Positions 1 through 61,415 of a DNA stretch of 61,415 nt are shown here, piece by piece. The stretch covers positions 1-61,415 of the forward strand of contig JABFSE010000011.1 of the NCBI GenBank assembly GCA_013140765.1, written 5' to 3'. Every line of letters begins with the position of its first letter. Positions within the stretch are counted from its first letter, which is position 1. Below the pieces are notes generated by a model. It saw only the letters and a program-made list of their open reading frames with translations. It had not been told where the DNA came from and did not search any database. The position numbers were made by a program, and so were the translations under genes. The DNA is from Sulfuriferula sp. (GTDB lineage: Bacteria; Pseudomonadota; Gammaproteobacteria; Burkholderiales; Sulfuriferulaceae).

Positions 1-86
1 CGGTTACCGTCACCAAATTTAACGGTGACGTTTTCAAATAATGGCTTTGCGCCGAATTGTATGGTGAGACCTTGAGTAGCGAGCAC
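1..86 (-). CDS. ABC-F family ATPase, N-terminal fragment
   Basis: Partial gene that runs off the left edge; only the first 28 or so residues are visible. The GTG start at 86 gives VLATQGLTIQFGAKPLFENV, followed by TVKFGDGNR, which matches the opening of YbiT-type ABC-F proteins (beta strands leading to the first Walker A). ABC-F proteins are soluble twin-ATPase factors that act on the ribosome rather than in transport. An AGG lies about 10 bases upstream of the GTG. It is divergent from nothing visible here; the next gene lies on the same strand upstream. The family call is good, the subfamily (YbiT against Uup or EttA) is less certain because both nucleotide-binding domains lie outside the window. 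Confidence 0.75.
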   Translation of the reverse strand, partial: MLATQGLTIQFGAKPLFENVTVKFGDGN

Positions 87-139
87 GATAGTAACCTAAT
101 GAACAAATTAAGTTGCTATTCTACACTGAGACGGGGTGC

Positions 140-2515
140 TTAGACGAGGGGCGCAGGTTTGTGCAAATAATAGCCTTGTACCATATCGACTCCGAGCTCT
201 TTTAATACGGCGTAGGTGTCGGCCGTTTCTACGCATTCGGCTATGGTTTGCTTGCCTAGCCCGTGCGCTACGTCAACGATAGCTTGGATAAAAATGCGGT
301 TGTCTGGCTCTTCGTGCAGCGTACGTATAAACAGACCATCTATTTTGAGGATGTCGGCATCGAGGTATTTAAGGTAAGCGAATGAAGCAAAGCCAGTGCC
401 AAAGTCGTCCAAACTGACAGAGCAACCCATGAGCCGCAATGACAATATGGTGCGTTGTGCATCTTGCAAGTCAGATAATGCGGCAGTTTCGGTGATTTCT
501 ATCATCAGCCGTGCGCTATCTATTTGGTGGTAATCGACTTGTTCAGCGATATATTGTATCAAGCTGGTATCGTCTAATGACCGCGCCGACAAGTTTACCG
601 CCAGCGCGGGTAAGTCGGCATGGGTGGCCAAGGTCATGATGCTTTGCTTGAGCACCCAGCGATCTATTGCCAGTATTTGTCCTGAGCGTTCGGCAATGGG
701 AATGAATTGCTCGGGCAAGATGGGTGGCGCGTCTATTTTTTCTTGCAGGCGTATTAGCACTTCATAGTGGCATGGTGTGCGTTCGTCCATTTTATAAATG
801 CCTTGCAGGTAAATGACAAACAGATTTAGTTGCAGCGCGAGGTCTATGCGCTGATGCCAGTGCATGGCTAATACTTGACGTTGTGAGCTATCTGCTTCGG
901 CTTGATAAACGCGCCAGCTGTTTTTACCTGCTTGTTTGGCTTGATACATGGCGGCATCTGCCCGTGCGACTAAGGCTTCGTCGTCTAGTGCGTGTTCAGG
1001 ATATAGTGCAATGCCTATGCTGGTGGTAATACGTATAGCGGCTTCGTTAAATTGGAATGGGATTTGTGCGACGACACTGGTAAGTCTGCTGGCTAGTGTC
1101 TGCGCACCCGCTAAGTCTATGTTGGTGAGCAATACCGCGAATTCGTCGCCGCCTAAGCGATAAAGTGCTTCGCTGGTGCGTAGTTGCGCTGTCATAACGG
1201 TGGCAATACGGCTTAAAACTTCATCGCCCGTATGGTGACCGAACGCGTCATTGACGTACTTAAAGCCGTCTAAATCTATGAATAATAAAGCACCCGTTTG
1301 CGGATGCCGCGTGTGCTCTTGAAAAGCGCGTTGCAAGGCGGATTCAAAGCTACGGCGATTATATAAGCCCGTGAGCGCGTCACGCTCCGCCATGTAAATT
1401 AGTTTTTGGGCAGTTTGTCGTTCATTGGTAATGTCTTCAAATATCCACAGTGCACCGATTATCTGCGCGTCGTCGGCGAGTATGGTGCGTATGCTGTGGG
1501 TGACGACTCGACCATCCAACATCTCGATTTCCAATAGGCTAGACTCGCTACCGTGCCTTTGATGCAGGTATTCGGCAAAGGTGACGGGATCTTGCAGGGT
1601 GACGTTAGCAGTGCTCATGACTAGGTTGGCCATTTGCCCTATCAGCGAGGCGGCTGGGGTTAGTCGCCATATTTCGGTAAACGCAGGGTTGTAATAGACG
1701 ATTTTGCCATCGTTATCAACAAACAAGATACCCAGATTCATCGCTGACAATAATGCGTTGAGCCGTGTTTGTTCAGCTTGGGCATGTCGCAAGCCCTGTT
1801 GTTGTGAAATTTGCATGGCGTGTAAATCACCGATGCGTTGTCGCAGGCTGCTGCTCATTTGATTAAACGTTGTGTTGAGTTTGCCGACTTCATCTCGACT
1901 GTGGTCAAATAACTCAACGTATAAATTGCCTGCGGCGAGTTGTTCACTGGCGTGGGTGAGTTTTTCCAAGCGGCGGGTGAGGCGCAGGCTTAACAATAGT
2001 AAAAGTACAAAGGCGATAACGGTAGCAATCGTCGCAATGAGAAAGCCGCGCCATATCAGCTGTTGTCGTGTGCGCTGGGCAACGTCGGTGGCGAGATCAA
2101 AGTACAGCGTGCCAACGACGAGGTCGTCTATTTTGATGAGCAAGGTGTTGTGTATTGCATTAGGCATATTAGTGGGCATCTGCATATAGCTATGTGTGCT
2201 GGCTATGGGTGTGCCGATGGTGGCGATGAGTTTACCCGATTCGTCAACCAGACGTAAATAGCGTATGCCTTCGTTGCGCTGTATGTGTTTGAATAGTGTG
2301 CGTATGCCTGCTAGGTCACGCTGAAATAAAGCACTGGCGATGTTAGCGTTGAGGAGTGGGCGTAGTTCGTTGAGTCGGGTTTCGTTTTGTTGCAACAAGG
2401 CTTGATTGACTAAGCTCACGCTGGCGTAGCCCAATGCGAATAACACCAGTATCTGTACTGATAATGCGGCGACGAGTATCTTGAGCCAGAGAGGAAAGTA
2501 CCAGCGCGATTTCAT
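140..2515 (-). CDS. Membrane HAMP-PAS-GGDEF-EAL cyclic-di-GMP protein
   Basis: 791 residues. A first membrane helix (about 10-35) and a second (about 155-177) bracket a periplasmic sensor domain; then follow HAMP (about 178-230), PAS (about 250-370), GGDEF (375-540) and EAL (545-785). The cyclase site is intact (LGGDEF, residues 454-459). The EAL signature reads EVLIR (585-589), which keeps the metal-binding Glu and the ExLxR pattern; DDFGTG and the ECVE motif are also present, so both synthesis and hydrolysis of c-di-GMP are possible. The start overlaps the stop of the upstream binding-protein gene by four bases (ATGA), so the two are translationally coupled. I infer that the periplasmic protein delivers the signal to this receptor. 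Confidence 0.92.
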   Translation of the reverse strand: MKSRWYFPLWLKILVAALSVQILVLFALGYASVSLVNQALLQQNETRLNELRPLLNANIASALFQRDLAGIRTLFKHIQRNEGIRYLRLVDESGKLIATIGTPIASTHSYMQMPTNMPNAIHNTLLIKIDDLVVGTLYFDLATDVAQRTRQQLIWRGFLIATIATVIAFVLLLLLSLRLTRRLEKLTHASEQLAAGNLYVELFDHSRDEVGKLNTTFNQMSSSLRQRIGDLHAMQISQQQGLRHAQAEQTRLNALLSAMNLGILFVDNDGKIVYYNPAFTEIWRLTPAASLIGQMANLVMSTANVTLQDPVTFAEYLHQRHGSESSLLEIEMLDGRVVTHSIRTILADDAQIIGALWIFEDITNERQTAQKLIYMAERDALTGLYNRRSFESALQRAFQEHTRHPQTGALLFIDLDGFKYVNDAFGHHTGDEVLSRIATVMTAQLRTSEALYRLGGDEFAVLLTNIDLAGAQTLASRLTSVVAQIPFQFNEAAIRITTSIGIALYPEHALDDEALVARADAAMYQAKQAGKNSWRVYQAEADSSQRQVLAMHWHQRIDLALQLNLFVIYLQGIYKMDERTPCHYEVLIRLQEKIDAPPILPEQFIPIAERSGQILAIDRWVLKQSIMTLATHADLPALAVNLSARSLDDTSLIQYIAEQVDYHQIDSARLMIEITETAALSDLQDAQRTILSLRLMGCSVSLDDFGTGFASFAYLKYLDADILKIDGLFIRTLHEEPDNRIFIQAIVDVAHGLGKQTIAECVETADTYAVLKELGVDMVQGYYLHKPAPLV

Positions 2516-3357
2516 GGTGTGGGGGCAGATAATTGCGCTTGCGTAATAAGACCGTAAGTTTGTAATGTCGCTAAATCAGCGGGTACAGCATTGATAATGC
2601 CACCTAAGCGTTGTGTATCAATAAAAGCGGCCCCTGTGGTGGTGTACGCATAGCGTATCAGTGCGGTGCGGATATTGTCGCGGACGGCTGTACTCAAGTC
2701 AGGATTGGCTAAGATAAACTGGCTGGTGACTTCAGGCGTGTGCGCAATAATACGTAACGATGATTGCACCTCTACTGACATTTGGGCATAGGGTAATTGA
2801 CCTATCATCGCACAGTCTGCTTTACCCAGCATCACCGACAATGCGGCGTTAGTGTGATTGTTATATGGGATGGGCAAGTAATCTGTGTCAGCTTGCAAAC
2901 CCTGCGTTTTGAGGTAACTCACGCCTAGTTGATAAACGATAGTCAAGGGGTCGGTAAAGGCGATAGTTTTGCCACGGCAGGCGTTGACTTTATCTATGTG
3001 TGATGTTTTAGCACTCACCAGTATGCCCGATACGCGTTTGGCATAGCGGACTAGCGGTTGATAGTGCGATTCTGTCATGGCCAGCCAAGCCAGATTAGGT
3101 GCGGTGACGATAAGGTCAAATTCTTTATTACGCGTGGCGAGATAAAAACTACGAAAATCTTTAGCCGAACTCAAGCGTACAGGCTGACCTAATTGTTGTG
3201 TTAGATAATTAGCCAGCGGTTGGTAAATCTCAACTAATTTATTAACGGGCAGGTTAGGGAATAAGCCTAATGTCAAAGTGCGCGGCGCGGCAATGGTGCG
3301 TAAGGGAAGCGCACCCAGTAATAAACCCGCGCAAAAATGGCGACGGCTAATGCTCAT
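2512..3357 (-). CDS. PhnD-like periplasmic phosphate/phosphonate binding protein
   Basis: 281 residues of the PhnD/SsuA-like periplasmic binding fold (Type 2). The N-terminus has an SRRHFC stretch followed by a hydrophobic segment and AA cleavage site, resembling a Tat-type signal. The family opening (LTLGLFPNLPVNKLVEIYQPL) and the segment around TAPNLAWLAM fit solute-binding proteins of phosphonate-type transporters. No permease or ATPase is nearby; instead the gene overlaps the GGDEF-EAL gene by four bases. This suggests a sensory accessory role rather than transport. The ligand is unknown: family names (phosphate, phosphite, phosphonate) should not be taken as evidence of the substrate. 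Confidence 0.85.
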   Translation of the reverse strand: MSISRRHFCAGLLLGALPLRTIAAPRTLTLGLFPNLPVNKLVEIYQPLANYLTQQLGQPVRLSSAKDFRSFYLATRNKEFDLIVTAPNLAWLAMTESHYQPLVRYAKRVSGILVSAKTSHIDKVNACRGKTIAFTDPLTIVYQLGVSYLKTQGLQADTDYLPIPYNNHTNAALSVMLGKADCAMIGQLPYAQMSVEVQSSLRIIAHTPEVTSQFILANPDLSTAVRDNIRTALIRYAYTTTGAAFIDTQRLGGIINAVPADLATLQTYGLITQAQLSAPTP

Positions 3358-3395
3358 GTTGTTGCCGATGCTCGCAATGGTGCATTCCCCGTGTT

Positions 3396-4721
3396 TTATA
3401 GTTGTTTAACAAACACTTTAGAGCGTCGTTGATAATTGTATAGTAATTGTTTTTGCGTGGGCAAATCTTTGACGTTGGCACTGACAAAATCGCGCTCTAT
3501 AAACCAATGTGCGGTGTGGGTGGTGAGGACAAATAAACGGCGTAAGTTTAATTGTCTAGCGGCTTGTTCTACGGCTTCAAGTAGCGCATCGCCACGTGCC
3601 TGACCGCGATAGTCTGGATGGATGGCGAGGCAGGCTAGTTCACCTGCTTGGTCATCGACATGGTCGTCGGTAAAAGGGTAGAGCGCGGCACAGCCGATTA
3701 ACATGCCGTCGTGTTCTAACACGATGAAACGGTCAATTTCCATTTCCAAACGTTCGCGTGAGCGTCTGACTAACATGCCATCAGCCTCTAGCGGCTGTAT
3801 CAATGCCAAAATTCCGCCTACGTCGTCGATTTGAGCGGCGCGTAGCGTTTCCAGACGCGCAGGCGTAATCATCGTGCCTATGCCATCGCGAGTGAATAGC
3901 TCGCTCAATAATGCGCCGTCGGTATGACGGCTGATTAAATGCGCGCGTTTGACCTGATGCTGGCAGGCGTGGATAGCGCAGGGTAAATAATAGGCTACGT
4001 CATCGGCTAAATTAAGGCTTAATAAGGGTTGCGCTTCGCTGACGCTCAAACTGCGTATCAGCTCACCTAGCGCGTTTTGTACACCGTCGGTTTCCATGAG
4101 GAATATCAGTTTATCAGCCGCTAATTCAGTGGCGGCGGCGGTAGCAACGTCTTCTAGTGAGAGGTTGAAAATCTCCCCTGTGGGCGAATAGCCTAGCGGT
4201 GAAAGTAGCACGATGTCGTTATCATCCAGTCGTTGACGGATGGCGGCGGTGTTGATTTTGCGTACTGCGCCTGTGTGTTGTAAGTCCACGCCTAAACGTA
4301 CTCCCAGCGGGCGGGCGGTGACGAAATTACCCGAAGCAACGCGAATATCCGCATTAGCCATCGGGCTATTAGGTAATCCCATAGAAAGCAAAGCCTCGAT
4401 TTCTACCCGCACCTCGCCCACAGCCTCTTTTACGCACATTAAGGCATCTGCATCGGTGACGCGCAAGCCGTCGATATAGCGGATTTCAGCTTTGCGTTCT
4501 ATCAGGTGCGCCTCAACTTGTGGGCGCACCCCATGCACCAGCACCAGGCGCACGCCTAGGCTGTTGAGTAGATTCAAATCATGCGCGAGGCGGGTAAATT
4601 GCCCGTCGGTGAGCACCTCGCCGCCAAACGCAAGTACAAACGTCTTGCCACGAAAAGCGTGGATATACGGCGCGGCGGCGCGAAACCAAGGGACAAATGA
4701 GCTGGGTGGTGTGGTCGGCAT
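3396..4721 (-). CDS. argA: N-acetylglutamate synthase (ArgA)
   Basis: 441 residues, the normal length for the two-domain bacterial enzyme that acetylates glutamate from acetyl-CoA in the first step of arginine synthesis. An amino-acid-kinase domain covers about 20-290 (LVLVHGVRPQVEAHL, then LSPLGYSPTGEIFNLS) and a GNAT acetyltransferase domain covers about 295-435, with the acetyl-CoA loop at YRGQARGDALLEAVE. The kinase domain normally serves as the arginine feedback site and is not catalytic. It starts at an ATG at 4721 and stands alone on the minus strand between rsmE and the binding protein. Confidence 0.95.
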   Translation of the reverse strand: MPTTPPSSFVPWFRAAAPYIHAFRGKTFVLAFGGEVLTDGQFTRLAHDLNLLNSLGVRLVLVHGVRPQVEAHLIERKAEIRYIDGLRVTDADALMCVKEAVGEVRVEIEALLSMGLPNSPMANADIRVASGNFVTARPLGVRLGVDLQHTGAVRKINTAAIRQRLDDNDIVLLSPLGYSPTGEIFNLSLEDVATAAATELAADKLIFLMETDGVQNALGELIRSLSVSEAQPLLSLNLADDVAYYLPCAIHACQHQVKRAHLISRHTDGALLSELFTRDGIGTMITPARLETLRAAQIDDVGGILALIQPLEADGMLVRRSRERLEMEIDRFIVLEHDGMLIGCAALYPFTDDHVDDQAGELACLAIHPDYRGQARGDALLEAVEQAARQLNLRRLFVLTTHTAHWFIERDFVSANVKDLPTQKQLLYNYQRRSKVFVKQL

Positions 4722-4832
4722 AGTGAGACTCGTTGATTTTAGTGGTGAGTGTATAAGCTATCAGTGGCGTTGTCCACGGCTCGAGACCTTTGCACGACGA
4801 CTGCGCTTGTTCATATTTCGTTGGGAATCAGC

Positions 4833-5558
4833 TTAAAAATCACCCCACAGCGTTTGTATCGCACTTAACGCCGCCAGTGCTGCTGTTTCGGTACGCAGTA
4901 CGCGTGGACCTAGTTGTATCGCCGTGTGTTGTGCAGCTAATGCGGCTTGATATTCAGCGGTTGTAAAACCACCTTCGGGACCTGCGAGTAATTCTATCGC
5001 GGCAGTCGGCGGCGTGAGTGTGTGCAAAGTGTGCGTTGCATCTGGGGCGAATAATAGGCGTAATTGGCTGGTGCTGGGTGTAGTGAGCCAAGTCGATAAG
5101 CTGATAACGGGTGCGACTTGCGGCACGCGGTTACGCCCGCATTGTTCGCACGCGGCAATGACGAGGTTTTGCCAGTGCAGGCGGCGTTTGTCGGCACGTT
5201 CATCGTTGAGTTTGACCACGCTACGGGCGCAACTCACAGGCTGTATGTGGGTTACGCCTAGCTCTACGGCTTTCTGTAAGGTGTAATCCATGCGGTCGCC
5301 GCTGGATATGCCTTGTACCAAAGTCGTGTGCAGCGGTGATTCGCGGCTGATATTTTGGCAATTTTCAATATGCACATTGACGTTGCGCTTATCAATAAAA
5401 GTGATAGTGGCGGCGTATTCTTCGCCTAAGCCATTGAATAAAGTGATGTGGTCGCCCACGCTCAAACGTAGTACGCGTGCGGCATGATGCGCGGCGGCAT
5501 CGGGCAACGCATAGTCTTGGTGGGTTTGTATATTATCAGGGAAATAAAATCGTGACAT
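4833..5558 (-). CDS. rsmE: 16S rRNA m3U1498 methyltransferase
   Basis: 241 residues from the ATG at 5558 (MSRFYFPDN), which is where family members start; an in-frame TTG at 5612 would add 18 residues without family resemblance. RsmE is a SPOUT-fold, SAM-dependent enzyme that methylates N3 of U1498 in 16S rRNA. An N-terminal PUA-like part is followed by the knotted domain, with the typical motifs AGPEGGFTTAEY and LGPRVLRTETAAL near the C-terminus. It ends close to argA, in the same direction, but 111 bases apart. Confidence 0.94.
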   Translation of the reverse strand: MSRFYFPDNIQTHQDYALPDAAAHHAARVLRLSVGDHITLFNGLGEEYAATITFIDKRNVNVHIENCQNISRESPLHTTLVQGISSGDRMDYTLQKAVELGVTHIQPVSCARSVVKLNDERADKRRLHWQNLVIAACEQCGRNRVPQVAPVISLSTWLTTPSTSQLRLLFAPDATHTLHTLTPPTAAIELLAGPEGGFTTAEYQAALAAQHTAIQLGPRVLRTETAALAALSAIQTLWGDF

Positions 5559-5629
5559 GACAAGGGGTGCGTATAGGGTAAGTTTGCGTGATATGATAAC
5601 TGTTAAATTCAATGTCTGTGGAGTGAAAT

Positions 5630-6184
5630 ATGGTTAGTTTACAAACCCCTGTGTGTGATTTCGGCTGGCAAGCCCCTGAATTTGATTTGTTGGGCGTAGA
5701 TGGTCAACGTCATAGCTTGGCTTCCGCTATGGGTGAAAACGGCTTGTTGGTGATGTTTATTTGCAATCATTGTCCTTACGTGCAATCTATACGACCACGT
5801 TTGGTCGCCGCGTGCCGTGAGTTGCGGGATGCGCATGGCGTGAACAGTATTGCGATTATGTCGAATGATGCCGCTGATTATGCAGAAGATAGCTTTGAAA
5901 ATATGGGCAAAGTGGCGGCTGAGTTTGATTTTCCGTTTGCTTACGTGATTGATGAAACGCAAGCTGTGGCAAAGGCTTACGATGCGGTATGTACGCCTGA
6001 TTTTTTTGGTTTGAATCGTGCAGGTGAGTTGCAGTATCGTGGGCGTTTTGATGCGTCACGTAAAGAAACCGCGCCTGAAGGCGTGCGGCGGGATTTATTT
6101 GTAGCCATGGTGCAAGTAGCGACCACGCAAAAAGGGCCTGTTGCCCAAATTCCGAGTATGGGTTGTTCGATTAAGTGGAAGTGA
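5630..6184 (+). CDS. Thioredoxin-fold (AhpC/TSA-type) protein
   Basis: 184 residues with no signal peptide, so probably cytoplasmic. The redoxin fold shows a CNHCPYV motif near residue 45, the place of the active-site cysteines, followed by a peroxiredoxin-like core (FAYVIDETQAVAKAYDA, TPDFFGLNRAGELQYRGRFD). This corresponds to the widespread thioredoxin-family proteins usually annotated only as redoxin-domain proteins. The C-terminus carries a further Cys (MGCSIKW), which recurs in this group. It starts 18 bases after the divergent rsmE region and is followed after four bases by the phosphatase gene, with which it probably forms an operon. The substrate is unknown. Confidence 0.85.
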   Translation: MVSLQTPVCDFGWQAPEFDLLGVDGQRHSLASAMGENGLLVMFICNHCPYVQSIRPRLVAACRELRDAHGVNSIAIMSNDAADYAEDSFENMGKVAAEFDFPFAYVIDETQAVAKAYDAVCTPDFFGLNRAGELQYRGRFDASRKETAPEGVRRDLFVAMVQVATTQKGPVAQIPSMGCSIKWK

Positions 6185-6188
6185 GTCT

Positions 6189-6989
6189 ATGTTAGAGCTA
6201 GTCATGGCGGCGGTAAAACGCGTCGCGCAAACCGAAGTCATGCCGCGTTATCTGAAAATCGGGCATAGCCGTAAAGACGACGGCAGTATGTTCACCGAAG
6301 CCGACTTGGCGTGCCAAAACGCGCTGGTGGTCGAATTGCAAAAAATCGCACCCTACCCTGTGCTGGGCGAGGAAATGACCGAAGCCGAACAGCAGGCGCA
6401 ATGGGATGCGGGCGATGCTGGCTTGTGGTGCATAGACCCTATCGACGGCACGTCTAATTTCGTCAACGGCATTCCTTATTTTGCGGTTTCTGTCGCCCTG
6501 ATGCGGTATGGGCGTAGCGTGCTGGGGGTGATTTACGACCCCGTGGCTGACGAGATGTTTTATGCTGAACAAGGTGCTGGTGCGTTTCTGAATGGCACGG
6601 CGTTGCCGATTTTGACGCGCTCACCTGATTTGCGGGCGAGCTTGGCGGCAGTCGAGTTGAAGCGCATTAGCGACAACATTACCGCGCAAATTGCGTTGCA
6701 TCCGCCTTACGCATCGCAACGTAATTTTGGTGCGAGTACGCTAGATTGGTGTTATACGGCGGCGGGTCGGTTTGATGTGTATTTGCATGGCGGGCAAAAG
6801 CTGTGGGATTACGCCGCTGGTTGCCTGATTATGCAGGAAGCAGGCGGACATTGTTGTACGTTAGAAGAAGATGATTTTTGGGCGGCAACGCCTTGGCAAC
6901 GTCCTGTAGTAGCGGCGTTAGGGCGCGATTTGTTTGACGAATGGCGTGACTGGATACGCGCGGCAGAAAAACTGCCTGTTAATTTATAA
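6189..6989 (+). CDS. Inositol-monophosphatase family phosphatase
   Basis: 266 residues from the ATG at 6189, four bases after the preceding stop; an upstream in-frame start would overlap the redoxin gene by 44 bases and is not needed. Metal-dependent sugar-phosphatase fold: GEEMTE (first metal ligand), WCIDPIDGTSNFVNG (the DPxDGT signature) and WDYAAGCLIMQEAGG (the third Asp). Members hydrolyse inositol phosphate, histidinol phosphate, CysQ substrates or fructose bisphosphate, and the sequence alone does not choose between these. Position directly before the glycolysis/Calvin operon makes a sugar-phosphate role plausible, but that is inference. Confidence 0.88.
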   Translation: MLELVMAAVKRVAQTEVMPRYLKIGHSRKDDGSMFTEADLACQNALVVELQKIAPYPVLGEEMTEAEQQAQWDAGDAGLWCIDPIDGTSNFVNGIPYFAVSVALMRYGRSVLGVIYDPVADEMFYAEQGAGAFLNGTALPILTRSPDLRASLAAVELKRISDNITAQIALHPPYASQRNFGASTLDWCYTAAGRFDVYLHGGQKLWDYAAGCLIMQEAGGHCCTLEEDDFWAATPWQRPVVAALGRDLFDEWRDWIRAAEKLPVNL

Positions 6990-7124
6990 ACATTCAGCAT
7001 AAATTTAGTGGCTATAAACTGCGTGATGATGCGTGGTTTATGCTTGCTGAAAATCCTCATGTCGGCGATAATCGAGAGTATTTCGCTTAGGCGTATCCCC
7101 ATTTTTTATTTCTAAGGAAGAAGC

Positions 7125-9110
7125 ATGGCAACTCGTAACGAATTAGCAAACGCTATCCGCGCATTGGCGATGGATGCGGTTGAAAAAGCAAAATCTGGTC
7201 ACCCAGGCGCACCTATGGGGATGGCGGAAATCGCTGAAGTAGTATGGAATCACCATCTGCGTCACAATCCTAACAATCCTAAATGGGCTGATCGCGACCG
7301 TTTTGTGCTGTCTAATGGTCATGGCTCTATGCTGATTTACGCGTTATTGCACCTGACTGGCTATGATTTGCCTATCGAAGAAATCAAAAACTTCCGCCAA
7401 ATGCACTCCAAAACGCCAGGTCACCCAGAATACGGCTACACCGCTGGGGTAGAAACCACCACAGGTCCTTTGGGTCAAGGGATCACCAATGCGGTTGGTA
7501 TGGCGATGGCGGAAAAATTGCTAGCGGCCGAATTTAACAAACCTGATCATGAAATCGTTAACCATCACACCTATGTGTTCCTGGGCGATGGTTGTCTGAT
7601 GGAAGGTATTTCGCATGAAGCCTGCGCATTGGCAGGCACATGGGGCTTGGGTAAATTGATTGCATTCTGGGACGACAACGGTATTTCTATCGACGGTCAT
7701 GTTGAAGGCTGGTTTACTGATGACACACCTAAGCGTTTTGAATCTTACGGCTGGCATGTGATTGCAGGCGTGGATGGTCACAGCGTTGCGGCGGTAGAGG
7801 CGGCAGTACAAGCGGCTAAATTGGTTACCGACAAGCCAACGATGATTTGCTGCAAAACTATCATCGGTAAAGGCTCACCCAACAAAGAAGGTACGCACGA
7901 TGTACACGGTGCGGCTTTGGGCGAAGCGGAAATCGCTGACACCCGTAAAAATCTGGGCTGGAATCATGCGCCGTTTGAAATCCCTGCTGATATTTATGAA
8001 GGCTGGGATGCACGCACTAAAGGCGCAGGTCTGGAAACTTTATGGAATAACAAATTCGCTGAATACGCGGCAGCTTATCCAGCTGAAGCGGCTGAGTTTA
8101 CTCGCCGTACAGCCAGCGAATTGCCAGCCAATTGGGACGCGCATTTAGCGCAAGCAATCGCGGCAATTAACGCTAAAGCTGAAACTGTCGCAACGCGTAA
8201 AGCATCACAAATCGCGATTAACGCATTAGCACCTGCATTGCCAGAGTTTCTGGGTGGTTCAGCCGATTTGACTGGTTCTAACTTGACCAACTGGACAGGT
8301 TGTCATCACGTACACGGCAAATCAACAGGTAATTACATTTCCTACGGTGTGCGCGAGTTTGGTATGAGCCACATTATGAATGGTATGGCGTTGCATGGCG
8401 GTTTGTTGCCATTCGGCGGTACATTCTTGATGTTCTCTGAATATGCGCGTAACGCATTGCGTATGGCGGCGTTGATGAAACAGCGCGTTATCTGGGTGTT
8501 CACCCATGATTCTATCGGCTTGGGCGAAGATGGTCCTACTCATCAACCAGTTGAACAAACAGCCACCTTGCGCATGATACCTAACATGGATGTATGGCGT
8601 CCTTGCGATACGGTAGAAACCATTGTTGCCTGGGGTTTCGGTGTGGCGCGTCATGATGGCCCTACCAGCTTGATCCTGAGCCGTCAAAACTTGCCGTTCA
8701 TGGCGCGTGATGAAGCGACTATCGCTAATGTTGCACGTGGTGGTTATGTATTGAAAGATGTAGCGAATCCACAAGTTGTGTTGATAGCTACGGGTTCTGA
8801 AGTTGAATTAGCAGTGAAAGCACAAGCCGCATTGGCAGAATCTGGCATTGCCGCACGTGTTGTCTCTATGCCTTCAACTAACGTATTCGACCGTCAAGAT
8901 GCTGCTTACAAAGCCAGCGTATTGCCTAAAGGTGTCGTGCGCGTGGCGATAGAAGCGGGCGTGACTGGCTTCTGGCATAAATACGTCGGTTTGGAAGGCG
9001 CAGTGGTGGGCATGGATACATTCGGTGAATCAGCCCCTGCCCCAGCGTTGTTCAAACACTTTGGTTTCACCGTTGAAAACGTAGTCAATACCGTTAAAGG
9101 CGTATTGTAA
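7125..9110 (+). CDS. tkt: Transketolase
   Basis: 661 residues, the full length of bacterial transketolases. Thiamine diphosphate enzyme that transfers two-carbon units between ketoses and aldoses in the pentose phosphate and Calvin cycles. The N-terminal part has [12 protein letters not shown] and the TPP motif [12 protein letters not shown]; the middle domain has [19 protein letters not shown] and [17 protein letters not shown]; the C-terminal domain is intact. AAGGAAG lies just before the ATG. It is the first gene of a tkt-gap-pgk-pyk-fba operon, an order common in betaproteobacteria. Confidence 0.97.
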
Positions 9111-9155
9111 TTTGATGCGTGACCCCAGCCCGCACATCATGCTGGCTGAGGATAA

Positions 9156-10181
<1,026 letters not shown>

Positions 10182-10190
10182 TTGATTGTG

Positions 10191-10217
10191 AGTGGGTTGG
10201 CAATGCCAGCCCACTTT
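10191..10217 (+). terminator. Hairpin between gap and pgk (attenuator or mRNA stabiliser)
   Basis: GTGGGTTGGC and GCCAGCCCAC form a near-perfect stem with an AAT loop just after the gap stop, followed by TTTCTATTTT. The T-run is imperfect, so partial termination or 3' end stabilisation of tkt-gap mRNA is more likely than a full stop, given that pgk follows with only a short gap. Confidence 0.55.
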
Positions 10218-10286
10218 CTATTTTGTGAGTCTTAAGTTTAGATAAACAAATCTAACCTTAAATCTTACTTAAATTTGGAGAATAGT

Positions 10287-11468
10287 ATGGCTGTTATCAA
10301 AGTAACTGATCTTGACCTCAAAGGTAAACGCGTTTTTATTCGTGCTGACATGAATGTGCCAGTTAAAGACGGTAAAGTCACTTCTGACGCACGCATCACA
10401 GCATCTATGCGCACTATCGAGCATTGCCTGAAAGCTGGCGCAAAAGTGATGGTGACCTCACATTTGGGTCGCCCGACCGAAGGCGAATTTTCAGCCGAAA
10501 ACTCATTGCAACCTGTTGCTGACGTATTGTCTGCAAAACTAGGCAAACCAGTGCGCTTAATCCAGGACTGGATAAATGGCGGCTTTGAAGTGGCTGATGG
10601 CGAATTGGTATTGTTGGAAAACGTGCGTTTCAACATCGGTGAAAAGAAAAATCTAGATGAAACCGCACAAAAATACGCTGCTTTATGTGATGTATTTGTG
10701 ATGGACGCGTTTGGCACAGCGCATCGCGCTGAGGCTTCTACCCACGGCGTGGCAAAATTTTCCCCTATCGCGGCGGCAGGTATTTTGCTGACTGAAGAGT
10801 TAGAAGCATTAACGCAGGCATTGTTAAATCCAGCACGTCCTATGGTTGCTATTGTTGGCGGCTCTAAAGTGTCAACTAAATTGACCGTGCTAGAAGCCTT
10901 ATCAGAAAAAGTGGATCAATTAGTCGTAGGCGGCGGTATCGCTAACACCTTCATCAAAGCAACAGGCAAAAACGTCGGTAAATCCTTATGTGAAGACGAC
11001 TTAGTGCCCGTTGCACAAGCCTTGATGGTGAAAATGACAGCGCGTGGTGCAACTATTCCTGTTGCTGTTGACGTAGTCTGCGCGAAAAAATTTGACGCGA
11101 ACGAACCTGCTATTCTGAAAGATGCAGGCGATGTGTTAGACGATGATATGATATTCGACATCGGTCCTAAATCAGCGCAAGAACTGGCTGACATCATCAT
11201 GAAAGCAGGCACGGTGGTTTGGAACGGTCCTGTAGGCGTATTCGAGTTTGACCAATTCGGCGCAGGGACTAAAACCATCGCTGACGCGATTGCGAACACC
11301 AGCGCGTTTACGCTGGCAGGTGGTGGCGATACCATTGCGGCAATACAAAAGTACGATATTTTTGATAAAGTTTCTTATATTTCAACTGCTGGTGGTGCGT
11401 TTTTGGAATTCTTGGAAGGCAAAACATTGCCAGCCGTAGAGATTTTGGAGCAACGCGCGGCAGGTTAA
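10287..11468 (+). CDS. pgk: Phosphoglycerate kinase
   Basis: 393 residues from the ATG at 10287, which has GGAG seven bases upstream; a start 12 bases earlier would include that ribosome site. Bilobed kinase that interconverts 1,3-bisphosphoglycerate and 3-phosphoglycerate with ADP/ATP. Family motifs: [47 protein letters not shown] and TLAGGGDT near the C-terminus. Third gene of the central-carbon operon. Confidence 0.97.
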
Positions 11469-11522
11469 ATCATAGCGGGTGCAAGGTTGCGCCCCTTAAT
11501 TCATACAGTACTGGAAAATTTC

Positions 11523-12965
11523 ATGATACGCAGAACCAAGATAGTCGCAACATTAGGACCCTCGTCTAATGATGCAAAAGTGTTAGACCAGATGATGGAA
11601 GCTGGGCTAGATGTAGTGCGTTTGAATTTTTCACACGGCACGGCGCAAGATCATATAGACCGCGCTGAATTAGTTCGTAGCCTAGCGCGTGCGCGTGGTC
11701 GCGCTGTCGGCGTGTTAGCCGATTTGCAAGGGCCTAAGATACGCGTGGGCAAATTTGAAAACAGCAAAATCACCTTGGCGGCAGGTGATAAATTCATCTT
11801 AGATGCCAATTGCACACTGGGTAACCAAGAGCGCGTAGGGCTGGATTATAAAGAACTCCCTAACGATTTAGAACGCGGCGCGACTTTGTTGCTAGATGAT
11901 GGTCGCATCGAAATGTGGGTAGAAGAAGTCGTTGGCGCAGAAATTATTTGTAAAGTCGTCCAAGGTGGCGTGCTGTCAAATAACAAAGGTATCAACCGTA
12001 AAGGCGGTGGCTTGTCAGCGGCAGCGTTGACTGAAAAAGACATGGAAGATCTGAAAACGGCAGCGTCTTTGCAAGCAGATTACATCGCTATTTCTTTCCC
12101 ACGTTCGGCGGACGATATGCACTTGGCTCGTCGCTTACTTAAAGAAGCGGGTGGTCACGGCTTATTAGTCGCTAAAATCGAACGCGCTGAAGCGATAGAA
12201 GCCTTAGAAGAAATCATCTTGGCATCCGATGCCATCATGGTTGCGCGCGGTGATTTAGGTGTGGAAGTCGGCGATGCGGCCGTACCCGCATTGCAAAAGA
12301 AAATGATACGCATGGCGCGTAAACACAATCGTCCTGTCATTACAGCAACGCAAATGATGGAGTCGATGATAGAAAACCCTATCCCTACGCGTGCTGAAGT
12401 ATCAGACGTTGCCAATGCGGTGCTAGACGGCACAGATGCGGTGATGTTGTCAGCAGAAACAGCGGCAGGTGCGTATCCAGTCGAAGCCATCGCGGCTATG
12501 CACCGTGTATGTATCGAAGCTGAAAAAGAAACTGAGCAAGAATTTAACAGTAAGAAATTAGATAACGCCGTTACTCGTGTTGATGAATCAGTCGCATTAG
12601 CGGCGATATTTACCGCTACGCATCTGGATAACGTTAAAGCTATCGCGGCATTAACGCAATCAGGCTCAACTTGCTTATGGATGTCACGCGTCAGTACCGC
12701 CGTACCTATCTACGCGTTAACGCCAGAAACAGCAACGCGTCGCAAAGTAACACTATACCGTGGTGTCTATCCTATCAACTTCAAAGTCGAAACCAAAGAC
12801 CGCGATACGTTGTTAATCGAAGCTGAAGAAGAATTGCGCCGTCGTGGTGCTGTGCGCGAAGGCGACTTAATCGTCCTCACTATAGGCGAACCTATCGGCG
12901 AAGCAGGTGGTACTAACACCATGAAGATAGTGAAAGTCGGCGAATACAAATCACGCAACAAATAA
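11523..12965 (+). CDS. pyk: Pyruvate kinase
   Basis: 480 residues from the ATG at 11523 (MIRRTKIVATLGPSS), the family start; an earlier in-frame start at 11487 would add 12 residues with no similarity. Converts phosphoenolpyruvate and ADP to pyruvate and ATP. The barrel motifs are present: VRLNFSHGTAQDH, the metal-binding MVARGDLGVEVGD, and ITATQMMESMIENP; the C-terminal allosteric domain is complete. Its presence inside an otherwise reversible set of genes shows that the operon serves glycolytic flux as well as carbon fixation. Confidence 0.96.
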   Translation: MIRRTKIVATLGPSSNDAKVLDQMMEAGLDVVRLNFSHGTAQDHIDRAELVRSLARARGRAVGVLADLQGPKIRVGKFENSKITLAAGDKFILDANCTLGNQERVGLDYKELPNDLERGATLLLDDGRIEMWVEEVVGAEIICKVVQGGVLSNNKGINRKGGGLSAAALTEKDMEDLKTAASLQADYIAISFPRSADDMHLARRLLKEAGGHGLLVAKIERAEAIEALEEIILASDAIMVARGDLGVEVGDAAVPALQKKMIRMARKHNRPVITATQMMESMIENPIPTRAEVSDVANAVLDGTDAVMLSAETAAGAYPVEAIAAMHRVCIEAEKETEQEFNSKKLDNAVTRVDESVALAAIFTATHLDNVKAIAALTQSGSTCLWMSRVSTAVPIYALTPETATRRKVTLYRGVYPINFKVETKDRDTLLIEAEEELRRRGAVREGDLIVLTIGEPIGEAGGTNTMKIVKVGEYKSRNK

Positions 12966-12995
12966 ACTTTTTATTTTTTAACCTAGGAGATTGCA

Positions 12996-14060
12996 ATGGC
13001 ACTCGTTTCATTACGTCAATTATTAGATCACGCGGCAGAAAACGGCTACGGCTTACCTGCTTTTAACGTGAACAACCTTGAACAAGTTCACGCTATCATG
13101 CAAGCGGCAGACGCATGTGGTAGTCCAGTTATCATGCAAGCGTCAGCAGGCGCGCGCAAATACGCAGGTGCGAGCTTCTTGCGCCACCTGATTACAGCGG
13201 CAGTTGAGGCTTATCCACACATTCCAGTGGTTATGCACCAAGATCACGGCGCGTCTATGCCTGTATGTGTACGTTCAATTACCGATGGTTTCTCATCAGT
13301 GATGATGGACGGTTCTTTGAAAGAAGATGGCAAAACACCAGCCAGCTACGAATACAACGTAGAAATCACCCGTAAAGTAGCTGAAATCGCGCACTCAGTA
13401 GGTGTTTCAGTTGAAGGTGAATTAGGTTGCTTAGGTTCATTAGAAACAGGTATGGCAGGTGAAGAAGACGGTCAGGGCGCAGAAGGCGTATTGGATCATT
13501 CACAACTGTTGACTGACCCAGAAGAAGCGGCAGATTTCGTTAAACGCACAGGTGTTGACGCATTGGCTATCGCTATTGGTACTTCACACGGCGCGTACAA
13601 ATTTACTCGCCCACCTACAGGCGACATCTTGGCTATTGGTCGTATCAAAGAAATCCACGCACGCATTCCTAACACCCACTTAGTCATGCACGGTTCATCA
13701 TCAGTACCGCAAGAATGGTTGAAAATCATCAACGATTTCGGCGGCGACATGGGCGAAACCTACGGTGTACCAGTAGAAGAAATCGTAGAAGGTATCAAGC
13801 ACGGCGTGCGTAAAGTAAACATTGATACTGACTTGCGTATGGCTTCAACAGGTGCTGTGCGTAAATTCTTGGCTGAAAACCGCTCAGAATTTGACCCACG
13901 TAAATTCCTGATTGCTTCTACCAAAGCTATGCAAGAAATCTGCAAATTGCGCTACGAAGCATTCGGTTGCGCAGGTCAAGCGGCTAAAATCAAACCAGTT
14001 GATTTAGAAAAAATGGCAGCTAAATACGCTAAAGGCGAATTAGCCGCGATTATCAAGTAA
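12996..14060 (+). CDS. fba: Fructose-bisphosphate aldolase, class II (Calvin-cycle subtype)
   Basis: 354 residues; zinc-dependent aldolase that joins or cleaves dihydroxyacetone phosphate and glyceraldehyde-3-phosphate. Metal ligands and family motifs are visible: [37 protein letters not shown] and [10 protein letters not shown]. The length and the long insert region around [13 protein letters not shown] fit the subtype found with Calvin-cycle genes, though no RuBisCO gene lies in the window. Last gene of the operon, closed by a strong terminator. Confidence 0.96.
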
Positions 14061-14077
14061 TTGATATAGTTAGCGAT

Positions 14078-14106
14078 AAAAAAGGCGGCCTAGGTCGCCT
14101 TTTTTA
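14078..14106 (+). terminator. Rho-independent terminator after fba
   Basis: AAAAAAGGCG and CGCCTTTTTT pair around a short GCCTAGGT loop directly after the fba stop. The A-run and T-run make it usable in both directions, but it clearly ends the tkt-fba operon. Confidence 0.85.
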
Positions 14107-14142
14107 TTACCATCCACCCTATATTCTAGCCAGCCATACATC

Positions 14143-16533
14143 ATGTCACTCTATAGCCAACTCCAAGCCGCCCGCAGTGAAGAAGATGTCAAAGACGCTT
14201 ACATCAAAGCACTCAATCTCAAAGCCTACACCAAGGGCTTAATCGACATACAAACCAAGGAAATCTGGTTTGAGGCCAAGGACACAGGGCGACATTCCAG
14301 TTACGCCATGTTTACGCAATTACTGCATTACGTACAAGTGGCGCTCGATGCGGGCGAAACCATCCCGCCGTTTTTGGCCGTCATCGACACCGAAAAAGCC
14401 GCCTTGATGAAATCCGCCGACGTGTTGCCGTTTTTGGCTAAAAAGACCGTCAAATGGGGTAAATCAGCCAGCCAATACACGCAAGAAGCCCTAGCGGAAA
14501 TCTCCGCCCACATCGGCGCACACTTTGTCTCGTTCAAAATATCCACCCACGAAGACGAATTTATTACCACCGTCAAAGCCGCGATAAAATCAGGCGACAT
14601 CATCCGCACCGCGATTACGCCTGATAACCTCAAGCAGGTATTCGATAAATGGGTAGTCATGATAGGGCGTGAGATTAACGGCGTGCGCGAAGAAGACTAC
14701 GCCCTGCTGTTTTTTGCCGACATCATGAACGACGGCACAGTATCCACCCACAACGACCTACCTGCCGAACTGCTCTACAAAAATAACACCCCCGTATTCG
14801 GCTTAAACGGCAAAATGTACGCGCTCGGCAACAAGGAAGGCTACCGCCAATTTTGGGCGATATACCACCGCCCACCCAAAGCCGAATACCGCGATTACCT
14901 GCTAGAACGCCGCGACAGCTTGATACCCTTAGACGAACGCAGTTTCAAAGGCGCGTATTACACACCGCTGGCAGTAGTCGATAAAGCCTACGACAAACTC
15001 AGCGAAACCCTAGGCAAAAACTGGCAACGCGAATACATCGTCTGGGACATGTGTTGCGGCGTGGGTAATTTAGAGGTTAAACACAGCAACCCGCGCAACA
15101 TCTATATGAGCACGCTCGATGCCGCCGACGTGGACGTAATGAAAGCCACCAAAACCTGCGTCGCCGCACAACGCTTTCAGTATGATTACTTGAACGACGA
15201 CATTACTAATGACGGCAAAATTGATTACAGCCTCACCGACAAAGTGCCAGCGGGATTGCGTAAAGCCATTGCTGAGGGCAAGAAGATACTGGTGCTGATT
15301 AACCCGCCCTATGCGGAGGCTGCGAATCGTAGCAATTTAGCAATAGATACTGTAGATGTAAAAAATAAATCAGGAGTGGCAAATACAAAATTCTCAGCAG
15401 CTATGCTTGATTATGGCAAAGCAAGCAACGAACTTTTCACGCAGTTTGTCGCGCGTGTTGCGCAAGAAATACCGAATGCGGTATTAGCCATGTTCAGCAC
15501 GCTAAAATATGTGAATGCACCTAATTTCGAGCAATTCCGTTTGAAATGGAATGCAAAATTTTTAGGTGGTTTTGTTGTGCATAACAAGGCGTTCGATGGT
15601 TTGAATGGAAAATTTCCTATTGGTTTTTTAGTTTGGGAAACTCGTCAAGGTATACAAACATCAATTGCTGAGGTTCGGGTTGATGTATTAGATAAGAATG
15701 CGCAGGAAATTGGTGAGAAGACTTTTTACAATTTGCCAAATAGTATTTACTTAAACGTTTGGTTGCCACGACCTAAGCCGAATAGTGTTCAAGTTATCCC
15801 ATTAAAAAATACGATAACGCCTTATACCGCAAAAAAATACTTAGATAAATGGTCGGATGATGCTATTGGATACATGTGGTGCCAAAATAATGACTTTCAG
15901 CACGCTGAACAACAAACAGTTTTATTTTCCTCTGTATGGGGCGATTCGCATGGTTTCTATGTAAATAATGAAAACCTGTGGCAAGCCGCAATAGTATTTG
16001 CAGTACGCCGCTTATTCGCACCGACCTGGCTTAACGATCGCGATCAATTCCTGCAACCCACCGCGTCCTTATCCGACGAATTCAAAATAGACTGCCTGAT
16101 CTGGATGCTGTTCCACCGCTGCAATCAAACCGCCAGCGCAGACGGCTTGGAATGGAACGACAAAACCTGGTCTATCGTCAACCACTTCATCCCCTACACC
16201 GAAACCGAAGTCGGTGCGCCCGATCGTTTTGAATCTGATTTCATGGTGCAGTATCTGGCGGATAAAACCCTATCCATTGAGGCCGTCGCCGTGCTCGACG
16301 CAGGGCGCACGCTATGGCAAGCCTATTTCAACGACACCGACGTTTACACCGTGCGCGACGCGCTCAAGCTCAACCGCGCTGACGTAGGCTGGTATCAAAT
16401 CCGCAACGCCCTGAAAGCCCGCAACACCAGCGGCGACACCCTGCCCGTCGATTTCAGTGAATTTGAAGTGGCCTATAAAGCATTGGGCGACAAACTCCGC
16501 CCTATGGTGTTTGAGCTGGGGTTTTTGCGATAA
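14143..16533 (+). CDS. Single-chain restriction-modification enzyme (type IIG-like)
   Basis: 796 residues. The N-terminus carries a PD-(D/E)xK-like nuclease pattern (LIDIQ with D35, then WFEAK with E44 and K46). The middle is an N6-adenine methyltransferase: motif X GAYYTP (270-275), motif I DMCCGVGNLE (302-311) and catalytic NPPY (387-390). The remaining C-terminal half should hold the target-recognition region. Nuclease and methylase in one chain is the type IIG arrangement; no separate specificity gene is seen. Bases about 15320-15990 are clearly richer in A/T than both flanks of the same gene, as if the recognition part had been exchanged. Sits alone after the fba terminator and before hicAB. 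The recognition sequence is unknown. Confidence 0.8.
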   Translation: MSLYSQLQAARSEEDVKDAYIKALNLKAYTKGLIDIQTKEIWFEAKDTGRHSSYAMFTQLLHYVQVALDAGETIPPFLAVIDTEKAALMKSADVLPFLAKKTVKWGKSASQYTQEALAEISAHIGAHFVSFKISTHEDEFITTVKAAIKSGDIIRTAITPDNLKQVFDKWVVMIGREINGVREEDYALLFFADIMNDGTVSTHNDLPAELLYKNNTPVFGLNGKMYALGNKEGYRQFWAIYHRPPKAEYRDYLLERRDSLIPLDERSFKGAYYTPLAVVDKAYDKLSETLGKNWQREYIVWDMCCGVGNLEVKHSNPRNIYMSTLDAADVDVMKATKTCVAAQRFQYDYLNDDITNDGKIDYSLTDKVPAGLRKAIAEGKKILVLINPPYAEAANRSNLAIDTVDVKNKSGVANTKFSAAMLDYGKASNELFTQFVARVAQEIPNAVLAMFSTLKYVNAPNFEQFRLKWNAKFLGGFVVHNKAFDGLNGKFPIGFLVWETRQGIQTSIAEVRVDVLDKNAQEIGEKTFYNLPNSIYLNVWLPRPKPNSVQVIPLKNTITPYTAKKYLDKWSDDAIGYMWCQNNDFQHAEQQTVLFSSVWGDSHGFYVNNENLWQAAIVFAVRRLFAPTWLNDRDQFLQPTASLSDEFKIDCLIWMLFHRCNQTASADGLEWNDKTWSIVNHFIPYTETEVGAPDRFESDFMVQYLADKTLSIEAVAVLDAGRTLWQAYFNDTDVYTVRDALKLNRADVGWYQIRNALKARNTSGDTLPVDFSEFEVAYKALGDKLRPMVFELGFLR

Positions 16534-16581
16534 ATGTTTGAAAGTTAGAACTGCCCCCTTTGCGGCACTTGTGTAATAGCT

Positions 16582-16633
16582 GCAACTAAAAACAGTTGCA
16601 AATTGCATTGTTCGTAACTATACTTAGTTGCAA
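16582..16633 (+). promoter_or_regulatory. hicAB promoter and probable HicB operator
   Basis: TTGCAA (16596-16601), 17 bases, TATACT (16619-16624) form a good sigma70 promoter. An inverted repeat GCAACT-N6-AGTTGC covers 16582-16599, overlapping the -35, and AGTTGCAA recurs at 16626-16633, 32 bp (about three helical turns) downstream. Repeats across the core promoter of a toxin-antitoxin operon suggest autorepression by HicB. Binding is inferred. Confidence 0.6.
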
Positions 16634-16650
16634 TTGGTTTGGGAGTCAAT

Positions 16651-16899
16651 ATGGGTAAACAAGAGAAGTTATTGGATAAATTACGTCATGCAGGCAATAC
16701 TTTTGCATGGTCTGACCTAGTTACCTTGTTGGCTCAGTTGGGTTATGAAAAGCAGGAGATGGCGGGTTCTCGGGTAAGGTTTCTAAATCGGGAGCATGAC
16801 CATATCATCAGGTTGCATAAGCCGCACCCAGAGAATCACCTCAAGGGTGGCGCATTAAAAGACGTTCGTGAACAATTGAAGATTCGGGGGTTTTTATGA
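16651..16899 (+). CDS. hicA: HicA-type mRNA interferase toxin
   Basis: 82 residues from the ATG at 16651, with GGGAG six bases upstream. The dsRBD-like HicA fold is recognisable: a helix (LLDKLRHAG), a strand around the LLAQLGYEKQEMAGSRVRF segment, and the conserved catalytic-His region (HDHIIRLHKPHPEN). HicA toxins cleave mRNA and are neutralised by HicB. The stop overlaps the hicB start by four bases (ATGA), the usual toxin-first coupling. The second histidine-rich stretch is somewhat longer than in the smallest HicA proteins, otherwise ordinary. Confidence 0.85.
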   Translation: MGKQEKLLDKLRHAGNTFAWSDLVTLLAQLGYEKQEMAGSRVRFLNREHDHIIRLHKPHPENHLKGGALKDVREQLKIRGFL

Positions 16900-17231
16900 C
16901 ATATCTTAACTACAAAGGCTACTTAGGCACCATCGAGCCGCAACTGGAAGATGGTACGTTATATGGAAAACTTGCCTTTATCCGTGATTTAGTGACTTAT
17001 GAGGCGAGCACATTAAATGATTTAAAGCGGGAATTTGAGTTTTCGGTAGATGCTTATTTGCAAGATTGTAAAGAATTAGGGCACCAACCCAACGCGCCCT
17101 TAAAAGGCTCATTCAATGTCCGTACTACGCCTGAAATCCACAGGCAGGCAGTATTGGCGGCGGGCGATAAAAGCCTGAACGCTTTTGTCACCGAAGCCAT
17201 CGCCGAAAAAGTCGCTCGGGTACTGGCTTAA
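16896..17231 (+). CDS. hicB: HicB-type antitoxin
   Basis: 111 residues. The N-terminal partial RNase-H-like fold (YLNYKGYLGTIEPQLEDGTLYGKL) is followed by a C-terminal ribbon-helix-helix (FNVRTTPEIHRQAVLAAGDKSLNAF), which should bind the operator repeats upstream of hicA. Overlaps hicA by four bases. It would bind and inhibit HicA and repress the operon. Confidence 0.87.
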   Translation: MTYLNYKGYLGTIEPQLEDGTLYGKLAFIRDLVTYEASTLNDLKREFEFSVDAYLQDCKELGHQPNAPLKGSFNVRTTPEIHRQAVLAAGDKSLNAFVTEAIAEKVARVLA

Positions 17232-17285
17232 ACTTGCATAGTCAATTTGCTTTTGGTGCGGGTAAGTAGGCTGGATATTTGGGCA

Positions 17286-17311
17286 ATAAAAAACCCGCTG
17301 GTGGGCGGGTT
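17286..17311 (-). terminator. Terminator of the tRNA-Met transcript
   Basis: On the minus strand AACCCGC and GCGGGTT form a stem followed by TTTTTTATT, 36 bases beyond the tRNA 3' end. The plus strand lacks a T-run after the stem, so it serves the tRNA rather than hicAB. Confidence 0.75.
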
Positions 17312-17346
17312 AGTTAGACTTCGTTGCACCGTGTTAAACGGGTAAA

Positions 17347-17423
17347 TGGTGGTGATGGGCGGAATCGAACCGCCGACCTATGGGTTATGAATCCATCGCT
17401 CTAACCGTCTGAGCTACATCACC
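17347..17423 (-). tRNA. tRNA-Met (anticodon CAT)
   Basis: 77 nt including an encoded CCA. The acceptor stem pairs GGTGATG with CATCACC; the anticodon loop reads TTCATAA within a GATGG/CCATA-type stem; the T arm is GGCGG-TTCGATT-CCGCC. The well-paired acceptor start (G1 to C72) fits elongator rather than initiator tRNA-Met; the tRNA-Ile2 (CAT) alternative cannot be excluded without a modification-determinant check. Confidence 0.9.
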
Positions 17424-17586
17424 AACATACTACGAAGCCGCGCATTATGCCGTTTTAGTGGGGGTGTTGTCAAGGTGCTGTGTGATGAAATTCAATAAAA
17501 TCATGTTTTGCTGTTGCAAGTATTGATATTTTGCTTGATAATGTTCGTCTTTCTGCGTACACGCCGCAGCACCTTAGGATAAAATT

Positions 17587-17796
17587 ATGAAACCTGATAC
17601 ACACCCAAATTATGATGAAATTAACGTAACTTGCAGTTGCGGTAATAAGTTTGTGACTCGCTCTACAACTATCAAGCCTTTGCATGTTGAAGTATGTTCT
17701 GAATGCCACCCTTTCTATACGGGTAAGCAAAAGATAGTTGATACCGCTGGTCGTGTTGAAAAATTCCGTCAAAAGTACGGCATGAAATCAGCATAA
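17587..17796 (+). CDS. rpmE: 50S ribosomal protein L31 (zinc-binding type)
   Basis: 69 residues. Has the zinc ligands CSCG near residue 16 and [13 protein letters not shown] near residue 37, so it is the C-positive form that also acts as zinc store. The start follows TTAGGATAAAATT. A terminator follows 34 bases after the stop. Confidence 0.96.
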
Positions 17797-17830
17797 AGCA
17801 ACTTGCTCCCTATTTTGGGACGGTGCTAAC

Positions 17831-17858
17831 AAAAAAGACAGCCAATGCTGTCTTTTTT
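17831..17858 (+). terminator. Terminator after rpmE
   Basis: AAAAAAGACAGC and GCTGTCTTTTTT form a perfect stem with a CAAT loop, ending in further Ts. Confidence 0.88.
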
Positions 17859-17876
17859 GTTTTTTAGCGTAAAATT

Positions 17877-19547
17877 ATGGCTTTATTGTCTCGTGGGCAT
17901 GACGTGTCTAATCTCTTTTCTATACGCCCTTATCGTTTTGTACCTAGCTTGCTCACAGTGGTGTTGTGCCTGGCTTGGTTGTTGCCTGGCTTGATAGGGC
18001 ATGAGCCTTGGAAAGGTGACGAAGCTGAGACGATGGGGCTGATACATAGCATATTGTCAGGTATGCCTGTGGCAGTGCCGACGCTGGCTGGTGAGCCTTG
18101 GCTGGGTGTGCCGCCGTTATATAGCATAGTGGGGGCAATGTTTGCGCACCTCTTTGCGCCTTGGTTGCCTGCGCATGATGCGGCGCGGCTGGCGGGTGGC
18201 TTTTTTGTGTTGCTGGCGTTGTTGTTTGCTGGGTTCGCTGGGCGTGAGTTATATGGTAGTGAGCATGGGCGTTTAGCCGCGCTAGTGCTGGTCGGTAGCG
18301 TAGGGTTGTGGGTGCGTGCGCATGAGTCTATTCCGCAAACGGCGTTGTTGGCGGGCGTGGCTATGGTCGGCTATGGTGCGGCTTTGTCGGTGCGACGAGC
18401 GTATCTGGGCGGTGCAATAGTCGGCACGGGGCTGGGTATTAGCTTTATGAGTGTGGGCGTGGTGGAGACGTTTGCATTGGCGATGGCATTGTTGGCCTTG
18501 CCTGTGTTTAGCCCGCACTGGCGGCAGTGGCGGACGTTGCAAGCGGCGTTGATGACGTTGTTGGCGGTCGCACCTTGGTTGCTTATTTGGCCTTGGGCGT
18601 TGTGGCAGGCCGCACCTAGTTTGCTAATTGATTGGTGGCATAGTCAGGTGCAAGCGCGTTTGGTTTTTTGGGGTGCGTCTGGCGTGACGTGGACGGCTTA
18701 TTATTTCAAGTTTTTACCTTGGTTTGCTTGGCCTGCTTGGCCGTTGGCGTTGTGGACGTTGTGGCATGCGCGGCGCGAACAATTGACTTCGACGGGTGTG
18801 GTTTTGCCTGTGGCAATGTGGTTAAGTATGACGTTAGTGTTGAGTTTTACGGTTGATCCGTCGCCTGATAATGGTTTGCCGATATTGATACCGCTGGCTT
18901 GGTTGGCGGCGGGCAGTGCGTTTACTTTGCGCCGTGGGGCGGCGAATGCCTTGTATTGGTTTGCGATGATGAGTTTTGGTGTGGTGGCGATTGCGGCATG
19001 GATTTATTGGAGCGCGTTTGATTTGGGTGTGCCTGCGCAATTGGCGGCGCATGTGCGTAAATTACAGCCGAGTTATGTGGGGGATGTGCATCCTTTCCCT
19101 GTGCTGATGGCGGTGCTGTATTGCGTTGCTTGGGTGGTATTGCTGGTGCGTATGCAACGTTCCCCTCAGCGTCCGTTGATTGCGTGGGCGGCGGGGATGG
19201 CGTTGACTTGGGGGCTGGCGGCGAGTTTGTTTGAGCGTCCTATGGACGAGCGTATGGGCTATGATGGGGTGATGAAGTCTATGCAGGTGCATTTGCCTAG
19301 TCGTTCTTGTGTTGCTAGTGAGGGCGTGAATGCGGGTGCGCGGGCGATGCTGGATTATTATTTGGGCGTGCAAACCTTGCGGGTGGAAGATACGGTTGCG
19401 CCTACGTGTTCGGTGTTGTTGGTTGAGATTGATGCTGATACGGATGTGATACCGACGCGTGCTGGCTGGCGTGCGGTGTGGCATGGTCATCGTGCGGGCA
19501 ATCGTACCGAGCATTTTATTTTGTATCGAAAAATTAAGCGCAAATAA
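17877..19547 (+). CDS. ArnT/PMT-like integral membrane glycosyltransferase
   Basis: 556 residues, with about ten to twelve hydrophobic segments. The first helix is followed by GHEPWKGDEAETMGL, the periplasmic loop with an acidic pair that marks GT-C enzymes of the ArnT/PMT type using polyprenyl-phosphate sugars. The C-terminal part is a short soluble periplasmic domain (ACVASEGVNAGARAM region). Donor and acceptor are not predictable; lipid A or protein glycosylation are possible. The stop abuts the mobA start with no gap, so the two are probably co-transcribed although functionally unrelated. Confidence 0.78.
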   Translation: MALLSRGHDVSNLFSIRPYRFVPSLLTVVLCLAWLLPGLIGHEPWKGDEAETMGLIHSILSGMPVAVPTLAGEPWLGVPPLYSIVGAMFAHLFAPWLPAHDAARLAGGFFVLLALLFAGFAGRELYGSEHGRLAALVLVGSVGLWVRAHESIPQTALLAGVAMVGYGAALSVRRAYLGGAIVGTGLGISFMSVGVVETFALAMALLALPVFSPHWRQWRTLQAALMTLLAVAPWLLIWPWALWQAAPSLLIDWWHSQVQARLVFWGASGVTWTAYYFKFLPWFAWPAWPLALWTLWHARREQLTSTGVVLPVAMWLSMTLVLSFTVDPSPDNGLPILIPLAWLAAGSAFTLRRGAANALYWFAMMSFGVVAIAAWIYWSAFDLGVPAQLAAHVRKLQPSYVGDVHPFPVLMAVLYCVAWVVLLVRMQRSPQRPLIAWAAGMALTWGLAASLFERPMDERMGYDGVMKSMQVHLPSRSCVASEGVNAGARAMLDYYLGVQTLRVEDTVAPTCSVLLVEIDADTDVIPTRAGWRAVWHGHRAGNRTEHFILYRKIKRK

Positions 19548-20108
19548 ATGGTTGATGCGGTGATATTGGCGGGCGGTGAAGCGCGGCGCATGGGCGGGCA
19601 TGATAAAGGTTTACTATGCTGTGCTGGCGTGCCGCTGGTGCAATGTGTGATTAGTCGTATTGCGCCGCAAGTCGATAATGTGTGGATAAGTGCGAATCGG
19701 CATGTTGATGACTATGCGCGATTTGGCTACGCTGTTATTCAAGATGCGAGTGCTGACTATTTAGGGCCGTTGGCGGGGGTGTTGGCGGGATTGCGTGTGG
19801 CGCAGAGCGAATGGGTGTTGATAGTGCCATGTGATACGCCTTATTTACCGATGGATTTGGTGGCGAAAATGATGGCGAGCGCGGACGATAATGTCGATGT
19901 GGTGGTTGCCGAGGCAGAACGCTTACATGCGACGGTGATGCTGTGTCGTCGCGATTTAGCGGCTGGTTTGCGTGTTTTTTTAGCGGCGGGTGGGCGTAAA
20001 GTACGCGCATGGCAGGCACAACAGCGGTGTGTGGTGGTGTCGTTTGAGAACGAAGCCGCTTTTCAGAATATGAATACGCCTGCGGAGTTAGCAGGCGCAG
20101 CTAGTTAA
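19548..20108 (+). CDS. mobA: Molybdenum cofactor guanylyltransferase
   Basis: 186 residues. The nucleotide-binding signature ILAGGEARRMGGHDKGLL opens the protein, followed by DYLGPLAGVLAGL, the metal-binding VPCDTPYLP, and NMNTPAEL near the end, all as in MobA, which joins GMP to molybdopterin for bis-MGD enzymes. No molybdoenzyme is in the window. Its 3' end overlaps the convergent DUF2063 gene by eight bases, leaving no room for a terminator between them. Confidence 0.93.
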   Translation: MVDAVILAGGEARRMGGHDKGLLCCAGVPLVQCVISRIAPQVDNVWISANRHVDDYARFGYAVIQDASADYLGPLAGVLAGLRVAQSEWVLIVPCDTPYLPMDLVAKMMASADDNVDVVVAEAERLHATVMLCRRDLAAGLRVFLAAGGRKVRAWQAQQRCVVVSFENEAAFQNMNTPAELAGAAS

Positions 20109-20883
20109 TCGTGCCTAATAGACAGCCCTGCTGATGTAAGTCACGCAGCAATGTCGCACCAAAACTGACGAGTGCTTGCGGGTCGGGGTGCTGCATTTCA
20201 GTGGCGAGCTGTGTGAGTGCTTGCTCTCCTGTTAAGTGCTGTGGTGTGAGGATTTCTATGAGGCGCGCGGTGATGGCGTTTTGTACGTTGAATCTGACAT
20301 CGTCGTTTTGGTCGCGATAAACAAGTAAATAAGTGGCTGTTTCAGGCGCGGTTAAAGGACGAAACCGTTTGCTAATTTGATGGACTGGATAGCGGTACAT
20401 TAAATTAGCCATGACGGGGTTGAGCAGTGGTATGGCGGTGAGCAGGTCGCCGTTGGCGTTATATGATGGTGTGTCTTGGTCGCGATTGGAGATAGATAGC
20501 ACTAGCTCTATCCATTCGTAATGTGCTAATTCTAGGGTGAAATCGGGGTAATCAGCTTGGGTGTGCCATTCGTTTTGTAAAAACTGGATAAATTCATCAG
20601 GTACTTGGCGAAAGTAGGGCGTATGGCATGGATGGGTGGCATAAAATTCACGCACCAGCCGCCGCCATTTACGTACCCCAACTAGGCTGGAGAGTACGGG
20701 AAAGCACGCCGTGACTGCGCCTTCAACGTTGTTAAATAATAATTCTGCATATAATCGCATCCGTGCAGGCTGAACCTTGCGCGGTTTTTTGGCGTGTTGC
20801 GGATCGCGGATAAATTGCGTGAATTCGCGTTGATATTGTTGCCAGTCGGCAAGCTCAGGCTGTGCGGCGTTGATGTTGTGCAT
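20101..20883 (-). CDS. DUF2063 / HvfC-BufC-type partner protein of the MNIO enzyme
   Basis: 260 residues. The N-terminal DUF2063 domain is clear ([63 protein letters not shown]). A smaller C-terminal part (about 185-255) looks like a winged-helix or peptide-recognition region. In known systems this protein forms a complex with the DUF692 enzyme and presents the precursor peptide. Its start lies 29 bases inside the DUF692 gene, so expression is coupled. Last gene of the cluster. Confidence 0.88.
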
Positions 20884-21700
20884 ATTGGCGTTGGTAATCG
20901 GCGATGCGTTGCACTTCTGGCAATAATTCGTCTAATGGCGGAATGTTCAAATCACGCTCTAATAACGTGGGCACGACACCGCAGTGTTGATAAGTGGTTG
21001 CCAATAAATCCCATACTGGCTCGATAACATCTGCGCCGTGCGTGTCTATAATCAAATTGGGTGTTTCTTGATAATGCCCTGCAGTATGCACATAGACGAT
21101 GCGTTCAGCAGGGAGTTGCTGAATAAAGTGTACGGGGTCAAAGCCGTGATTGACGCTGTTGACATAGACGTTATTGACATCTAAATGCAAATCGCAATCG
21201 GCTTCTGCTAGGACGGCGAGTATAAAATTGAGCTCGTCCATATTCGCCACTGGCGCGGCGAGATAATACGATGCGTTCTCGACGGCAATGCGGCGTTCGA
21301 GTATGTCTTGGGTGCGGCGTATACGTGCGGCAACGTGTTTGACGGCTTCTTCGGTAAATGGAATCGGCAATAAATCATATAAATGTGCGTGATCGCTACA
21401 ATAGGATAAATGCTCGGTGTATAGCGCAATCTGATGTTGATGTAGAAAGGTTTTGACGCTGTGCAAAAATAGCTCATCCAAGGGCTTAAAGCCACCTAGC
21501 GAGAGTGTTAAACCATGGCACACAAAGGGATGCTGTTCGGTCAGTTGACGTAAGCTACGACCACGTTTACCACCTAGTCCCATCCAGTTTTCTGGGGCTA
21601 TTTCAAAAAAATTGATGGCATCGGGGGTATGGGTCAGCAACTCGTTAAAATGCTCGCGTCGCAGACCCAACCCCGCACCGAGTAGGCGCGGGTTAATCAT
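20855..21700 (-). CDS. DUF692 multinuclear non-haem iron oxidase (MNIO, HvfB/BufB-like)
   Basis: 281 residues, a TIM barrel of the DUF692 family, whose studied members (MbnB, HvfB, BufB) use two or three irons and oxygen to modify cysteines in a peptide, making oxazolone-thioamide or thiooxazole groups that bind copper. Candidate metal ligands are all present: H62 ([11 protein letters not shown]), E96/H97 (YTEHLSY), E141 (VENASYY), D174/N177 (HLDVNN), H205/H209 (YVHTAGH), D219/H221 (IDTHG) and E248 (LLERD). The start is six bases after the repeat-peptide stop. With two precursor-like peptides upstream, I infer one enzyme acting on both. Confidence 0.92.
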
Positions 21701-21706
21701 GCTAGA

Positions 21707-22045
21707 TTATTTTTTTGCAGCGCACTTAGCTTCAGGTGCTTTTTTGTCAGCAGAACATTTAGCATCGCTTGCTTTTTTATCAGCGGCGCATTTTGCATCG
21801 TGCGCTTTTTTGTCTGCTGCGCATTTAGCGTCGTGCGCTTTTTTGTCAGCAGCGCATTTAGCATCAGCGGCTTTTTTGTCGGCAGCGCATTTAGCGTCGG
21901 CGGCTTTGGCATCTGCAGTCATGTAACCTTGACCTAAAGATTGGCTGGCAAATGGGTTTTGAGCAGCATTTGCAACAGGTGCCATTGCAACAGTAGCGGC
22001 AAAAGCGGTACCAATAACGATACTTAAAGTAGATTTAGCGTTCAT
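21707..22045 (-). CDS. Cys-repeat peptide, candidate MNIO substrate (six 11-residue repeats)
   Basis: 112 residues from the ATG at 22045, with GGAG seven bases upstream; an in-frame TTG at 22057 lies on that ribosome site and is unlikely. A signal peptide (about 1-28, ending ANAA) is followed by NPFASQSLGQGYMTADA and then six tandem repeats of the form A-x-D-A-K-C-A-A-D-K-K (residues 48-112), each with one Cys. HvfA-type RiPP precursors have EGKCG cores; here Gly after Cys is replaced by Ala. The segment before the repeats is nearly the same as in the neighbouring HvfA-like peptide, and the MNIO gene follows after six bases. The product may be a periplasmic copper-binding peptide; this is inference. 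The N-terminal part is not repeated. Confidence 0.82.
   Translation of the reverse strand: MNAKSTLSIVIGTAFAATVAMAPVANAAQNPFASQSLGQGYMTADAKAADAKCAADKKAADAKCAADKKAHDAKCAADKKAHDAKCAADKKASDAKCSADKKAPEAKCAAKK
21710..21904 (-). repeat. 33-bp in-frame tandem repeat encoding the Cys repeats
   Basis: Six copies of a 33-bp unit (last one 30 bp) with third-position and single-codon variation (second residue Ala, His, Ser or Pro). DNA similarity among copies is high, so copy number could change by slippage or recombination. Confidence 0.85.
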
Positions 22046-22131
22046 TTGTATCTCCAAAGATTAAAAAGTTTACAGCAAATTTATAAGTATCATCATGACA
22101 CTTACGCTTACCTTACGCAGGTAATCTCAAA

Positions 22132-22159
22132 TCAGATGCAGGGCGCGTAAGGAGGTTCC
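22132..22159 (-). promoter_or_regulatory. SigmaE-type (ECF) promoter upstream of the Cys-repeat peptide
   Basis: On the minus strand GGAACCT, 16 bases, TCTGA: six of seven positions of the classical sigmaE -35 (GGAACTT) and a full -10 at the consensus spacing. It lies 87 bases before the start codon and between the two peptide genes. The ECF gene of the same cluster is the natural candidate to read it. No second copy was found ahead of the DoxX-like gene or the sigma gene. Confidence 0.6.
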
Positions 22160-22174
22160 CGTTATCTGTGAAAA

Positions 22175-22480
22175 TTATTTTTTGCCTTTATTTGCGCCAC
22201 ACTTGCCTTCGCCGCATTTACCGTCTTTCATTTTTTTAGCAGGTGCGGTGGCGGCGGGTGGTGTTGCTGGTGTGGCATTCATTTTTGCGCCACATTTAGC
22301 GTTGCTGGCTTTGTCCATGCTCGCACCACATTTGCTATCAGCGGCTTTGGTGCTTGCGTCTGCGACCATGTAACCTTGCTGTAGCGACTGCGAGACAAAA
22401 GGTGAGGTTAGGGCGTGTGCGAAGCCAGTGGATAATAATACAGTACCAGCGGCAATAGTTATCAATGTAATTTTGTTCAT
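22175..22480 (-). CDS. HvfA-like Cys-rich RiPP precursor
   Basis: 101 residues with AAGGAG before the ATG. A signal peptide (about 1-23, AHA) is followed by SPFVSQSLQQGYMVADA, then four cysteines: two in SKCG and AKCG (C51, C63) and two in the C-terminal GKCGEGKCG (C89, C94), after a Pro/Ala-rich linker. The C-terminal motif is that of HvfA-type precursors, in which MNIO enzymes convert the Cys to copper-binding groups. Lies 44 bases after the anti-sigma gene and before the Cys-repeat peptide gene, with which it shares its leader-like segment. Confidence 0.85.
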   Translation of the reverse strand: MNKITLITIAAGTVLLSTGFAHALTSPFVSQSLQQGYMVADASTKAADSKCGASMDKASNAKCGAKMNATPATPPAATAPAKKMKDGKCGEGKCGANKGKK

Positions 22481-22524
22481 TTTGTGCTCCTTTGTGAAAT
22501 TTAGTTAAGTTCGTCTAGGTCAAG

Positions 22525-22788
22525 TTACTGATTTTTTTGGCGCATCGCTGCATGCATTTTTTGCTGTATGCGTTGCCTTGCTGGTTCAGATAGCTCCACT
22601 TGCGTATAGCGTTCAGGCTCGCGTGCTATGTGACGCATGGCGCGTGTAATGACCTGCATTTGCCGATTAAAATTGCGGCAACTGCTACATAGCATCAAAT
22701 GTAAGCGCATTTGCCAACGAGTGAGCAATGGTAATTCATGTTCATTACCGCTAGATACGCGCTGTGAAAAATCCTTGCAGGACAACAT
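22525..22788 (-). CDS. Zinc-finger type anti-sigma factor
   Basis: 87 residues. Starts MLSCKDFSQRVS and has H-x3-C-x2-C (HLMLCSSCRNF), the zf-HC2/ZAS anti-sigma signature; no membrane segment follows, so it is a soluble form, as in the Neisseria MseR-type proteins. Starts two bases after the sigma-factor stop. It would hold the ECF sigma factor inactive until metal or oxidation of the Cys cluster releases it (family knowledge). Confidence 0.85.
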   Translation of the reverse strand: MLSCKDFSQRVSSGNEHELPLLTRWQMRLHLMLCSSCRNFNRQMQVITRAMRHIAREPERYTQVELSEPARQRIQQKMHAAMRQKNQ

Positions 22789-22790
22789 TG

Positions 22791-23348
22791 CTAGGCTCCA
22801 ATCTTTCTATCCAGACATTGCCGTAATCCCATACGACTGCGATACAACATCGTCCATACATTAGTCGGGCTGATATTGAGTTCCTGACAAATAATTTCGG
22901 TTTCTTCGCCATTTATTTCGCGCAACATGAATAATTGCGCTAGATTTTTGGGCATATGGTCTAAGCAATAATGCAGTGCCTGCCAAAATAGTTTGTTATC
23001 TAGCATGGCAACGGGGTCGCCCCAGTCGGATGGCTTTTCTGCCCAATGGTGGGTGCGATCAAATAAATCGTCCGCATCAGGTAGGGTGTCCACGGCGGTT
23101 TCTATATCTTCCACTGAGGTTTCGCGGCTATAGCGGCGTATGCTGTCTATGACTTTGTTGCGCAATATGCTGGTGAGCCAAGTGCGTTCACTGGCGTTGC
23201 CCTGATAGCTGTCTATATGTGATAACGCGGCAAGCAAGCATTCTTGTACTGCATCTTCTGCTTGCCCGCTGTCACGCGTCATGGTCATGGCGTAACGGTA
23301 TAAGTAATTACCGTGATCTGCCAGCCAGGTTTCTGGGTTGAGTGCCAT
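22791..23348 (-). CDS. ECF-family RNA polymerase sigma factor
   Basis: 185 residues with region 2 (NYLYRYAMTMTRDSGQAEDAVQECLLAAL and TWLTSILRNKVID) and region 4 (AQLFMLREINGEETEIICQELNISPTNVWTMLYRSRMGLRQCL), and the long linker with W residues seen in relatives that control DUF692 operons. No region 1 or 3, so ECF type. Followed by its anti-sigma gene. Target promoter inferred: the GGAAC/TCTGA site in this cluster. Confidence 0.92.
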   Translation of the reverse strand: MALNPETWLADHGNYLYRYAMTMTRDSGQAEDAVQECLLAALSHIDSYQGNASERTWLTSILRNKVIDSIRRYSRETSVEDIETAVDTLPDADDLFDRTHHWAEKPSDWGDPVAMLDNKLFWQALHYCLDHMPKNLAQLFMLREINGEETEIICQELNISPTNVWTMLYRSRMGLRQCLDRKIGA

Positions 23349-23371
23349 AAAGATGCGTTATCCTCGGTATG

Positions 23372-23833
23372 TTATATTTTGTATTTGCGCATGAGCCAGT
23401 AATCGACGCTTAATTTACCTGGGCCGCTAAACAATAACGGTAGGAATAGTATCAAGTAAATCAACGGTAGCTTATAGCCGTTATCGCACACATTATAGCC
23501 GTTGCCCGCATGTACGCTCATCCATGCAACGATGGTTAAGATAATCAATTGCAGGCTGAAAAAGCGTGTGCCTAAGCCAATAACCAATGCCGCTGCGCCT
23601 AGTAGCTCCGACCAAGTGGAAATTTGCCAGCTAATATCAGGTGGTACGATGCTGAATGGAAAGGGGAACTTATCTTGAATGTCGGCAAACCAGTTTACGC
23701 CTGTGAATTTCTCCCAGCCTGATTCGCCAAACTCCCAAGCGAGTAGTAAGCGTAAGCCTAATTGCGGCAAAAACTCACCGATGCGGTTAAGCTGGGTGAG
23801 TAAGTAATGAATAAAATGGGTCGTTACATTCAT
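23372..23833 (-). CDS. DoxX-family membrane protein (HvfD-like)
   Basis: 153 residues from the ATG at 23833, which has GAGGAG eight bases upstream; an earlier in-frame start is less well placed. Four hydrophobic segments in DoxX arrangement (LGLRLLLAWEFGESGWEKFTG, SELLGAAALVIGLGTRFF, LQLIILTIVAWMSVHAG, LPLIYLILFLPLLF). DoxX proteins accompany DUF692 clusters, where they may act in quinone-linked redox or export steps; the exact job is not known. First gene of the RiPP cluster. Confidence 0.83.
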   Translation of the reverse strand: MNVTTHFIHYLLTQLNRIGEFLPQLGLRLLLAWEFGESGWEKFTGVNWFADIQDKFPFPFSIVPPDISWQISTWSELLGAAALVIGLGTRFFSLQLIILTIVAWMSVHAGNGYNVCDNGYKLPLIYLILFLPLLFSGPGKLSVDYWLMRKYKI

Positions 23834-23895
23834 GTCAGGTCTCCTCGTTGTTGTAATGATTAGTCGCATCAACTTGCTCGACCTGACAATTATTT

Positions 23896-24219
23896 TTAAT
23901 GGGTGTTAAAGTTGACCTCACCACCGCCTTGTTGGGCAATCATGTTGGCTAAACTGCTGAATAATTCTTCGCCATTACGTGAGTTGCGCCATGCGCCGTC
24001 TTGCCATTGATAGTGAAACCCGCCTGATTTTGCCGCTACCCACATTTCTAACATGGCGATTTGGCGGTTGACGATGATTTTGCCGCCTGCGCCGCAATCA
24101 ATTTCCAATACATTGCCTGCGGCAAGTTCAAAATCAACATCACCGTCTGCATTTTCAAGCGCAGATTCGATTTGACGGAAGGTTTCATCGGTAAGCTGGT
24201 TAAATTCGGTTTCTGTCAT
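23896..24219 (-). CDS. cyaY: Frataxin-like iron-binding protein CyaY
   Basis: 107 residues. The acidic first helix (MTETEFNQLTDETFRQIESAL) and the strands GNVLEIDCGAGGKIIVNRQI, EMWVAAKSGGFHYQW and WRNSRNGEELF match the frataxin fold. CyaY binds iron and modulates IscS-dependent Fe-S cluster assembly. Divergent from lptM with 34 bases between, a pairing common in proteobacteria. It runs in the same direction as the RiPP cluster and could be read through into it, 62 bases apart. Confidence 0.93.
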   Translation of the reverse strand: MTETEFNQLTDETFRQIESALENADGDVDFELAAGNVLEIDCGAGGKIIVNRQIAMLEMWVAAKSGGFHYQWQDGAWRNSRNGEELFSSLANMIAQQGGGEVNFNTH

Positions 24220-24253
24220 GTTAGACTATGTCCTTTTATTGATTTAATAAATT

Positions 24254-24388
24254 ATGCAATCTCGTGCATTTTCAACTGCTATTCGTCTGTTAGTCGTCGC
24301 CGCACTGCTGAGTTTGTCAGCTTGCGGGACGAAAGGCGCACTGTATCTTCCTCAAAAACCATCCCCAACGCAAGCGACATCATCATGA
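24254..24388 (+). CDS. lptM: Small outer-membrane lipoprotein LptM
   Basis: 44 residues (MQSRAFSTAIRLLVVAALLS, then LSACGTKGALYLP). Lipobox LSAC, Cys at residue 24, followed by the conserved GxKGPLYLP-like motif of LptM (YifL), which assists LptD assembly. The stop overlaps the lysA start (ATGA). Upstream of lysA in many proteobacteria. Confidence 0.88.
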   Translation: MQSRAFSTAIRLLVVAALLSLSACGTKGALYLPQKPSPTQATSS

Positions 24389-25605
24389 ATTTAACAGCAT
24401 TATCCGCAACCCAGCTCAATAACATTGCCGCAACACACGGTACACCTTGTTATGTTTATGATCACGCCGCCTTGGTAGCCGCGTTTCAGGCGTTTGATAA
24501 CGCATTGCAAGGTCGTGCGCATTTGGTTTGCTTTGCGGTGAAAGCAAACCCGAGTTTGGCGATATTAAATACTTTTGCACAGCTAGGTGCGGGTTTTGAT
24601 ATTGTTTCTGGTGGCGAATTAGCGCGTGTTATTGCGGCGGGTGGTGATGCGGCTAAAGTGGTGTTTTCGGGCGTGGGTAAGACAGCCGATGAAATGCGAC
24701 TGGCGCTGACGCACGGGATTAAGTGTTTTAACGTTGAGTCAACCAGTGAACTATCCCGCTTGAACCAAATTGCGGGTGAAATGGGCAAAATTGCACCCAT
24801 TAGCTTGCGCGTCAATCCTGATGTGGATGCAAAAACCCACCCGTACATTTCTACAGGCTTAAAAGGCAATAAATTTGGCGTAGCGCATGAAGATGCCGTG
24901 CAAATTTACCAACTTGCTGCGACCCTGACTAATTTGAAAATCACAGGGATAGACTGCCACATCGGCTCACAATTAACAGAAACGCGCCCCTTTGCCGATG
25001 CGCTGGATAGGGTGCTGGCATTAGTCGATGCGCTGGCAGAAATGGGTATACACTTAGACCACCTAGATTTAGGTGGCGGGCTAGGAATATGTTACGACGC
25101 AGAAACACCGCCACCAGTGGCTGATTATATTGCCGCGCTACTGCAAAAGCTGGCTGGTCGCACGCAAACTATTTTGCTGGAGCCAGGTCGTGCGTTGGTG
25201 GGTAATGCAGGCGTATTGTTGACGCGAGTGGAATACTTGAAAGCAGGGGTAGAAAAGAATTTCGCCATTGTAGATGCGGCTATGAACGATTTGATGCGTC
25301 CCGCTTTATATGATGCTTACCACGCTATCGTGCCTGTCAACCCACGTACATCGCCGACTACGGTTTACGAAGTAGTAGGGCCAGTGTGCGAAACGGGTGA
25401 TTTCCTCGGGCACGCACGTGAGTTAGCGTTAGCGGAAGGAGACTTGTTGGCGATTATGTCGGCAGGTGCATACGGCATGTCGATGAGCTCTAATTACAAT
25501 ACTCGCCCGCGTGCGGCTGAAGTGATGGTGCGAGATGGACTGGCAACGCTGGTGCGTGAACGTGAGCAAATTGCTGATTTGTTCAAGCTAGAGCGCGTAC
25601 TTTAG
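24385..25605 (+). CDS. lysA: Diaminopimelate decarboxylase
   Basis: 406 residues from the ATG at 24385; the frame stays open another 324 bases upstream, but that part covers lptM and has no similarity. PLP enzyme that makes lysine from meso-diaminopimelate. Visible: FAVKANPSLAIL with the PLP lysine, the HIGSQL stretch, the glycine loop LDLGGGLGICYD, EPGRALVGNAG and the C-terminal PVCETGDFLGHAREL with the active-site Cys. Confidence 0.96.
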   Translation: MNLTALSATQLNNIAATHGTPCYVYDHAALVAAFQAFDNALQGRAHLVCFAVKANPSLAILNTFAQLGAGFDIVSGGELARVIAAGGDAAKVVFSGVGKTADEMRLALTHGIKCFNVESTSELSRLNQIAGEMGKIAPISLRVNPDVDAKTHPYISTGLKGNKFGVAHEDAVQIYQLAATLTNLKITGIDCHIGSQLTETRPFADALDRVLALVDALAEMGIHLDHLDLGGGLGICYDAETPPPVADYIAALLQKLAGRTQTILLEPGRALVGNAGVLLTRVEYLKAGVEKNFAIVDAAMNDLMRPALYDAYHAIVPVNPRTSPTTVYEVVGPVCETGDFLGHARELALAEGDLLAIMSAGAYGMSMSSNYNTRPRAAEVMVRDGLATLVREREQIADLFKLERVL

Positions 25606-25611
25606 TCGCAA

Positions 25612-25640
25612 GGCATTCCGATACCCCGTCTCGGAATGTC
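25612..25640. repeat. Palindromic repeat, copy 1 (left of toxin-antitoxin pair)
   Basis: GGCATTCCGATACCCCGTCT then CGGAATGTC: a 10-bp stem with one wobble pair around a nine-base loop. It recurs at 26550 on the other side of the toxin-antitoxin genes, with TGA(C/T)AAA following in both. No T-run, so not an ordinary lysA terminator. The remaining sequence to 25870 shows no gene. Confidence 0.7.
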
Positions 25641-25878
25641 TGACAAAGTAACGCCATCTGCCGCCTCATACATCTATATTCGCGCTAGTAACTTCTTTAA
25701 TTCTGCTAAAAACTGCACCACTTTAGCGGTTGATTAGCGCTTGTAGTCACATTAACTTGTTTGGTCACGCCCGTATCCAAGCGTTCTGACGTTATTTTGC
25801 CACAATGAAAAAGTCATAATAGGCGGGTTTTCCAAAATTGGGATGTCTATCAATTCTAGTAAATAGCCGTTGATTTTA

Positions 25879-25896
25879 TGTAATCGTTCAATTACA
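25879..25896. promoter_or_regulatory. Palindrome upstream of toxin gene, possible operator
   Basis: TGTAAT and ATTACA form an inverted repeat with a six-base spacer, eight bases before the toxin ATG. Suited to a dimeric HTH antitoxin; inferred only from position. Confidence 0.45.
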
Positions 25897-25904
25897 ATTA
25901 TTGC

Positions 25905-26201
25905 ATGTACACGATTAAACGCACTGATAATTTTGATGCTTGGATAGACAGCCTTAAAGATAGGCTTACTTATTTGCGGCTTAATAAACGCTTGGATAAA
26001 GTCGCACGTGGGCTTTTAGGTGATGTTGAACCCGTTGGTGAGGGGGTGTTTGAGATGCGTGAATTTTTTGGTGGCGGCTGGCGTATGTATTACATTACGC
26101 GTGGCGATGTGTTGATTGTCATGCTGGGCGGCGGCGACAAATCGACACAGAGCCGCGACATTGCTGACGCGATTGCGCTTGCTAAATTGATTGAGGATTA
26201 A
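25905..26201 (+). CDS. RelE/ParE-superfamily addiction toxin (HigB-like)
   Basis: 98 residues. Starts MYTIKRTDNFDAWIDSLKD and shows RLDKVARGLLGDVEPVGEGV, EMREFFGGGWRMYYI and LLGGGDKSTQSRDI-like segments, the pattern of the small phage-derived addiction-killer group in the RelE/ParE superfamily. Followed after three bases by its antitoxin, the reversed (toxin-first) order. Likely a ribosome-dependent mRNA nuclease, by family. Confidence 0.85.
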   Translation: MYTIKRTDNFDAWIDSLKDRLTYLRLNKRLDKVARGLLGDVEPVGEGVFEMREFFGGGWRMYYITRGDVLIVMLGGGDKSTQSRDIADAIALAKLIED

Positions 26202-26204
26202 ATC

Positions 26205-26504
26205 ATGACTAAACGGATTAAAATAGACGACTTGCCTAATTTTGACATGGCAGAAACGCTTAAAAACAGTGAGGATATTGCGATGTATCTGAACTTGGTA
26301 CTTGAGGAAAACGACCCCGCAGAACTCGCGCACGCGCTAGGTGTGATTGCTAAATCCCGTGGCATGATGGCGGTTGCGCAGGATACGGGTATTACGCGTG
26401 AGGCTCTGTATAAAGCCCTTAGACCTAACAGCCGCCCGCGATTTGATACTATCAGCAAGGTATGCCAATCGCTGGGGGTTAAGCTGGTCGCTGTTGCTAC
26501 TTAA
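26205..26504 (+). CDS. HigA-like addiction-module antidote
   Basis: 99 residues. N-terminal FDMAETLKNSEDIAMYLNLV and a C-terminal helix-turn-helix (GMMAVAQDTGITREALYKAL, then PRFDTISKVCQSLGVKL), matching the antidote proteins that accompany the short RelE-type killer proteins. Expected to neutralise the toxin and repress the operon through the upstream palindrome. Confidence 0.86.
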   Translation: MTKRIKIDDLPNFDMAETLKNSEDIAMYLNLVLEENDPAELAHALGVIAKSRGMMAVAQDTGITREALYKALRPNSRPRFDTISKVCQSLGVKLVAVAT

Positions 26505-26549
26505 ACCGTACCAAATATGTTAGCGGTATTAGGTAAGGCGGTGTTCCAA

Positions 26550-26579
26550 GGCGTTCCGATACCCCACCATTAGAATGCC
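26550..26579. repeat. Palindromic repeat, copy 2 (right of toxin-antitoxin pair)
   Basis: GGCGTTCCGATACCCCACCA then TTAGAATGCC. Same order as copy 1 (a GGC(A/G)TTCCGATACCCC block, then GAATG(C/T)CTGA(C/T)AAA), with a worn central stem. Together the copies flank the toxin-antitoxin pair in direct orientation. Confidence 0.65.
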
Positions 26580-26628
26580 TGATAAAATTTGGTATGCGGC
26601 AACTATTTGCGATACACCGCTCTGTAGT

Positions 26629-28026
26629 TTAGTCGTCCCCCATCCCTAGTTCTTGTATTTTGCGCGTTAACGTATTGCGCCCTAGACCTAGTAAATTAGC
26701 CGCTTCTATCCGTCGTCCGCCTGTGTGTTTGAGGGCGATGGTGATTAAGGTTTTTTCAAATTCTTGGGTCAGGTGTTCGATGATGCCTGTTTCCCCTTGA
26801 TTCAAGGCGGCTTCTGCGTTGTGCGCTAAGGCTGTGCGCCAATCGCCACTACTGATTTCAGTGGGGTGTGCGTTCAGTATCTCTGGCGGTAAGTCGGACA
26901 CGTCAACGGTGTTGCCTGGTGCCATGACAGTGAGCCAATGGCAGACGTTCTCTAGCTGACGAACGTTACCACTCCACGTGTATTGGCTGAGATGTTTGAT
27001 AGCCGCATCGGTTAATTTTTTAGTGTCCACGCTTTGTTCTTGCGCACTTTTTTGCAGAAAATGACGGGCAAGCAAGGGGATGTCTTCGTTGCGTTCGCGT
27101 AGCGCGGGCAGGCGCAGGCGGATGACGTTGAGGCGGTGATATAAGTCTTCACGGAATAAGCCGTCTTTAACACGATTTTCCAAATCCTGATGGGTGGCAG
27201 CAATAACGCGGACGTTGACTTTAATCGGCTGATGTCCGCCTACACGGTAAAACTGACCATCTGACAGCACGCGTAATAAGCGCGTTTGTAATTCTGCGGG
27301 CATGTCGCCGATTTCGTCTAAAAATAATGTGCCGCCATCGGCTTGCTCAAAGCGTCCGCGACGTTGCACTGCTGCGCCTGTAAATGCGCCGCGCTCATGC
27401 CCGAAAAGCTCTGATTCAAGTAAGTCTTTAGGGATGGCGGCGGTATTGAGCGCGATAAAAGGCTGACGTGCACGCGGGCTGTGTTTGTGTAAGGCGGATG
27501 CGACTAGCTCTTTACCTGTTCCCGATTCGCCTGTAATCAGTACGGTGGTGTGTGATTGTGATAGCCGCCCGATAGCGCGAAAAACTTCTTGCATGGCGGG
27601 GGCGAGTCCGAGAATTTCGGGTACTTCATCGACGGGCACGGCGGCGGCATCGTCCACCCGCAGGCTTTCATCAATGGCACGACGGATGAGGTCGATGGCG
27701 TGATCTACGTCAAATGGTTTAGGCAGGTACTCAAATGCGCCACCTTGGAATGCGGCTACTGCTGATTCTAAATCCGAATACGCGGTCATGATGATGACGG
27801 GTAATTTCGGGTATTCAGCTTTGAGCCGTTGCAATAAGTCTAAGCCCGAGCCGCCTGGCATATGGATGTCGCTGACCACGACTTGCGGCAAGCTAGTGGC
27901 TAACGCGCTTTCGACTTCTGCGACTGAGGTAAAGCTCACAAAAGAGATGTTGGCGCGTTGCAGGGCTTTTTCAAACACCCAACGAATGGAGCGGTCGTCG
28001 TCTATAATCCAAACTGGTTTTGTCAT
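26629..28026 (-). CDS. glnG: Nitrogen regulator NtrC (sigma54 activator)
   Basis: 465 residues. The receiver domain has the acidic pocket (IDDDRS) and phospho-acceptor D53 (VSDIHMP); the AAA+ domain has [11 protein letters not shown] (Walker A), [15 protein letters not shown] (the GAFTGA loop that contacts sigma54) and [10 protein letters not shown] (Walker B); the C-terminal Fis-type HTH ends the protein ([16 protein letters not shown]). Lies 10 bases after ntrB. The NtrC boxes upstream of glnA in this window are its expected targets. Confidence 0.95.
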
Positions 28027-28036
28027 GATAGGTTCA

Positions 28037-29086
28037 CTATGTAGTCGAGGGCGTTATGCCCAATGGAATAAGCAGGGTAAAGCATGTTTTGCCAGGCTCG
28101 CTGGTGACCTCTATCGTGCCGTTGTGCTGGTGGATAAAGGTTTGTGCTAGGGTTAATCCCAAGCCACTGCCGCCTTCTCGGGCTGAAACCAGCGGGAAAA
28201 ATATGCGGTCGCGGATAGCGTCGGGAATGCCAGGGCCGTTGTCTATGATTTGTATCTGCGCGGCTAAGGGGTAGCGTTTCATTGCTAAAGTGACTTGGCG
28301 AGCGACGCGTGTGCGCAGGCATATTTGACCCTTGCTACGCATGGCTTGTACGGCATTGCGAACGACGTTGAGCACCACTTGTATGAGTTGCTCGCGGTCG
28401 CCGATGATGTCGGGGAGGCTGGTATCATAATCACGCTGTATGCGTAGCCCTAGCGGAGTTTCTGCCAGCGTCACACTGCGCACGCGCTCTAGCACTTCAT
28501 GTATGTTGAGTGCTTTAATTTGGGGCAGGCGATGTGGCGTGAGCAATCTATCCATCAGGCTTTGCAGTCGGTCGGATTCTTGGATGATGACTTGCGTGTA
28601 TTCGCGGGTCTCGCTGGATAGCTCGTATTCTAATAATTGCGCCGCGCCGCGTATGCCGCCTAGTGGGTTTTTAATCTCATGGGCTAAGTTGCGCACTAGC
28701 TCGCGATTGGCTTGTTGCTGTAATAACATATGCTCGTCACGTGATATTTTGAGCTGTTGGTCCATGGCGTGGAATTCCAGCATGAATGCGGCAGACGGCG
28801 ATTCTACAGGGGTAAAAGTAGCACTGACTTGTAATGTGCGGTCGTCGATTTGCAGATGTAGTTCGTGCTCGGTAAAGCTGGCATTGTGGGTGATTGCATA
28901 ATCCAGCGCGGCATGAATCTGGGTTGGTTGGTTGAATACCTTATCTAATGCCAGCCCTCTGGTTTGTACTGTGCTTAATGCGAGTAAGTTTTCAGCGGCA
29001 GGATTGATGTAGCGCACGCAACGTTGCGCATCCAGCGCGATAACTGCAGTTGCTAACCACTCTAAGCCGACAAAATAAGGGTTCAT
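28037..29086 (-). CDS. glnL: Nitrogen sensor kinase NtrB
   Basis: 349 residues, no membrane segments. A PAS domain (about 10-120, VIALDAQRCVRYINPAAENLL) precedes the H-box LVRNLAHEIKNPLGGIRGAAQ and an HATPase domain (VVRNAVQAM, DNGPGIPDAIRDRIFFPLVSAREGGSGLGL). Phosphorylates NtrC under nitrogen limitation, controlled by PII. The pair ntrBC here is split from glnA by one unrelated gene. Confidence 0.94.
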   Translation of the reverse strand: MNPYFVGLEWLATAVIALDAQRCVRYINPAAENLLALSTVQTRGLALDKVFNQPTQIHAALDYAITHNASFTEHELHLQIDDRTLQVSATFTPVESPSAAFMLEFHAMDQQLKISRDEHMLLQQQANRELVRNLAHEIKNPLGGIRGAAQLLEYELSSETREYTQVIIQESDRLQSLMDRLLTPHRLPQIKALNIHEVLERVRSVTLAETPLGLRIQRDYDTSLPDIIGDREQLIQVVLNVVRNAVQAMRSKGQICLRTRVARQVTLAMKRYPLAAQIQIIDNGPGIPDAIRDRIFFPLVSAREGGSGLGLTLAQTFIHQHNGTIEVTSEPGKTCFTLLIPLGITPSTT

Positions 29087-29214
29087 TCAGTTTATTCCAA
29101 TATGCTATGCACTTTATTAGGGCATGGTGTGTGTCAAGTTACGTGTATAGCGACGATGCACCATACTGAGTAAGAAGGTAAGCAATTTGTAAGCCAGTTG
29201 AGTGCGGCACGGCG

Positions 29215-29700
29215 TTATCTGACGGTACTTAGCTCTTTACGTAGTGCGTTGATGTTGTCGCGATGAATTTTGATGGCGTGTTCTAGCTTGTCTATGCGCG
29301 TCAAATAGCTCGGACTGCTGGATTTTTCACCTGGGCGGAGTGACTCACCTTCTTTTTTGGCGGTGACTGCATCGGCTAAACTTTGTTCTTCAGTACGTAA
29401 TTCGTCGGATAAAACACGGCGACGCACGCTGTCGCGCTGATTTTGTGTGTTGCTATCTATGCGCGGGAAACTGGCAGGTGTGCTGGTGTTGCGGCTAGGG
29501 CTACTGCTGCGAGTGGCTTTGTCAGTGAGGACTGGCGTGGTGCTGGGCATGGGGCCCAAATCCAGTTTTTTGGCACCTTTGACGGGTTTGTCGGTATAAG
29601 TGACTTCGCCGTTGGCATCTATGTGTTTATAAATTTCGGCCTGAACGGGCAGGCTGACGATGAGCAGCGTAATAAATAGTTTGATAGGTGATTTGTGCAT
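29215..29700 (-). CDS. DUF4124-domain periplasmic protein
   Basis: 161 residues from the ATG at 29700 (MHKSPIKLFITLLIVSLPVQAE), which gives a proper signal peptide; an in-frame start at 29772 would fall in the glnA terminator. The DUF4124 segment follows (IYKHIDANGEVTYTDKPVKGA), a short beta domain with aromatic and Gly positions. After a Ser/Thr-rich stretch, the C-terminal half is a charged coiled coil (LRTEEQSLADAVTAKKEGE; LTRIDKLEHAIKIHRDNINA). Function unknown; often found beside glnA and ntrBC in betaproteobacteria. Confidence 0.8.
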   Translation of the reverse strand: MHKSPIKLFITLLIVSLPVQAEIYKHIDANGEVTYTDKPVKGAKKLDLGPMPSTTPVLTDKATRSSSPSRNTSTPASFPRIDSNTQNQRDSVRRRVLSDELRTEEQSLADAVTAKKEGESLRPGEKSSSPSYLTRIDKLEHAIKIHRDNINALRKELSTVR

Positions 29701-29742
29701 GGATTCAGTGTAGAGCAAGCGTGATGAACAGACAAGCGCAAT

Positions 29743-29769
29743 AAAAAAGGGGCGGAAATCCGCCCCTTT
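29743..29769 (-). terminator. Terminator of glnA
   Basis: On the minus strand AAAGGGGCGGA and TCCGCCCCTTT form a perfect stem with a short loop, followed by TTTTTATTG. Confidence 0.9.
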
Positions 29770-29784
29770 CATTAACTCACTAAA

Positions 29785-31194
29785 TTACAGCGAGTAGTAC
29801 ATTTCAAATTCAACAGGGTGAGTTGTCATACGGAACTTAGTGACTTCTTCCATTTTCAGTTCGATGTACGCATCTATCATTTCGTTAGAGAATACGCCGC
29901 CACGAGTCAAGAAATCACGATCCGCATCGAGTGCTTCTAATGCCATTTCTAAAGAGTGGCAAACTTTAGGGATTTTTGCTTCTTCTTCAGGGGGCAAGTC
30001 ATACAGGTTTTTGTCTGCGGCATCGCCAGGGTGGATTTTGTTCTGAATACCATCCAAACCTGCCATCATCAACGCAGTAAACGCTAAGTATGGGTTAGCT
30101 GAAGGATCAGGGAAACGCACTTCGATACGGCGACCTTTTTCGCTGGCGACGTGCGGGATGCGGATAGAAGCTGAACGGTTTTTAGCCGAGTAAGCCAGCA
30201 TCACAGGTGCTTCGTAGCCTGGAACTAAACGCTTGTATGAGTTAGTGCCTGGGTTGGTAATCGCGTTCAATGCTTTAGCGTGCTTGATGATGCCGCCGAT
30301 GTAATACAAAGCGGTTTCTGACAAGCCAGCGTAACCGTTACCTGCGAACAAGTTTTTACCATCTTTCCAGATAGATTGGTGTACGTGCATACCCGAGCCA
30401 TTATCGCCAACGATCGGTTTAGGCATGAATGTCGCGGTTTTACCGTAAGCGTGTGCGACGTTGTGAACCACGTATTTCAATGTTTGGGTTTGGTCAGCAC
30501 GTTTAACTAAGGTGTTGAATACAGTGCCGATTTCGCATTGACCAGCGGTCGCAACTTCGTGGTGATGCACTTCGACAGGCACGCCCATGTCTTCTAACGC
30601 CAAGCACATTGCTGAACGAATGTCATGCAGGCTGTCAACGGGTGGTACTGGGAAATAGCCGCCTTTAACACCTGGACGGTGACCCATGTTGCCGCCTTCA
30701 TATTTCTCGTCTGAGCTCCAAGCGGCTTCTTCAGAATTGATTTTGACTGATGTACCCGACATGTCTGTCTTCCAGGTCACTGAGTCGAAAATGAAGAATT
30801 CTGGTTCGGGGCCGAAATAAGCGGTATCACCTATGCCTGTAGATTTCAAATAGGCTTCGCCGCGTTTAGCGATAGAGCGTGGGTCGCGGTCGTAACCTTT
30901 CATGTCGGAAGGCTCGATAACATCGCAAGTGATAATCATGGTGGACTCATCCATAAATGGATCCATGCGTGCGGTATCAGGATCTGGCATCAATATCATG
31001 TCAGATGCTTGTATGCCTTTCCAGCCAGCGATAGATGAGCCGTCAAATGCGTGACCATCGGTGAATTTGTCGTCGTTGAATTGTTTAACAGGCACGGTAA
31101 CATGTTGCTCTTTACCTCGGGTATCGGTGAAACGAAAGTCAACGAATTTAACATCGTTGTCTTTAACCATTTGCATTACATCAGCAACCACCAT
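29785..31194 (-). CDS. glnA: Glutamine synthetase type I
   Basis: 469 residues, the dodecameric GSI-beta form. Visible: [47 protein letters not shown], the active loop [39 protein letters not shown] and the adenylylation region [11 protein letters not shown] with the target Tyr. GAGGA precedes the ATG. Controlled by sigma54/NtrC sites upstream. Confidence 0.97.
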
Positions 31195-31257
31195 AGTGCA
31201 TTCCTCGCTTATAAAAATAACATAAAAATTTTAACCATCCATTGCTGGCAGAGTTAA

Positions 31258-31274
31258 AGCATGTTCTGTGCCAA
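31258..31274 (-). promoter_or_regulatory. Sigma54 promoter of glnA
   Basis: Minus strand TTGGCACAGAACATGCT: the -24 GG (TGGCAC) and the -12 GC (TGC) elements in the fixed spacing, 64 bases before the glnA start. Confidence 0.8.
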
Positions 31275-31383
31275 AAACCTAACAATAAAATCACGCTTAC
31301 CCAAACACAGCTGTGATTATGCTAGTTTAGCCTAGTGCGTGTAAAGATGCTAAGACAACAATTTTAGCATTGCGTGAAATTTA

Positions 31384-31450
31384 TGCACCAATACGGTGCT
31401 TTTGGTCGTGGTGTGCGTTTATTTGGTGCAAAAATCCTATTTGTGCACCA
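31384..31450. promoter_or_regulatory. NtrC binding sites upstream of glnA
   Basis: TGCACCAATACGGTGCT at 31384-31400 is a 17-bp NtrC box (TGCACC-N5-GGTGC). Two more half-sites, TGGTGCA at 31424-31430 and TGCACCA at 31444-31450, lie about four turns further up. They sit 110-180 bp from the sigma54 promoter, as enhancers do. The sites also lie just upstream of the divergent rhodanese gene. The rest of 31275-31383 shows no gene. Confidence 0.7.
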
Positions 31451-31507
31451 GCGTGTCAGTGGCTATACTGAATAATCTTACCGTCAACCATGTTAAGGAG
31501 TGTGGAC

Positions 31508-31960
31508 ATGTCTACTTTAAGTGCTATTTTACAAACCGCCCAAGCGCGTGCGTTGGCGGCTAATTTACCCTACGCAGGGGCGTTGACGCCGACCGAGGCC
31601 TATTATCTCAGCCAGCATGCACCTAGTGCGCGTATTGTCGATGTGCGTAGCCATGCAGAGCAAGATTTGGTCGGCGTAGTCGAGTCTGCGGTTGCGGTTG
31701 AGTGGCAGCATTTTCCTGGCTGGCAAGCTAATCCTTATTTTCTCGCGCAACTCAAGGCGGCGGTCGATACTGAGGCGTTGGTGATGTTTATGTGCCGCTC
31801 TGGTGGGCGTTCAAATAATGCCGCTATTGCAGCGCAAGCGGCAGGGTACAGCGCGGCGTATAACATTCTCGAAGGTTTTGAAGGCGATAAAAATGCGGCG
31901 GGGCAACGTGGTTGTAAAAACGGTTGGAAAGTCGCTGGCTTACCTTGGCAACATAAATAG
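31508..31960 (+). CDS. Rhodanese-domain sulfurtransferase
   Basis: 150 residues from the ATG at 31508, which follows AAGGAGTGTGGAC. Single rhodanese domain: SARIVDVRSHAEQDL, then the active loop MFMCRSGGRS with the catalytic Cys that carries persulfide. No signal peptide, so cytoplasmic. Start is divergent from glnA and may feel the NtrC region. Substrate unknown. Confidence 0.86.
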   Translation: MSTLSAILQTAQARALAANLPYAGALTPTEAYYLSQHAPSARIVDVRSHAEQDLVGVVESAVAVEWQHFPGWQANPYFLAQLKAAVDTEALVMFMCRSGGRSNNAAIAAQAAGYSAAYNILEGFEGDKNAAGQRGCKNGWKVAGLPWQHK

Positions 31961-32020
31961 TCGCGCTCAAATGATGGGCGACGCGTTAGAATCTATATTT
32001 TGTCGATGGAGAGCTGGCGA

Positions 32021-32836
32021 GTGAGTAAGCATTATGTGGTAATTGGCAATCCTGTCGCCCATTCTAAATCGCCGCTGATACATGCTGCTTTTGCACAGCA
32101 AACTGGGCAAGACGTGCGTTATGAGCGCCTGCTCGCACCATTGGATGGCTTTGTAAATGCGGTGCGTAGCTTCCAAGCTGAGGGTGGTAATGGCGCGAAT
32201 GTGACCGTGCCGTTCAAAGAGGCGGCTTGGCAATTAGCCGATACGATGACACCACGGGCGCGATTGGCAGGGGCAGCGAACACGTTGGTGTTTTCCGATT
32301 TAGGCATACACGCTGACAATACCGATGGCGTGGGGTTGGTGACAGATATACAAAAAAATCTAGGTTATGCGTTAGCAGGTCGGCGAGTATTGGTGATGGG
32401 CGCGGGCGGCGCGGCGCGTGGGGTGATTGCGCCGATACTGGCGGCATTGCCCGCTTTTGTGGTGATAGCTAATCGCACTGCGGCTAAAGCGGCGGCGTTG
32501 CGCACGCTGTTTGCACCGTTCGGTATCGTTGAGGCGGCAAGCTATCAGGCGTTGGCAGGGATGCAATTTGACTGCGTTATCAATGCGACTTCAGCCAGTT
32601 TGGCGGGGCAGGTGATTGATTTGCCTGATGCTTTATTCGCGACGGGGAGCTTGGTCTATGACATGATGTATGCCACCCAACCAACGCCGTTTATGCAATA
32701 TGCGCAACAGCACGGCGCGGCACAGGTTGCCGACGGTTTAGGTATGCTGGTTGAGCAAGCCGCTGTTGCTTTTCATTTGTGGCAAGGCGTGATGCCTGAC
32801 ACACACGCTGTTATTTCACATTTGCGAGCTTTATGA
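32021..32836 (+). CDS. aroE: Shikimate dehydrogenase
   Basis: 271 residues from a GTG at 32021 (MSKHYVVIGNP), preceded by GGAGAGCTGGCGA; an in-frame TTG 21 bases earlier is possible. Reduces dehydroshikimate with NADPH. Visible: NPVAHSKSPLIHAAF (substrate site), VTVPFKEAAWQLAD with the catalytic Lys, MGAGGAARGVI (NADP loop) and INATSASLAGQVID. The stop overlaps mtgA by four bases. Confidence 0.94.
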   Translation: MSKHYVVIGNPVAHSKSPLIHAAFAQQTGQDVRYERLLAPLDGFVNAVRSFQAEGGNGANVTVPFKEAAWQLADTMTPRARLAGAANTLVFSDLGIHADNTDGVGLVTDIQKNLGYALAGRRVLVMGAGGAARGVIAPILAALPAFVVIANRTAAKAAALRTLFAPFGIVEAASYQALAGMQFDCVINATSASLAGQVIDLPDALFATGSLVYDMMYATQPTPFMQYAQQHGAAQVADGLGMLVEQAAVAFHLWQGVMPDTHAVISHLRAL

Positions 32837-33525
32837 TATTCAAATGGATTAAGCGCTGTCTATTCGCGTTATTGACGATAGTGATACTTTACCAATTTTG
32901 GCTGTTTGCCCACGTCTGGTGGTGGGTGGATCATAACCCCGATAACAGCGCATTCATGGATGAGCGGCTCAATATCATGCAGGCGCAAAACGCTGATGCC
33001 GAATTGCGCTTTAAGTGGGTTCCCTATAGCCAGATTTCAGGTAATTTGAAACGCGCCTTGATTGCCGCCGAAGACAGTAAATTTTTAAGCCATGATGGCT
33101 TTGATTGGGAGGGCATACAAAATGCCGCCGAAAAAAACCTGAAAAAAGGCAAAATCGTCGCAGGCGGTTCTACCATTAGCCAGCAACTAGCCAAAAATTT
33201 ATTTTTGTCAGGTCAGCGCACGCCTTGGCGCAAAATTGAAGAGGCTATTATTACCGTCATGTTAGAACAAATGATGTCCAAACATCGTATTCTAGAAATT
33301 TATATGAATGTGATTGAGTGGGGTGATGGCGTATTTGGGGCGCAAGCTGCATCTTATTATTACTATCGTACCAAGCCTGCCAATTTAAGTGCGACGCAGG
33401 CAGCTAAATTAGCCGCCATGGTTCCCAATCCGCGCTATTACGATACGCATCGCAGTGCGCGTGGTTTGTTGCATAGAGCCGCCATTATTCAAGCGCGTAT
33501 GCCGCTCGTCGCAGTGCCGAAATAA
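32833..33525 (+). CDS. mtgA: Monofunctional peptidoglycan glycosyltransferase
   Basis: 230 residues: one N-terminal membrane anchor, then a GT51 domain with LIAAEDSKFLSHDGFDW (catalytic Glu), GGSTISQQLAKNLFLS and EEAIITVMLEQMMSKHRILE, and a IYMNVIEWGDGVFGAQ stretch. Polymerises lipid II glycan without a transpeptidase domain. Overlaps aroE (ATGA), which is frequent in betaproteobacteria. Confidence 0.95.
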   Translation: MIFKWIKRCLFALLTIVILYQFWLFAHVWWWVDHNPDNSAFMDERLNIMQAQNADAELRFKWVPYSQISGNLKRALIAAEDSKFLSHDGFDWEGIQNAAEKNLKKGKIVAGGSTISQQLAKNLFLSGQRTPWRKIEEAIITVMLEQMMSKHRILEIYMNVIEWGDGVFGAQAASYYYYRTKPANLSATQAAKLAAMVPNPRYYDTHRSARGLLHRAAIIQARMPLVAVPK

Positions 33526-33575
33526 AAAATGACTTGACGCAGGCGACTAAATCGCGTCTAATAGCCCGCTGTTGT

Positions 33576-33651
33576 GGCTGGATAGCTCAGTTGGTAGAGC
33601 AGCGGATTGAAAATCCGCGTGTCGCAGGTTCGATTCCCGCTCCAGCCACCA
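33576..33651 (+). tRNA. tRNA-Phe (anticodon GAA)
   Basis: 76 nt with encoded CCA. Acceptor GGCTGGA/TCCAGCC, D arm GCTC-AGTTGGTA-GAGC, anticodon stem GCGGA-TTGAAAA-TCCGC, T arm GCAGG... with TTCGATT. The flanks hold a terminator at 33667. Confidence 0.97.
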
Positions 33652-33666
33652 ACTATCAGTATCGCC

Positions 33667-33699
33667 AAAAAAGCCCGTAATTAACTTGCGGGCTTTTTT
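33667..33699 (+). terminator. Terminator after tRNA-Phe
   Basis: AAAAAAGCCCG and CGGGCTTTTTT around an 11-base loop, immediately after the tRNA. Confidence 0.88.
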
Positions 33700-33799
33700 G
33701 CGTCTGTTATTTGTCTGCCACACTGCATTTTTTGTTAAGTCTCGTTTAAGTTTGCGCCGTTATGCTTTAGCCATTCATTTTGAATTTGTAGGAGTGGTT

Positions 33800-34558
33800 A
33801 TGGATGGTAAAATTACGCAAACGTTGAGCAAAGTACCCGAAGTTACTTTGCTATTCTGGATAATTAAAATAGCGGCGACGACGCTAGGGGAGACGGGCGG
33901 GGATGCCGTTTCTATGTCGATGAACTTGGGCTATTTGATAGGTACGGGTATTTTTGCGGCATTGTTTGTGGGGGCGGTTTGGTGGCAGATTTCGGCGCAA
34001 AAATTTCATCCAGCGTTGTATTGGTTCGCTATTATTGCTTCAACCACAGTGGGGACGACGTTGGCTGATTTCGCTGATCGTTCCATGGGGGTCGGTTATA
34101 CAGGTGGGTCGTTGATATTGTTAAGTTTGCTACTTACAACGCTGTATGTCTGGTATCGCACGATGGGTACGGTGGCGGTTGAGTCGGTGAGTACGCCAAA
34201 AACAGAGGTCTTTTATTGGCTGACTATTATGTTTTCACAAACGTTGGGCACGGCTTTGGGTGATTGGACAGCAAGTACAGCAGGCTTGGGTTATGTAGGC
34301 GGAGCGGTGGTTTTTAGTGTGTTATTGACGCTGGTGGTTGTCGCTTATTATCGTACACGGATTTCTCATATAGCATTGTTTTGGGCGGCATTTATTTTGA
34401 CCCGTCCGTTGGGTGCGGTGGTGGGCGATTTCCTCGATAAGCCTGTGAGTGCAGGCGGCTTAGAGTTGAGTCGCTATCTTGCGACAGCGGTGTTGCTAGG
34501 TTTTATTGCCTTGTGCATTATGATTTTCCCGCAACGGGCGGCGACTAAGGCGCATTAA
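33800..34558 (+). CDS. Membrane protein with four internal repeats (COG4705-like)
   Basis: 252 residues from the ATG at 33800 with AGGAG nine bases upstream; earlier in-frame starts overlap the tRNA terminator. Eight hydrophobic segments in four repeated units; each unit carries a T-x-G-x-x-x-(G/A)-D pattern: TTLGETGGD, TTVGTTLAD, QTLGTALGD and RPLGAVVGD, followed by a GYxxG turn and two helices. The family is widespread but its function is not established to my knowledge. Alternation of polar Asp in membrane segments suggests transport of a cation, which is inference. Confidence 0.75.
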   Translation: MDGKITQTLSKVPEVTLLFWIIKIAATTLGETGGDAVSMSMNLGYLIGTGIFAALFVGAVWWQISAQKFHPALYWFAIIASTTVGTTLADFADRSMGVGYTGGSLILLSLLLTTLYVWYRTMGTVAVESVSTPKTEVFYWLTIMFSQTLGTALGDWTASTAGLGYVGGAVVFSVLLTLVVVAYYRTRISHIALFWAAFILTRPLGAVVGDFLDKPVSAGGLELSRYLATAVLLGFIALCIMIFPQRAATKAH

Positions 34559-34632
34559 GCGCGTGCTAGGGATGGAGGCTAGTGTTTAATATGATATAGT
34601 CATTATTCTTATCTTCGCCTAGCCTAATTATC

Positions 34633-35427
34633 ATGAGTGCTGACCTAAAACTGACTCAACAATTGCAACAAACTGTGCAAGATTTAGAAATTGAACTGAT
34701 CACTACGATAGAGCACGGTGATGTGATTGAGCAGCAATTGGACGCGCTGAATCGGCAATTGATGCTTGAAATAAAGCAGCGACAAATAGCCGAGGCACGT
34801 TTGGAGGCGGTTCTAGCAGTTGTTAATCAGCAGAAAGAAGATTTGGAGGTTTTGGTCGATACGCTGGCAGTACATGGCGATGAAGTGGATGTGCGTTGGA
34901 TGTCGCGTTATGCGGACATCGAGCAGTTAGTGCGTAAAGATGGGCTGACAAAAATTGGTAATCGTAGGCATTTCGATGATTATTTAGCGCATATGTTACT
35001 GGATTGTCAGCACACTAGTACGCCATTGGCATTGGTATTTTGCGATATTGATTATTTTAAGCGATACAATGATAGTTGTGGTCATTGGGAAGGCGATACG
35101 GTGTTAATTAAAGTGGCACAGGCCTTGCAGTCCGTGTGTCAGCGTCCTGTAGATAGACCGATGCGTTATGGTGGAGAAGAGTTCGCTTTGGTTTTACCTG
35201 ATACCGATAAAGCAGGCGCGGTTCAGGTCGCAGAAAGCTTGCAGGCGACATTGCTTGCAATGAATTTACCTCACAAACATTCACCGTTTGGACGAATTAC
35301 ACTCAGTATTGGTGTGGTTAGTTTATTGCCAAGTAATATAGAAACTGCGCATAGCTTGGTTGTGCGTGCAGATGCTTTGCTATATCGGGCGAAAGAGCTG
35401 GGGCGTAATCGCATTGAGACCGCGTAA
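34633..35427 (+). CDS. Diguanylate cyclase with N-terminal coiled coil
   Basis: 264 residues. The first 85 or so form a coiled coil (LQQTVQDLEIELITTIEHG, EIKQRQIAEARLEAVLAVV), then a GGDEF domain with FCDIDYFKRYNDSCGHWEGD and the active site RYGGEEFALVLPD. No membrane segment, so soluble. It leads a four-gene set with the HATPase, STAS and SpoIIE genes, so it may be switched by partner proteins. No obvious RxxD inhibitory site. Confidence 0.92.
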   Translation: MSADLKLTQQLQQTVQDLEIELITTIEHGDVIEQQLDALNRQLMLEIKQRQIAEARLEAVLAVVNQQKEDLEVLVDTLAVHGDEVDVRWMSRYADIEQLVRKDGLTKIGNRRHFDDYLAHMLLDCQHTSTPLALVFCDIDYFKRYNDSCGHWEGDTVLIKVAQALQSVCQRPVDRPMRYGGEEFALVLPDTDKAGAVQVAESLQATLLAMNLPHKHSPFGRITLSIGVVSLLPSNIETAHSLVVRADALLYRAKELGRNRIETA

Positions 35428-35447
35428 GGCTTAGAAAGGGGAGGAGC

Positions 35448-36017
35448 ATGGTAGTTGAGTATTATGGTGCGCAAGTTGGCTTGCCCGTGATGAGTGAACG
35501 CTTGATATTGAGCTTTTCGCCAGGGCAGTTGCCGTTAAAGCAACGTTGGCGGAATAATGGGTTGTCGGCAGATTTTATGGGTGACTATGTGACGGCTTTT
35601 TTCCCGCGCGATGATGGTGAGCCGTCTACCGCTCGGCGGCAGGCTGAGATTAAGGGTGCTGTCACTTATATAGCCAATGAACTGCTAGAAAATGCAATGA
35701 AATATCATGATGAGTCTAGCACTGCCTTGATAGAGTTGACACTAGAAATGGGGGAGGATAAGCTCATTTTTCGGCTACGTCATGCCGTGACCATTGCTAG
35801 ATTAGCTGTGTTGAGGGAGTTTATTGCGCGATTAACGGCTAGTGATGCAGACACGCTGTATATGGAACAGCTTGAAGAAAATGCAATGAGTGCGCAGTCA
35901 TCAGGGCTGGGTTTGCTCACAATGATCAATGATTATAATGCGGATATTGCTTGGCAATTTGAAAGTGTCGCAGAAATGAATTGGTGCGTTGGTACGCAAG
36001 TTTGTATGCCCATTTGA
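35448..36017 (+). CDS. HATPase-type ATP-binding protein (Slr1658-like)
   Basis: 189 residues. An N-box ANELLENAMKYHDE and a G-like box SSGLGLLTMINDYNADIAW mark a GHKL ATP-binding domain without an H-box, as in anti-sigma kinases and the slr1658-type proteins paired with a STAS-like partner. Starts 20 bases after the cyclase with AGGGGAGGAGC before the ATG. Likely the kinase arm of a partner-switching module. Confidence 0.78.
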   Translation: MVVEYYGAQVGLPVMSERLILSFSPGQLPLKQRWRNNGLSADFMGDYVTAFFPRDDGEPSTARRQAEIKGAVTYIANELLENAMKYHDESSTALIELTLEMGEDKLIFRLRHAVTIARLAVLREFIARLTASDADTLYMEQLEENAMSAQSSGLGLLTMINDYNADIAWQFESVAEMNWCVGTQVCMPI

Positions 36018-36060
36018 AATGCGCATGAGTTAATGATTATTAAGAGCTAAGGGGGCGCGG

Positions 36061-36405
36061 GTGAATCAAATCGAAGGTGAAGGATACAAAGCATCAATTG
36101 ACGAAGCGCAGCAAATTTTGCGTATTGAAGGTACGTTGCGCTTAAACGGACTGGGTGAGTATGTGCCGATTTCAGCTATGTTGAGTCGTTTACTCCTTTT
36201 GGGGGCAACGCCTGTGTTGGATTTGACTAGTTTGGGTTTTCTCAATAGCTCAGGTATCGCTGTGTTATCTAAGTTTGTTATCGAAGCGCGGACACTTAAT
36301 TTACAAACTTTGCGTATTCTGGGGGCGGAATCAGTGCCTTGGCAAGGGAAGTCATTACGCAATTTGCAACGCTTAATGCCTGCGTTGACGTTAGAGTTAA
36401 TATAA
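36061..36405 (+). CDS. STAS-like anti-sigma-antagonist (Slr1659-like)
   Basis: 114 residues, GTG start after AAGGGGGCGCG. Shows a STAS fold with the phosphorylatable-Ser region LDLTSLGFLNSSGIAVLSK. Such proteins are phosphorylated by the HATPase and dephosphorylated by the SpoIIE-type phosphatase encoded next, with no gap before its ATG. The end of the protein is shorter than in the SpoIIAA type, typical for the slr1659 group. Confidence 0.8.
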   Translation: MNQIEGEGYKASIDEAQQILRIEGTLRLNGLGEYVPISAMLSRLLLLGATPVLDLTSLGFLNSSGIAVLSKFVIEARTLNLQTLRILGAESVPWQGKSLRNLQRLMPALTLELI

Positions 36406-38364
36406 ATGAGTTTAACTCGTCGCATACTGCTACCTATTTTAATACTGGCTGCTTTGGTTATGTCGGGTATGGTTGCTATTGTTGTTTGGGATACCGAGCA
36501 ACGCGCCGTACAAGATGAAACGCGTGAGTTATCTTTAATAGGGCAGGCTTTTAATACGGAGTTGCTTACGCTTAATAGTTTTGCGCTGGGGTTGGCAACA
36601 GAGGTGGCGCATAACGGGCAAGTACAGTTTGCGATGGCAACGCAAAACCGCGCTTTGTTGCAAAAAACGGTTATGCCTGGCTATAAAGCATTAAAAGTAC
36701 GGTTAGAAATACCGCAATATCAATTCCATTTACCACCTGCCATTTCATTTCTTCGTGTGCATAAGCCTGACCAATTTGGTGATGATTTGTCCTCATTCCG
36801 TCAGATGGTTGTGAAGGCTAATCAACAGCATATATCATTAAATGGCTTGGAAGTGGGGCGGGCTGGTGTGGGTGCGCGAGGGATTGCGCCAATTGCTTTT
36901 CAGGGTGCGCACGTTGGTACAGTGGAGTTTGGCTTTGATTTAGGTCCTGCTTTTTTGCATGCGCTCAAGCAACGTTATCAAGTGGACTGGCAAGTTGTGT
37001 TAGCGAAACGCGCCGCTGAGGTTGCAACATTTAATCAGAAAACGTTGCGAGTGGGTAATGTGGTGTTGCAGAGCACAACTTTGGCGCAACCATTAATCAC
37101 TCAGCAGTCAGATTTTAAGATGAGAGATCAAGGCTATTACAGCTTGGTTAGCCAGAGTGGGCGTGATTATCGAGTGCTAACTTTACCCTTGCGTAGTTAT
37201 TCAGGCGAGGTAATCGGGTGGGTAGAAATATTTAAGGATCGTAGTGCAGTAGTGGCTGCACGTAATATGCGGTTGTTTGAGGCGGTTGGTTTAATTGTCG
37301 TTGTGTTGACACTAACCGCGTTGATGGTAAGTTATTTAGTGATGTCGGCGTTGCGTCCGTTGCGTCCATTAACAGATGCCGCAAAAGAAATTGCGCGAGG
37401 TGAGTTTGGGCGTGACTTATCTGTTTATACGCAACATCATGATGAAATAGGTGCATTGGCGCAAGCGATGCAAAGTATGGCGCGGCAACTAAGTCAATTG
37501 ATTCATAATTTAGAAGGTCTGGTCAGTACTCGTACACAAGAGTTGCAGGCGGCAAATAACAAAATTACTGAATTAAATGCGGTGTTGACTGAAGATAATC
37601 AACGTATGCAAGCAGAAATTGCAATAACGCATAAAATACAAAAAATGATCTTGCCGAGTGTGAGTGAGTGTAATGCTGTCGCACCGCTCGATATTGCGGG
37701 ATTTATGGAGCCAGCAGATGAGGTGGGCGGCGATTACTATGATGTTTTACAGCATGGCGAGCAGATTTATCTGGCAATAGGTGATGTTACTGGGCACGGT
37801 CTAGGCAGTAGTCTGGTGATGTTAATGACGCAAAGTGCGGTGCGTACTTTGGTTGCTTTAGACGAAACCGATCCAAATCGGGTGATGAATACGCTGAACC
37901 GTGCTTTGTATGACAATATCAAGCGCATACGTTGTGAAAAGAATCTGACCCTAGTTTTCTTGCATTATTGTGCTAATGCGACTGGCGGTGGTGGTCAATT
38001 ACACATTACAGGGCAACATGAAAGCATTTTAATTGTGCGGCGTAATGGTGAGTTAGAGGAAATTGATACTTGGGAACTGGGATTCCCGTTAGGTTTGGTT
38101 GAGGATATAAGCGAATATATTAGTGCAATGTCATTGCCGCTGGCGGTGGGTGATACGGTGTTGCTTTATACCGATGGCATTACAGAGGCGGCTAATGAAG
38201 TGCAAATGTTGTATGGCATACAACGATTGAAGACGGTATTGATAGCGCATCATAAAGAGAGTGCCGACGCAATAGTGCAGGCTATCGTGGCTGACGTGAA
38301 GCAGCATATAGCGACGCAAGAGGTTTATGACGATCTTACTTTGGTCGTATTTAAGCAACGCTAA
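36406..38364 (+). CDS. Membrane SpoIIE-type protein phosphatase
   Basis: 652 residues. A membrane helix (about 8-28), a large periplasmic sensor (about 30-280, double-Cache-like), a second helix (about 290-315), HAMP (about 315-370), a coiled coil (to 405) and a PP2C SpoIIE phosphatase (about 420-650) with EVGGDYYDVL, AIGDVTGHGLGSSL and LYTDGITEAAN metal motifs. Should sense an external ligand and dephosphorylate the STAS protein, whose gene it abuts. Last of the cluster. Confidence 0.92.
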   Translation: MSLTRRILLPILILAALVMSGMVAIVVWDTEQRAVQDETRELSLIGQAFNTELLTLNSFALGLATEVAHNGQVQFAMATQNRALLQKTVMPGYKALKVRLEIPQYQFHLPPAISFLRVHKPDQFGDDLSSFRQMVVKANQQHISLNGLEVGRAGVGARGIAPIAFQGAHVGTVEFGFDLGPAFLHALKQRYQVDWQVVLAKRAAEVATFNQKTLRVGNVVLQSTTLAQPLITQQSDFKMRDQGYYSLVSQSGRDYRVLTLPLRSYSGEVIGWVEIFKDRSAVVAARNMRLFEAVGLIVVVLTLTALMVSYLVMSALRPLRPLTDAAKEIARGEFGRDLSVYTQHHDEIGALAQAMQSMARQLSQLIHNLEGLVSTRTQELQAANNKITELNAVLTEDNQRMQAEIAITHKIQKMILPSVSECNAVAPLDIAGFMEPADEVGGDYYDVLQHGEQIYLAIGDVTGHGLGSSLVMLMTQSAVRTLVALDETDPNRVMNTLNRALYDNIKRIRCEKNLTLVFLHYCANATGGGGQLHITGQHESILIVRRNGELEEIDTWELGFPLGLVEDISEYISAMSLPLAVGDTVLLYTDGITEAANEVQMLYGIQRLKTVLIAHHKESADAIVQAIVADVKQHIATQEVYDDLTLVVFKQR

Positions 38365-38404
38365 GTGATTTGATTTTTGATAAAAGGTGGTTGACAGGTG
38401 ATGT

Positions 38405-38782
38405 ATGACTAAGCAAATTATTAGCACGACAGATGCGCCAGCGGCAATAGGCACTTATTCGCAGGCTGTGAAAGTGGGGGATACGGTTTATTTGTCTGGG
38501 CAGATAGGTTTGGATCCGTCCACTATGCAAATGGTCGATGGCGTGGAGGCGCAGATTCATCAAGTATTTAAGAATCTGCAAGCGGTGACGCAGGCGGCGG
38601 GGGGTAGCTTGGCGGACATTGTTAAGCTCAATGTTTTTTTGATAGATTTAACGCATTTTGCTAAGGTTAATGAAATTATGGCGGAATACTTTAGTGCGCC
38701 ATACCCTGCGCGGGCGGCGGTGGGTGTTGCCGCATTGCCGCGTGGTGCGGAGGTTGAGGCGGATGGGGTGATGGCACTGTAG
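38405..38782 (+). CDS. ridA: RidA-family enamine/imine deaminase
   Basis: 125 residues. Family patterns: [50 protein letters not shown] with the conserved Arg and VEADGVMAL at the end. Trimeric enzyme that hydrolyses reactive 2-aminoacrylate. Eleven bases before recG, so co-transcribed, with no functional link known. Confidence 0.93.
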
Positions 38783-38793
38783 CGGCTGGCAAT

Positions 38794-40824
38794 ATGGCTG
38801 TTGCGCCTATCAATATGCAAACGGCGTTGCCTGTGGCTTGGGCTAAGTTGGGGTTGTTGAAATACGCTGATTTGTTACTGCATTTGCCGTTACGTTATGA
38901 AGATGAAACGCGCATCACGCCGATAGCGCATGTTTTGCACGGGCAATTGACGCAAGTGCAAGGTGTGGTGACGCAGTGTGAGGTGCAATATAAACCGCGT
39001 AAGCAGTTGGTCGCTCGCATACAAGATGCGGACGGTGAGCTGACTTTGCGGTTTTTGCATTTTTACGGCAGTCAGACTAAGCAATTCGCCATAGGTAATA
39101 TCGTCCGTGCGGTGGGTGAGGCACGGGGTGGCTTTTTTGGCATGGAGATGGTGCACCCGCGTTGTCGTGTGGTGACGGCTGAGACGGCTTTGCCTGAGCG
39201 GCTCACGCCGATTTACCCCGCAGCGGCGGGCGTGTCGCAGACTTTGTTGCGTAAGCAAATTGCATTAGTGTTGGCGCAAGCTGACTTAAGTGATACTTTA
39301 CCTGATGCGGTGCGGGCGCAATTTGGCTTAATGGATTTTGCGCAAGCCGTACACACTTTGCATCATCCCGCGCCTGATGTGGCGTTAAGTGCGTTGATGG
39401 ATAAAACGCATCCTGCTTGGCAACGTATTAAATTCGATGAGCTGTTAGCGCAGCAATTATCGTTACGCTTGGCGCGGCAAACACGGCGGGCATTAGGCGC
39501 GTCGGCGATGGTGGATAAGCTGGATTTATCGCGACGTTTATTGGCAAATTTGCCGTTCGCTTTAACGACGGCGCAACAGCGAGTATGCGCCGAAATTCAG
39601 GCAGATTTGGTGCAGGCTTATCCCATGCAACGCTTGTTGCAGGGCGATGTGGGGAGTGGTAAAACGGTGGTAGCGGCGTTGGCGGCGGCGCAGGTCATAG
39701 GGGCGGGCTATCAAGTGGCTTTTATGGCACCGACGGAGATATTAGCAGAGCAACATTATTATAAATTGCAGACTTGGTTTGCGCCGTTAGGGGTGGAAGT
39801 CGCTTGGCTGACGGGGAGTTTGAGCAAAAAAAGTAAACTGTTGGTGCTTGATAAGCTGGCGACAGGCGAGGCGATGCTGGTGGCGGGTACACATGCTTTG
39901 TTTCAAGAAGCTGTGCAATTTGCACGACTGGGCTTGTCGGTGATAGATGAACAGCATCGTTTTGGGGTGGCGCAACGTCTGGCTTTGCGGCAAAAAGGCG
40001 AACAGCCGCATCAGTTGATGATGAGCGCAACGCCCATACCGCGCACCTTATCTATGAGTTATTACGCGGATTTGGACGTGTCGGTGATAGATGAATTACC
40101 GCCTGGGCGCACGCCGATAGTGACTAAATTAGTTAGTGATGCGCGACGTGATGAATTGGTCGGCTGGGTACGCGATAAGTGCCAGCAAGGTGGGCAGGTG
40201 TATTGGGTGTGTCCGTTGATTGAGGAGTCGGATAAATTGCAATTGCAAACCGCCATAGATACCCATCTGGCGTTGTCAGCGGCTTTGCCTGCGGTGCGCG
40301 TGGGCTTGGTGCATGGGCGTATGTGTGCTGCGGATAAAGCTGCTGTGATGGCGGATTTTGCGTCGGGGGCATTGGGTTTGCTGGTGGCAACAACGGTGAT
40401 AGAAGTCGGTGTGGATGTGCCCAATGCGTCGTTGATGGTGATAGAGCACGCTGAACGTATGGGGCTGTCGCAATTGCATCAATTGCGTGGACGGGTGGGA
40501 CGCGGTGCTGCAAAAAGTGCGTGTGTGCTACTGTATCAACAGCCGTTGTCGGCTTTGGCGCGGGCGCGGTTAAAAATTATTTTTGAAAGCGCGGATGGTT
40601 TTTACATAGCGCGTGAAGATTTAGCATTGCGCGGACCTGGTGAGTATTTGGGTGCGAGGCAATCAGGGGCGGCGATGTTGCGATTTGCTGATGTGCTTGC
40701 AGATGCTGATTTGTTAGTGCAAGCGCAGGCACTTGCGGCTCGCTTACTGATAGATTATCCTGATATGGTCGCTCATCATTTGGCGCGTTGGTTAGCAAAT
40801 GCGCAAGACTTTGTGAAGGCTTGA
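38794..40824 (+). CDS. recG: ATP-dependent DNA helicase RecG
   Basis: 676 residues. N-terminal wedge domain (OB fold), then helicase motifs LLQGDVGSGKTVVAAL (I), APTEILAEQH (Ia), VIDEQHRFGVAQR (II, DEQH), MSATPIPRT (III), VYWVCPLIEESDK (IV) and RVGRGAAKSAC (VI). Rescues stalled forks by driving branch migration. Starts just after ridA. Confidence 0.96.
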   Translation: MAVAPINMQTALPVAWAKLGLLKYADLLLHLPLRYEDETRITPIAHVLHGQLTQVQGVVTQCEVQYKPRKQLVARIQDADGELTLRFLHFYGSQTKQFAIGNIVRAVGEARGGFFGMEMVHPRCRVVTAETALPERLTPIYPAAAGVSQTLLRKQIALVLAQADLSDTLPDAVRAQFGLMDFAQAVHTLHHPAPDVALSALMDKTHPAWQRIKFDELLAQQLSLRLARQTRRALGASAMVDKLDLSRRLLANLPFALTTAQQRVCAEIQADLVQAYPMQRLLQGDVGSGKTVVAALAAAQVIGAGYQVAFMAPTEILAEQHYYKLQTWFAPLGVEVAWLTGSLSKKSKLLVLDKLATGEAMLVAGTHALFQEAVQFARLGLSVIDEQHRFGVAQRLALRQKGEQPHQLMMSATPIPRTLSMSYYADLDVSVIDELPPGRTPIVTKLVSDARRDELVGWVRDKCQQGGQVYWVCPLIEESDKLQLQTAIDTHLALSAALPAVRVGLVHGRMCAADKAAVMADFASGALGLLVATTVIEVGVDVPNASLMVIEHAERMGLSQLHQLRGRVGRGAAKSACVLLYQQPLSALARARLKIIFESADGFYIAREDLALRGPGEYLGARQSGAAMLRFADVLADADLLVQAQALAARLLIDYPDMVAHHLARWLANAQDFVKA

Positions 40825-40889
40825 AGTAAGTCTAATAGGCGCATGTTACAATTAAAAAATCACGTATAAAAACTAGAGGGGTAGAGATA

Positions 40890-41693
40890 ATGAGAAAAAG
40901 TTTGTTTGCATTGTTACTGTTTTTTATTGGTTCAGTACAAGCCGCTGATACGCTGTTTATTGGGTTTTTGGACTATAACCGCAGTCCGATACAGGCGGTG
41001 CAGGACGCACGTGGGTTCACTGCTTATATGTCTCGTGTGCTGGGTGTGCCTGTGAAAATAGAGGCGTCACGCAATTATGATAAATTGATAACTGAGGCTA
41101 AACAAAAACGCTTCGGTTTGGTATTTGGTCCGCCAACTTTTGCGATGGATGCAATGGCGAAAGCGGGCTATGAGCCTAACGTGCGTGTGCCTGGACAATT
41201 GGCTGCGGCGTTCGTTGCTTTGTCTTCATCAGGCATCGCGTTTCCTGAAGATATGAAAGGTAAGCGTTTAGGGCTGACGGATAAAAATTCGTTGGTTACG
41301 TTATTAGCTATGGCGAAATTGCGTGAGCTAAAAATCAATCCAGCCACTTATTTCAAAAGCATTACCTATTACAGCGATATTGATGGGCTTTATACTGCGT
41401 TTAAGTACAATTTGATAGATGTGGGTGTACCTAATCTGGGTATTTATGCGGCTTGGAATATGAGCGGTGGGGCAGATTTTAATTTGATTATGCAAAGCAC
41501 GGGTGCGCCGCATTTAACGTTTGCTGTGCGTGGCGATTATCCTGCTGAGTTTAAGAAAAAAATCACCGATGCGCTATTGAGTGCGGATAAAGATCAGTTT
41601 GCCATGCAGAGCTTCCGTGGCGCAGGTATTCCTAATTTTGAGCCTGTCGATATGGCGCAATATAAGGCGATGATGAGTTATATTAAACAATGA
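40890..41693 (+). CDS. PhnD-like periplasmic binding protein (second copy)
   Basis: 267 residues with a classical signal peptide (MRKSLFALLLFFIGSVQAAD). The fold is the same as that of the 2512-3357 product (FGLVFGPPTFAMDAMAKAG, GKRLGLTDKNSLVTLLAM) but the sequences are clearly different. No transporter genes adjoin; ubiC follows 64 bases on. The ligand is unknown. Confidence 0.85.
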   Translation: MRKSLFALLLFFIGSVQAADTLFIGFLDYNRSPIQAVQDARGFTAYMSRVLGVPVKIEASRNYDKLITEAKQKRFGLVFGPPTFAMDAMAKAGYEPNVRVPGQLAAAFVALSSSGIAFPEDMKGKRLGLTDKNSLVTLLAMAKLRELKINPATYFKSITYYSDIDGLYTAFKYNLIDVGVPNLGIYAAWNMSGGADFNLIMQSTGAPHLTFAVRGDYPAEFKKKITDALLSADKDQFAMQSFRGAGIPNFEPVDMAQYKAMMSYIKQ

Positions 41694-41757
41694 CAGCTTT
41701 GCATGAGTAAATGCAGTAATCGTGCAAAAGCCTCATGATGCTTGGTGTGATTAAGTA

Positions 41758-42279
41758 ATGGCGTATTCAGATTGGTATGATGCGCCATTGGGTGCGCCTA
41801 TAGGACTGCGCCCTTGGTTGCTGGATTCAGGTTCGTTGACGCAGCGTATTGTTGCGCGTTGTGCTGATTTTTCGGTGTGCAATGTCGCGCAACAGCGTGG
41901 ATATGGGCGTAGTGATGAATTCGCTTTGCTCGGTCGGCGGCAATATAGTTTGTTGCGGGATGTGTCTTTATGTTGCGGTGCTGTGCCTGTGGTTTATGCG
42001 CACAGCGTGTTGCCCTATATGAGTTTGACGGGGGCTTGGGCGCGGTTGCGTCATTTAGGTAATCGTCCTTTGGGGGCGGCATTGTTTGTTAATCCTCTGG
42101 TGCGTCGTGAGGCGTTGCAATTTAAGCGTTTAGATAGTCGGCATCCTTTGTATGTGGCGGCGTTGCGGGGTCATGCCCAGCTACCTTCATCATTGTGGGC
42201 GCGACGTTCGGTGTTTGTGCTGGCATCTAGGCGTATTTTAGTAACAGAAGTATTTTTACCCGCCATTAAATTTTTATGA
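41758..42279 (+). CDS. ubiC: Chorismate lyase
   Basis: 173 residues. Typical points: WLLDSGSLTQRI, the VRRDVSLCCG-like segment at LLRDVSLCCGAVPVVYAHSVLP and PLGAALF with the conserved Arg/Glu set, then EVFLPA near the end. Makes 4-hydroxybenzoate from chorismate for ubiquinone. Overlaps ubiA by four bases. Confidence 0.9.
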   Translation: MAYSDWYDAPLGAPIGLRPWLLDSGSLTQRIVARCADFSVCNVAQQRGYGRSDEFALLGRRQYSLLRDVSLCCGAVPVVYAHSVLPYMSLTGAWARLRHLGNRPLGAALFVNPLVRREALQFKRLDSRHPLYVAALRGHAQLPSSLWARRSVFVLASRRILVTEVFLPAIKFL

Positions 42280-43133
42280 CTTTAGTCGAGCGTCTGGAAC
42301 AGTATGAAAAGCTGATGCGCTTAGATAAGCCTATCGGTATTTTGCTATTGTTATGGCCCACGTTGTGGGGGCTGTGGTTTGCTTCAGCAGGGCATCCGTC
42401 TTGGTGGGTGTTGTGGATATTTGTGTTGGGTACGGTGCTCATGCGGTCTGCAGGCTGTGTCGTCAATGATTATGCCGATAAAGATATCGACCCGCATGTG
42501 GCGCGTACCCAAAACCGTCCGTTAGCCGCACGTCGCGTGTCCACTAAAGAGGCTTTGCTATTGGCGGGCGGGCTGGCTGGATTAGCATTTTTATTGATAT
42601 TGCCGCTCAATCGTATGGTGTTGTGGCTGTCTATTCCTGCGCTGGTGCTGGCGGTGAGCTATCCTTACACCAAGCGGTTTTTGGCGATACCGCAAGCGTA
42701 TTTAGGGTTGGCGTTCGGTTTTGGTATTCCTATGGCTTACGCGGCTGTATGGGGTGCTGTTCCTACGCAGGCTTGGTGGCTGTTGCTGGCTAATGTGTTT
42801 TGGGCGATTGCCTATGATACCGAATATGCGATGGTTGATAGGGTCGATGATTTGAAAATAGGGATTAAAACCTCGGCGATTACTTTTGGGCGATTTGATG
42901 TGTGGGCGGTTATGCTGTCTTATTTGGCGGCATTGGCGTTGCTGGCATGGGTGGGTTGGCAGTATCAGCGCGGTTTGGCTTACTTTGTGGGTATTGTGGT
43001 CGCGGCAATGATAGCTGTTTACCATTATTTTTTAATTCGAGAGCGTGACCCTGTGCGCTGTTTTAAGGCTTTTTTACATAATAACTGGCTAGGGGCAGCG
43101 GTTTTCTTGGGTTTGTTGATAGATTATAGGTGA
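42276..43133 (+). CDS. ubiA: 4-hydroxybenzoate octaprenyltransferase
   Basis: 285 residues, eight or nine membrane helices. Both Asp-rich motifs are present: NDYADKDIDPHVART (first) and DRVDDLKIGIKTSA (second), in the order of UbiA. Attaches the polyprenyl tail to 4-hydroxybenzoate. Coupled to ubiC by a four-base overlap. Confidence 0.96.
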   Translation: MTLVERLEQYEKLMRLDKPIGILLLLWPTLWGLWFASAGHPSWWVLWIFVLGTVLMRSAGCVVNDYADKDIDPHVARTQNRPLAARRVSTKEALLLAGGLAGLAFLLILPLNRMVLWLSIPALVLAVSYPYTKRFLAIPQAYLGLAFGFGIPMAYAAVWGAVPTQAWWLLLANVFWAIAYDTEYAMVDRVDDLKIGIKTSAITFGRFDVWAVMLSYLAALALLAWVGWQYQRGLAYFVGIVVAAMIAVYHYFLIRERDPVRCFKAFLHNNWLGAAVFLGLLIDYR

Positions 43134-43137
43134 TGCA

Positions 43138-43596
43138 GTGATACTTTCTCGAACCAGTCAATATGCGGTACAGGCAATGATATATATTGCTACGCAAACG
43201 CCTAATGCACCTGTATTAAACAAAGATATAGCCGAGCGGCTAAATGTGCCTGCGCCTTATTTGGCAAAAATTTTACAATCCATGAGTAAGGGCGGCTTGC
43301 TGTCGTCATTCCGTGGGCGTTTGGGCGGGTTTTGTTTGCGCGAACCTGCCGCGCAAATTTCATTGATGCGTTTATTGCAGTTGACGGAAGGGGCGGATTT
43401 TACCCATAGCTGTTTGCTGGGTTTGAAACGCTGTAGTGATGAAACAGCGTGCCCCGTCCATGCAAAATGGTTGCCGATTAAAGAAAAAGTGATCGATATG
43501 CTCAACCAGATGACCTTGGCTGATTTGGCTGTCGCCGTGCAAACAGGGCGTTATCGTTTAGCGGATATGCCTATTGCGGCACTGCCAACGGCATGA
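43138..43596 (+). CDS. Rrf2-family transcription regulator with Cys triad
   Basis: 152 residues, GTG start. Winged-helix HTH (SRTSQYAVQAMIYIATQ; APVLNKDIAERLNVPAPYLAKIL) with three Cys, C92-x6-C99-x5-C105 (CLLGLKRCSDETACP), the arrangement of Fe-S cluster regulators such as IscR, NsrR and RirA. Overlaps the SCO1 gene by four bases and lies before ccoN, so it may adjust the oxidase locus to iron, NO or redox. Which signal it senses cannot be told from the sequence. Confidence 0.9.
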   Translation: MILSRTSQYAVQAMIYIATQTPNAPVLNKDIAERLNVPAPYLAKILQSMSKGGLLSSFRGRLGGFCLREPAAQISLMRLLQLTEGADFTHSCLLGLKRCSDETACPVHAKWLPIKEKVIDMLNQMTLADLAVAVQTGRYRLADMPIAALPTA

Positions 43597-44186
43597 TGCG
43601 GTGGGTTTTGCAGGTTTGCTTGTTATTGTTGTTGGCTGCCTGTGGTGGTACAACACCTGCGTTACTGCCGCTTAAAAACACGGTAGCTGAAGATATTACG
43701 GGCGCACTATATGCGCAGGACTTTGCCCTGACTGATCACACAGGCAAACCACGTAAATTAGCTGATTTTCGTGGCAAAGTGGTGGCGATTTTCTTCGGTT
43801 ACACCCATTGCCCCGATGTTTGCCCTACTACTTTGTACGATTTTTCGCAGGCGATGAAATTATTAGGCAAAGATGCGGATCGTGTGCAAGTGTTGTTTGT
43901 GACGCTAGATCCGCAGCGTGATACGCCTAAAATGTTGGCGCAATATGTACCTGCTTTTAACGCAAAATTCTTGGGTTTGTATGCCAGTGCGGCTGATACT
44001 GCCAGTCTGGCGAAATCGTACCAAATTTATTATCGCGCACAAGTGGCTGATAAGTCAGGTGATTATAGTATTGACCATAGCGCGTTTACCTATATTTACG
44101 ATGCGCAAGGGCGTTTGCGCCTAAAAATGCCATTTGCCGAGCCTGCTACGGATATTGCCAGTGATTTGCGTCAGTTATTGAGATAA
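43593..44186 (+). CDS. SCO1/SenC copper chaperone lipoprotein
   Basis: 197 residues. Lipoprotein signal (LLLLLAACGG, Cys 17), then a thioredoxin fold with the copper-binding YTHCPDVCPTT motif and a distal His (HSAFTYIYD). Delivers copper to or reduces the CuA/CuB site of haem-copper oxidases. Located directly before ccoNOQP, so likely used for the cbb3 enzyme. Confidence 0.93.
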   Translation: MMRWVLQVCLLLLLAACGGTTPALLPLKNTVAEDITGALYAQDFALTDHTGKPRKLADFRGKVVAIFFGYTHCPDVCPTTLYDFSQAMKLLGKDADRVQVLFVTLDPQRDTPKMLAQYVPAFNAKFLGLYASAADTASLAKSYQIYYRAQVADKSGDYSIDHSAFTYIYDAQGRLRLKMPFAEPATDIASDLRQLLR

Positions 44187-44235
44187 AAATATCCTTAATA
44201 GTCCAGTAGTTAAAAAAATACGGGAACTAATTTTG

Positions 44236-44257
44236 TAATTGTTAAGTAATTGTTAAG
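44236..44257 (+). promoter_or_regulatory. Two tandem 11-bp repeats upstream of ccoN
   Basis: TAATTGTTAAG occurs twice without a gap. One repeat per helical turn places both on the same face of DNA, as for response-regulator sites. They lie 89 bp before the ccoN start. No FNR box (TTGAT-N4-ATCAA) is visible. The regulator is unknown. Confidence 0.55.
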
Positions 44258-44345
44258 GATATGGCTTGCGTGCGACATATTGCCACAGGTAAAATAGCGC
44301 GGTTATATCATCCTTTTTTTAGATTCAGCGGCGTAGGAGACTCCC

Positions 44346-45809
44346 ATGGCGGCTACAGAGATTAGTAGTTCAGAGCAGTATAATTTTGACATAGTAAAGA
44401 AATTCTCAATCATGGCTGTAGTTTGGGGCTTGGTTGGGATGTCGGTTGGCGTGTGGATTGCGTCTGAATTGGCATGGCCCTTCTTGAATTTCGATATTCC
44501 TTACATCACTTTTGGTCGCTTGCGTCCAGTGCATACTAGCTCGGTGATTTTCGGTTTCGGCGGTAGTGCGTTATTCGCTACTTCGTATTACATAGTGCAA
44601 CGTACTTGTCAGGCGCGTCTGATTAGCGATGGCATGGCAACCTTTACTTTCTGGGGTTGGCAAGCGGCGATTATGTTGGGTGGTATCAGCTATATGCTGG
44701 GTTTCAGTCAAAGCCGTGAATATGCTGAAATGGAATGGCCGTTAGACATCTTAATCGAAATCGTTTGGGTGACTTACTTGGCTGTATTCGTAGGTACTAT
44801 CATGCGTCGTAAACAGCCGCATATCTACGTGGCAAACTGGTTCTTCCTTGCGTTTATCCTAGCAACTGCTTTATTGCATACATTTAACAACTTGGCAGTG
44901 CCTGTCAGCTTGTTCTCGATGAAATCTTATAGTCTGTTTGCAGGTACACAAGATGCGATGACGCAGTGGTGGTACGGTCATAACGCAGTAGGTTTCTTCC
45001 TGACAGCGGCGTTTTTGGGCATGATGTATTACTTCGTGCCTAAGCAAGCGGGTCGTCCTATTTTCTCTTATCGTTTGTCGATTATTCACTTCTGGGCATT
45101 GGGCTTCTTGTACATGTGGGTGGGTGCGCACCATCTGCATTGGACTGCCTTGCCAGATTGGACTTCTACCTTGGCGGCGACTTTCTCCATCATGCTGTTA
45201 TTGCCTTCATGGGGCGGTATGATTAACGGGATTATGACCTTGTCTGGTGCGTGGGATAAGTTGCGTACTGATCCTATCATGCGTTTTCTGATAGTGGCAT
45301 TGTCGTTCTACGGTATGTCCACATTTGAAGGTCCGTTGATGGCGTTGAAAGACGTGAATGCGTTATCACATTACACCGACTGGACTGTGGGTCACGTACA
45401 CTCAGGCGCGTTGGGTTGGGTCGCAATGATAACCTTTGGTTCGCTCTACCATATGATACCTAAATTGTGGAATACCGAAATGTGGAGCAAGAAGATGATA
45501 GAAGTCCACTTCTGGTTCGCAACTATTGGTGCTTTGCTGTACATCACCGCTATGTGGATTTCAGGTATTACACAAGGTTTGATGTGGCGTGCGTTTGATC
45601 AGTATGGCAACTTGCAATACTCGTTTGTTGAATCTGTTGCGGCTATGCACCCTTTCTATGCAATGCGTGCGATTGGCGGTATGTTCTTTGTGACAGGTAT
45701 GTTGTTGATGTTTATCAACGTCATGATGACAGTTCGTCAAGCTAATGCGGCTACCGCTAAAGTAACTGCGGCACATCGCGCAAAAATGGCTGGCATGGCC
45801 AGCGCATAA
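44346..45809 (+). CDS. ccoN: cbb3-type cytochrome c oxidase subunit I
   Basis: 487 residues, twelve membrane helices, no CuA subunit. Histidine ligands for haem b, haem b3 and CuB stand at [38 protein letters not shown] and [19 protein letters not shown]. Terminal oxidase with high oxygen affinity. GGAGA before the ATG. Starts the operon with ccoO, 14 bases on. Confidence 0.97.
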
Positions 45810-45823
45810 TCAGGGGGATTTAG

Positions 45824-46567
45824 ATGTTTAATTTTAAGCATGAATGGATAGAAACTAACGTAGGTCTGTTGCTGGTTTTGACTATGTTGGCAATTAGTAT
45901 CGGTGGTTTGGTAGAAATCGCACCATTGTTCTTTATTAAAGATACCGTGGAAAAAGTGGAGGGGGTGCATCCTTACTCTCCACTCGAGCAACGTGGTCGT
46001 GATATATTTCAGCGTGAAGGTTGCTACTTGTGCCATTCGCAAATGATACGTCCGTTCCGCGATGAAGCATTGCGTTATGGTCATTACTCATTGGCGGCTG
46101 AATCACAATACGACCATCCATTCCAATGGGGTTCTAAGCGCACAGGCCCAGATTTGGCGCGTGTGGGTAAGAAGTATTCAAATGAGTGGCAAGTGGCTCA
46201 CTTGAATAATCCTAAATCTATGGTTCCGCAATCTGTGATGCCTAACTACCCTTGGTTGTTGAAAACCGAGTTGGATTATTCGGACATGACTGATCGTATG
46301 ATGGCGTTGCGTGCTGTGGGCGTGCCTTATTCTTTGAATAAAGAAGAGTATGAGTCTAACGTGAAACGCTTTGGTGCTGAAGAAGCTAAAATGTTGAATA
46401 TCGCTGACGCACGTAAAAACCTGATAGCGCAAGCACAGGAAAACAATTACGACGGTGATAACTCTAGCATTACAGAAATGGATGCCTTGGTTGCCTACTT
46501 GCAAGTGTTGGGTACTATGGTTGATTTCCGTAAATATGACGATGATGAATTCGTCAAATATCGTTAA
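45824..46567 (+). CDS. ccoO: cbb3 oxidase subunit II (mono-haem)
   Basis: 247 residues: one N-terminal helix and a periplasmic c-type domain with C67-YL-C70-H71 haem site and later Met ligand. Transfers electrons from CcoP to CcoN. Ordinary length. Ribosome site GGGGG before the ATG. Confidence 0.96.
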
Positions 46568-46584
46568 TCTGGAAGGCTGACAAT

Positions 46585-46773
46585 ATGGAATGGCTAAATT
46601 GGTTTGCTTCGTTTGAGAATACTAAACCGGTCGCACTGGTAATTTTGTTTGTTACTTTTGTGTTGATAGTGCTGTATGTGTTTGGTGACAAAAAACGTAG
46701 CGCACGTTTGGAAACGTACAAAGATATGCCATTCCTAGATGATGCGACAGAAGTCAAGGAAGGTAAAAAATGA
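46585..46773 (+). CDS. ccoQ: cbb3 oxidase small subunit CcoQ
   Basis: 62 residues with one membrane helix (VALVILFVTFVLIVLYVFG) and a charged C-terminal tail; stabilises the oxidase. Its stop overlaps ccoP by four bases. Confidence 0.88.
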   Translation: MEWLNWFASFENTKPVALVILFVTFVLIVLYVFGDKKRSARLETYKDMPFLDDATEVKEGKK

Positions 46774-47690
46774 ATCACAATAATGGACAAAAACACGTAC
46801 CGAAGACCACGGGTCATGCTTGGGATGGCGACTTGCAAGAGTATAACAACCCTGTGCCTAAATGGTGGTTGGTCGCTTTTTATATCAGTGTGGCGGCGGC
46901 AGTTATTTACTGGTTTTTATACCCAGCATGGCCTGTAGGTGGTAGCTATACCAAAGGTTTCGACACGATTACTTACGTGAATGACAAAGGCGAAACAAAA
47001 ACAACACACTGGAATACGCGTGCGTTGTTGATGAAAGAAACCAATGAGGCGGTTGCTGCGCAAAAACCTTATTACACTAAAGTAGCTAATACACCTTTTG
47101 AAAAAGTCACGTTAGACCCTGAGTTAAACAGCTTTGTGGTGTCAGCGGGTAAGCAGTTGTTCTCAGATAACTGTGCGGCATGTCATCAACAAGGCGGTGC
47201 GGGTAAAGTGGGTTTTGCACCCAACTTGACCGATGATGATTGGTTGTATGGTGGTAAATTTGTGAATATCCAGCACACTATCATCGGCGGTCGTCATGGT
47301 TACATGCCACCATTTGCTGAAGTGTTGAATGATCAACAAATTAAGCAATTAAGTGATTACGTATTGAGCTTGTCAAAAATCGTTGTTGATCCAGCCAGTG
47401 CACAAGCAGGTAATGCTTTGTTTCATTCTGAAACTGCCGCATGTTATTATTGTCATGGCGATAATGCCAAAGGTCGTCAGGAAATTGGTTCGGCTAACTT
47501 AACTGACAGGATTTGGTTGTGGGCTAACGTGCCAGGTGCTAATACCATTGCCGATAAAGAAGCGGCAGTACAGAGCGTGATACGCAAAGGCTTGAATAGA
47601 GGTGTAATGCCAGCTTGGCAAGACCGTTTGTCGGCTGATCAGATTAAATTGCTGACTGTTTATGTGCATGAATTGGGCGGCGGTAAGTAA
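46770..47690 (+). CDS. ccoP: cbb3 oxidase subunit III (di-haem)
   Basis: 306 residues. N-terminal helix (WWLVAFYISVAAAVIYWFL), then two haem c domains with C135-AA-C138-H139 and C225-YY-C228-H229. Receives electrons from soluble cytochrome c. A terminator follows at 47733. Confidence 0.96.
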   Translation: MNHNNGQKHVPKTTGHAWDGDLQEYNNPVPKWWLVAFYISVAAAVIYWFLYPAWPVGGSYTKGFDTITYVNDKGETKTTHWNTRALLMKETNEAVAAQKPYYTKVANTPFEKVTLDPELNSFVVSAGKQLFSDNCAACHQQGGAGKVGFAPNLTDDDWLYGGKFVNIQHTIIGGRHGYMPPFAEVLNDQQIKQLSDYVLSLSKIVVDPASAQAGNALFHSETAACYYCHGDNAKGRQEIGSANLTDRIWLWANVPGANTIADKEAAVQSVIRKGLNRGVMPAWQDRLSADQIKLLTVYVHELGGGK

Positions 47691-47732
47691 GACTGCTGAC
47701 AGCTATGTACCTTTATAATCAGTAAACGTGAT

Positions 47733-47758
47733 AGCCCCCGCTTAGTACGGGGGTTTTT
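47733..47758 (+). terminator. Terminator after ccoNOQP
   Basis: CCCCCG and CGGGGG with a 7-base loop and a TTTTT tail, 42 bases after ccoP. It separates the structural subunits from the assembly genes, so ccoG onward may need its own promoter or readthrough. Confidence 0.82.
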
Positions 47759-47774
47759 GCATTATGGAGTGAAA

Positions 47775-49214
47775 ATGACGACAGGCACGACACACACAAT
47801 TAAATTCTACGATAAGGCGCAACCTATCGTCACGCGTTCGGTAAAGGGCAAGTTTCGTAACTTTAAGTCTTTTGTACTAGTGCTGGCGTATAGCATTTAT
47901 TTCGGCTTGCCTTGGTTGCCTTGGCACAGAATAGATGCCGCTTCGCAAGCCGTCATGTTTGACTTGGATAGCCGCCGTTTTTTTATTTTTGATTTAGTTG
48001 TTTACCCGCAAAATGTGTTCTGGTTGGCGATATTACTGTTTATCGCGGCCGTGATACTGTTTTTTGCTACTACTTTAATTGGACGGGCATTTTGCGGTTA
48101 TTTCTGTTTTCAGACTTTGTGGACAGACTTGTTTATTTGGGTAGAGCAGTTTATACAAGGTGAGCGTCCAGCGCGTTTACGCTTGAAAAAACAGGCGTGG
48201 GATGCAGAAAAAATCTTGAAAGTGGGTGGTACGCATCTAGTTTGGTTGCTCATTGCCTTTTGGACGGGCATGACCTTTGTGTTGTATTACGGCTATGCAC
48301 CTGATTTACTGCATCGTTTTTTCATCGGGCAAGCGGCAACTGCGGCGTATATCGGTGTTATCGGTTTGATGTTGAGTACCTACGCGGCGGCGGCATTTAT
48401 GCGTGAGCAGATTTGTGCATATGTGTGTCCATATGGGCGGTTTCAGAGTGTGATGTACGAGGCTGAAACTTTGGCAGTGGCATACGATGTGCGTCGTGGT
48501 GAAGGCGAAAAAGGCAGAATCTCCCCTAAGGGTGACTTAAAAGACAGAACTAACAGAGTCGCGCAAGGGCATGGCGATTGTATCGATTGCGGCTTTTGTG
48601 TGCAGGTCTGCCCTGCGGGGATAGATATACGCGAAGGTTTGCAGTATCGCTGTATTTCTTGCGGTTTGTGTATAGATGCGTGTAACAATATCATGGACTC
48701 CATGGGCTATCCCCAAGGTTTGATACGTTATGATTCCGAGGCGAATTTAGCGCAGGATAAGCCCAAACCAGCCGCAGTGAGTTGGAAGCGCTGGAAGGTT
48801 GCGGGTTACTTGACTGCGATATTGGTGATGACGGCAGGCTTATTCTATAGTGTCCACGAGCGCACTGAGTTTGAAGTCAGTGTGCAACAGATACGTCAGC
48901 CTTTATTCGTGATTTTGTCGAGTGGCGAAGTGCGTAACCGCTACCAAATACACTTGACCAATAAAACTGATCATAATGTAGTGTATAGCATCACCGCTAA
49001 AAATTTACCTGCTAATGCGTTGGATATAGGTGCTATGCAAAATGTGACTGTGCATAGCGGTAAAAGCGTTATTGTGCAAGCCAGTGTGAAACTTCAGCCT
49101 GAATTGGCTGACAAATATAAGAATTTTGAGTTTGTGATACAGTCACTCACTAATCCTGCTGATAAATCGGTTGAGGCGGCAAGTTTTTATAATGAGCATC
49201 CTGATACAAACTAA
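47775..49214 (+). CDS. ccoG: Cytochrome oxidase accessory ferredoxin CcoG
   Basis: 479 residues from the ATG at 47775 with GGAG nine bases upstream. Membrane part (YCGYFCFQTLWTDLF, the conserved CGYxCPQ-like signature), a central 2[4Fe-4S] region (CIDCGFCVQVCPAGID and CISCGLCIDACNNI), then a C-terminal immunoglobulin-like domain. Probably reduces copper for CcoN assembly. Confidence 0.95.
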   Translation: MTTGTTHTIKFYDKAQPIVTRSVKGKFRNFKSFVLVLAYSIYFGLPWLPWHRIDAASQAVMFDLDSRRFFIFDLVVYPQNVFWLAILLFIAAVILFFATTLIGRAFCGYFCFQTLWTDLFIWVEQFIQGERPARLRLKKQAWDAEKILKVGGTHLVWLLIAFWTGMTFVLYYGYAPDLLHRFFIGQAATAAYIGVIGLMLSTYAAAAFMREQICAYVCPYGRFQSVMYEAETLAVAYDVRRGEGEKGRISPKGDLKDRTNRVAQGHGDCIDCGFCVQVCPAGIDIREGLQYRCISCGLCIDACNNIMDSMGYPQGLIRYDSEANLAQDKPKPAAVSWKRWKVAGYLTAILVMTAGLFYSVHERTEFEVSVQQIRQPLFVILSSGEVRNRYQIHLTNKTDHNVVYSITAKNLPANALDIGAMQNVTVHSGKSVIVQASVKLQPELADKYKNFEFVIQSLTNPADKSVEAASFYNEHPDTN

Positions 49215-49246
49215 GCAAACAGACGTAGCATAAAAGGTGATTAAGT

Positions 49247-50041
49247 ATGAGTTTAATAGAAACTTTGTTTGGCGGTGTCGTTGCCGTTATCGTGATTCAT
49301 TGGGTATTGGGTCGATTTAATTTGCCGAATTACTGGCGCGGTGTGTTGTCTGCGGCCGTGGTGAGTACGTCGATATTGGCGTATAGTCTGATTAACGAAC
49401 TGAGCTTAGATACCGTTTCCATACACTTAGCCGTGTTTTTATCCACCGCAACAGTGATGACTTTACTGACGGGTGCAAAAAAAGAAGCATCCAAAAAAAT
49501 GCACTGGATACCTAAGATATTTGTGGGTTTTTTCGTAATACTTTTTGTTGTCGATAGTGCTTTTGTATCTATCTCTACCAATGGAGTGACTACGCGGGTG
49601 GCAAGCTGGTTTTTGCCTAAAGCTAAGGAACATCCTGTTTATACTGCTTTTTCTGGTGTGACTCGGCATGATGAGCACGCGGGCGCACCTGAAGCACAGC
49701 ATCTTAAACAGCTGTCGAGCCTGCAAGCCTTGGGGTGGAAAATAGAAGTCACAGGAACGAATAACTTGATTGCTGGACAAGACAAAACCAATGCGATTAC
49801 CGTTAATTTGCGTGATAAGCAGGCGCAACCTATCGTGAATGCCGATGTGCAAATACAGTTTTTTCGGGCGGGCAATGTCGCGGCAGTTGCTGATAGTCGT
49901 TTAGATGACGGTGGTTTAGGGCATTATGCGGGCCAATTCAGCCTGCCACATTCAGGTAGTTGGATTATGCGCACTACTATAGAAGCTGAAGGTAAACGCT
50001 TAGAAGTCGATCGTGATGTGATGGTTAGTAAAGCAGTATAA
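49247..50041 (+). CDS. FixH-domain protein with a four-helix membrane extension
   Basis: 264 residues. Four hydrophobic segments (about 7-24, 32-50, 57-77, 88-110) precede a periplasmic FixH-like domain (about 165-255, WKIEVTGTNNLIAGQDKTN, PHSGSWIMRTTIEAEGKRLEVDRDV). Ordinary FixH has a single helix and about 160 residues, so this is longer. Sits between ccoG and ccoI, the normal FixH place in cbb3 assembly. The extra membrane part could be lineage-specific. Confidence 0.75.
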   Translation: MSLIETLFGGVVAVIVIHWVLGRFNLPNYWRGVLSAAVVSTSILAYSLINELSLDTVSIHLAVFLSTATVMTLLTGAKKEASKKMHWIPKIFVGFFVILFVVDSAFVSISTNGVTTRVASWFLPKAKEHPVYTAFSGVTRHDEHAGAPEAQHLKQLSSLQALGWKIEVTGTNNLIAGQDKTNAITVNLRDKQAQPIVNADVQIQFFRAGNVAAVADSRLDDGGLGHYAGQFSLPHSGSWIMRTTIEAEGKRLEVDRDVMVSKAV

Positions 50042-52456
50042 GTGGCTATAGTAAAATCATGTTATCACTGTGGCTTGCCCGTTCCGCCGCAGGTTGATTT
50101 CTATGTGAAAATAAATAGCGAAAAACACGCTATGTGTTGCCGTGGTTGTCAGGCGGTGGCGCAGTCTATCGTTGATAATGGCCTAGGTGCTTATTACCAA
50201 AACCGCACTGCTATGCCTGCGAGCGGGCATGAGGTGTTGCCTGACGAACTCAAAAAACTAACGCTATACGACCATCCCGATATACAACGTAGCTTCGTCA
50301 TAAGTGCAGGTGAGCATAGCAAAGAAGCTGTGTTGATATTGGAAGGCATTACCTGCGCCGCCTGTATCTGGCTGAATGAACGTCATATACGCCAACTCGA
50401 TGGCGTGCTGTCGGTAGAGGTGAATTATGCCAGCCATCGTGCGCGCGTGTCTTGGGATGAGCGACGCATCAATTTATCGACTATCCTCAAAGAAATACAA
50501 TTACTAGGTTATAACGCCCATCCTTACAATGCGCACCATGCTGATGAGTTGCGTAAGAAAAATAAGAAAAAAGATTTACAGCGTATTGCCATAGCAGGCA
50601 TAGCCGCCGCTCAAGTGATGATGTTGGCGGTGGGTTTGTATGCGGGTGGTTGGTATGGTATTTCGGCGGACATGGTCGTGTTGTTGCGCTGGTTTAGTTT
50701 AATGCTGACTATTCCCGTGGTGACATTTGCCGCGATGCCGTTTTATCGTTCAGCTTGGAGTGGGCTTAAATCAGGGCATTTGAATATGGATGTGCCTGTT
50801 GCCTTGGCGATAGTGACGGCTTTTGTGGGTAGTCTGTGGGTGACGGTGATGGGCGGCGTGCATGTGTATTATGACACCATAGGCATGTTTACTTTGTTCC
50901 TGTTATCTACACGTATGCTAGAAACGGGTGCGCGTGAAAAATCAGTTGAAGCGGCTGAAAACTTATTAAAACTCCAGCCCGCCATGGCGATGCGCATACA
51001 AGCAGGTCAGCAGGATTACGTTCCCGTGATGCAGTTGCTAATGGGAGATTTGATATTAGTCAAAGCAGGTGAGGCGGTGGCCGCCGACGGTATCGTCGTT
51101 GAGGGTGCGTCGAGTACCGATGAATCTTTATTGACGGGCGAGTCACGGGCGATACCAAAATCAGTCGATTGTACGGTGATTGCGGGCAGTATGAATTTAG
51201 AAAGCCCGTTGATAGTCAAAGTCACAGGCGTAGGTGAAGACACTGTATTGGCAGGCATAGTGCGCTTGGTCGATAAAGCGCAAGCAGAAAAGCCAAAAAT
51301 AGCGCATTTAGCCGATAAAGTCGCGAGCTGGTTCACTTGGGTGATATTGGGATTTGCGCTATTAGTGGGGCTGATATGGTTGAATGTTGACCAAGCGCAG
51401 GCATTTGAAATTGTATTATCCGTACTCGTCGTGACTTGTCCTTGCGCCTTGTCTTTAGCCGTTCCCGCCGCCCTTGCCGCAGCAGGATCGCATCTGATTA
51501 AGCGCGGTATTTTAGTGTTGCGTGGTCATGCTATGGAAACGTTAGCACAAGTCACCCATGTGGTGTTTGATAAAACAGGTACGCTGACCGTGGGCAGGCC
51601 GCAAATAGTGGCCATTTACCCGTTGGCGGATAAAAGCGAAACCCAAAGTTTGCTGATAGCGGCGAGCTTAGAGCAAACCTCAGAGCATCCGTTAGCGCGT
51701 GCCTTTATGCAGCGTGTCGATAATCAACAGTTATTAGCAGTTAGTAATGCGAATAATGTTGCTGGTTTGGGTATCTCGGGCGAGATTGATGGCGTGACTT
51801 ACACTATCGGCAATCAAGTTTACGCGAGTGCGGGGTTGGCTAGTGATACGGCACAATTAACCAACGTAGCGGCGGGTGCAACCTTGGTGTGGTTGTGTGA
51901 TGCTACTCAAGTGATAGCCGTTTTTGCATTAGCCGACACTTTACGAGCGGATGCCTTGGCAACGATTACCGCCTTAAAAGAGCGTGGTATCGGTGTGAGC
52001 ATATTGTCTGGCGATGCGCCGCAGGCGGTGGCTCATGCGGCACTGCAACTCGGCGTGACTGATTATCTGGCGCAACAACCACCACAAGCCAAATTTGAAC
52101 AATTGCAGAAATTGCAACAACAAGGTCATATTGTGGCGATGGTGGGTGACGGTGTCAACGATGCGCCTGTGTTATCAGGTGCGCAAGTGTCCTTTGCCAT
52201 GGGGTCGGGTACTGACGTTGCCAGCCAGAGTAGTGATATTGTTTTGCTCTCCAGCAAGCTCACCGATGTAGTGACTGCGTTGGATATGGGCAAAAGCACC
52301 TTGGCAGTGATGCGGCAGAATTTATTTTGGGCGGCGGCGTATAATTTAATCGCCTTGCCGTTTGCCGCGATGGGTTATGTATCGCCTTGGGTAGCGGCGT
52401 TGGGCATGTCTATTAGCTCATTGATAGTCGTGTTGAACGCGCTACGTTTACGTTAA
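50042..52456 (+). CDS. ccoI: Copper P1B-type ATPase for cbb3 assembly
   Basis: 804 residues, GTG start adjoining the upstream stop. Cys-rich N-terminus (CYHCGLPVPP, CCRGCQ), an HMA domain with GITCAACIW, eight helices with TCPCALSLA (metal-path CPC), DKTGTLTVG (phosphorylation) and GDGVNDAPVLSG (hinge). CcoI/FixI exports copper for the binuclear centre rather than for detoxification, as its position indicates. Confidence 0.95.
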   Translation: MAIVKSCYHCGLPVPPQVDFYVKINSEKHAMCCRGCQAVAQSIVDNGLGAYYQNRTAMPASGHEVLPDELKKLTLYDHPDIQRSFVISAGEHSKEAVLILEGITCAACIWLNERHIRQLDGVLSVEVNYASHRARVSWDERRINLSTILKEIQLLGYNAHPYNAHHADELRKKNKKKDLQRIAIAGIAAAQVMMLAVGLYAGGWYGISADMVVLLRWFSLMLTIPVVTFAAMPFYRSAWSGLKSGHLNMDVPVALAIVTAFVGSLWVTVMGGVHVYYDTIGMFTLFLLSTRMLETGAREKSVEAAENLLKLQPAMAMRIQAGQQDYVPVMQLLMGDLILVKAGEAVAADGIVVEGASSTDESLLTGESRAIPKSVDCTVIAGSMNLESPLIVKVTGVGEDTVLAGIVRLVDKAQAEKPKIAHLADKVASWFTWVILGFALLVGLIWLNVDQAQAFEIVLSVLVVTCPCALSLAVPAALAAAGSHLIKRGILVLRGHAMETLAQVTHVVFDKTGTLTVGRPQIVAIYPLADKSETQSLLIAASLEQTSEHPLARAFMQRVDNQQLLAVSNANNVAGLGISGEIDGVTYTIGNQVYASAGLASDTAQLTNVAAGATLVWLCDATQVIAVFALADTLRADALATITALKERGIGVSILSGDAPQAVAHAALQLGVTDYLAQQPPQAKFEQLQKLQQQGHIVAMVGDGVNDAPVLSGAQVSFAMGSGTDVASQSSDIVLLSSKLTDVVTALDMGKSTLAVMRQNLFWAAAYNLIALPFAAMGYVSPWVAALGMSISSLIVVLNALRLR

Positions 52457-52465
52457 GGAATCAAG

Positions 52466-52669
52466 ATGACGACATCCACATTGGTGTTTTTACTGGCTAT
52501 GACTGCAATTTTTATTGTATTTATGGTGTTGGGTATATTCTGGGCTATCAAAAGCGGGCAATTTGACGACTTAGATGGCCCCGCGCAACGCATCCTGATG
52601 GATGAAGACGACCCCATGCTACCCAGCGTTGCCGACGAGCAGGCAGATTGCGTAACCCACCCAAAATAG
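52466..52669 (+). CDS. ccoS: cbb3 oxidase maturation protein CcoS
   Basis: 67 residues with one helix (LVFLLAMTAIFIVFMVLGIFW) and then WAIKSGQFDDLDGPAQRIL, the CcoS signature. Needed for haem and copper insertion. Starts nine bases after ccoI. Confidence 0.94.
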   Translation: MTTSTLVFLLAMTAIFIVFMVLGIFWAIKSGQFDDLDGPAQRILMDEDDPMLPSVADEQADCVTHPK

Positions 52670-52718
52670 TTTACAATTCGGCTAAGATTTTTAGCTTATT
52701 ATTTTAGAGGAAATAACG

Positions 52719-52826
52719 ATGAAAGAATTTTTATTCGGCGACGACAGCCCTATGCCATTAGGTATTACGGTTGCTTTAATTACCACTGCTTGGTTGAGCT
52801 TTTTGTCTGTGGTTATTTTTGGTTAA
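52719..52826 (+). CDS. 35-residue membrane peptide downstream of ccoS
   Basis: Small gene ATG 52719 to TAA 52824-52826: polar start (MKEFLFGDDSPMPLG), then one membrane helix ending in IFG. AGAGG lies eight bases before the ATG and a strong terminator follows. It is the last gene of the oxidase locus in the same direction, 49 bases after ccoS. Resembles tiny accessory subunits of cbb3 oxidases (CcoM-like in size, not clearly in sequence). Not recognised; a role in the oxidase is inference. Confidence 0.68.
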   Translation: MKEFLFGDDSPMPLGITVALITTAWLSFLSVVIFG

Positions 52827-52842
52827 ATCATCACCACACAAC

Positions 52843-52875
52843 AAAAAACCCGCGAGCTAACCTCGCGGGTTTTTT
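52843..52875. terminator. Bidirectional terminator ending the oxidase locus
   Basis: AAAAAACCCGCGAG and CTCGCGGGTTTTTT, five-base loop; lies between the converging small peptide and DUF1841 genes and can serve both. Confidence 0.9.
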
Positions 52876-52902
52876 CTTAATTACACCGTCATTAAATCTG
52901 GC

Positions 52903-53334
52903 TTAAGCTGTTTTTTTCGTTAAGCATTCAAAATAAATGGCAGGGTCAAAGGCGGTTTGATGTCGTTGAGCTTGCCATATCATTTCTGCTAAACAATCCA
53001 TCATTTCATGCTGTGCCTGCATTTCATTTTGGTGGCGTGCGACTAGCTGTTGATAAAATCCACGCACGCCAGCGGGTTGGTCTATTGCCAGCTGTTCTTG
53101 TATTGCTAAGTGCATGGATAGGTGTAGGAATGGGTTGGTTTCGCCTAATTCGGGTGGATAGTCTTGTTCGGCATAGCGTTCGGCTTGGTTGAGCAGGCTG
53201 TGGTATTCAGGATGCGCTAACATAATATCGAGTGCTGTAAATTCTGCACCAGCCAAGGGTAGTTTGTCTTGATGTTTACGCCATGTGCTAAAGTAAAATT
53301 GGCGTGCGTCTTGTCGCGACGGGTTAAATATCAT
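52903..53334 (-). CDS. DUF1841 family protein
   Basis: 143 residues from the ATG at 53334 (MIFNPSRQDARQFYFSTWRK), the family start; a further in-frame start at 53349 adds five residues. Motif HPEYHSLLNQAERYAEQDY and NPFLHLSMHLAIQEQLA, with HQNEMQAQHEMMDCLAEMIWQAQ near the end. Function unknown; His-rich pattern might bind metal. Overlaps the FIST gene end by 11 bases. Confidence 0.85.
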   Translation of the reverse strand: MIFNPSRQDARQFYFSTWRKHQDKLPLAGAEFTALDIMLAHPEYHSLLNQAERYAEQDYPPELGETNPFLHLSMHLAIQEQLAIDQPAGVRGFYQQLVARHQNEMQAQHEMMDCLAEMIWQAQRHQTAFDPAIYFECLTKKTA

Positions 53335-54412
53335 AATGAAACAGTCCAAAAACGGTGGCGTATTCTAGTAGTTGATTGCTGTCATTGAGCCAACAGATTT
53401 CGCCGTTACCATAAAAGCCAATAAACGGCATGGCCGGGTAGTTGTTTTGTATGACGGCGATGTCTTTATCTACGCCGCCGTAAAAGCTAGGTCCGCGTCC
53501 AGAGGAGCTGGTGACGATGGCAAACTGCGGCGTATGGGCTAAAATTTGCTCGGTTCTGTCGAGTGCGACGCGCATACTGCGTTCGGCGGCTAAAGGTTGG
53601 CGGATAGCCCAGAACATTTGACTGCCTACCGCTAAACGCGATGCCAAGGTGACGGAGCTGTCATCAGGGTTGGTGGCGATGACGGGAATGAGTCGATAGC
53701 GACCATCCATGAGTGCGGTGTCAGGATCGCCATAGATTTCTGCCGCCATAATCAGGTGTATCGGTAGTCGCGGCAGTTCGCGTATTTCTAGTGGTAGTTC
53801 ACGCGCCAATAAATTGAGTGCGTATTGGCGACCTAAGCTCAATACGTCGTAACCATTGCTCGCGGTGACGGTGACGGGTGCGGTTAAGGCGCGTATGCCA
53901 TGCGATAAGCCTATCGCGCCGGTGGTGTTGGGTAAGCTCAATTCGCAATGCCCTGCTGGGTTGACTTTGCTGTTATTCCATACTTTGTATAATCCGCTAC
54001 CTGTGGCATCTCCCGCTACGCCTCCAAAACGTTGTCCTGGTGATTTAATCCAATGATGGTTAATCGCATTGGGCGCGGTGAGCGCGAGTAGCGTGTCATC
54101 GGCTTTAGGTGTGTGTGCGGTGTTTAAGTGCAGATTGCCGCTAAATACCATCGCGGCGGCGGCGGGAGCATCGAGTACCCAGTCTTGCTCGGTGAATATG
54201 CCCGCAGCACTGCAACCGCTGATTTGCATACACTGGCTTTGGCGTGACGCAGCTAATAATGCGGGCTGTGGGTCGCGGGCAAATGCGTCACTTAAGAACA
54301 GTAATACGCTATTGGCATGGCTAATGCCAAGTTTATTCATGGCGTTAGCCACTGCTTGTGCTGCAATGGCGGGGTCAGCTGTTTTGCCTGTGGCGATACC
54401 TGTGGCTATCAT
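53324..54412 (-). CDS. FIST-domain signal protein
   Basis: 362 residues. FIST N domain (SVLLFLSDAFARDPQPALLA, then QISGCSAAGIF) and FIST C domain (AIVTSSSGRGPSFYGG, FIGFYGNGEICWLN). Such domains are predicted sensory modules for amino-acid-like ligands, usually fused to signalling domains, but no output domain is seen here. Start overlaps the nth stop by four bases. Confidence 0.85.
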   Translation of the reverse strand: MIATGIATGKTADPAIAAQAVANAMNKLGISHANSVLLFLSDAFARDPQPALLAASRQSQCMQISGCSAAGIFTEQDWVLDAPAAAAMVFSGNLHLNTAHTPKADDTLLALTAPNAINHHWIKSPGQRFGGVAGDATGSGLYKVWNNSKVNPAGHCELSLPNTTGAIGLSHGIRALTAPVTVTASNGYDVLSLGRQYALNLLARELPLEIRELPRLPIHLIMAAEIYGDPDTALMDGRYRLIPVIATNPDDSSVTLASRLAVGSQMFWAIRQPLAAERSMRVALDRTEQILAHTPQFAIVTSSSGRGPSFYGGVDKDIAVIQNNYPAMPFIGFYGNGEICWLNDSNQLLEYATVFGLFHYDI

Positions 54413-55065
54413 GCTGTTTTATCTTTGAATTTGCATAAGTCTGCGACGATGCAATGACTGCAATCAGGTTTGCGTGCTTTGCAAGTGTAGCGACCATGCA
54501 GTATGAGCCAATGATGCGCGTTGAGCATGTAATCTTTGGGAATCGCTTTCATGAGTTTTTGCTCAACTATTAGCACGGTTTTCCCCGGCGCCAACCCCAT
54601 ACGATTGGAGACGCGAAAAATGTGCGTATCGACAGCCATGACGGGCTCGCCAAAGGCGGTGTTAAGTATGACGTTGGCTGTTTTGCGCCCTACGCCAGGT
54701 AGCGCTTCAAGTGCGGTGCGGTCATGCGGGACGACGCTGTGGTGTTGTGTTAATAGTATGTTGCAGGTAGCGATTAAATGCTTGGCTTTGCTTTTGTATA
54801 AACCGATGTGTTGTATATAGTCAGCTAAACGCGATTCACCCAGTGCGTAGATGCTGGCGGGGGTGTTAGCGACTGGAAATAAGATGCGTGTTGCGATATT
54901 GACGCTTTTATCAGTGGCTTGCGCAGAAAGTAGTACCGCTACCAATAATTCAAATGTGCTGTGGTATTCGAGTTCGGTGGTAGGATTGGGGTTGGCCGCC
55001 GCGAAACGGGAAAATATCTCGCGGCGTTGTGGTGCTGTCAGTTTAGAAATGACGGAACCAACCAA
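54409..55065 (-). CDS. nth: Endonuclease III
   Basis: 218 residues with a TTG start inside the preceding gene's end. DNA glycosylase/AP lyase: AVLLSAQATDKSVN, LPGVGRKTANVILNTAFGEPVMAVDTHIFRVSNR (HhH with catalytic Lys/Asp) and four Cys for [4Fe-4S] (C-KARKPDC-SHC-IVADLC). The exact start is unsure, the body is certain. Confidence 0.95.
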   Translation of the reverse strand: MVGSVISKLTAPQRREIFSRFAAANPNPTTELEYHSTFELLVAVLLSAQATDKSVNIATRILFPVANTPASIYALGESRLADYIQHIGLYKSKAKHLIATCNILLTQHHSVVPHDRTALEALPGVGRKTANVILNTAFGEPVMAVDTHIFRVSNRMGLAPGKTVLIVEQKLMKAIPKDYMLNAHHWLILHGRYTCKARKPDCSHCIVADLCKFKDKTA

Positions 55066-55459
55066 TGTCTGGCGATGCTGGACGTGGATTTTGTTTTGCT
55101 TCTTCTTCTAGCTTATGCAAAAAATGGTGATGTTCTTCTTCTAGTTTGTGCATAGCATCATCAGACATTTTACCGAACAGGGTGCCAGTAATGAAGCCGC
55201 CTAAGTCAATAAGCGTAGTCGCCCATAAACCTTGACGCAAATGAAAGTCAGTATGTGAATGTTGACCGTAAGGGAATTCGTTGAATGCATAACCTTTGGT
55301 GGTTTTCAAATCAGCATCGTTCATGACGAAGTTTTTTGCCCAGTCATACCAGAATTTATAATACTTTTCTTGCATCGTGGTATTGAGGTTGTGACGATCG
55401 TAAAAACCAAACACGCTTACACGGTTAGTATTGCCGCTGAAAGGGAAATGACCTGACAT
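55043..55459 (-). CDS. Unrecognised 138-residue protein
   Basis: No family recognised. Opens with a polar, aromatic region (SVFGFYDRHNLNTTMQEKYYKF), has WYDWAKNFVMND, a central LIDLGGFITGTLFG hydrophobic stretch, and a basic/acidic His-rich helix (HKLEEEHHHFLHKLEEEAK) before a C-terminal aromatic tail. The hydrophobic piece is too short to be sure of a membrane helix. Overlaps nth by 23 bases. The His-rich coil may bind metal, which is speculation. Confidence 0.6.
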   Translation of the reverse strand: MSGHFPFSGNTNRVSVFGFYDRHNLNTTMQEKYYKFWYDWAKNFVMNDADLKTTKGYAFNEFPYGQHSHTDFHLRQGLWATTLIDLGGFITGTLFGKMSDDAMHKLEEEHHHFLHKLEEEAKQNPRPASPDIGWFRHF

Positions 55460-55571
55460 ACCTAACGTCCTTCATGATAGTGAAAAATCGTATTCTAACC
55501 TGTTTTTTTGTATTTAGTAATATCGCAGGCTTATTGCCGAGGTAAGTGCCTATCAAATTGATTTGTAAGCC

Positions 55572-55590
55572 TTTAGCCAGCGAGGCTAAA
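55572..55590. repeat. Hairpin upstream of nrdA region
   Basis: TTTAGCC and GGCTAAA with an AGCGA loop; no T-run on either strand after it. May be an operator or transcript hairpin. Confidence 0.4.
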
Positions 55591-55661
55591 AATAAGCTAA
55601 ATTAGCACTTGCGGGAATGTGAGGTAATTACTACAATTAGTGGATTGTTTGATGGTTGGTT

Positions 55662-55735
55662 ACTATATATTGTGTATATGTTGCGTATATGTTGCGTATA
55701 TGTAGGTGACTAACCTGTTTATAACTTGTGCATAA
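55662..55735 (+). promoter_or_regulatory. nrdA control region: NrdR-type box, tandem repeats and DnaA box
   Basis: ACTATATATTGTGT (55662-55675) fits the NrdR box consensus aCwAtATaTwGtGt. Immediately after it an 11-bp unit TTG(T/C)GTATATG is repeated three times (55670-55702). TTATGCACA, a perfect DnaA box, is on the minus strand at 55727-55735. GTGCATA also occurs twice, ten bases apart (55728-55744). The rest of 55460-55661 holds the hairpin and no gene. Confidence 0.6.
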
Positions 55736-55782
55736 AAGTGCATATTCTAGTGTGTGTTCCATATAATTAAAGGAGATTATCC

Positions 55783-58653
55783 ATGCAAACTGTATCAAGC
55801 TCGGTGTCTGAGGTGGCGATTCCCGCGTCATTAGCGACGCATTGTTATGCGCCTGAAGCGACAGGATTGGCGGATTATAAAATCATCCGCCGTAATGGCT
55901 CAGTCGTTGGTTTTGAGCCGTCTAAAATCGCAATCGCGCTGACTAAGGCTTTTATTGCAGTGCATGGTGGTCAGGCGGCGGCATCGGCGCGGATACGTGA
56001 GCTGGTTGATCAATTGACCGCAGGCGTGGTGCAGGCGTTGATGCGCCGCCAACCGCACGGTGGCACATGCCACATTGAAGATATACAAGATCAGGTTGAG
56101 CTGGCACTAATGCGCTCAGGTGAGCACGACACGGCGCGTGCTTATGTGCTTTATCGCGAAAAACGTAATCAGGAACGTGCCGCACATGAAGCCACCACCA
56201 CTGCGCCAGTAATACACGTGTTGGACAATGGTGTGAGCCAGCCGCTGGATATGGCGGCATTACGTGCTATTGTGGCAACGGCGTGTGAGGGTTTGCACAG
56301 TGATGTCAATGTTGACACCATCATGCAAGCGGCTACACGCGATTTATATGACGGCGTGCCTGTCGCTGAGGTAGAAAAAGCCTTGGTGCTGGCGGCGCGA
56401 GCTGGCATAGAGCAAGACCCTGATTATGCCTTTGTTACCGCGCGTTTGTTGCTGAATTCTATTCGCCATGAAGTTTTAGGTCGCAGTGTGTTATCAGCTG
56501 AAATGGCGGAGGCCTATCCTACCTATTTCACCGCGTATATTAAAAAAGGCATAGAAGCAGAATTGCTGGATCCGCGTTTAGCGCAATTTGATTTGGCTAA
56601 ATTGAGCCAGGCTTTGGTTGCCAGCCGTGATGATAATTTTGAATACTTGGGTTTGCAGACATTGTATGACCGTTACTTCTTGCACATCGAAGAACGTCGC
56701 ATAGAGCTACCACAATCATTCTTCATGCGTGTGGCGATGGGCTTGGCGTTGAACGAAATTGACCGTGAAGCGCGTGCAATTGAATTCTACAACGTGTTGT
56801 CGAGCTTTGATTTCATGAGCTCTACGCCTACCCTGTTCAATGCGGGTACACGTCATAGCCAGTTGTCCTCTTGCTATTTGACCACCGTGTCTGATGACTT
56901 GGATGGCATTTATCAAGCGATTAAAGAAAACGCTATGTTGCAGAAATACGCAGGTGGTTTGGGCAACGACTGGACACCTGTACGCTCATTGGGTGCGCGC
57001 ATCAAGGGTACGAATGGCAAATCACAAGGCGTAGTGCCGTTCCTGAAAGTGGTGAACGATACCGCTGTGGCAGTCAATCAGGGCGGCAAGCGCAAGGGCG
57101 CGGTGTGCGCGTACTTGGAAACTTGGCACTTAGATATAGAAGAATTTCTGGAACTGCGTAAAAATACAGGTGACGATCGCCGCCGCACGCATGACATGAA
57201 CACATCGAACTGGATACCTGATCTGTTCATGAAGCGTGTCATGGAAAACGCTGAATGGACGTTGTTCAGCCCGTCTGACGTGCCTGATTTACACGATTTG
57301 TACGGCAAAGCCTTTGAAGTCGCTTACACCAAATACGAAGCTAAAGCCGATGCAGGCGATATTAAATTCTTCAAGCGTGTGCCTGCGACTCAGCTATGGC
57401 GCAAGATGTTAAGCATGTTGTTTGAAACAGGTCATCCTTGGATTACCTTCAAAGATCCATGCAATATCCGCAGCCCACAACAGCACGTAGGCGTGGTGCA
57501 TAGCTCTAATTTATGCACAGAAATCACATTGAATACGTCCGAAAGCGAAATCGCCGTATGTAATCTGGGTTCAGTTAACCTGGTTGCGCATCTGGAAGAT
57601 GACGGCAAGGGCGGCAAAAAGCTGAATCTGGAAAAAATGCAGCGCACCATTAAAATCGCCATGCGTATGCTCGATAACGTCGTTGATGTGAATTTTTACG
57701 CGGTCGGCAAAGCGCGTAATTCCAACCTCAAACATCGTCCAGTGGGCTTGGGTATTATGGGTTTCCAAGATTGCTTGCACAGTATGCGCGTACCTTACGC
57801 ATCGGAAGCGGCGGTTGAATTCTCCGATCGTTCTATGGAAGCGGTTTGCTACTATGCTTATTGGGCATCAACTGAGCTGGCGGCCGAGCGTGGTCGTTAT
57901 TCCTCGTTCGCGGGTTCATTGTGGGATAGGGGCATCTTGCCGCAAGACACACTGGCAATGCTGGCGCAAGAGCGCGGTGGTTATTTAGAAGTCGATAGCT
58001 CCAGCACGCTGGATTGGGATGCTTTACGTGCAAAAATAAAATTGCACGGTATGCGTAATTCCAACTGCGTAGCGATTGCGCCAACCGCGACTATTTCCAA
58101 TATTGTCGGCGTGTCAGCGTGTATCGAGCCTGCGTATCAAAACATCTACGTGAAATCGAATTTGTCAGGCGAATTCACCATGACTAACGCTTATATGGTG
58201 CGCGAACTGAAAGCGTTGAAACTATGGGATGAAGTCATGGTCGGCGATATTAAGTACTTCGACGGCTCACTCGCCAAAATCGACCGCGTACCTGCTGAAT
58301 TGCGTACCTTGTATGCGACCGCATTTGAAATAGATACGCACTGGATGGTGGAATGCGCATCACGTCGCCAAAAATGGATAGACCAGGCGCAAAGCCTGAA
58401 TATCTACATGGCAGGTGCATCAGGCAAAAAACTGGATGAAACTTACAAATTGGCATGGGTACGCGGTTTGAAAACCACCTATTACTTGCGTACTTTGGGC
58501 GCAACCAGCGCAGAAAAATCCACAGGCAAAGGTGGCGAGTTGAACGCTGTTAGCGCACACGCACCGAGTGCGGTGGCGAGCGCAGACAACACACCTGCCA
58601 CCGAAGTGAAATTTTGCGCGATTGATGACCCAACTTGCGAATCTTGCCAATAA
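55783..58653 (+). CDS. nrdA: Ribonucleotide reductase class Ia, large subunit
   Basis: 956 residues, longer than the E. coli enzyme because of an N-terminal ATP cone (about 28-120, KIIRRNGSVVGFEPSKIAIAL) and a second, cone-like region to about 240. Catalytic residues: SQLSSCYLTTV (first redox Cys), SSNLCTEITLNTSESEIAVCNLGSVNL (Asn, Cys radical, Glu and second Cys). The C-terminal CESC (DPTCESCQ) is the thioredoxin shuttle. Makes dNDPs aerobically. AAGGAG precedes the ATG. Confidence 0.96.
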   Translation: MQTVSSSVSEVAIPASLATHCYAPEATGLADYKIIRRNGSVVGFEPSKIAIALTKAFIAVHGGQAAASARIRELVDQLTAGVVQALMRRQPHGGTCHIEDIQDQVELALMRSGEHDTARAYVLYREKRNQERAAHEATTTAPVIHVLDNGVSQPLDMAALRAIVATACEGLHSDVNVDTIMQAATRDLYDGVPVAEVEKALVLAARAGIEQDPDYAFVTARLLLNSIRHEVLGRSVLSAEMAEAYPTYFTAYIKKGIEAELLDPRLAQFDLAKLSQALVASRDDNFEYLGLQTLYDRYFLHIEERRIELPQSFFMRVAMGLALNEIDREARAIEFYNVLSSFDFMSSTPTLFNAGTRHSQLSSCYLTTVSDDLDGIYQAIKENAMLQKYAGGLGNDWTPVRSLGARIKGTNGKSQGVVPFLKVVNDTAVAVNQGGKRKGAVCAYLETWHLDIEEFLELRKNTGDDRRRTHDMNTSNWIPDLFMKRVMENAEWTLFSPSDVPDLHDLYGKAFEVAYTKYEAKADAGDIKFFKRVPATQLWRKMLSMLFETGHPWITFKDPCNIRSPQQHVGVVHSSNLCTEITLNTSESEIAVCNLGSVNLVAHLEDDGKGGKKLNLEKMQRTIKIAMRMLDNVVDVNFYAVGKARNSNLKHRPVGLGIMGFQDCLHSMRVPYASEAAVEFSDRSMEAVCYYAYWASTELAAERGRYSSFAGSLWDRGILPQDTLAMLAQERGGYLEVDSSSTLDWDALRAKIKLHGMRNSNCVAIAPTATISNIVGVSACIEPAYQNIYVKSNLSGEFTMTNAYMVRELKALKLWDEVMVGDIKYFDGSLAKIDRVPAELRTLYATAFEIDTHWMVECASRRQKWIDQAQSLNIYMAGASGKKLDETYKLAWVRGLKTTYYLRTLGATSAEKSTGKGGELNAVSAHAPSAVASADNTPATEVKFCAIDDPTCESCQ

Positions 58654-58669
58654 TAATTAGAGGATGAAT

Positions 58670-59791
58670 ATGCTGAATTTTGAAGACACTTTTACCGACA
58701 CCATCAAACCCGTGCCGCCACTAGGCGCGGTGGCTGGTTCAACTCACGACGGCGCGATTCCCAGCGGCGTTGCCTTGCGCGTCCGTGCGGAAGACAAACG
58801 CATCATCAACGGCACTGCCGACGTGAATCAACTGGTTCCGTTCAAATACAAATGGGCGTGGGATAAATACCTGTCAGGTTGCGCCAACCACTGGATGCCG
58901 CAAGAAATCAACATGAGCCGCGACATCGCGCAGTGGAAAGACCCAACCGCGCTGACCGAAGATGAGCGTCGCTTAGTCAAGCGCAATCTGGGCTTCTTTG
59001 TGACAGCGGATAGTCTGGCTGCGAACAACATCGTACTCGGCACTTACCGCCACATCACCGCGCCAGAATGCCGCCAGTACCTGCTGCGCCAGGCGTTTGA
59101 AGAAGCGATACACACCCACGCTTATCAATATATTGTTGAAAGTTTGGGTCTGGATGAGGCGGAAGTGTTCAACGCATATCATGAAGTCGAAAGCATACGT
59201 GACAAGGACAACTTCCTGATTCCGTTCATCGAGACGCTCACCAACCCTGAGTTCAAAACAGGCACGCTGGAAAACGACCAGAAGCTGTTGAAGTCATTGA
59301 TCGTCTTCGCCTGCATCATGGAAGGCCTGTTCTTCTACGTCGGCTTTGTGCAAATCCTCGCACTTGGTCGCCAGAACAAAATGACCGGCGCCGCAGAGCA
59401 ATACCAGTACATCCTGCGCGACGAATCCATGCACTGTAACTTCGGCATAGATTTAATCAACACCATCAAGCTGGAAAATCCACAGTTATGGACGCCTGAA
59501 TTCCGCGCTGAAATCAAAGCCTTGTTCCTCAAAGGCGTAGAGCTGGAATACCGCTACGCCGAAGACACCATGCCACGCGGCGTGCTGGGGCTGAATTCCA
59601 GCATGTTCAAAGAATACCTGCGTTTCATCGCCAATCGTCGTTGCCAGCAGATTGGCCTCGATGAGTTGTTCGAGAACGCACCAAATCCATTCCCGTGGAT
59701 GTCTGAGATGATAGATTTGAAGAAAGAGAAAAACTTCTTTGAGACTCGGGTGACTGAGTATCAGACGGGTGGGGCGTTGAGCTGGGATTGA
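58670..59791 (+). CDS. nrdB: Ribonucleotide reductase class Ia, small subunit
   Basis: 373 residues from the ATG at 58670 with AGAGG six bases upstream; the ATG six bases earlier has no room for a ribosome site. Four-helix ferritin fold with iron ligands in [27 protein letters not shown] and [15 protein letters not shown], and the tyrosyl-radical Tyr near AYQY. Needs a Fe-O-Fe or Mn/Fe centre. Followed by a terminator. Confidence 0.95.
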
Positions 59792-59803
59792 TGAATGAGT
59801 GAG

Positions 59804-59831
59804 AAAAAGGCGCATGGGAATGCGCCTTTTT
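59804..59831 (+). terminator. Terminator after nrdB
   Basis: AAAAAGGCGCA and TGCGCCTTTTT with a short loop. Confidence 0.85.
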
Positions 59832-59924
59832 ATTGGGTGTAGTGTAAAAGTTAAACCTTGATGCGATGTTGTATGAATGTGGAAGTATGTAGCCCCTCGT
59901 GTGAAATATACGGGGATATTGCAA

Positions 59925-59945
59925 CTGCCTAAATTAATTAGGTAG
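59925..59945. promoter_or_regulatory. Palindrome upstream of RelE-like gene
   Basis: CTGCCTAAATTAATTAGGTAG, an inverted repeat with one mismatch, 29 bases before the ATG; a candidate operator for the XRE antitoxin of the pair. Confidence 0.45.
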
Positions 59946-59973
59946 CTTGACGAAATATACCTTGGTCGGTATT

Positions 59974-60423
59974 ATGTATAAACTAAATATTGAGCATGAT
60001 GCCCAAACCGATTTGAAATCTATGATCGATAAGGGAGGAAATGAGAGGGAGTGTGCTACGAATATACTAGCGCTTCTATCAGAAATGAAGGCGAATCAAG
60101 CATTACTTGGTTCGTTGTTAGATCATGGATTTGAGAACAATATATTTAATGTTAATCGTTTTCAGACTTTCTGGCGTAGTCATGATGTCTGGCGACTGAA
60201 AATGTTTGAATGGGATTTTTCTCGGACAAAAAAGAATGCAATTCCTTACCGTATTATCTATGCTTACGATGTTAAGTGTTCAACTTTTAGAATTTTGGCC
60301 GTAGTTAATCGGAATTTATTTAATTATGAAGACAACCATCCAACTACCCAACGAGTTCTCAGCGCATATAGCGAGCTCGGGCTCCCAATACACAAATTCA
60401 CTCTTGGGAAACACAAACATTAG
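59974..60423 (+). CDS. RelE/HigB-like toxin candidate
   Basis: 149 residues from the ATG at 59974 (MYKLNIEHDAQTDLKSMI), where RelE-superfamily proteins start; a TTG 27 bases earlier is possible. Further patterns PYRIIYAYDVKCSTFRILAVV and RNLFNYEDNHP fit a RelE-like sheet. Longer than usual RelE (about 90) because of an extra helical middle. The next gene overlaps by 98 bases. Base composition is more A/T-rich than in the nrd genes, suggesting acquisition. Confidence 0.6.
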   Translation: MYKLNIEHDAQTDLKSMIDKGGNERECATNILALLSEMKANQALLGSLLDHGFENNIFNVNRFQTFWRSHDVWRLKMFEWDFSRTKKNAIPYRIIYAYDVKCSTFRILAVVNRNLFNYEDNHPTTQRVLSAYSELGLPIHKFTLGKHKH

Positions 60424-60796
60424 TACTACGACAAGCTGTGCTGGGTTTTTCTTTGTAGTTAGCCCTGTTCAACAAGAAAACTCGTCGAAAGATATTGATT
60501 GTTTTATTGAAGAATTGCTCACGAAAGATAAATCATTAGAGCATGATTTAAGTGAAGGTCGAAAATGGGCCGCGGAAGTCTTATATGCTGAACATCCCGA
60601 ATCATTAAAGACATTGCGTCTGAAAATGGGCTATTCACAAGTACAACTGGCTGAAAAAATAGGTATGAAGCAGCCAAATATTTGCGAATTTGAAGCCGGT
60701 AAGCGTAAACCAAATATTGATACTTTAGTACGTCTGGCTGATGCGCTTGGCACGACCGCCGATGTAGTGCTTAAGTCAATAAGCCCTTTGGAGTAA
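60326..60796 (+). CDS. XRE-family HTH protein, probable antitoxin
   Basis: 156 residues if started at 60326. The C-terminal half has a clear HTH_3 domain (LKTLRLKMGYSQVQLAEKIG, then MKQPNICEFEAGKRKPNIDTLVRLADALG). The N-terminal 60 residues, which overlap the toxin gene by 98 bases, look low in constraint (many Ser, Thr, Asn), so the true start may be further in; no good internal ATG exists before residue 90, a TTG at 60404 is the nearest option. Expected to bind the palindrome at 59925. Confidence 0.7.
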   Translation: MKTTIQLPNEFSAHIASSGSQYTNSLLGNTNISTTTSCAGFFFVVSPVQQENSSKDIDCFIEELLTKDKSLEHDLSEGRKWAAEVLYAEHPESLKTLRLKMGYSQVQLAEKIGMKQPNICEFEAGKRKPNIDTLVRLADALGTTADVVLKSISPLE

Positions 60797-60802
60797 AACA
60801 TA

Positions 60803-61249
60803 ATGAATCGCTATATACATACCATTTACTGTGATGATGTTCGGCTTGAGGTTGGTAATAAACAATCACTAATGGGTATCTACGCCAGTGAATTGTGGGT
60901 TTCTGATTGCCCTGTCATGCTCCCGAAGATTTGTATAGTTGTAAATGTTTCAACTCCTGTAGACCAGCCTTTTAAAAAATTAATCTTAAGAATTACAAAA
61001 GATGATGAGGTATTAATCGAGGCTCCTTTGATTGGTGATCAACAACAAGATATCCAGCAAGGTTTCATTGAAAATGGCAACGAACAGGATGATCCGGATC
61101 GAAGGATTGCTATAGTCGGAACATTTGTGCTTTCACCATTTAATATTGAAAAAAACAGTGTTTTGCGGGTTCTTGCAGACACTGAGATTGGTGAATTAAA
61201 AGGCTCTCCATTGAAAATTAAAATTGGTCAACATCCCTTAGCTGTGTGA
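60803..61249 (+). CDS. DUF6941-like hypothetical protein
   Basis: 148 residues. The opening YIHTIYCDDVRLEVGNKQSL followed by MGIYASELWV resembles the DUF6941 group of small proteins found in accessory regions; that assignment is from memory and tentative. No membrane segment or signal; beta-rich. Starts six bases after the XRE gene, so may be co-transcribed. Function unknown. Confidence 0.55.
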   Translation: MNRYIHTIYCDDVRLEVGNKQSLMGIYASELWVSDCPVMLPKICIVVNVSTPVDQPFKKLILRITKDDEVLIEAPLIGDQQQDIQQGFIENGNEQDDPDRRIAIVGTFVLSPFNIEKNSVLRVLADTEIGELKGSPLKIKIGQHPLAV

Positions 61250-61295
61250 GCAATTTAGAAAAACATGGGTTCTAGTTCGGCTATGTATAACGGGG

Positions 61296-61415
61296 TCAGA
61301 TACCGTCTTGAATAGCAAGCCCCTTATTAGCGAAATTAGCATCAAATGGCTTGCCAGACTTCACTACGCCATAGATAAGGTGGACGAGTTTACGCATCGC
61401 CGCGCCGATAACCGC
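61296..61415 (-). pseudogene. C-terminus of IS110-type transposase, cut by window edge
   Basis: 39 residues on the minus strand (AVIGAAMRKLVHLIYGVVKS, then GKPFDANFANKGLAIQDGI, stop), matching the end of IS110/IS1111-family transposases. Whether the element is complete beyond the window cannot be told, so 'pseudogene' stands for a partial mobile element. The region 61250-61295 next to it shows no inverted repeats. Confidence 0.75.

Follow-up and report, generated by a model that had tools for sequence, protein, structure and literature searches.

Two related precursors with HvfA-type leaders before a single HvfB-HvfC pair in Sulfuriferula sp., one with a core devoid of Cys-Gly

It has been left open whether a single MNIO pair acts on several related precursors or spares some of them (PMC12452194). 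A gene cluster of Sulfuriferula sp., located in a window of 61,415 nucleotides (the whole stretch of DNA that was analysed), poses this question in one cassette with the same leader type, the same enzyme and two cores. It belongs to a known cluster type for copper-binding peptides and contains two related precursors, here called A1 and A2, instead of the usual one.

The cluster consists of seven genes, all on the minus strand and spanning 23836-20101, in the order HvfX, ECF sigma factor, anti-sigma factor, A1, A2, HvfB and HvfC (Table 1). Matches to curated models and to Pfam, the latter all above their cut-offs (MbnB_TglH_ChrH 354.4 bits, DUF2063 89.8, DoxX 68.3, zf-HC2 23.8), establish the gene identities and confirm the gene content given in an earlier note on this DNA. 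The span given there holds for the genes, with the outer end at 23836 rather than 23833. The MNIO is of the HvfB type by model NF003818, the adjoining gene encodes HvfC by NF050145, and the score of the MNIO with the BufB model lies below the cut-off (283 against 310). It is the only MNIO of its own genome, and the claim that two precursors of different core stand behind one MNIO pair is thus upheld for an HvfABC-type cluster. In HvfB, residues H62, H97, E141, D174, N177, H205, D219, H221 and E248, which we take to be the iron ligands, are common to more than 97% of 192 distinct HvfB proteins, that of the window included.

Table 1. Features of the two-precursor cluster, with positions in the window
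Feature	Coordinates	Strand	Evidence
hvfX, DoxX-like membrane protein opening the unit	23372..23836	-	NF050144 144.9 bits (cut-off 80); PF07681
ECF sigma factor, TIGR02943 type	22791..23348	-	TIGR02943 190 bits (cut-off 162.2)
Zinc-binding anti-sigma factor	22525..22788	-	NF052368 60.5 bits (cut-off 50); zf-HC2
A1, 101-aa HvfA-like precursor, 4 Cys	22175..22480	-	NF050137 34.9 bits (cut-off 19.5); leader HMM E = 1.8e-6
A1-A2 spacer, 129 nt, foldable into two hairpins	22046..22174	-	z = -2.0
A2, 112-aa precursor with HvfA-type leader, 6 Cys	21707..22045	-	leader HMM E = 3.1e-14; tree 97/84; pN/pS 0.11
hvfB, MNIO (DUF692) maturase	20855..21700	-	NF003818 421.7 bits (cut-off 360); PDB 3bww E = 4.1e-78
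hvfC, DUF2063 partner protein	20101..20883	-	NF050145 287.9 bits (cut-off 142); PDB 3dee E = 2.4e-14

As calculated from the coordinates, the gaps are 59 nt (cyaY-doxX), 23 nt (doxX-sigma), 2 nt (sigma-anti-sigma), 44 nt (anti-sigma-A1) and 6 nt (A2-hvfB), while hvfB and hvfC share 29 nt. A ribosome-binding site, GGAG or AGGAG, precedes both precursor genes. Judged from this arrangement, co-transcription of the seven genes is plausible. Of 200 shuffles of the A1-A2 spacer, 8 fold as well or better. Predicted sigma-70 promoters (7 found, 7.4 expected) and terminators (8 found, 6.6 expected) occur in the region at chance level, and the upstream regions, inspected by eye without statistics, offered no convincing common promoter motif. 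Positions 19000-25000 contain no Rfam family at the gathering threshold, and HvfB, A1 and A2 gave no match to anti-phage models.

The oxazolin/hvf operon of Haemophilus influenzae has the same four gene families, HvfA, HvfB, HvfC and HvfX, and its precursor is likewise a signal-bearing Cys-repeat peptide (PMC13419390). However, H. influenzae has one precursor with three AEGKCGEGKCG motifs, whereas two are present here, one of them without Cys-Gly. The same source gives less than one modification per peptide for HvfA without its signal sequence, and therefore the signal of HvfA acts as leader. According to another report, the H. influenzae doxX operon is controlled by an ECF sigma factor and a ZAS anti-sigma factor, RpoE2/HrsE, the ZAS motif being defined as C/H-X23-26-H-X3-C-X2-C (PMC7907618). 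In the 87-aa anti-sigma ORF of the window it reads C4-X25-H30-X3-C34-X2-C37, counted in the ORF, as in the anti-sigma factor of an RpoE2/HrsE-type pair. The sigma genes form a separate locus in H. influenzae but lie inside the unit here.

An MNIO, a DUF2063 partner and Lys-Cys repeats are also found in the fontiphorin/captophorin system (FonABC), the EGKCG repeats of which are 5 residues apart, in contrast to 11 in A2. The bufferin clusters Buf1 and Buf2 share with this locus a secreted Cys precursor, MNIO, DUF2063 and DoxX, and sigma factors have also been reported for Buf1. Bufferins differ in their precursors, which are of the DUF2282 or 6/12-Cys kind, and neither A1 nor A2 gave a Pfam match to DUF2282, the mark of Buf1, at E values up to 1.

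The earlier note had set an HvfA-like peptide apart from a separate repeat peptide. It was found that the two align with 40% identity (E = 2e-16), that A2 as query returns A2 and A1 only, and that an HMM built from 127 other leaders, with the window excluded, recovers both; the assignment of a signal/leader to A1 and A2 rests on this HMM from other loci. The alignment and the common leader so established rule out two unrelated types, and both peptides also share the motif PFxSQSLxQGYM. The core of A1 has four Cys, every one followed by Gly, with GKCGEGKCG close to the C-terminal end. It passes the KCG repeat domain model NF050137 but scores 18.9 bits against a cut-off of 95 with the HvfA equivalog model NF050188, and therefore A1 is HvfA-like and not the Haemophilus equivalog. 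A2 stays below the cut-off of NF050137 (16.8 against 19.5 bits) and is therefore classed by its HvfA-type leader, its core being divergent.

The roles given to the two peptides look reversed. A2, the supposedly separate repeat peptide, groups by its leader with the sole HvfA of the congeners G017 and G004 (support 97/84), those of G001 and G003 being placed elsewhere with weak support, and A1 looks like the extra, added precursor of the operon. A1 is drawn on a branch of 1.32 (median end branch 0.15) beside precursors of Sulfuricellaceae and G591 (96/96), with the tool's warning that the place of this long row is unsure. Placement of A1 and A2 as sisters is not rejected (p-AU 0.43), and a tree of 48 columns cannot settle them as proven sisters. 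Probably A2 is the original HvfA, the core of which moved from Cys-Gly to Cys-Ala/Ser, and A1 is an added relative that kept Cys-Gly.

The unusual part of the cluster is the A2 core. Its six Cys stand at an exact spacing of 11 residues, and the next residue is Ala (five times) or Ser (once) and never Gly. Among 166 HvfA-like cores, delimited by a pattern that errs for a few of them (L045, L207, L210), 1079 of 1152 Cys (about 94%) are followed by Gly. Cores without any Cys-Gly number four of the 166 distinct ones and three of the 145 with at least four Cys, namely A2, L034 and L206, the latter two stemming from HvfB loci. Over all pairs of the first five 33-bp repeats of A2, which are non-independent, pS is 0.667 and pN 0.076. 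The ratio of 0.11, against 2.19 and 1.04 in the two shifted frames, rules out a mere chance ORF in repetitive DNA as the explanation of A2 and establishes constraint at the protein level. Since the unusual residue adjoins every Cys, A2 is a natural test of MNIO substrate acceptance. The cores of A1 and A2 differ at the position that was most restrictive in the FonBC tests (PMC13097082). Of the position-5 replacements described there only Ala spared processing, its completeness for Ala not being stated, and a one-repeat peptide was left unmodified; a two-repeat AKCGA peptide received a single modification by FonBC. What was a test variant in vitro for FonBC is the natural core in A2.

The earlier note also knew of no such pairing, but a lack of precedent is not supported. 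Adjacent pairs of precursors with HvfA leaders were found before HvfB-HvfC in four of four genomes of another genus (G149, G262, G358, G386), tandem precursor genes occur in Buf1/Buf2 clusters, and some genomes have several bufferin-like precursors with one MNIO pair (PMC12452194). The earlier note had named absence of the pair from related genomes as a refutation, and on this point the outcome is mixed: the pair is present in a distant genus but missing from all four congeneric genomes with readable upstream DNA. The pairs of the other genus have Cys-Gly in both cores, unlike A2, and DoxX follows HvfC there, whereas it opens the unit of the window; no match to the window's sigma or anti-sigma factor was found in the stretches of 5-11 kb that were covered. 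Sigma/anti-sigma genes adjoin HvfABC in 15 of 29 loci of the order to which the window's organism belongs. With precedents for pairs, tandem precursors and sigma/anti-sigma neighbours, the surprise is smaller than had been claimed.

It should be noted that these counts are of loci and not of organisms (L063 and L130 carry an identical precursor). At least 119 places besides the window's own exceeded the cut-off; 114 were taken in, and five with the upstream side near a contig end were omitted (G083, G105, G198, G215, G234). A first heuristic count saw no precursor in 43 loci and wrongly gave L071 a second ORF; less strict inspection yielded candidates in part of those 43, and the leader HMM was adopted for the counts. 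A later leader alignment includes the leaders of A1 and A2, and G000, among the matches listed, matches by construction.

Taken together, our analysis makes it likely that this is a copper-metallophore operon of the HvfABC (oxazolin/captophorin) type, the two related precursors of which are both modified by one HvfBC. Stress would free the ECF sigma factor from the zinc anti-sigma factor and the unit would be transcribed. By analogy with characterised relatives, HvfC would bind the Sec-signal/leader common to A1 and A2, and HvfB would oxidise their cysteines to 5-thiooxazoles (-4 Da each); complete conversion would make A1 lighter by 16 Da and A2 by 24 Da. The modified peptides would then leave the cytoplasm and act as copper ligands in the periplasm. 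That one HvfBC turns both peptides into thiooxazole copper ligands appears the most likely outcome. The acceptance of Ala by FonBC, the constraint on the A2 repeats and the Gly-bearing counterparts of these repeats in locus L257 speak for this reading; the miss of A2 with the HvfA repeat model, the failure of FonBC on a one-repeat peptide, its different repeat spacing and its single modification of the AKCGA peptide, the rarity of cores without Cys-Gly and the lack of the pair in the four readable congeneric loci speak against it.

The pair may merely serve gene dosage, with two equivalent substrates raising the number of copper-ligand sites from 4 or 6 to 10 and no functional split. This is compatible with modification of both peptides and has a real, though less than even, chance of being correct; the tandem pairs of the other genus, with Cys-Gly kept in both cores, speak for it, but A1 and A2 differ systematically after Cys, and the A2 repeats hold Ala (once Ser) there while synonymous sites vary. 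More tentatively, one HvfA copy could have kept Cys-Gly after duplication while the other, under constraint, switched all its sites to Cys-Ala/Ser; a single HvfBC would then yield two metallophores of differing metal affinity or filling order from one operon. HvfB itself may have adapted, as T65, A105 and L251 are rare residues near conserved motifs; none of its rare residues is shared with four other Cys-Ala-rich loci.

It is unlikely that only A1 is modified and that A2, having lost Cys-Gly, is exported unmodified as a free-thiol sink for metal or oxidants. The total lack of Cys-Gly in A2 and its failure with the HvfA repeat model would fit such a role, and unmodified precursors have been raised as a possibility (PMC12452194). 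On the other hand, A2 has the better leader match and sits directly before hvfB, Ala was the sole position-5 replacement accepted by FonBC (PMC13097082), and L034 and L206 come from HvfB loci despite lacking Cys-Gly. That A1 is a spare copy of little function, either decaying or acquired horizontally, with A2 as the working product, is less probable still, as its long branch, its position beside Sulfuricellaceae/G591, its weaker leader match and its absence from the four readable congeneric loci are set against the intactness of its ORF, its ribosome-binding site, the motif PFxSQSLxQGYM in common with A2, four Cys-Gly sites, the unrejected sisterhood with A2 and the unsure place of its long row.

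No relatives of A2 were found in the plasmid collection. Repeats resembling those of A2, but with Gly after Cys (DAKCGADKK), are present in the single-precursor locus L257.

The gene coordinates and NCBIfam matches listed below bear out the earlier note, which had described a unit carrying two Cys peptides and an MNIO pair. The maturase HvfB (MNIO, DUF692) matches the solved MNIO 3bww (E = 4.1e-78) and its DUF2063 partner HvfC matches the solved structure 3dee (E = 2.4e-14). Upstream of the unit, cyaY has the same orientation; hvfC converges on a plus-strand MobA-like gene.

Features of the hvf unit and of a separate small gene pair in the window
Feature	Coordinates	Strand	Match or motif
doxX/hvfX (DoxX-like membrane protein)	23836-23372	-	NCBIfam HvfX, 144.9 bits, above cut-off
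ECF sigma	23348-22791	-	
Zinc anti-sigma	22788-22525	-	ZAS motif
A1 precursor	22480-22175	-	
A1-A2 gap	22046-22174	-	possible hairpins, one of 9 bp and another that is AU-rich
A2 precursor	22045-21707	-	
hvfB	21700-20855	-	NCBIfam HvfB, 421.7 bits, above cut-off
hvfC	20883-20101	-	NCBIfam HvfC, 287.9 bits, above cut-off
Toxin-antitoxin-like small pair	25905-26504	+	first ORF, weak Gp49-like match (21.7 bits, below cut-off 23.9); second ORF, HI1420-type addiction antidote (114.9 bits)

The two HvfA-like precursors, A1 and A2, align with E = 2e-16 and have the motif PFxSQSLxQGYM in common. A leader HMM trained on 127 leaders of other loci, with the window excluded, matched A2 at 3.1e-14 and A1 at 1.8e-6. 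The A1 core has four Cys, every one followed by Gly, with GKCGEGKCG close to the peptide's end; the A2 core has six Cys at an exact 11-residue spacing, in the repeat ADAKCAADKKA. In a tree of 55 leaders A2 clusters with the single precursors of the congeners G017 and G004 (97/84). A1 has a long branch of 1.32 and is placed next to precursors of Sulfuricellaceae and of G591 (96/96). On this placement A2 is the probable HvfA ortholog and A1 the probable addition. The precursors of two further congeners, G001 and G003, were placed apart, with G413 (80/55). An A1-A2 sister topology (p-AU 0.43) and one that unites A1 with its own genus's precursors in a clade (p-AU 0.48) are also compatible with the data. 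Folding of the A1-A2 gap gave z = -2.0, equal or better stability being seen in 8 of 200 shuffles, and its hairpins might result in different A1 and A2 transcript levels.

Tandem precursor genes have been reported for bufferins, as have genomes with several precursors per one MNIO pair (accessible text of PMC12452194). Among 209 loci other than that of the window, the leader HMM matched once in 161, twice in three (L113, L122 and L126, all of one genus) and not at all in 45, which include other MNIO types, loci cut by a contig end and missed precursors. The one further genome of that family that was covered also has a pair, so that pairs were found in 4/4 (G149, G262, G358, G386). Whole-genome searches, made with a leader alignment that includes the window's own leaders, gave matches in 113 of 369 genomes of the class sample, the window's genome G000 included; among the matches listed, two within 2 kb occurred only in G000, G149, G262 and G358, and at least two anywhere in the genome in 28 of the 113. 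Matches in the order sample (E up to 0.01) came from 63 of 300 genomes, many of them weak, and the only adjacent pair was that of G000. Two genomes of the class sample, G102 and G226, have four HvfA-leader matches apiece, none within 2 kb of another among the matches listed, and these are orphan precursors; two of those in G102 span model positions 3-34 only. Within the window's genus (18 genomes) HvfB scored above cut-off in five others; four of these loci have readable upstream DNA and carry a single precursor, and the fifth is truncated at a contig end. The survey of DUF692 neighbourhoods proposed earlier recovered precursor pairs in another genus and single precursors in the readable congeners. 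The earlier note set the pairing apart from the established forms; a pair as such has precedent in the HvfA pairs elsewhere and the published tandem bufferin precursors, and the novelty of the operon is partly explained by known systems. What stands is the split into a Cys-Gly and a Cys-Ala core, of which no report was found, including in the accessible text of PMC12538549 (subscription papers and supplements lay outside the search).

Cores that lack Cys-Gly are rare. Across a set of 166 distinct cores that includes A1 and A2, Cys is followed by Gly in 1079 of 1152 cases, by Ala in 42 (5 from A2) and by Ser in 21. Only four cores are without any Cys-Gly: three of them (A2, L034 and L206) belong to the 145 that carry four Cys or more, and the other, L091, has two Cys. 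For 29 other loci of the order, a few of which overlap the first set, the counts after subtraction of the window's values were 131 Gly, 7 Ser, 2 Ala and 1 His. The repeats of locus L257 resemble those of A2 but carry Gly (DAKCGADKK), and because of this A2 seems to be a repeat type already known, altered at one position in all repeats. Comparison of the first five 33-bp units of A2 in all pairs, which are not independent, gave pS 0.667 and pN 0.076; third codon positions hold 44 of the 64 differences, and the two shifted frames gave pN/pS of 2.19 and 1.04. A low pN/pS in the A2 frame only, with the third-position bias, indicates that the Cys repeat is under protein-level constraint, including the Ala (once Ser) after Cys.

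It is known that HvfB with HvfC converts Cys to 5-thiooxazole, with a loss of 4 Da each, and that efficient activity requires the Sec signal (accessible text of PMC13419390). For FonBC, the HvfB/HvfC relatives of the fontiphorin system, the position-5 replacements tried all block processing except Ala, a two-repeat AKCGA peptide was modified just once and a one-repeat peptide was unmodified (accessible text of PMC13097082). Since FonBC accepts Ala at position 5, A2 is a plausible substrate of HvfBC despite its Cys-Ala core; its 11-residue Cys spacing leaves doubt. T65, A105 and L251 of the window's HvfB are rare among 192 distinct HvfB and lie near conserved motifs. None of them is shared with the four other Cys-Ala-rich loci compared, and so a link between these residues and the Cys-Ala core is only a lead. 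The A1/A2 operon is useful because it makes the open question of one MNIO with several substrates directly testable.

The sigma and anti-sigma genes precede A-hvfB-hvfC on the same strand in 15 of 194 other loci of a mixed set, a search queried with the window's own sigma that missed distant sigmas; in the order, both stand beside HvfB in 15 of 29 loci (strand not given). Locus L146 has the gene order of the window, dox-sig-asf-A-B-C, but one precursor. The window's anti-sigma conforms to the ZAS motif of RpoE2/HrsE-type pairs, and in Haemophilus the doxX-hvf genes are controlled by RpoE2 under hypochlorite (accessible text of PMC7907618). Upstream of the single HvfA of G017 (L219:5057-7486) lie genes for peptide methionine sulfoxide reductase, cytochrome b561 and a molybdopterin oxidoreductase, and one for a secreted-looking, Cys-free peptide rich in Met, Lys and Asp that has no Pfam match; these neighbours also hint at oxidative stress as a signal. 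A similar peptide precedes HvfA in G004 (L005:819-1073).
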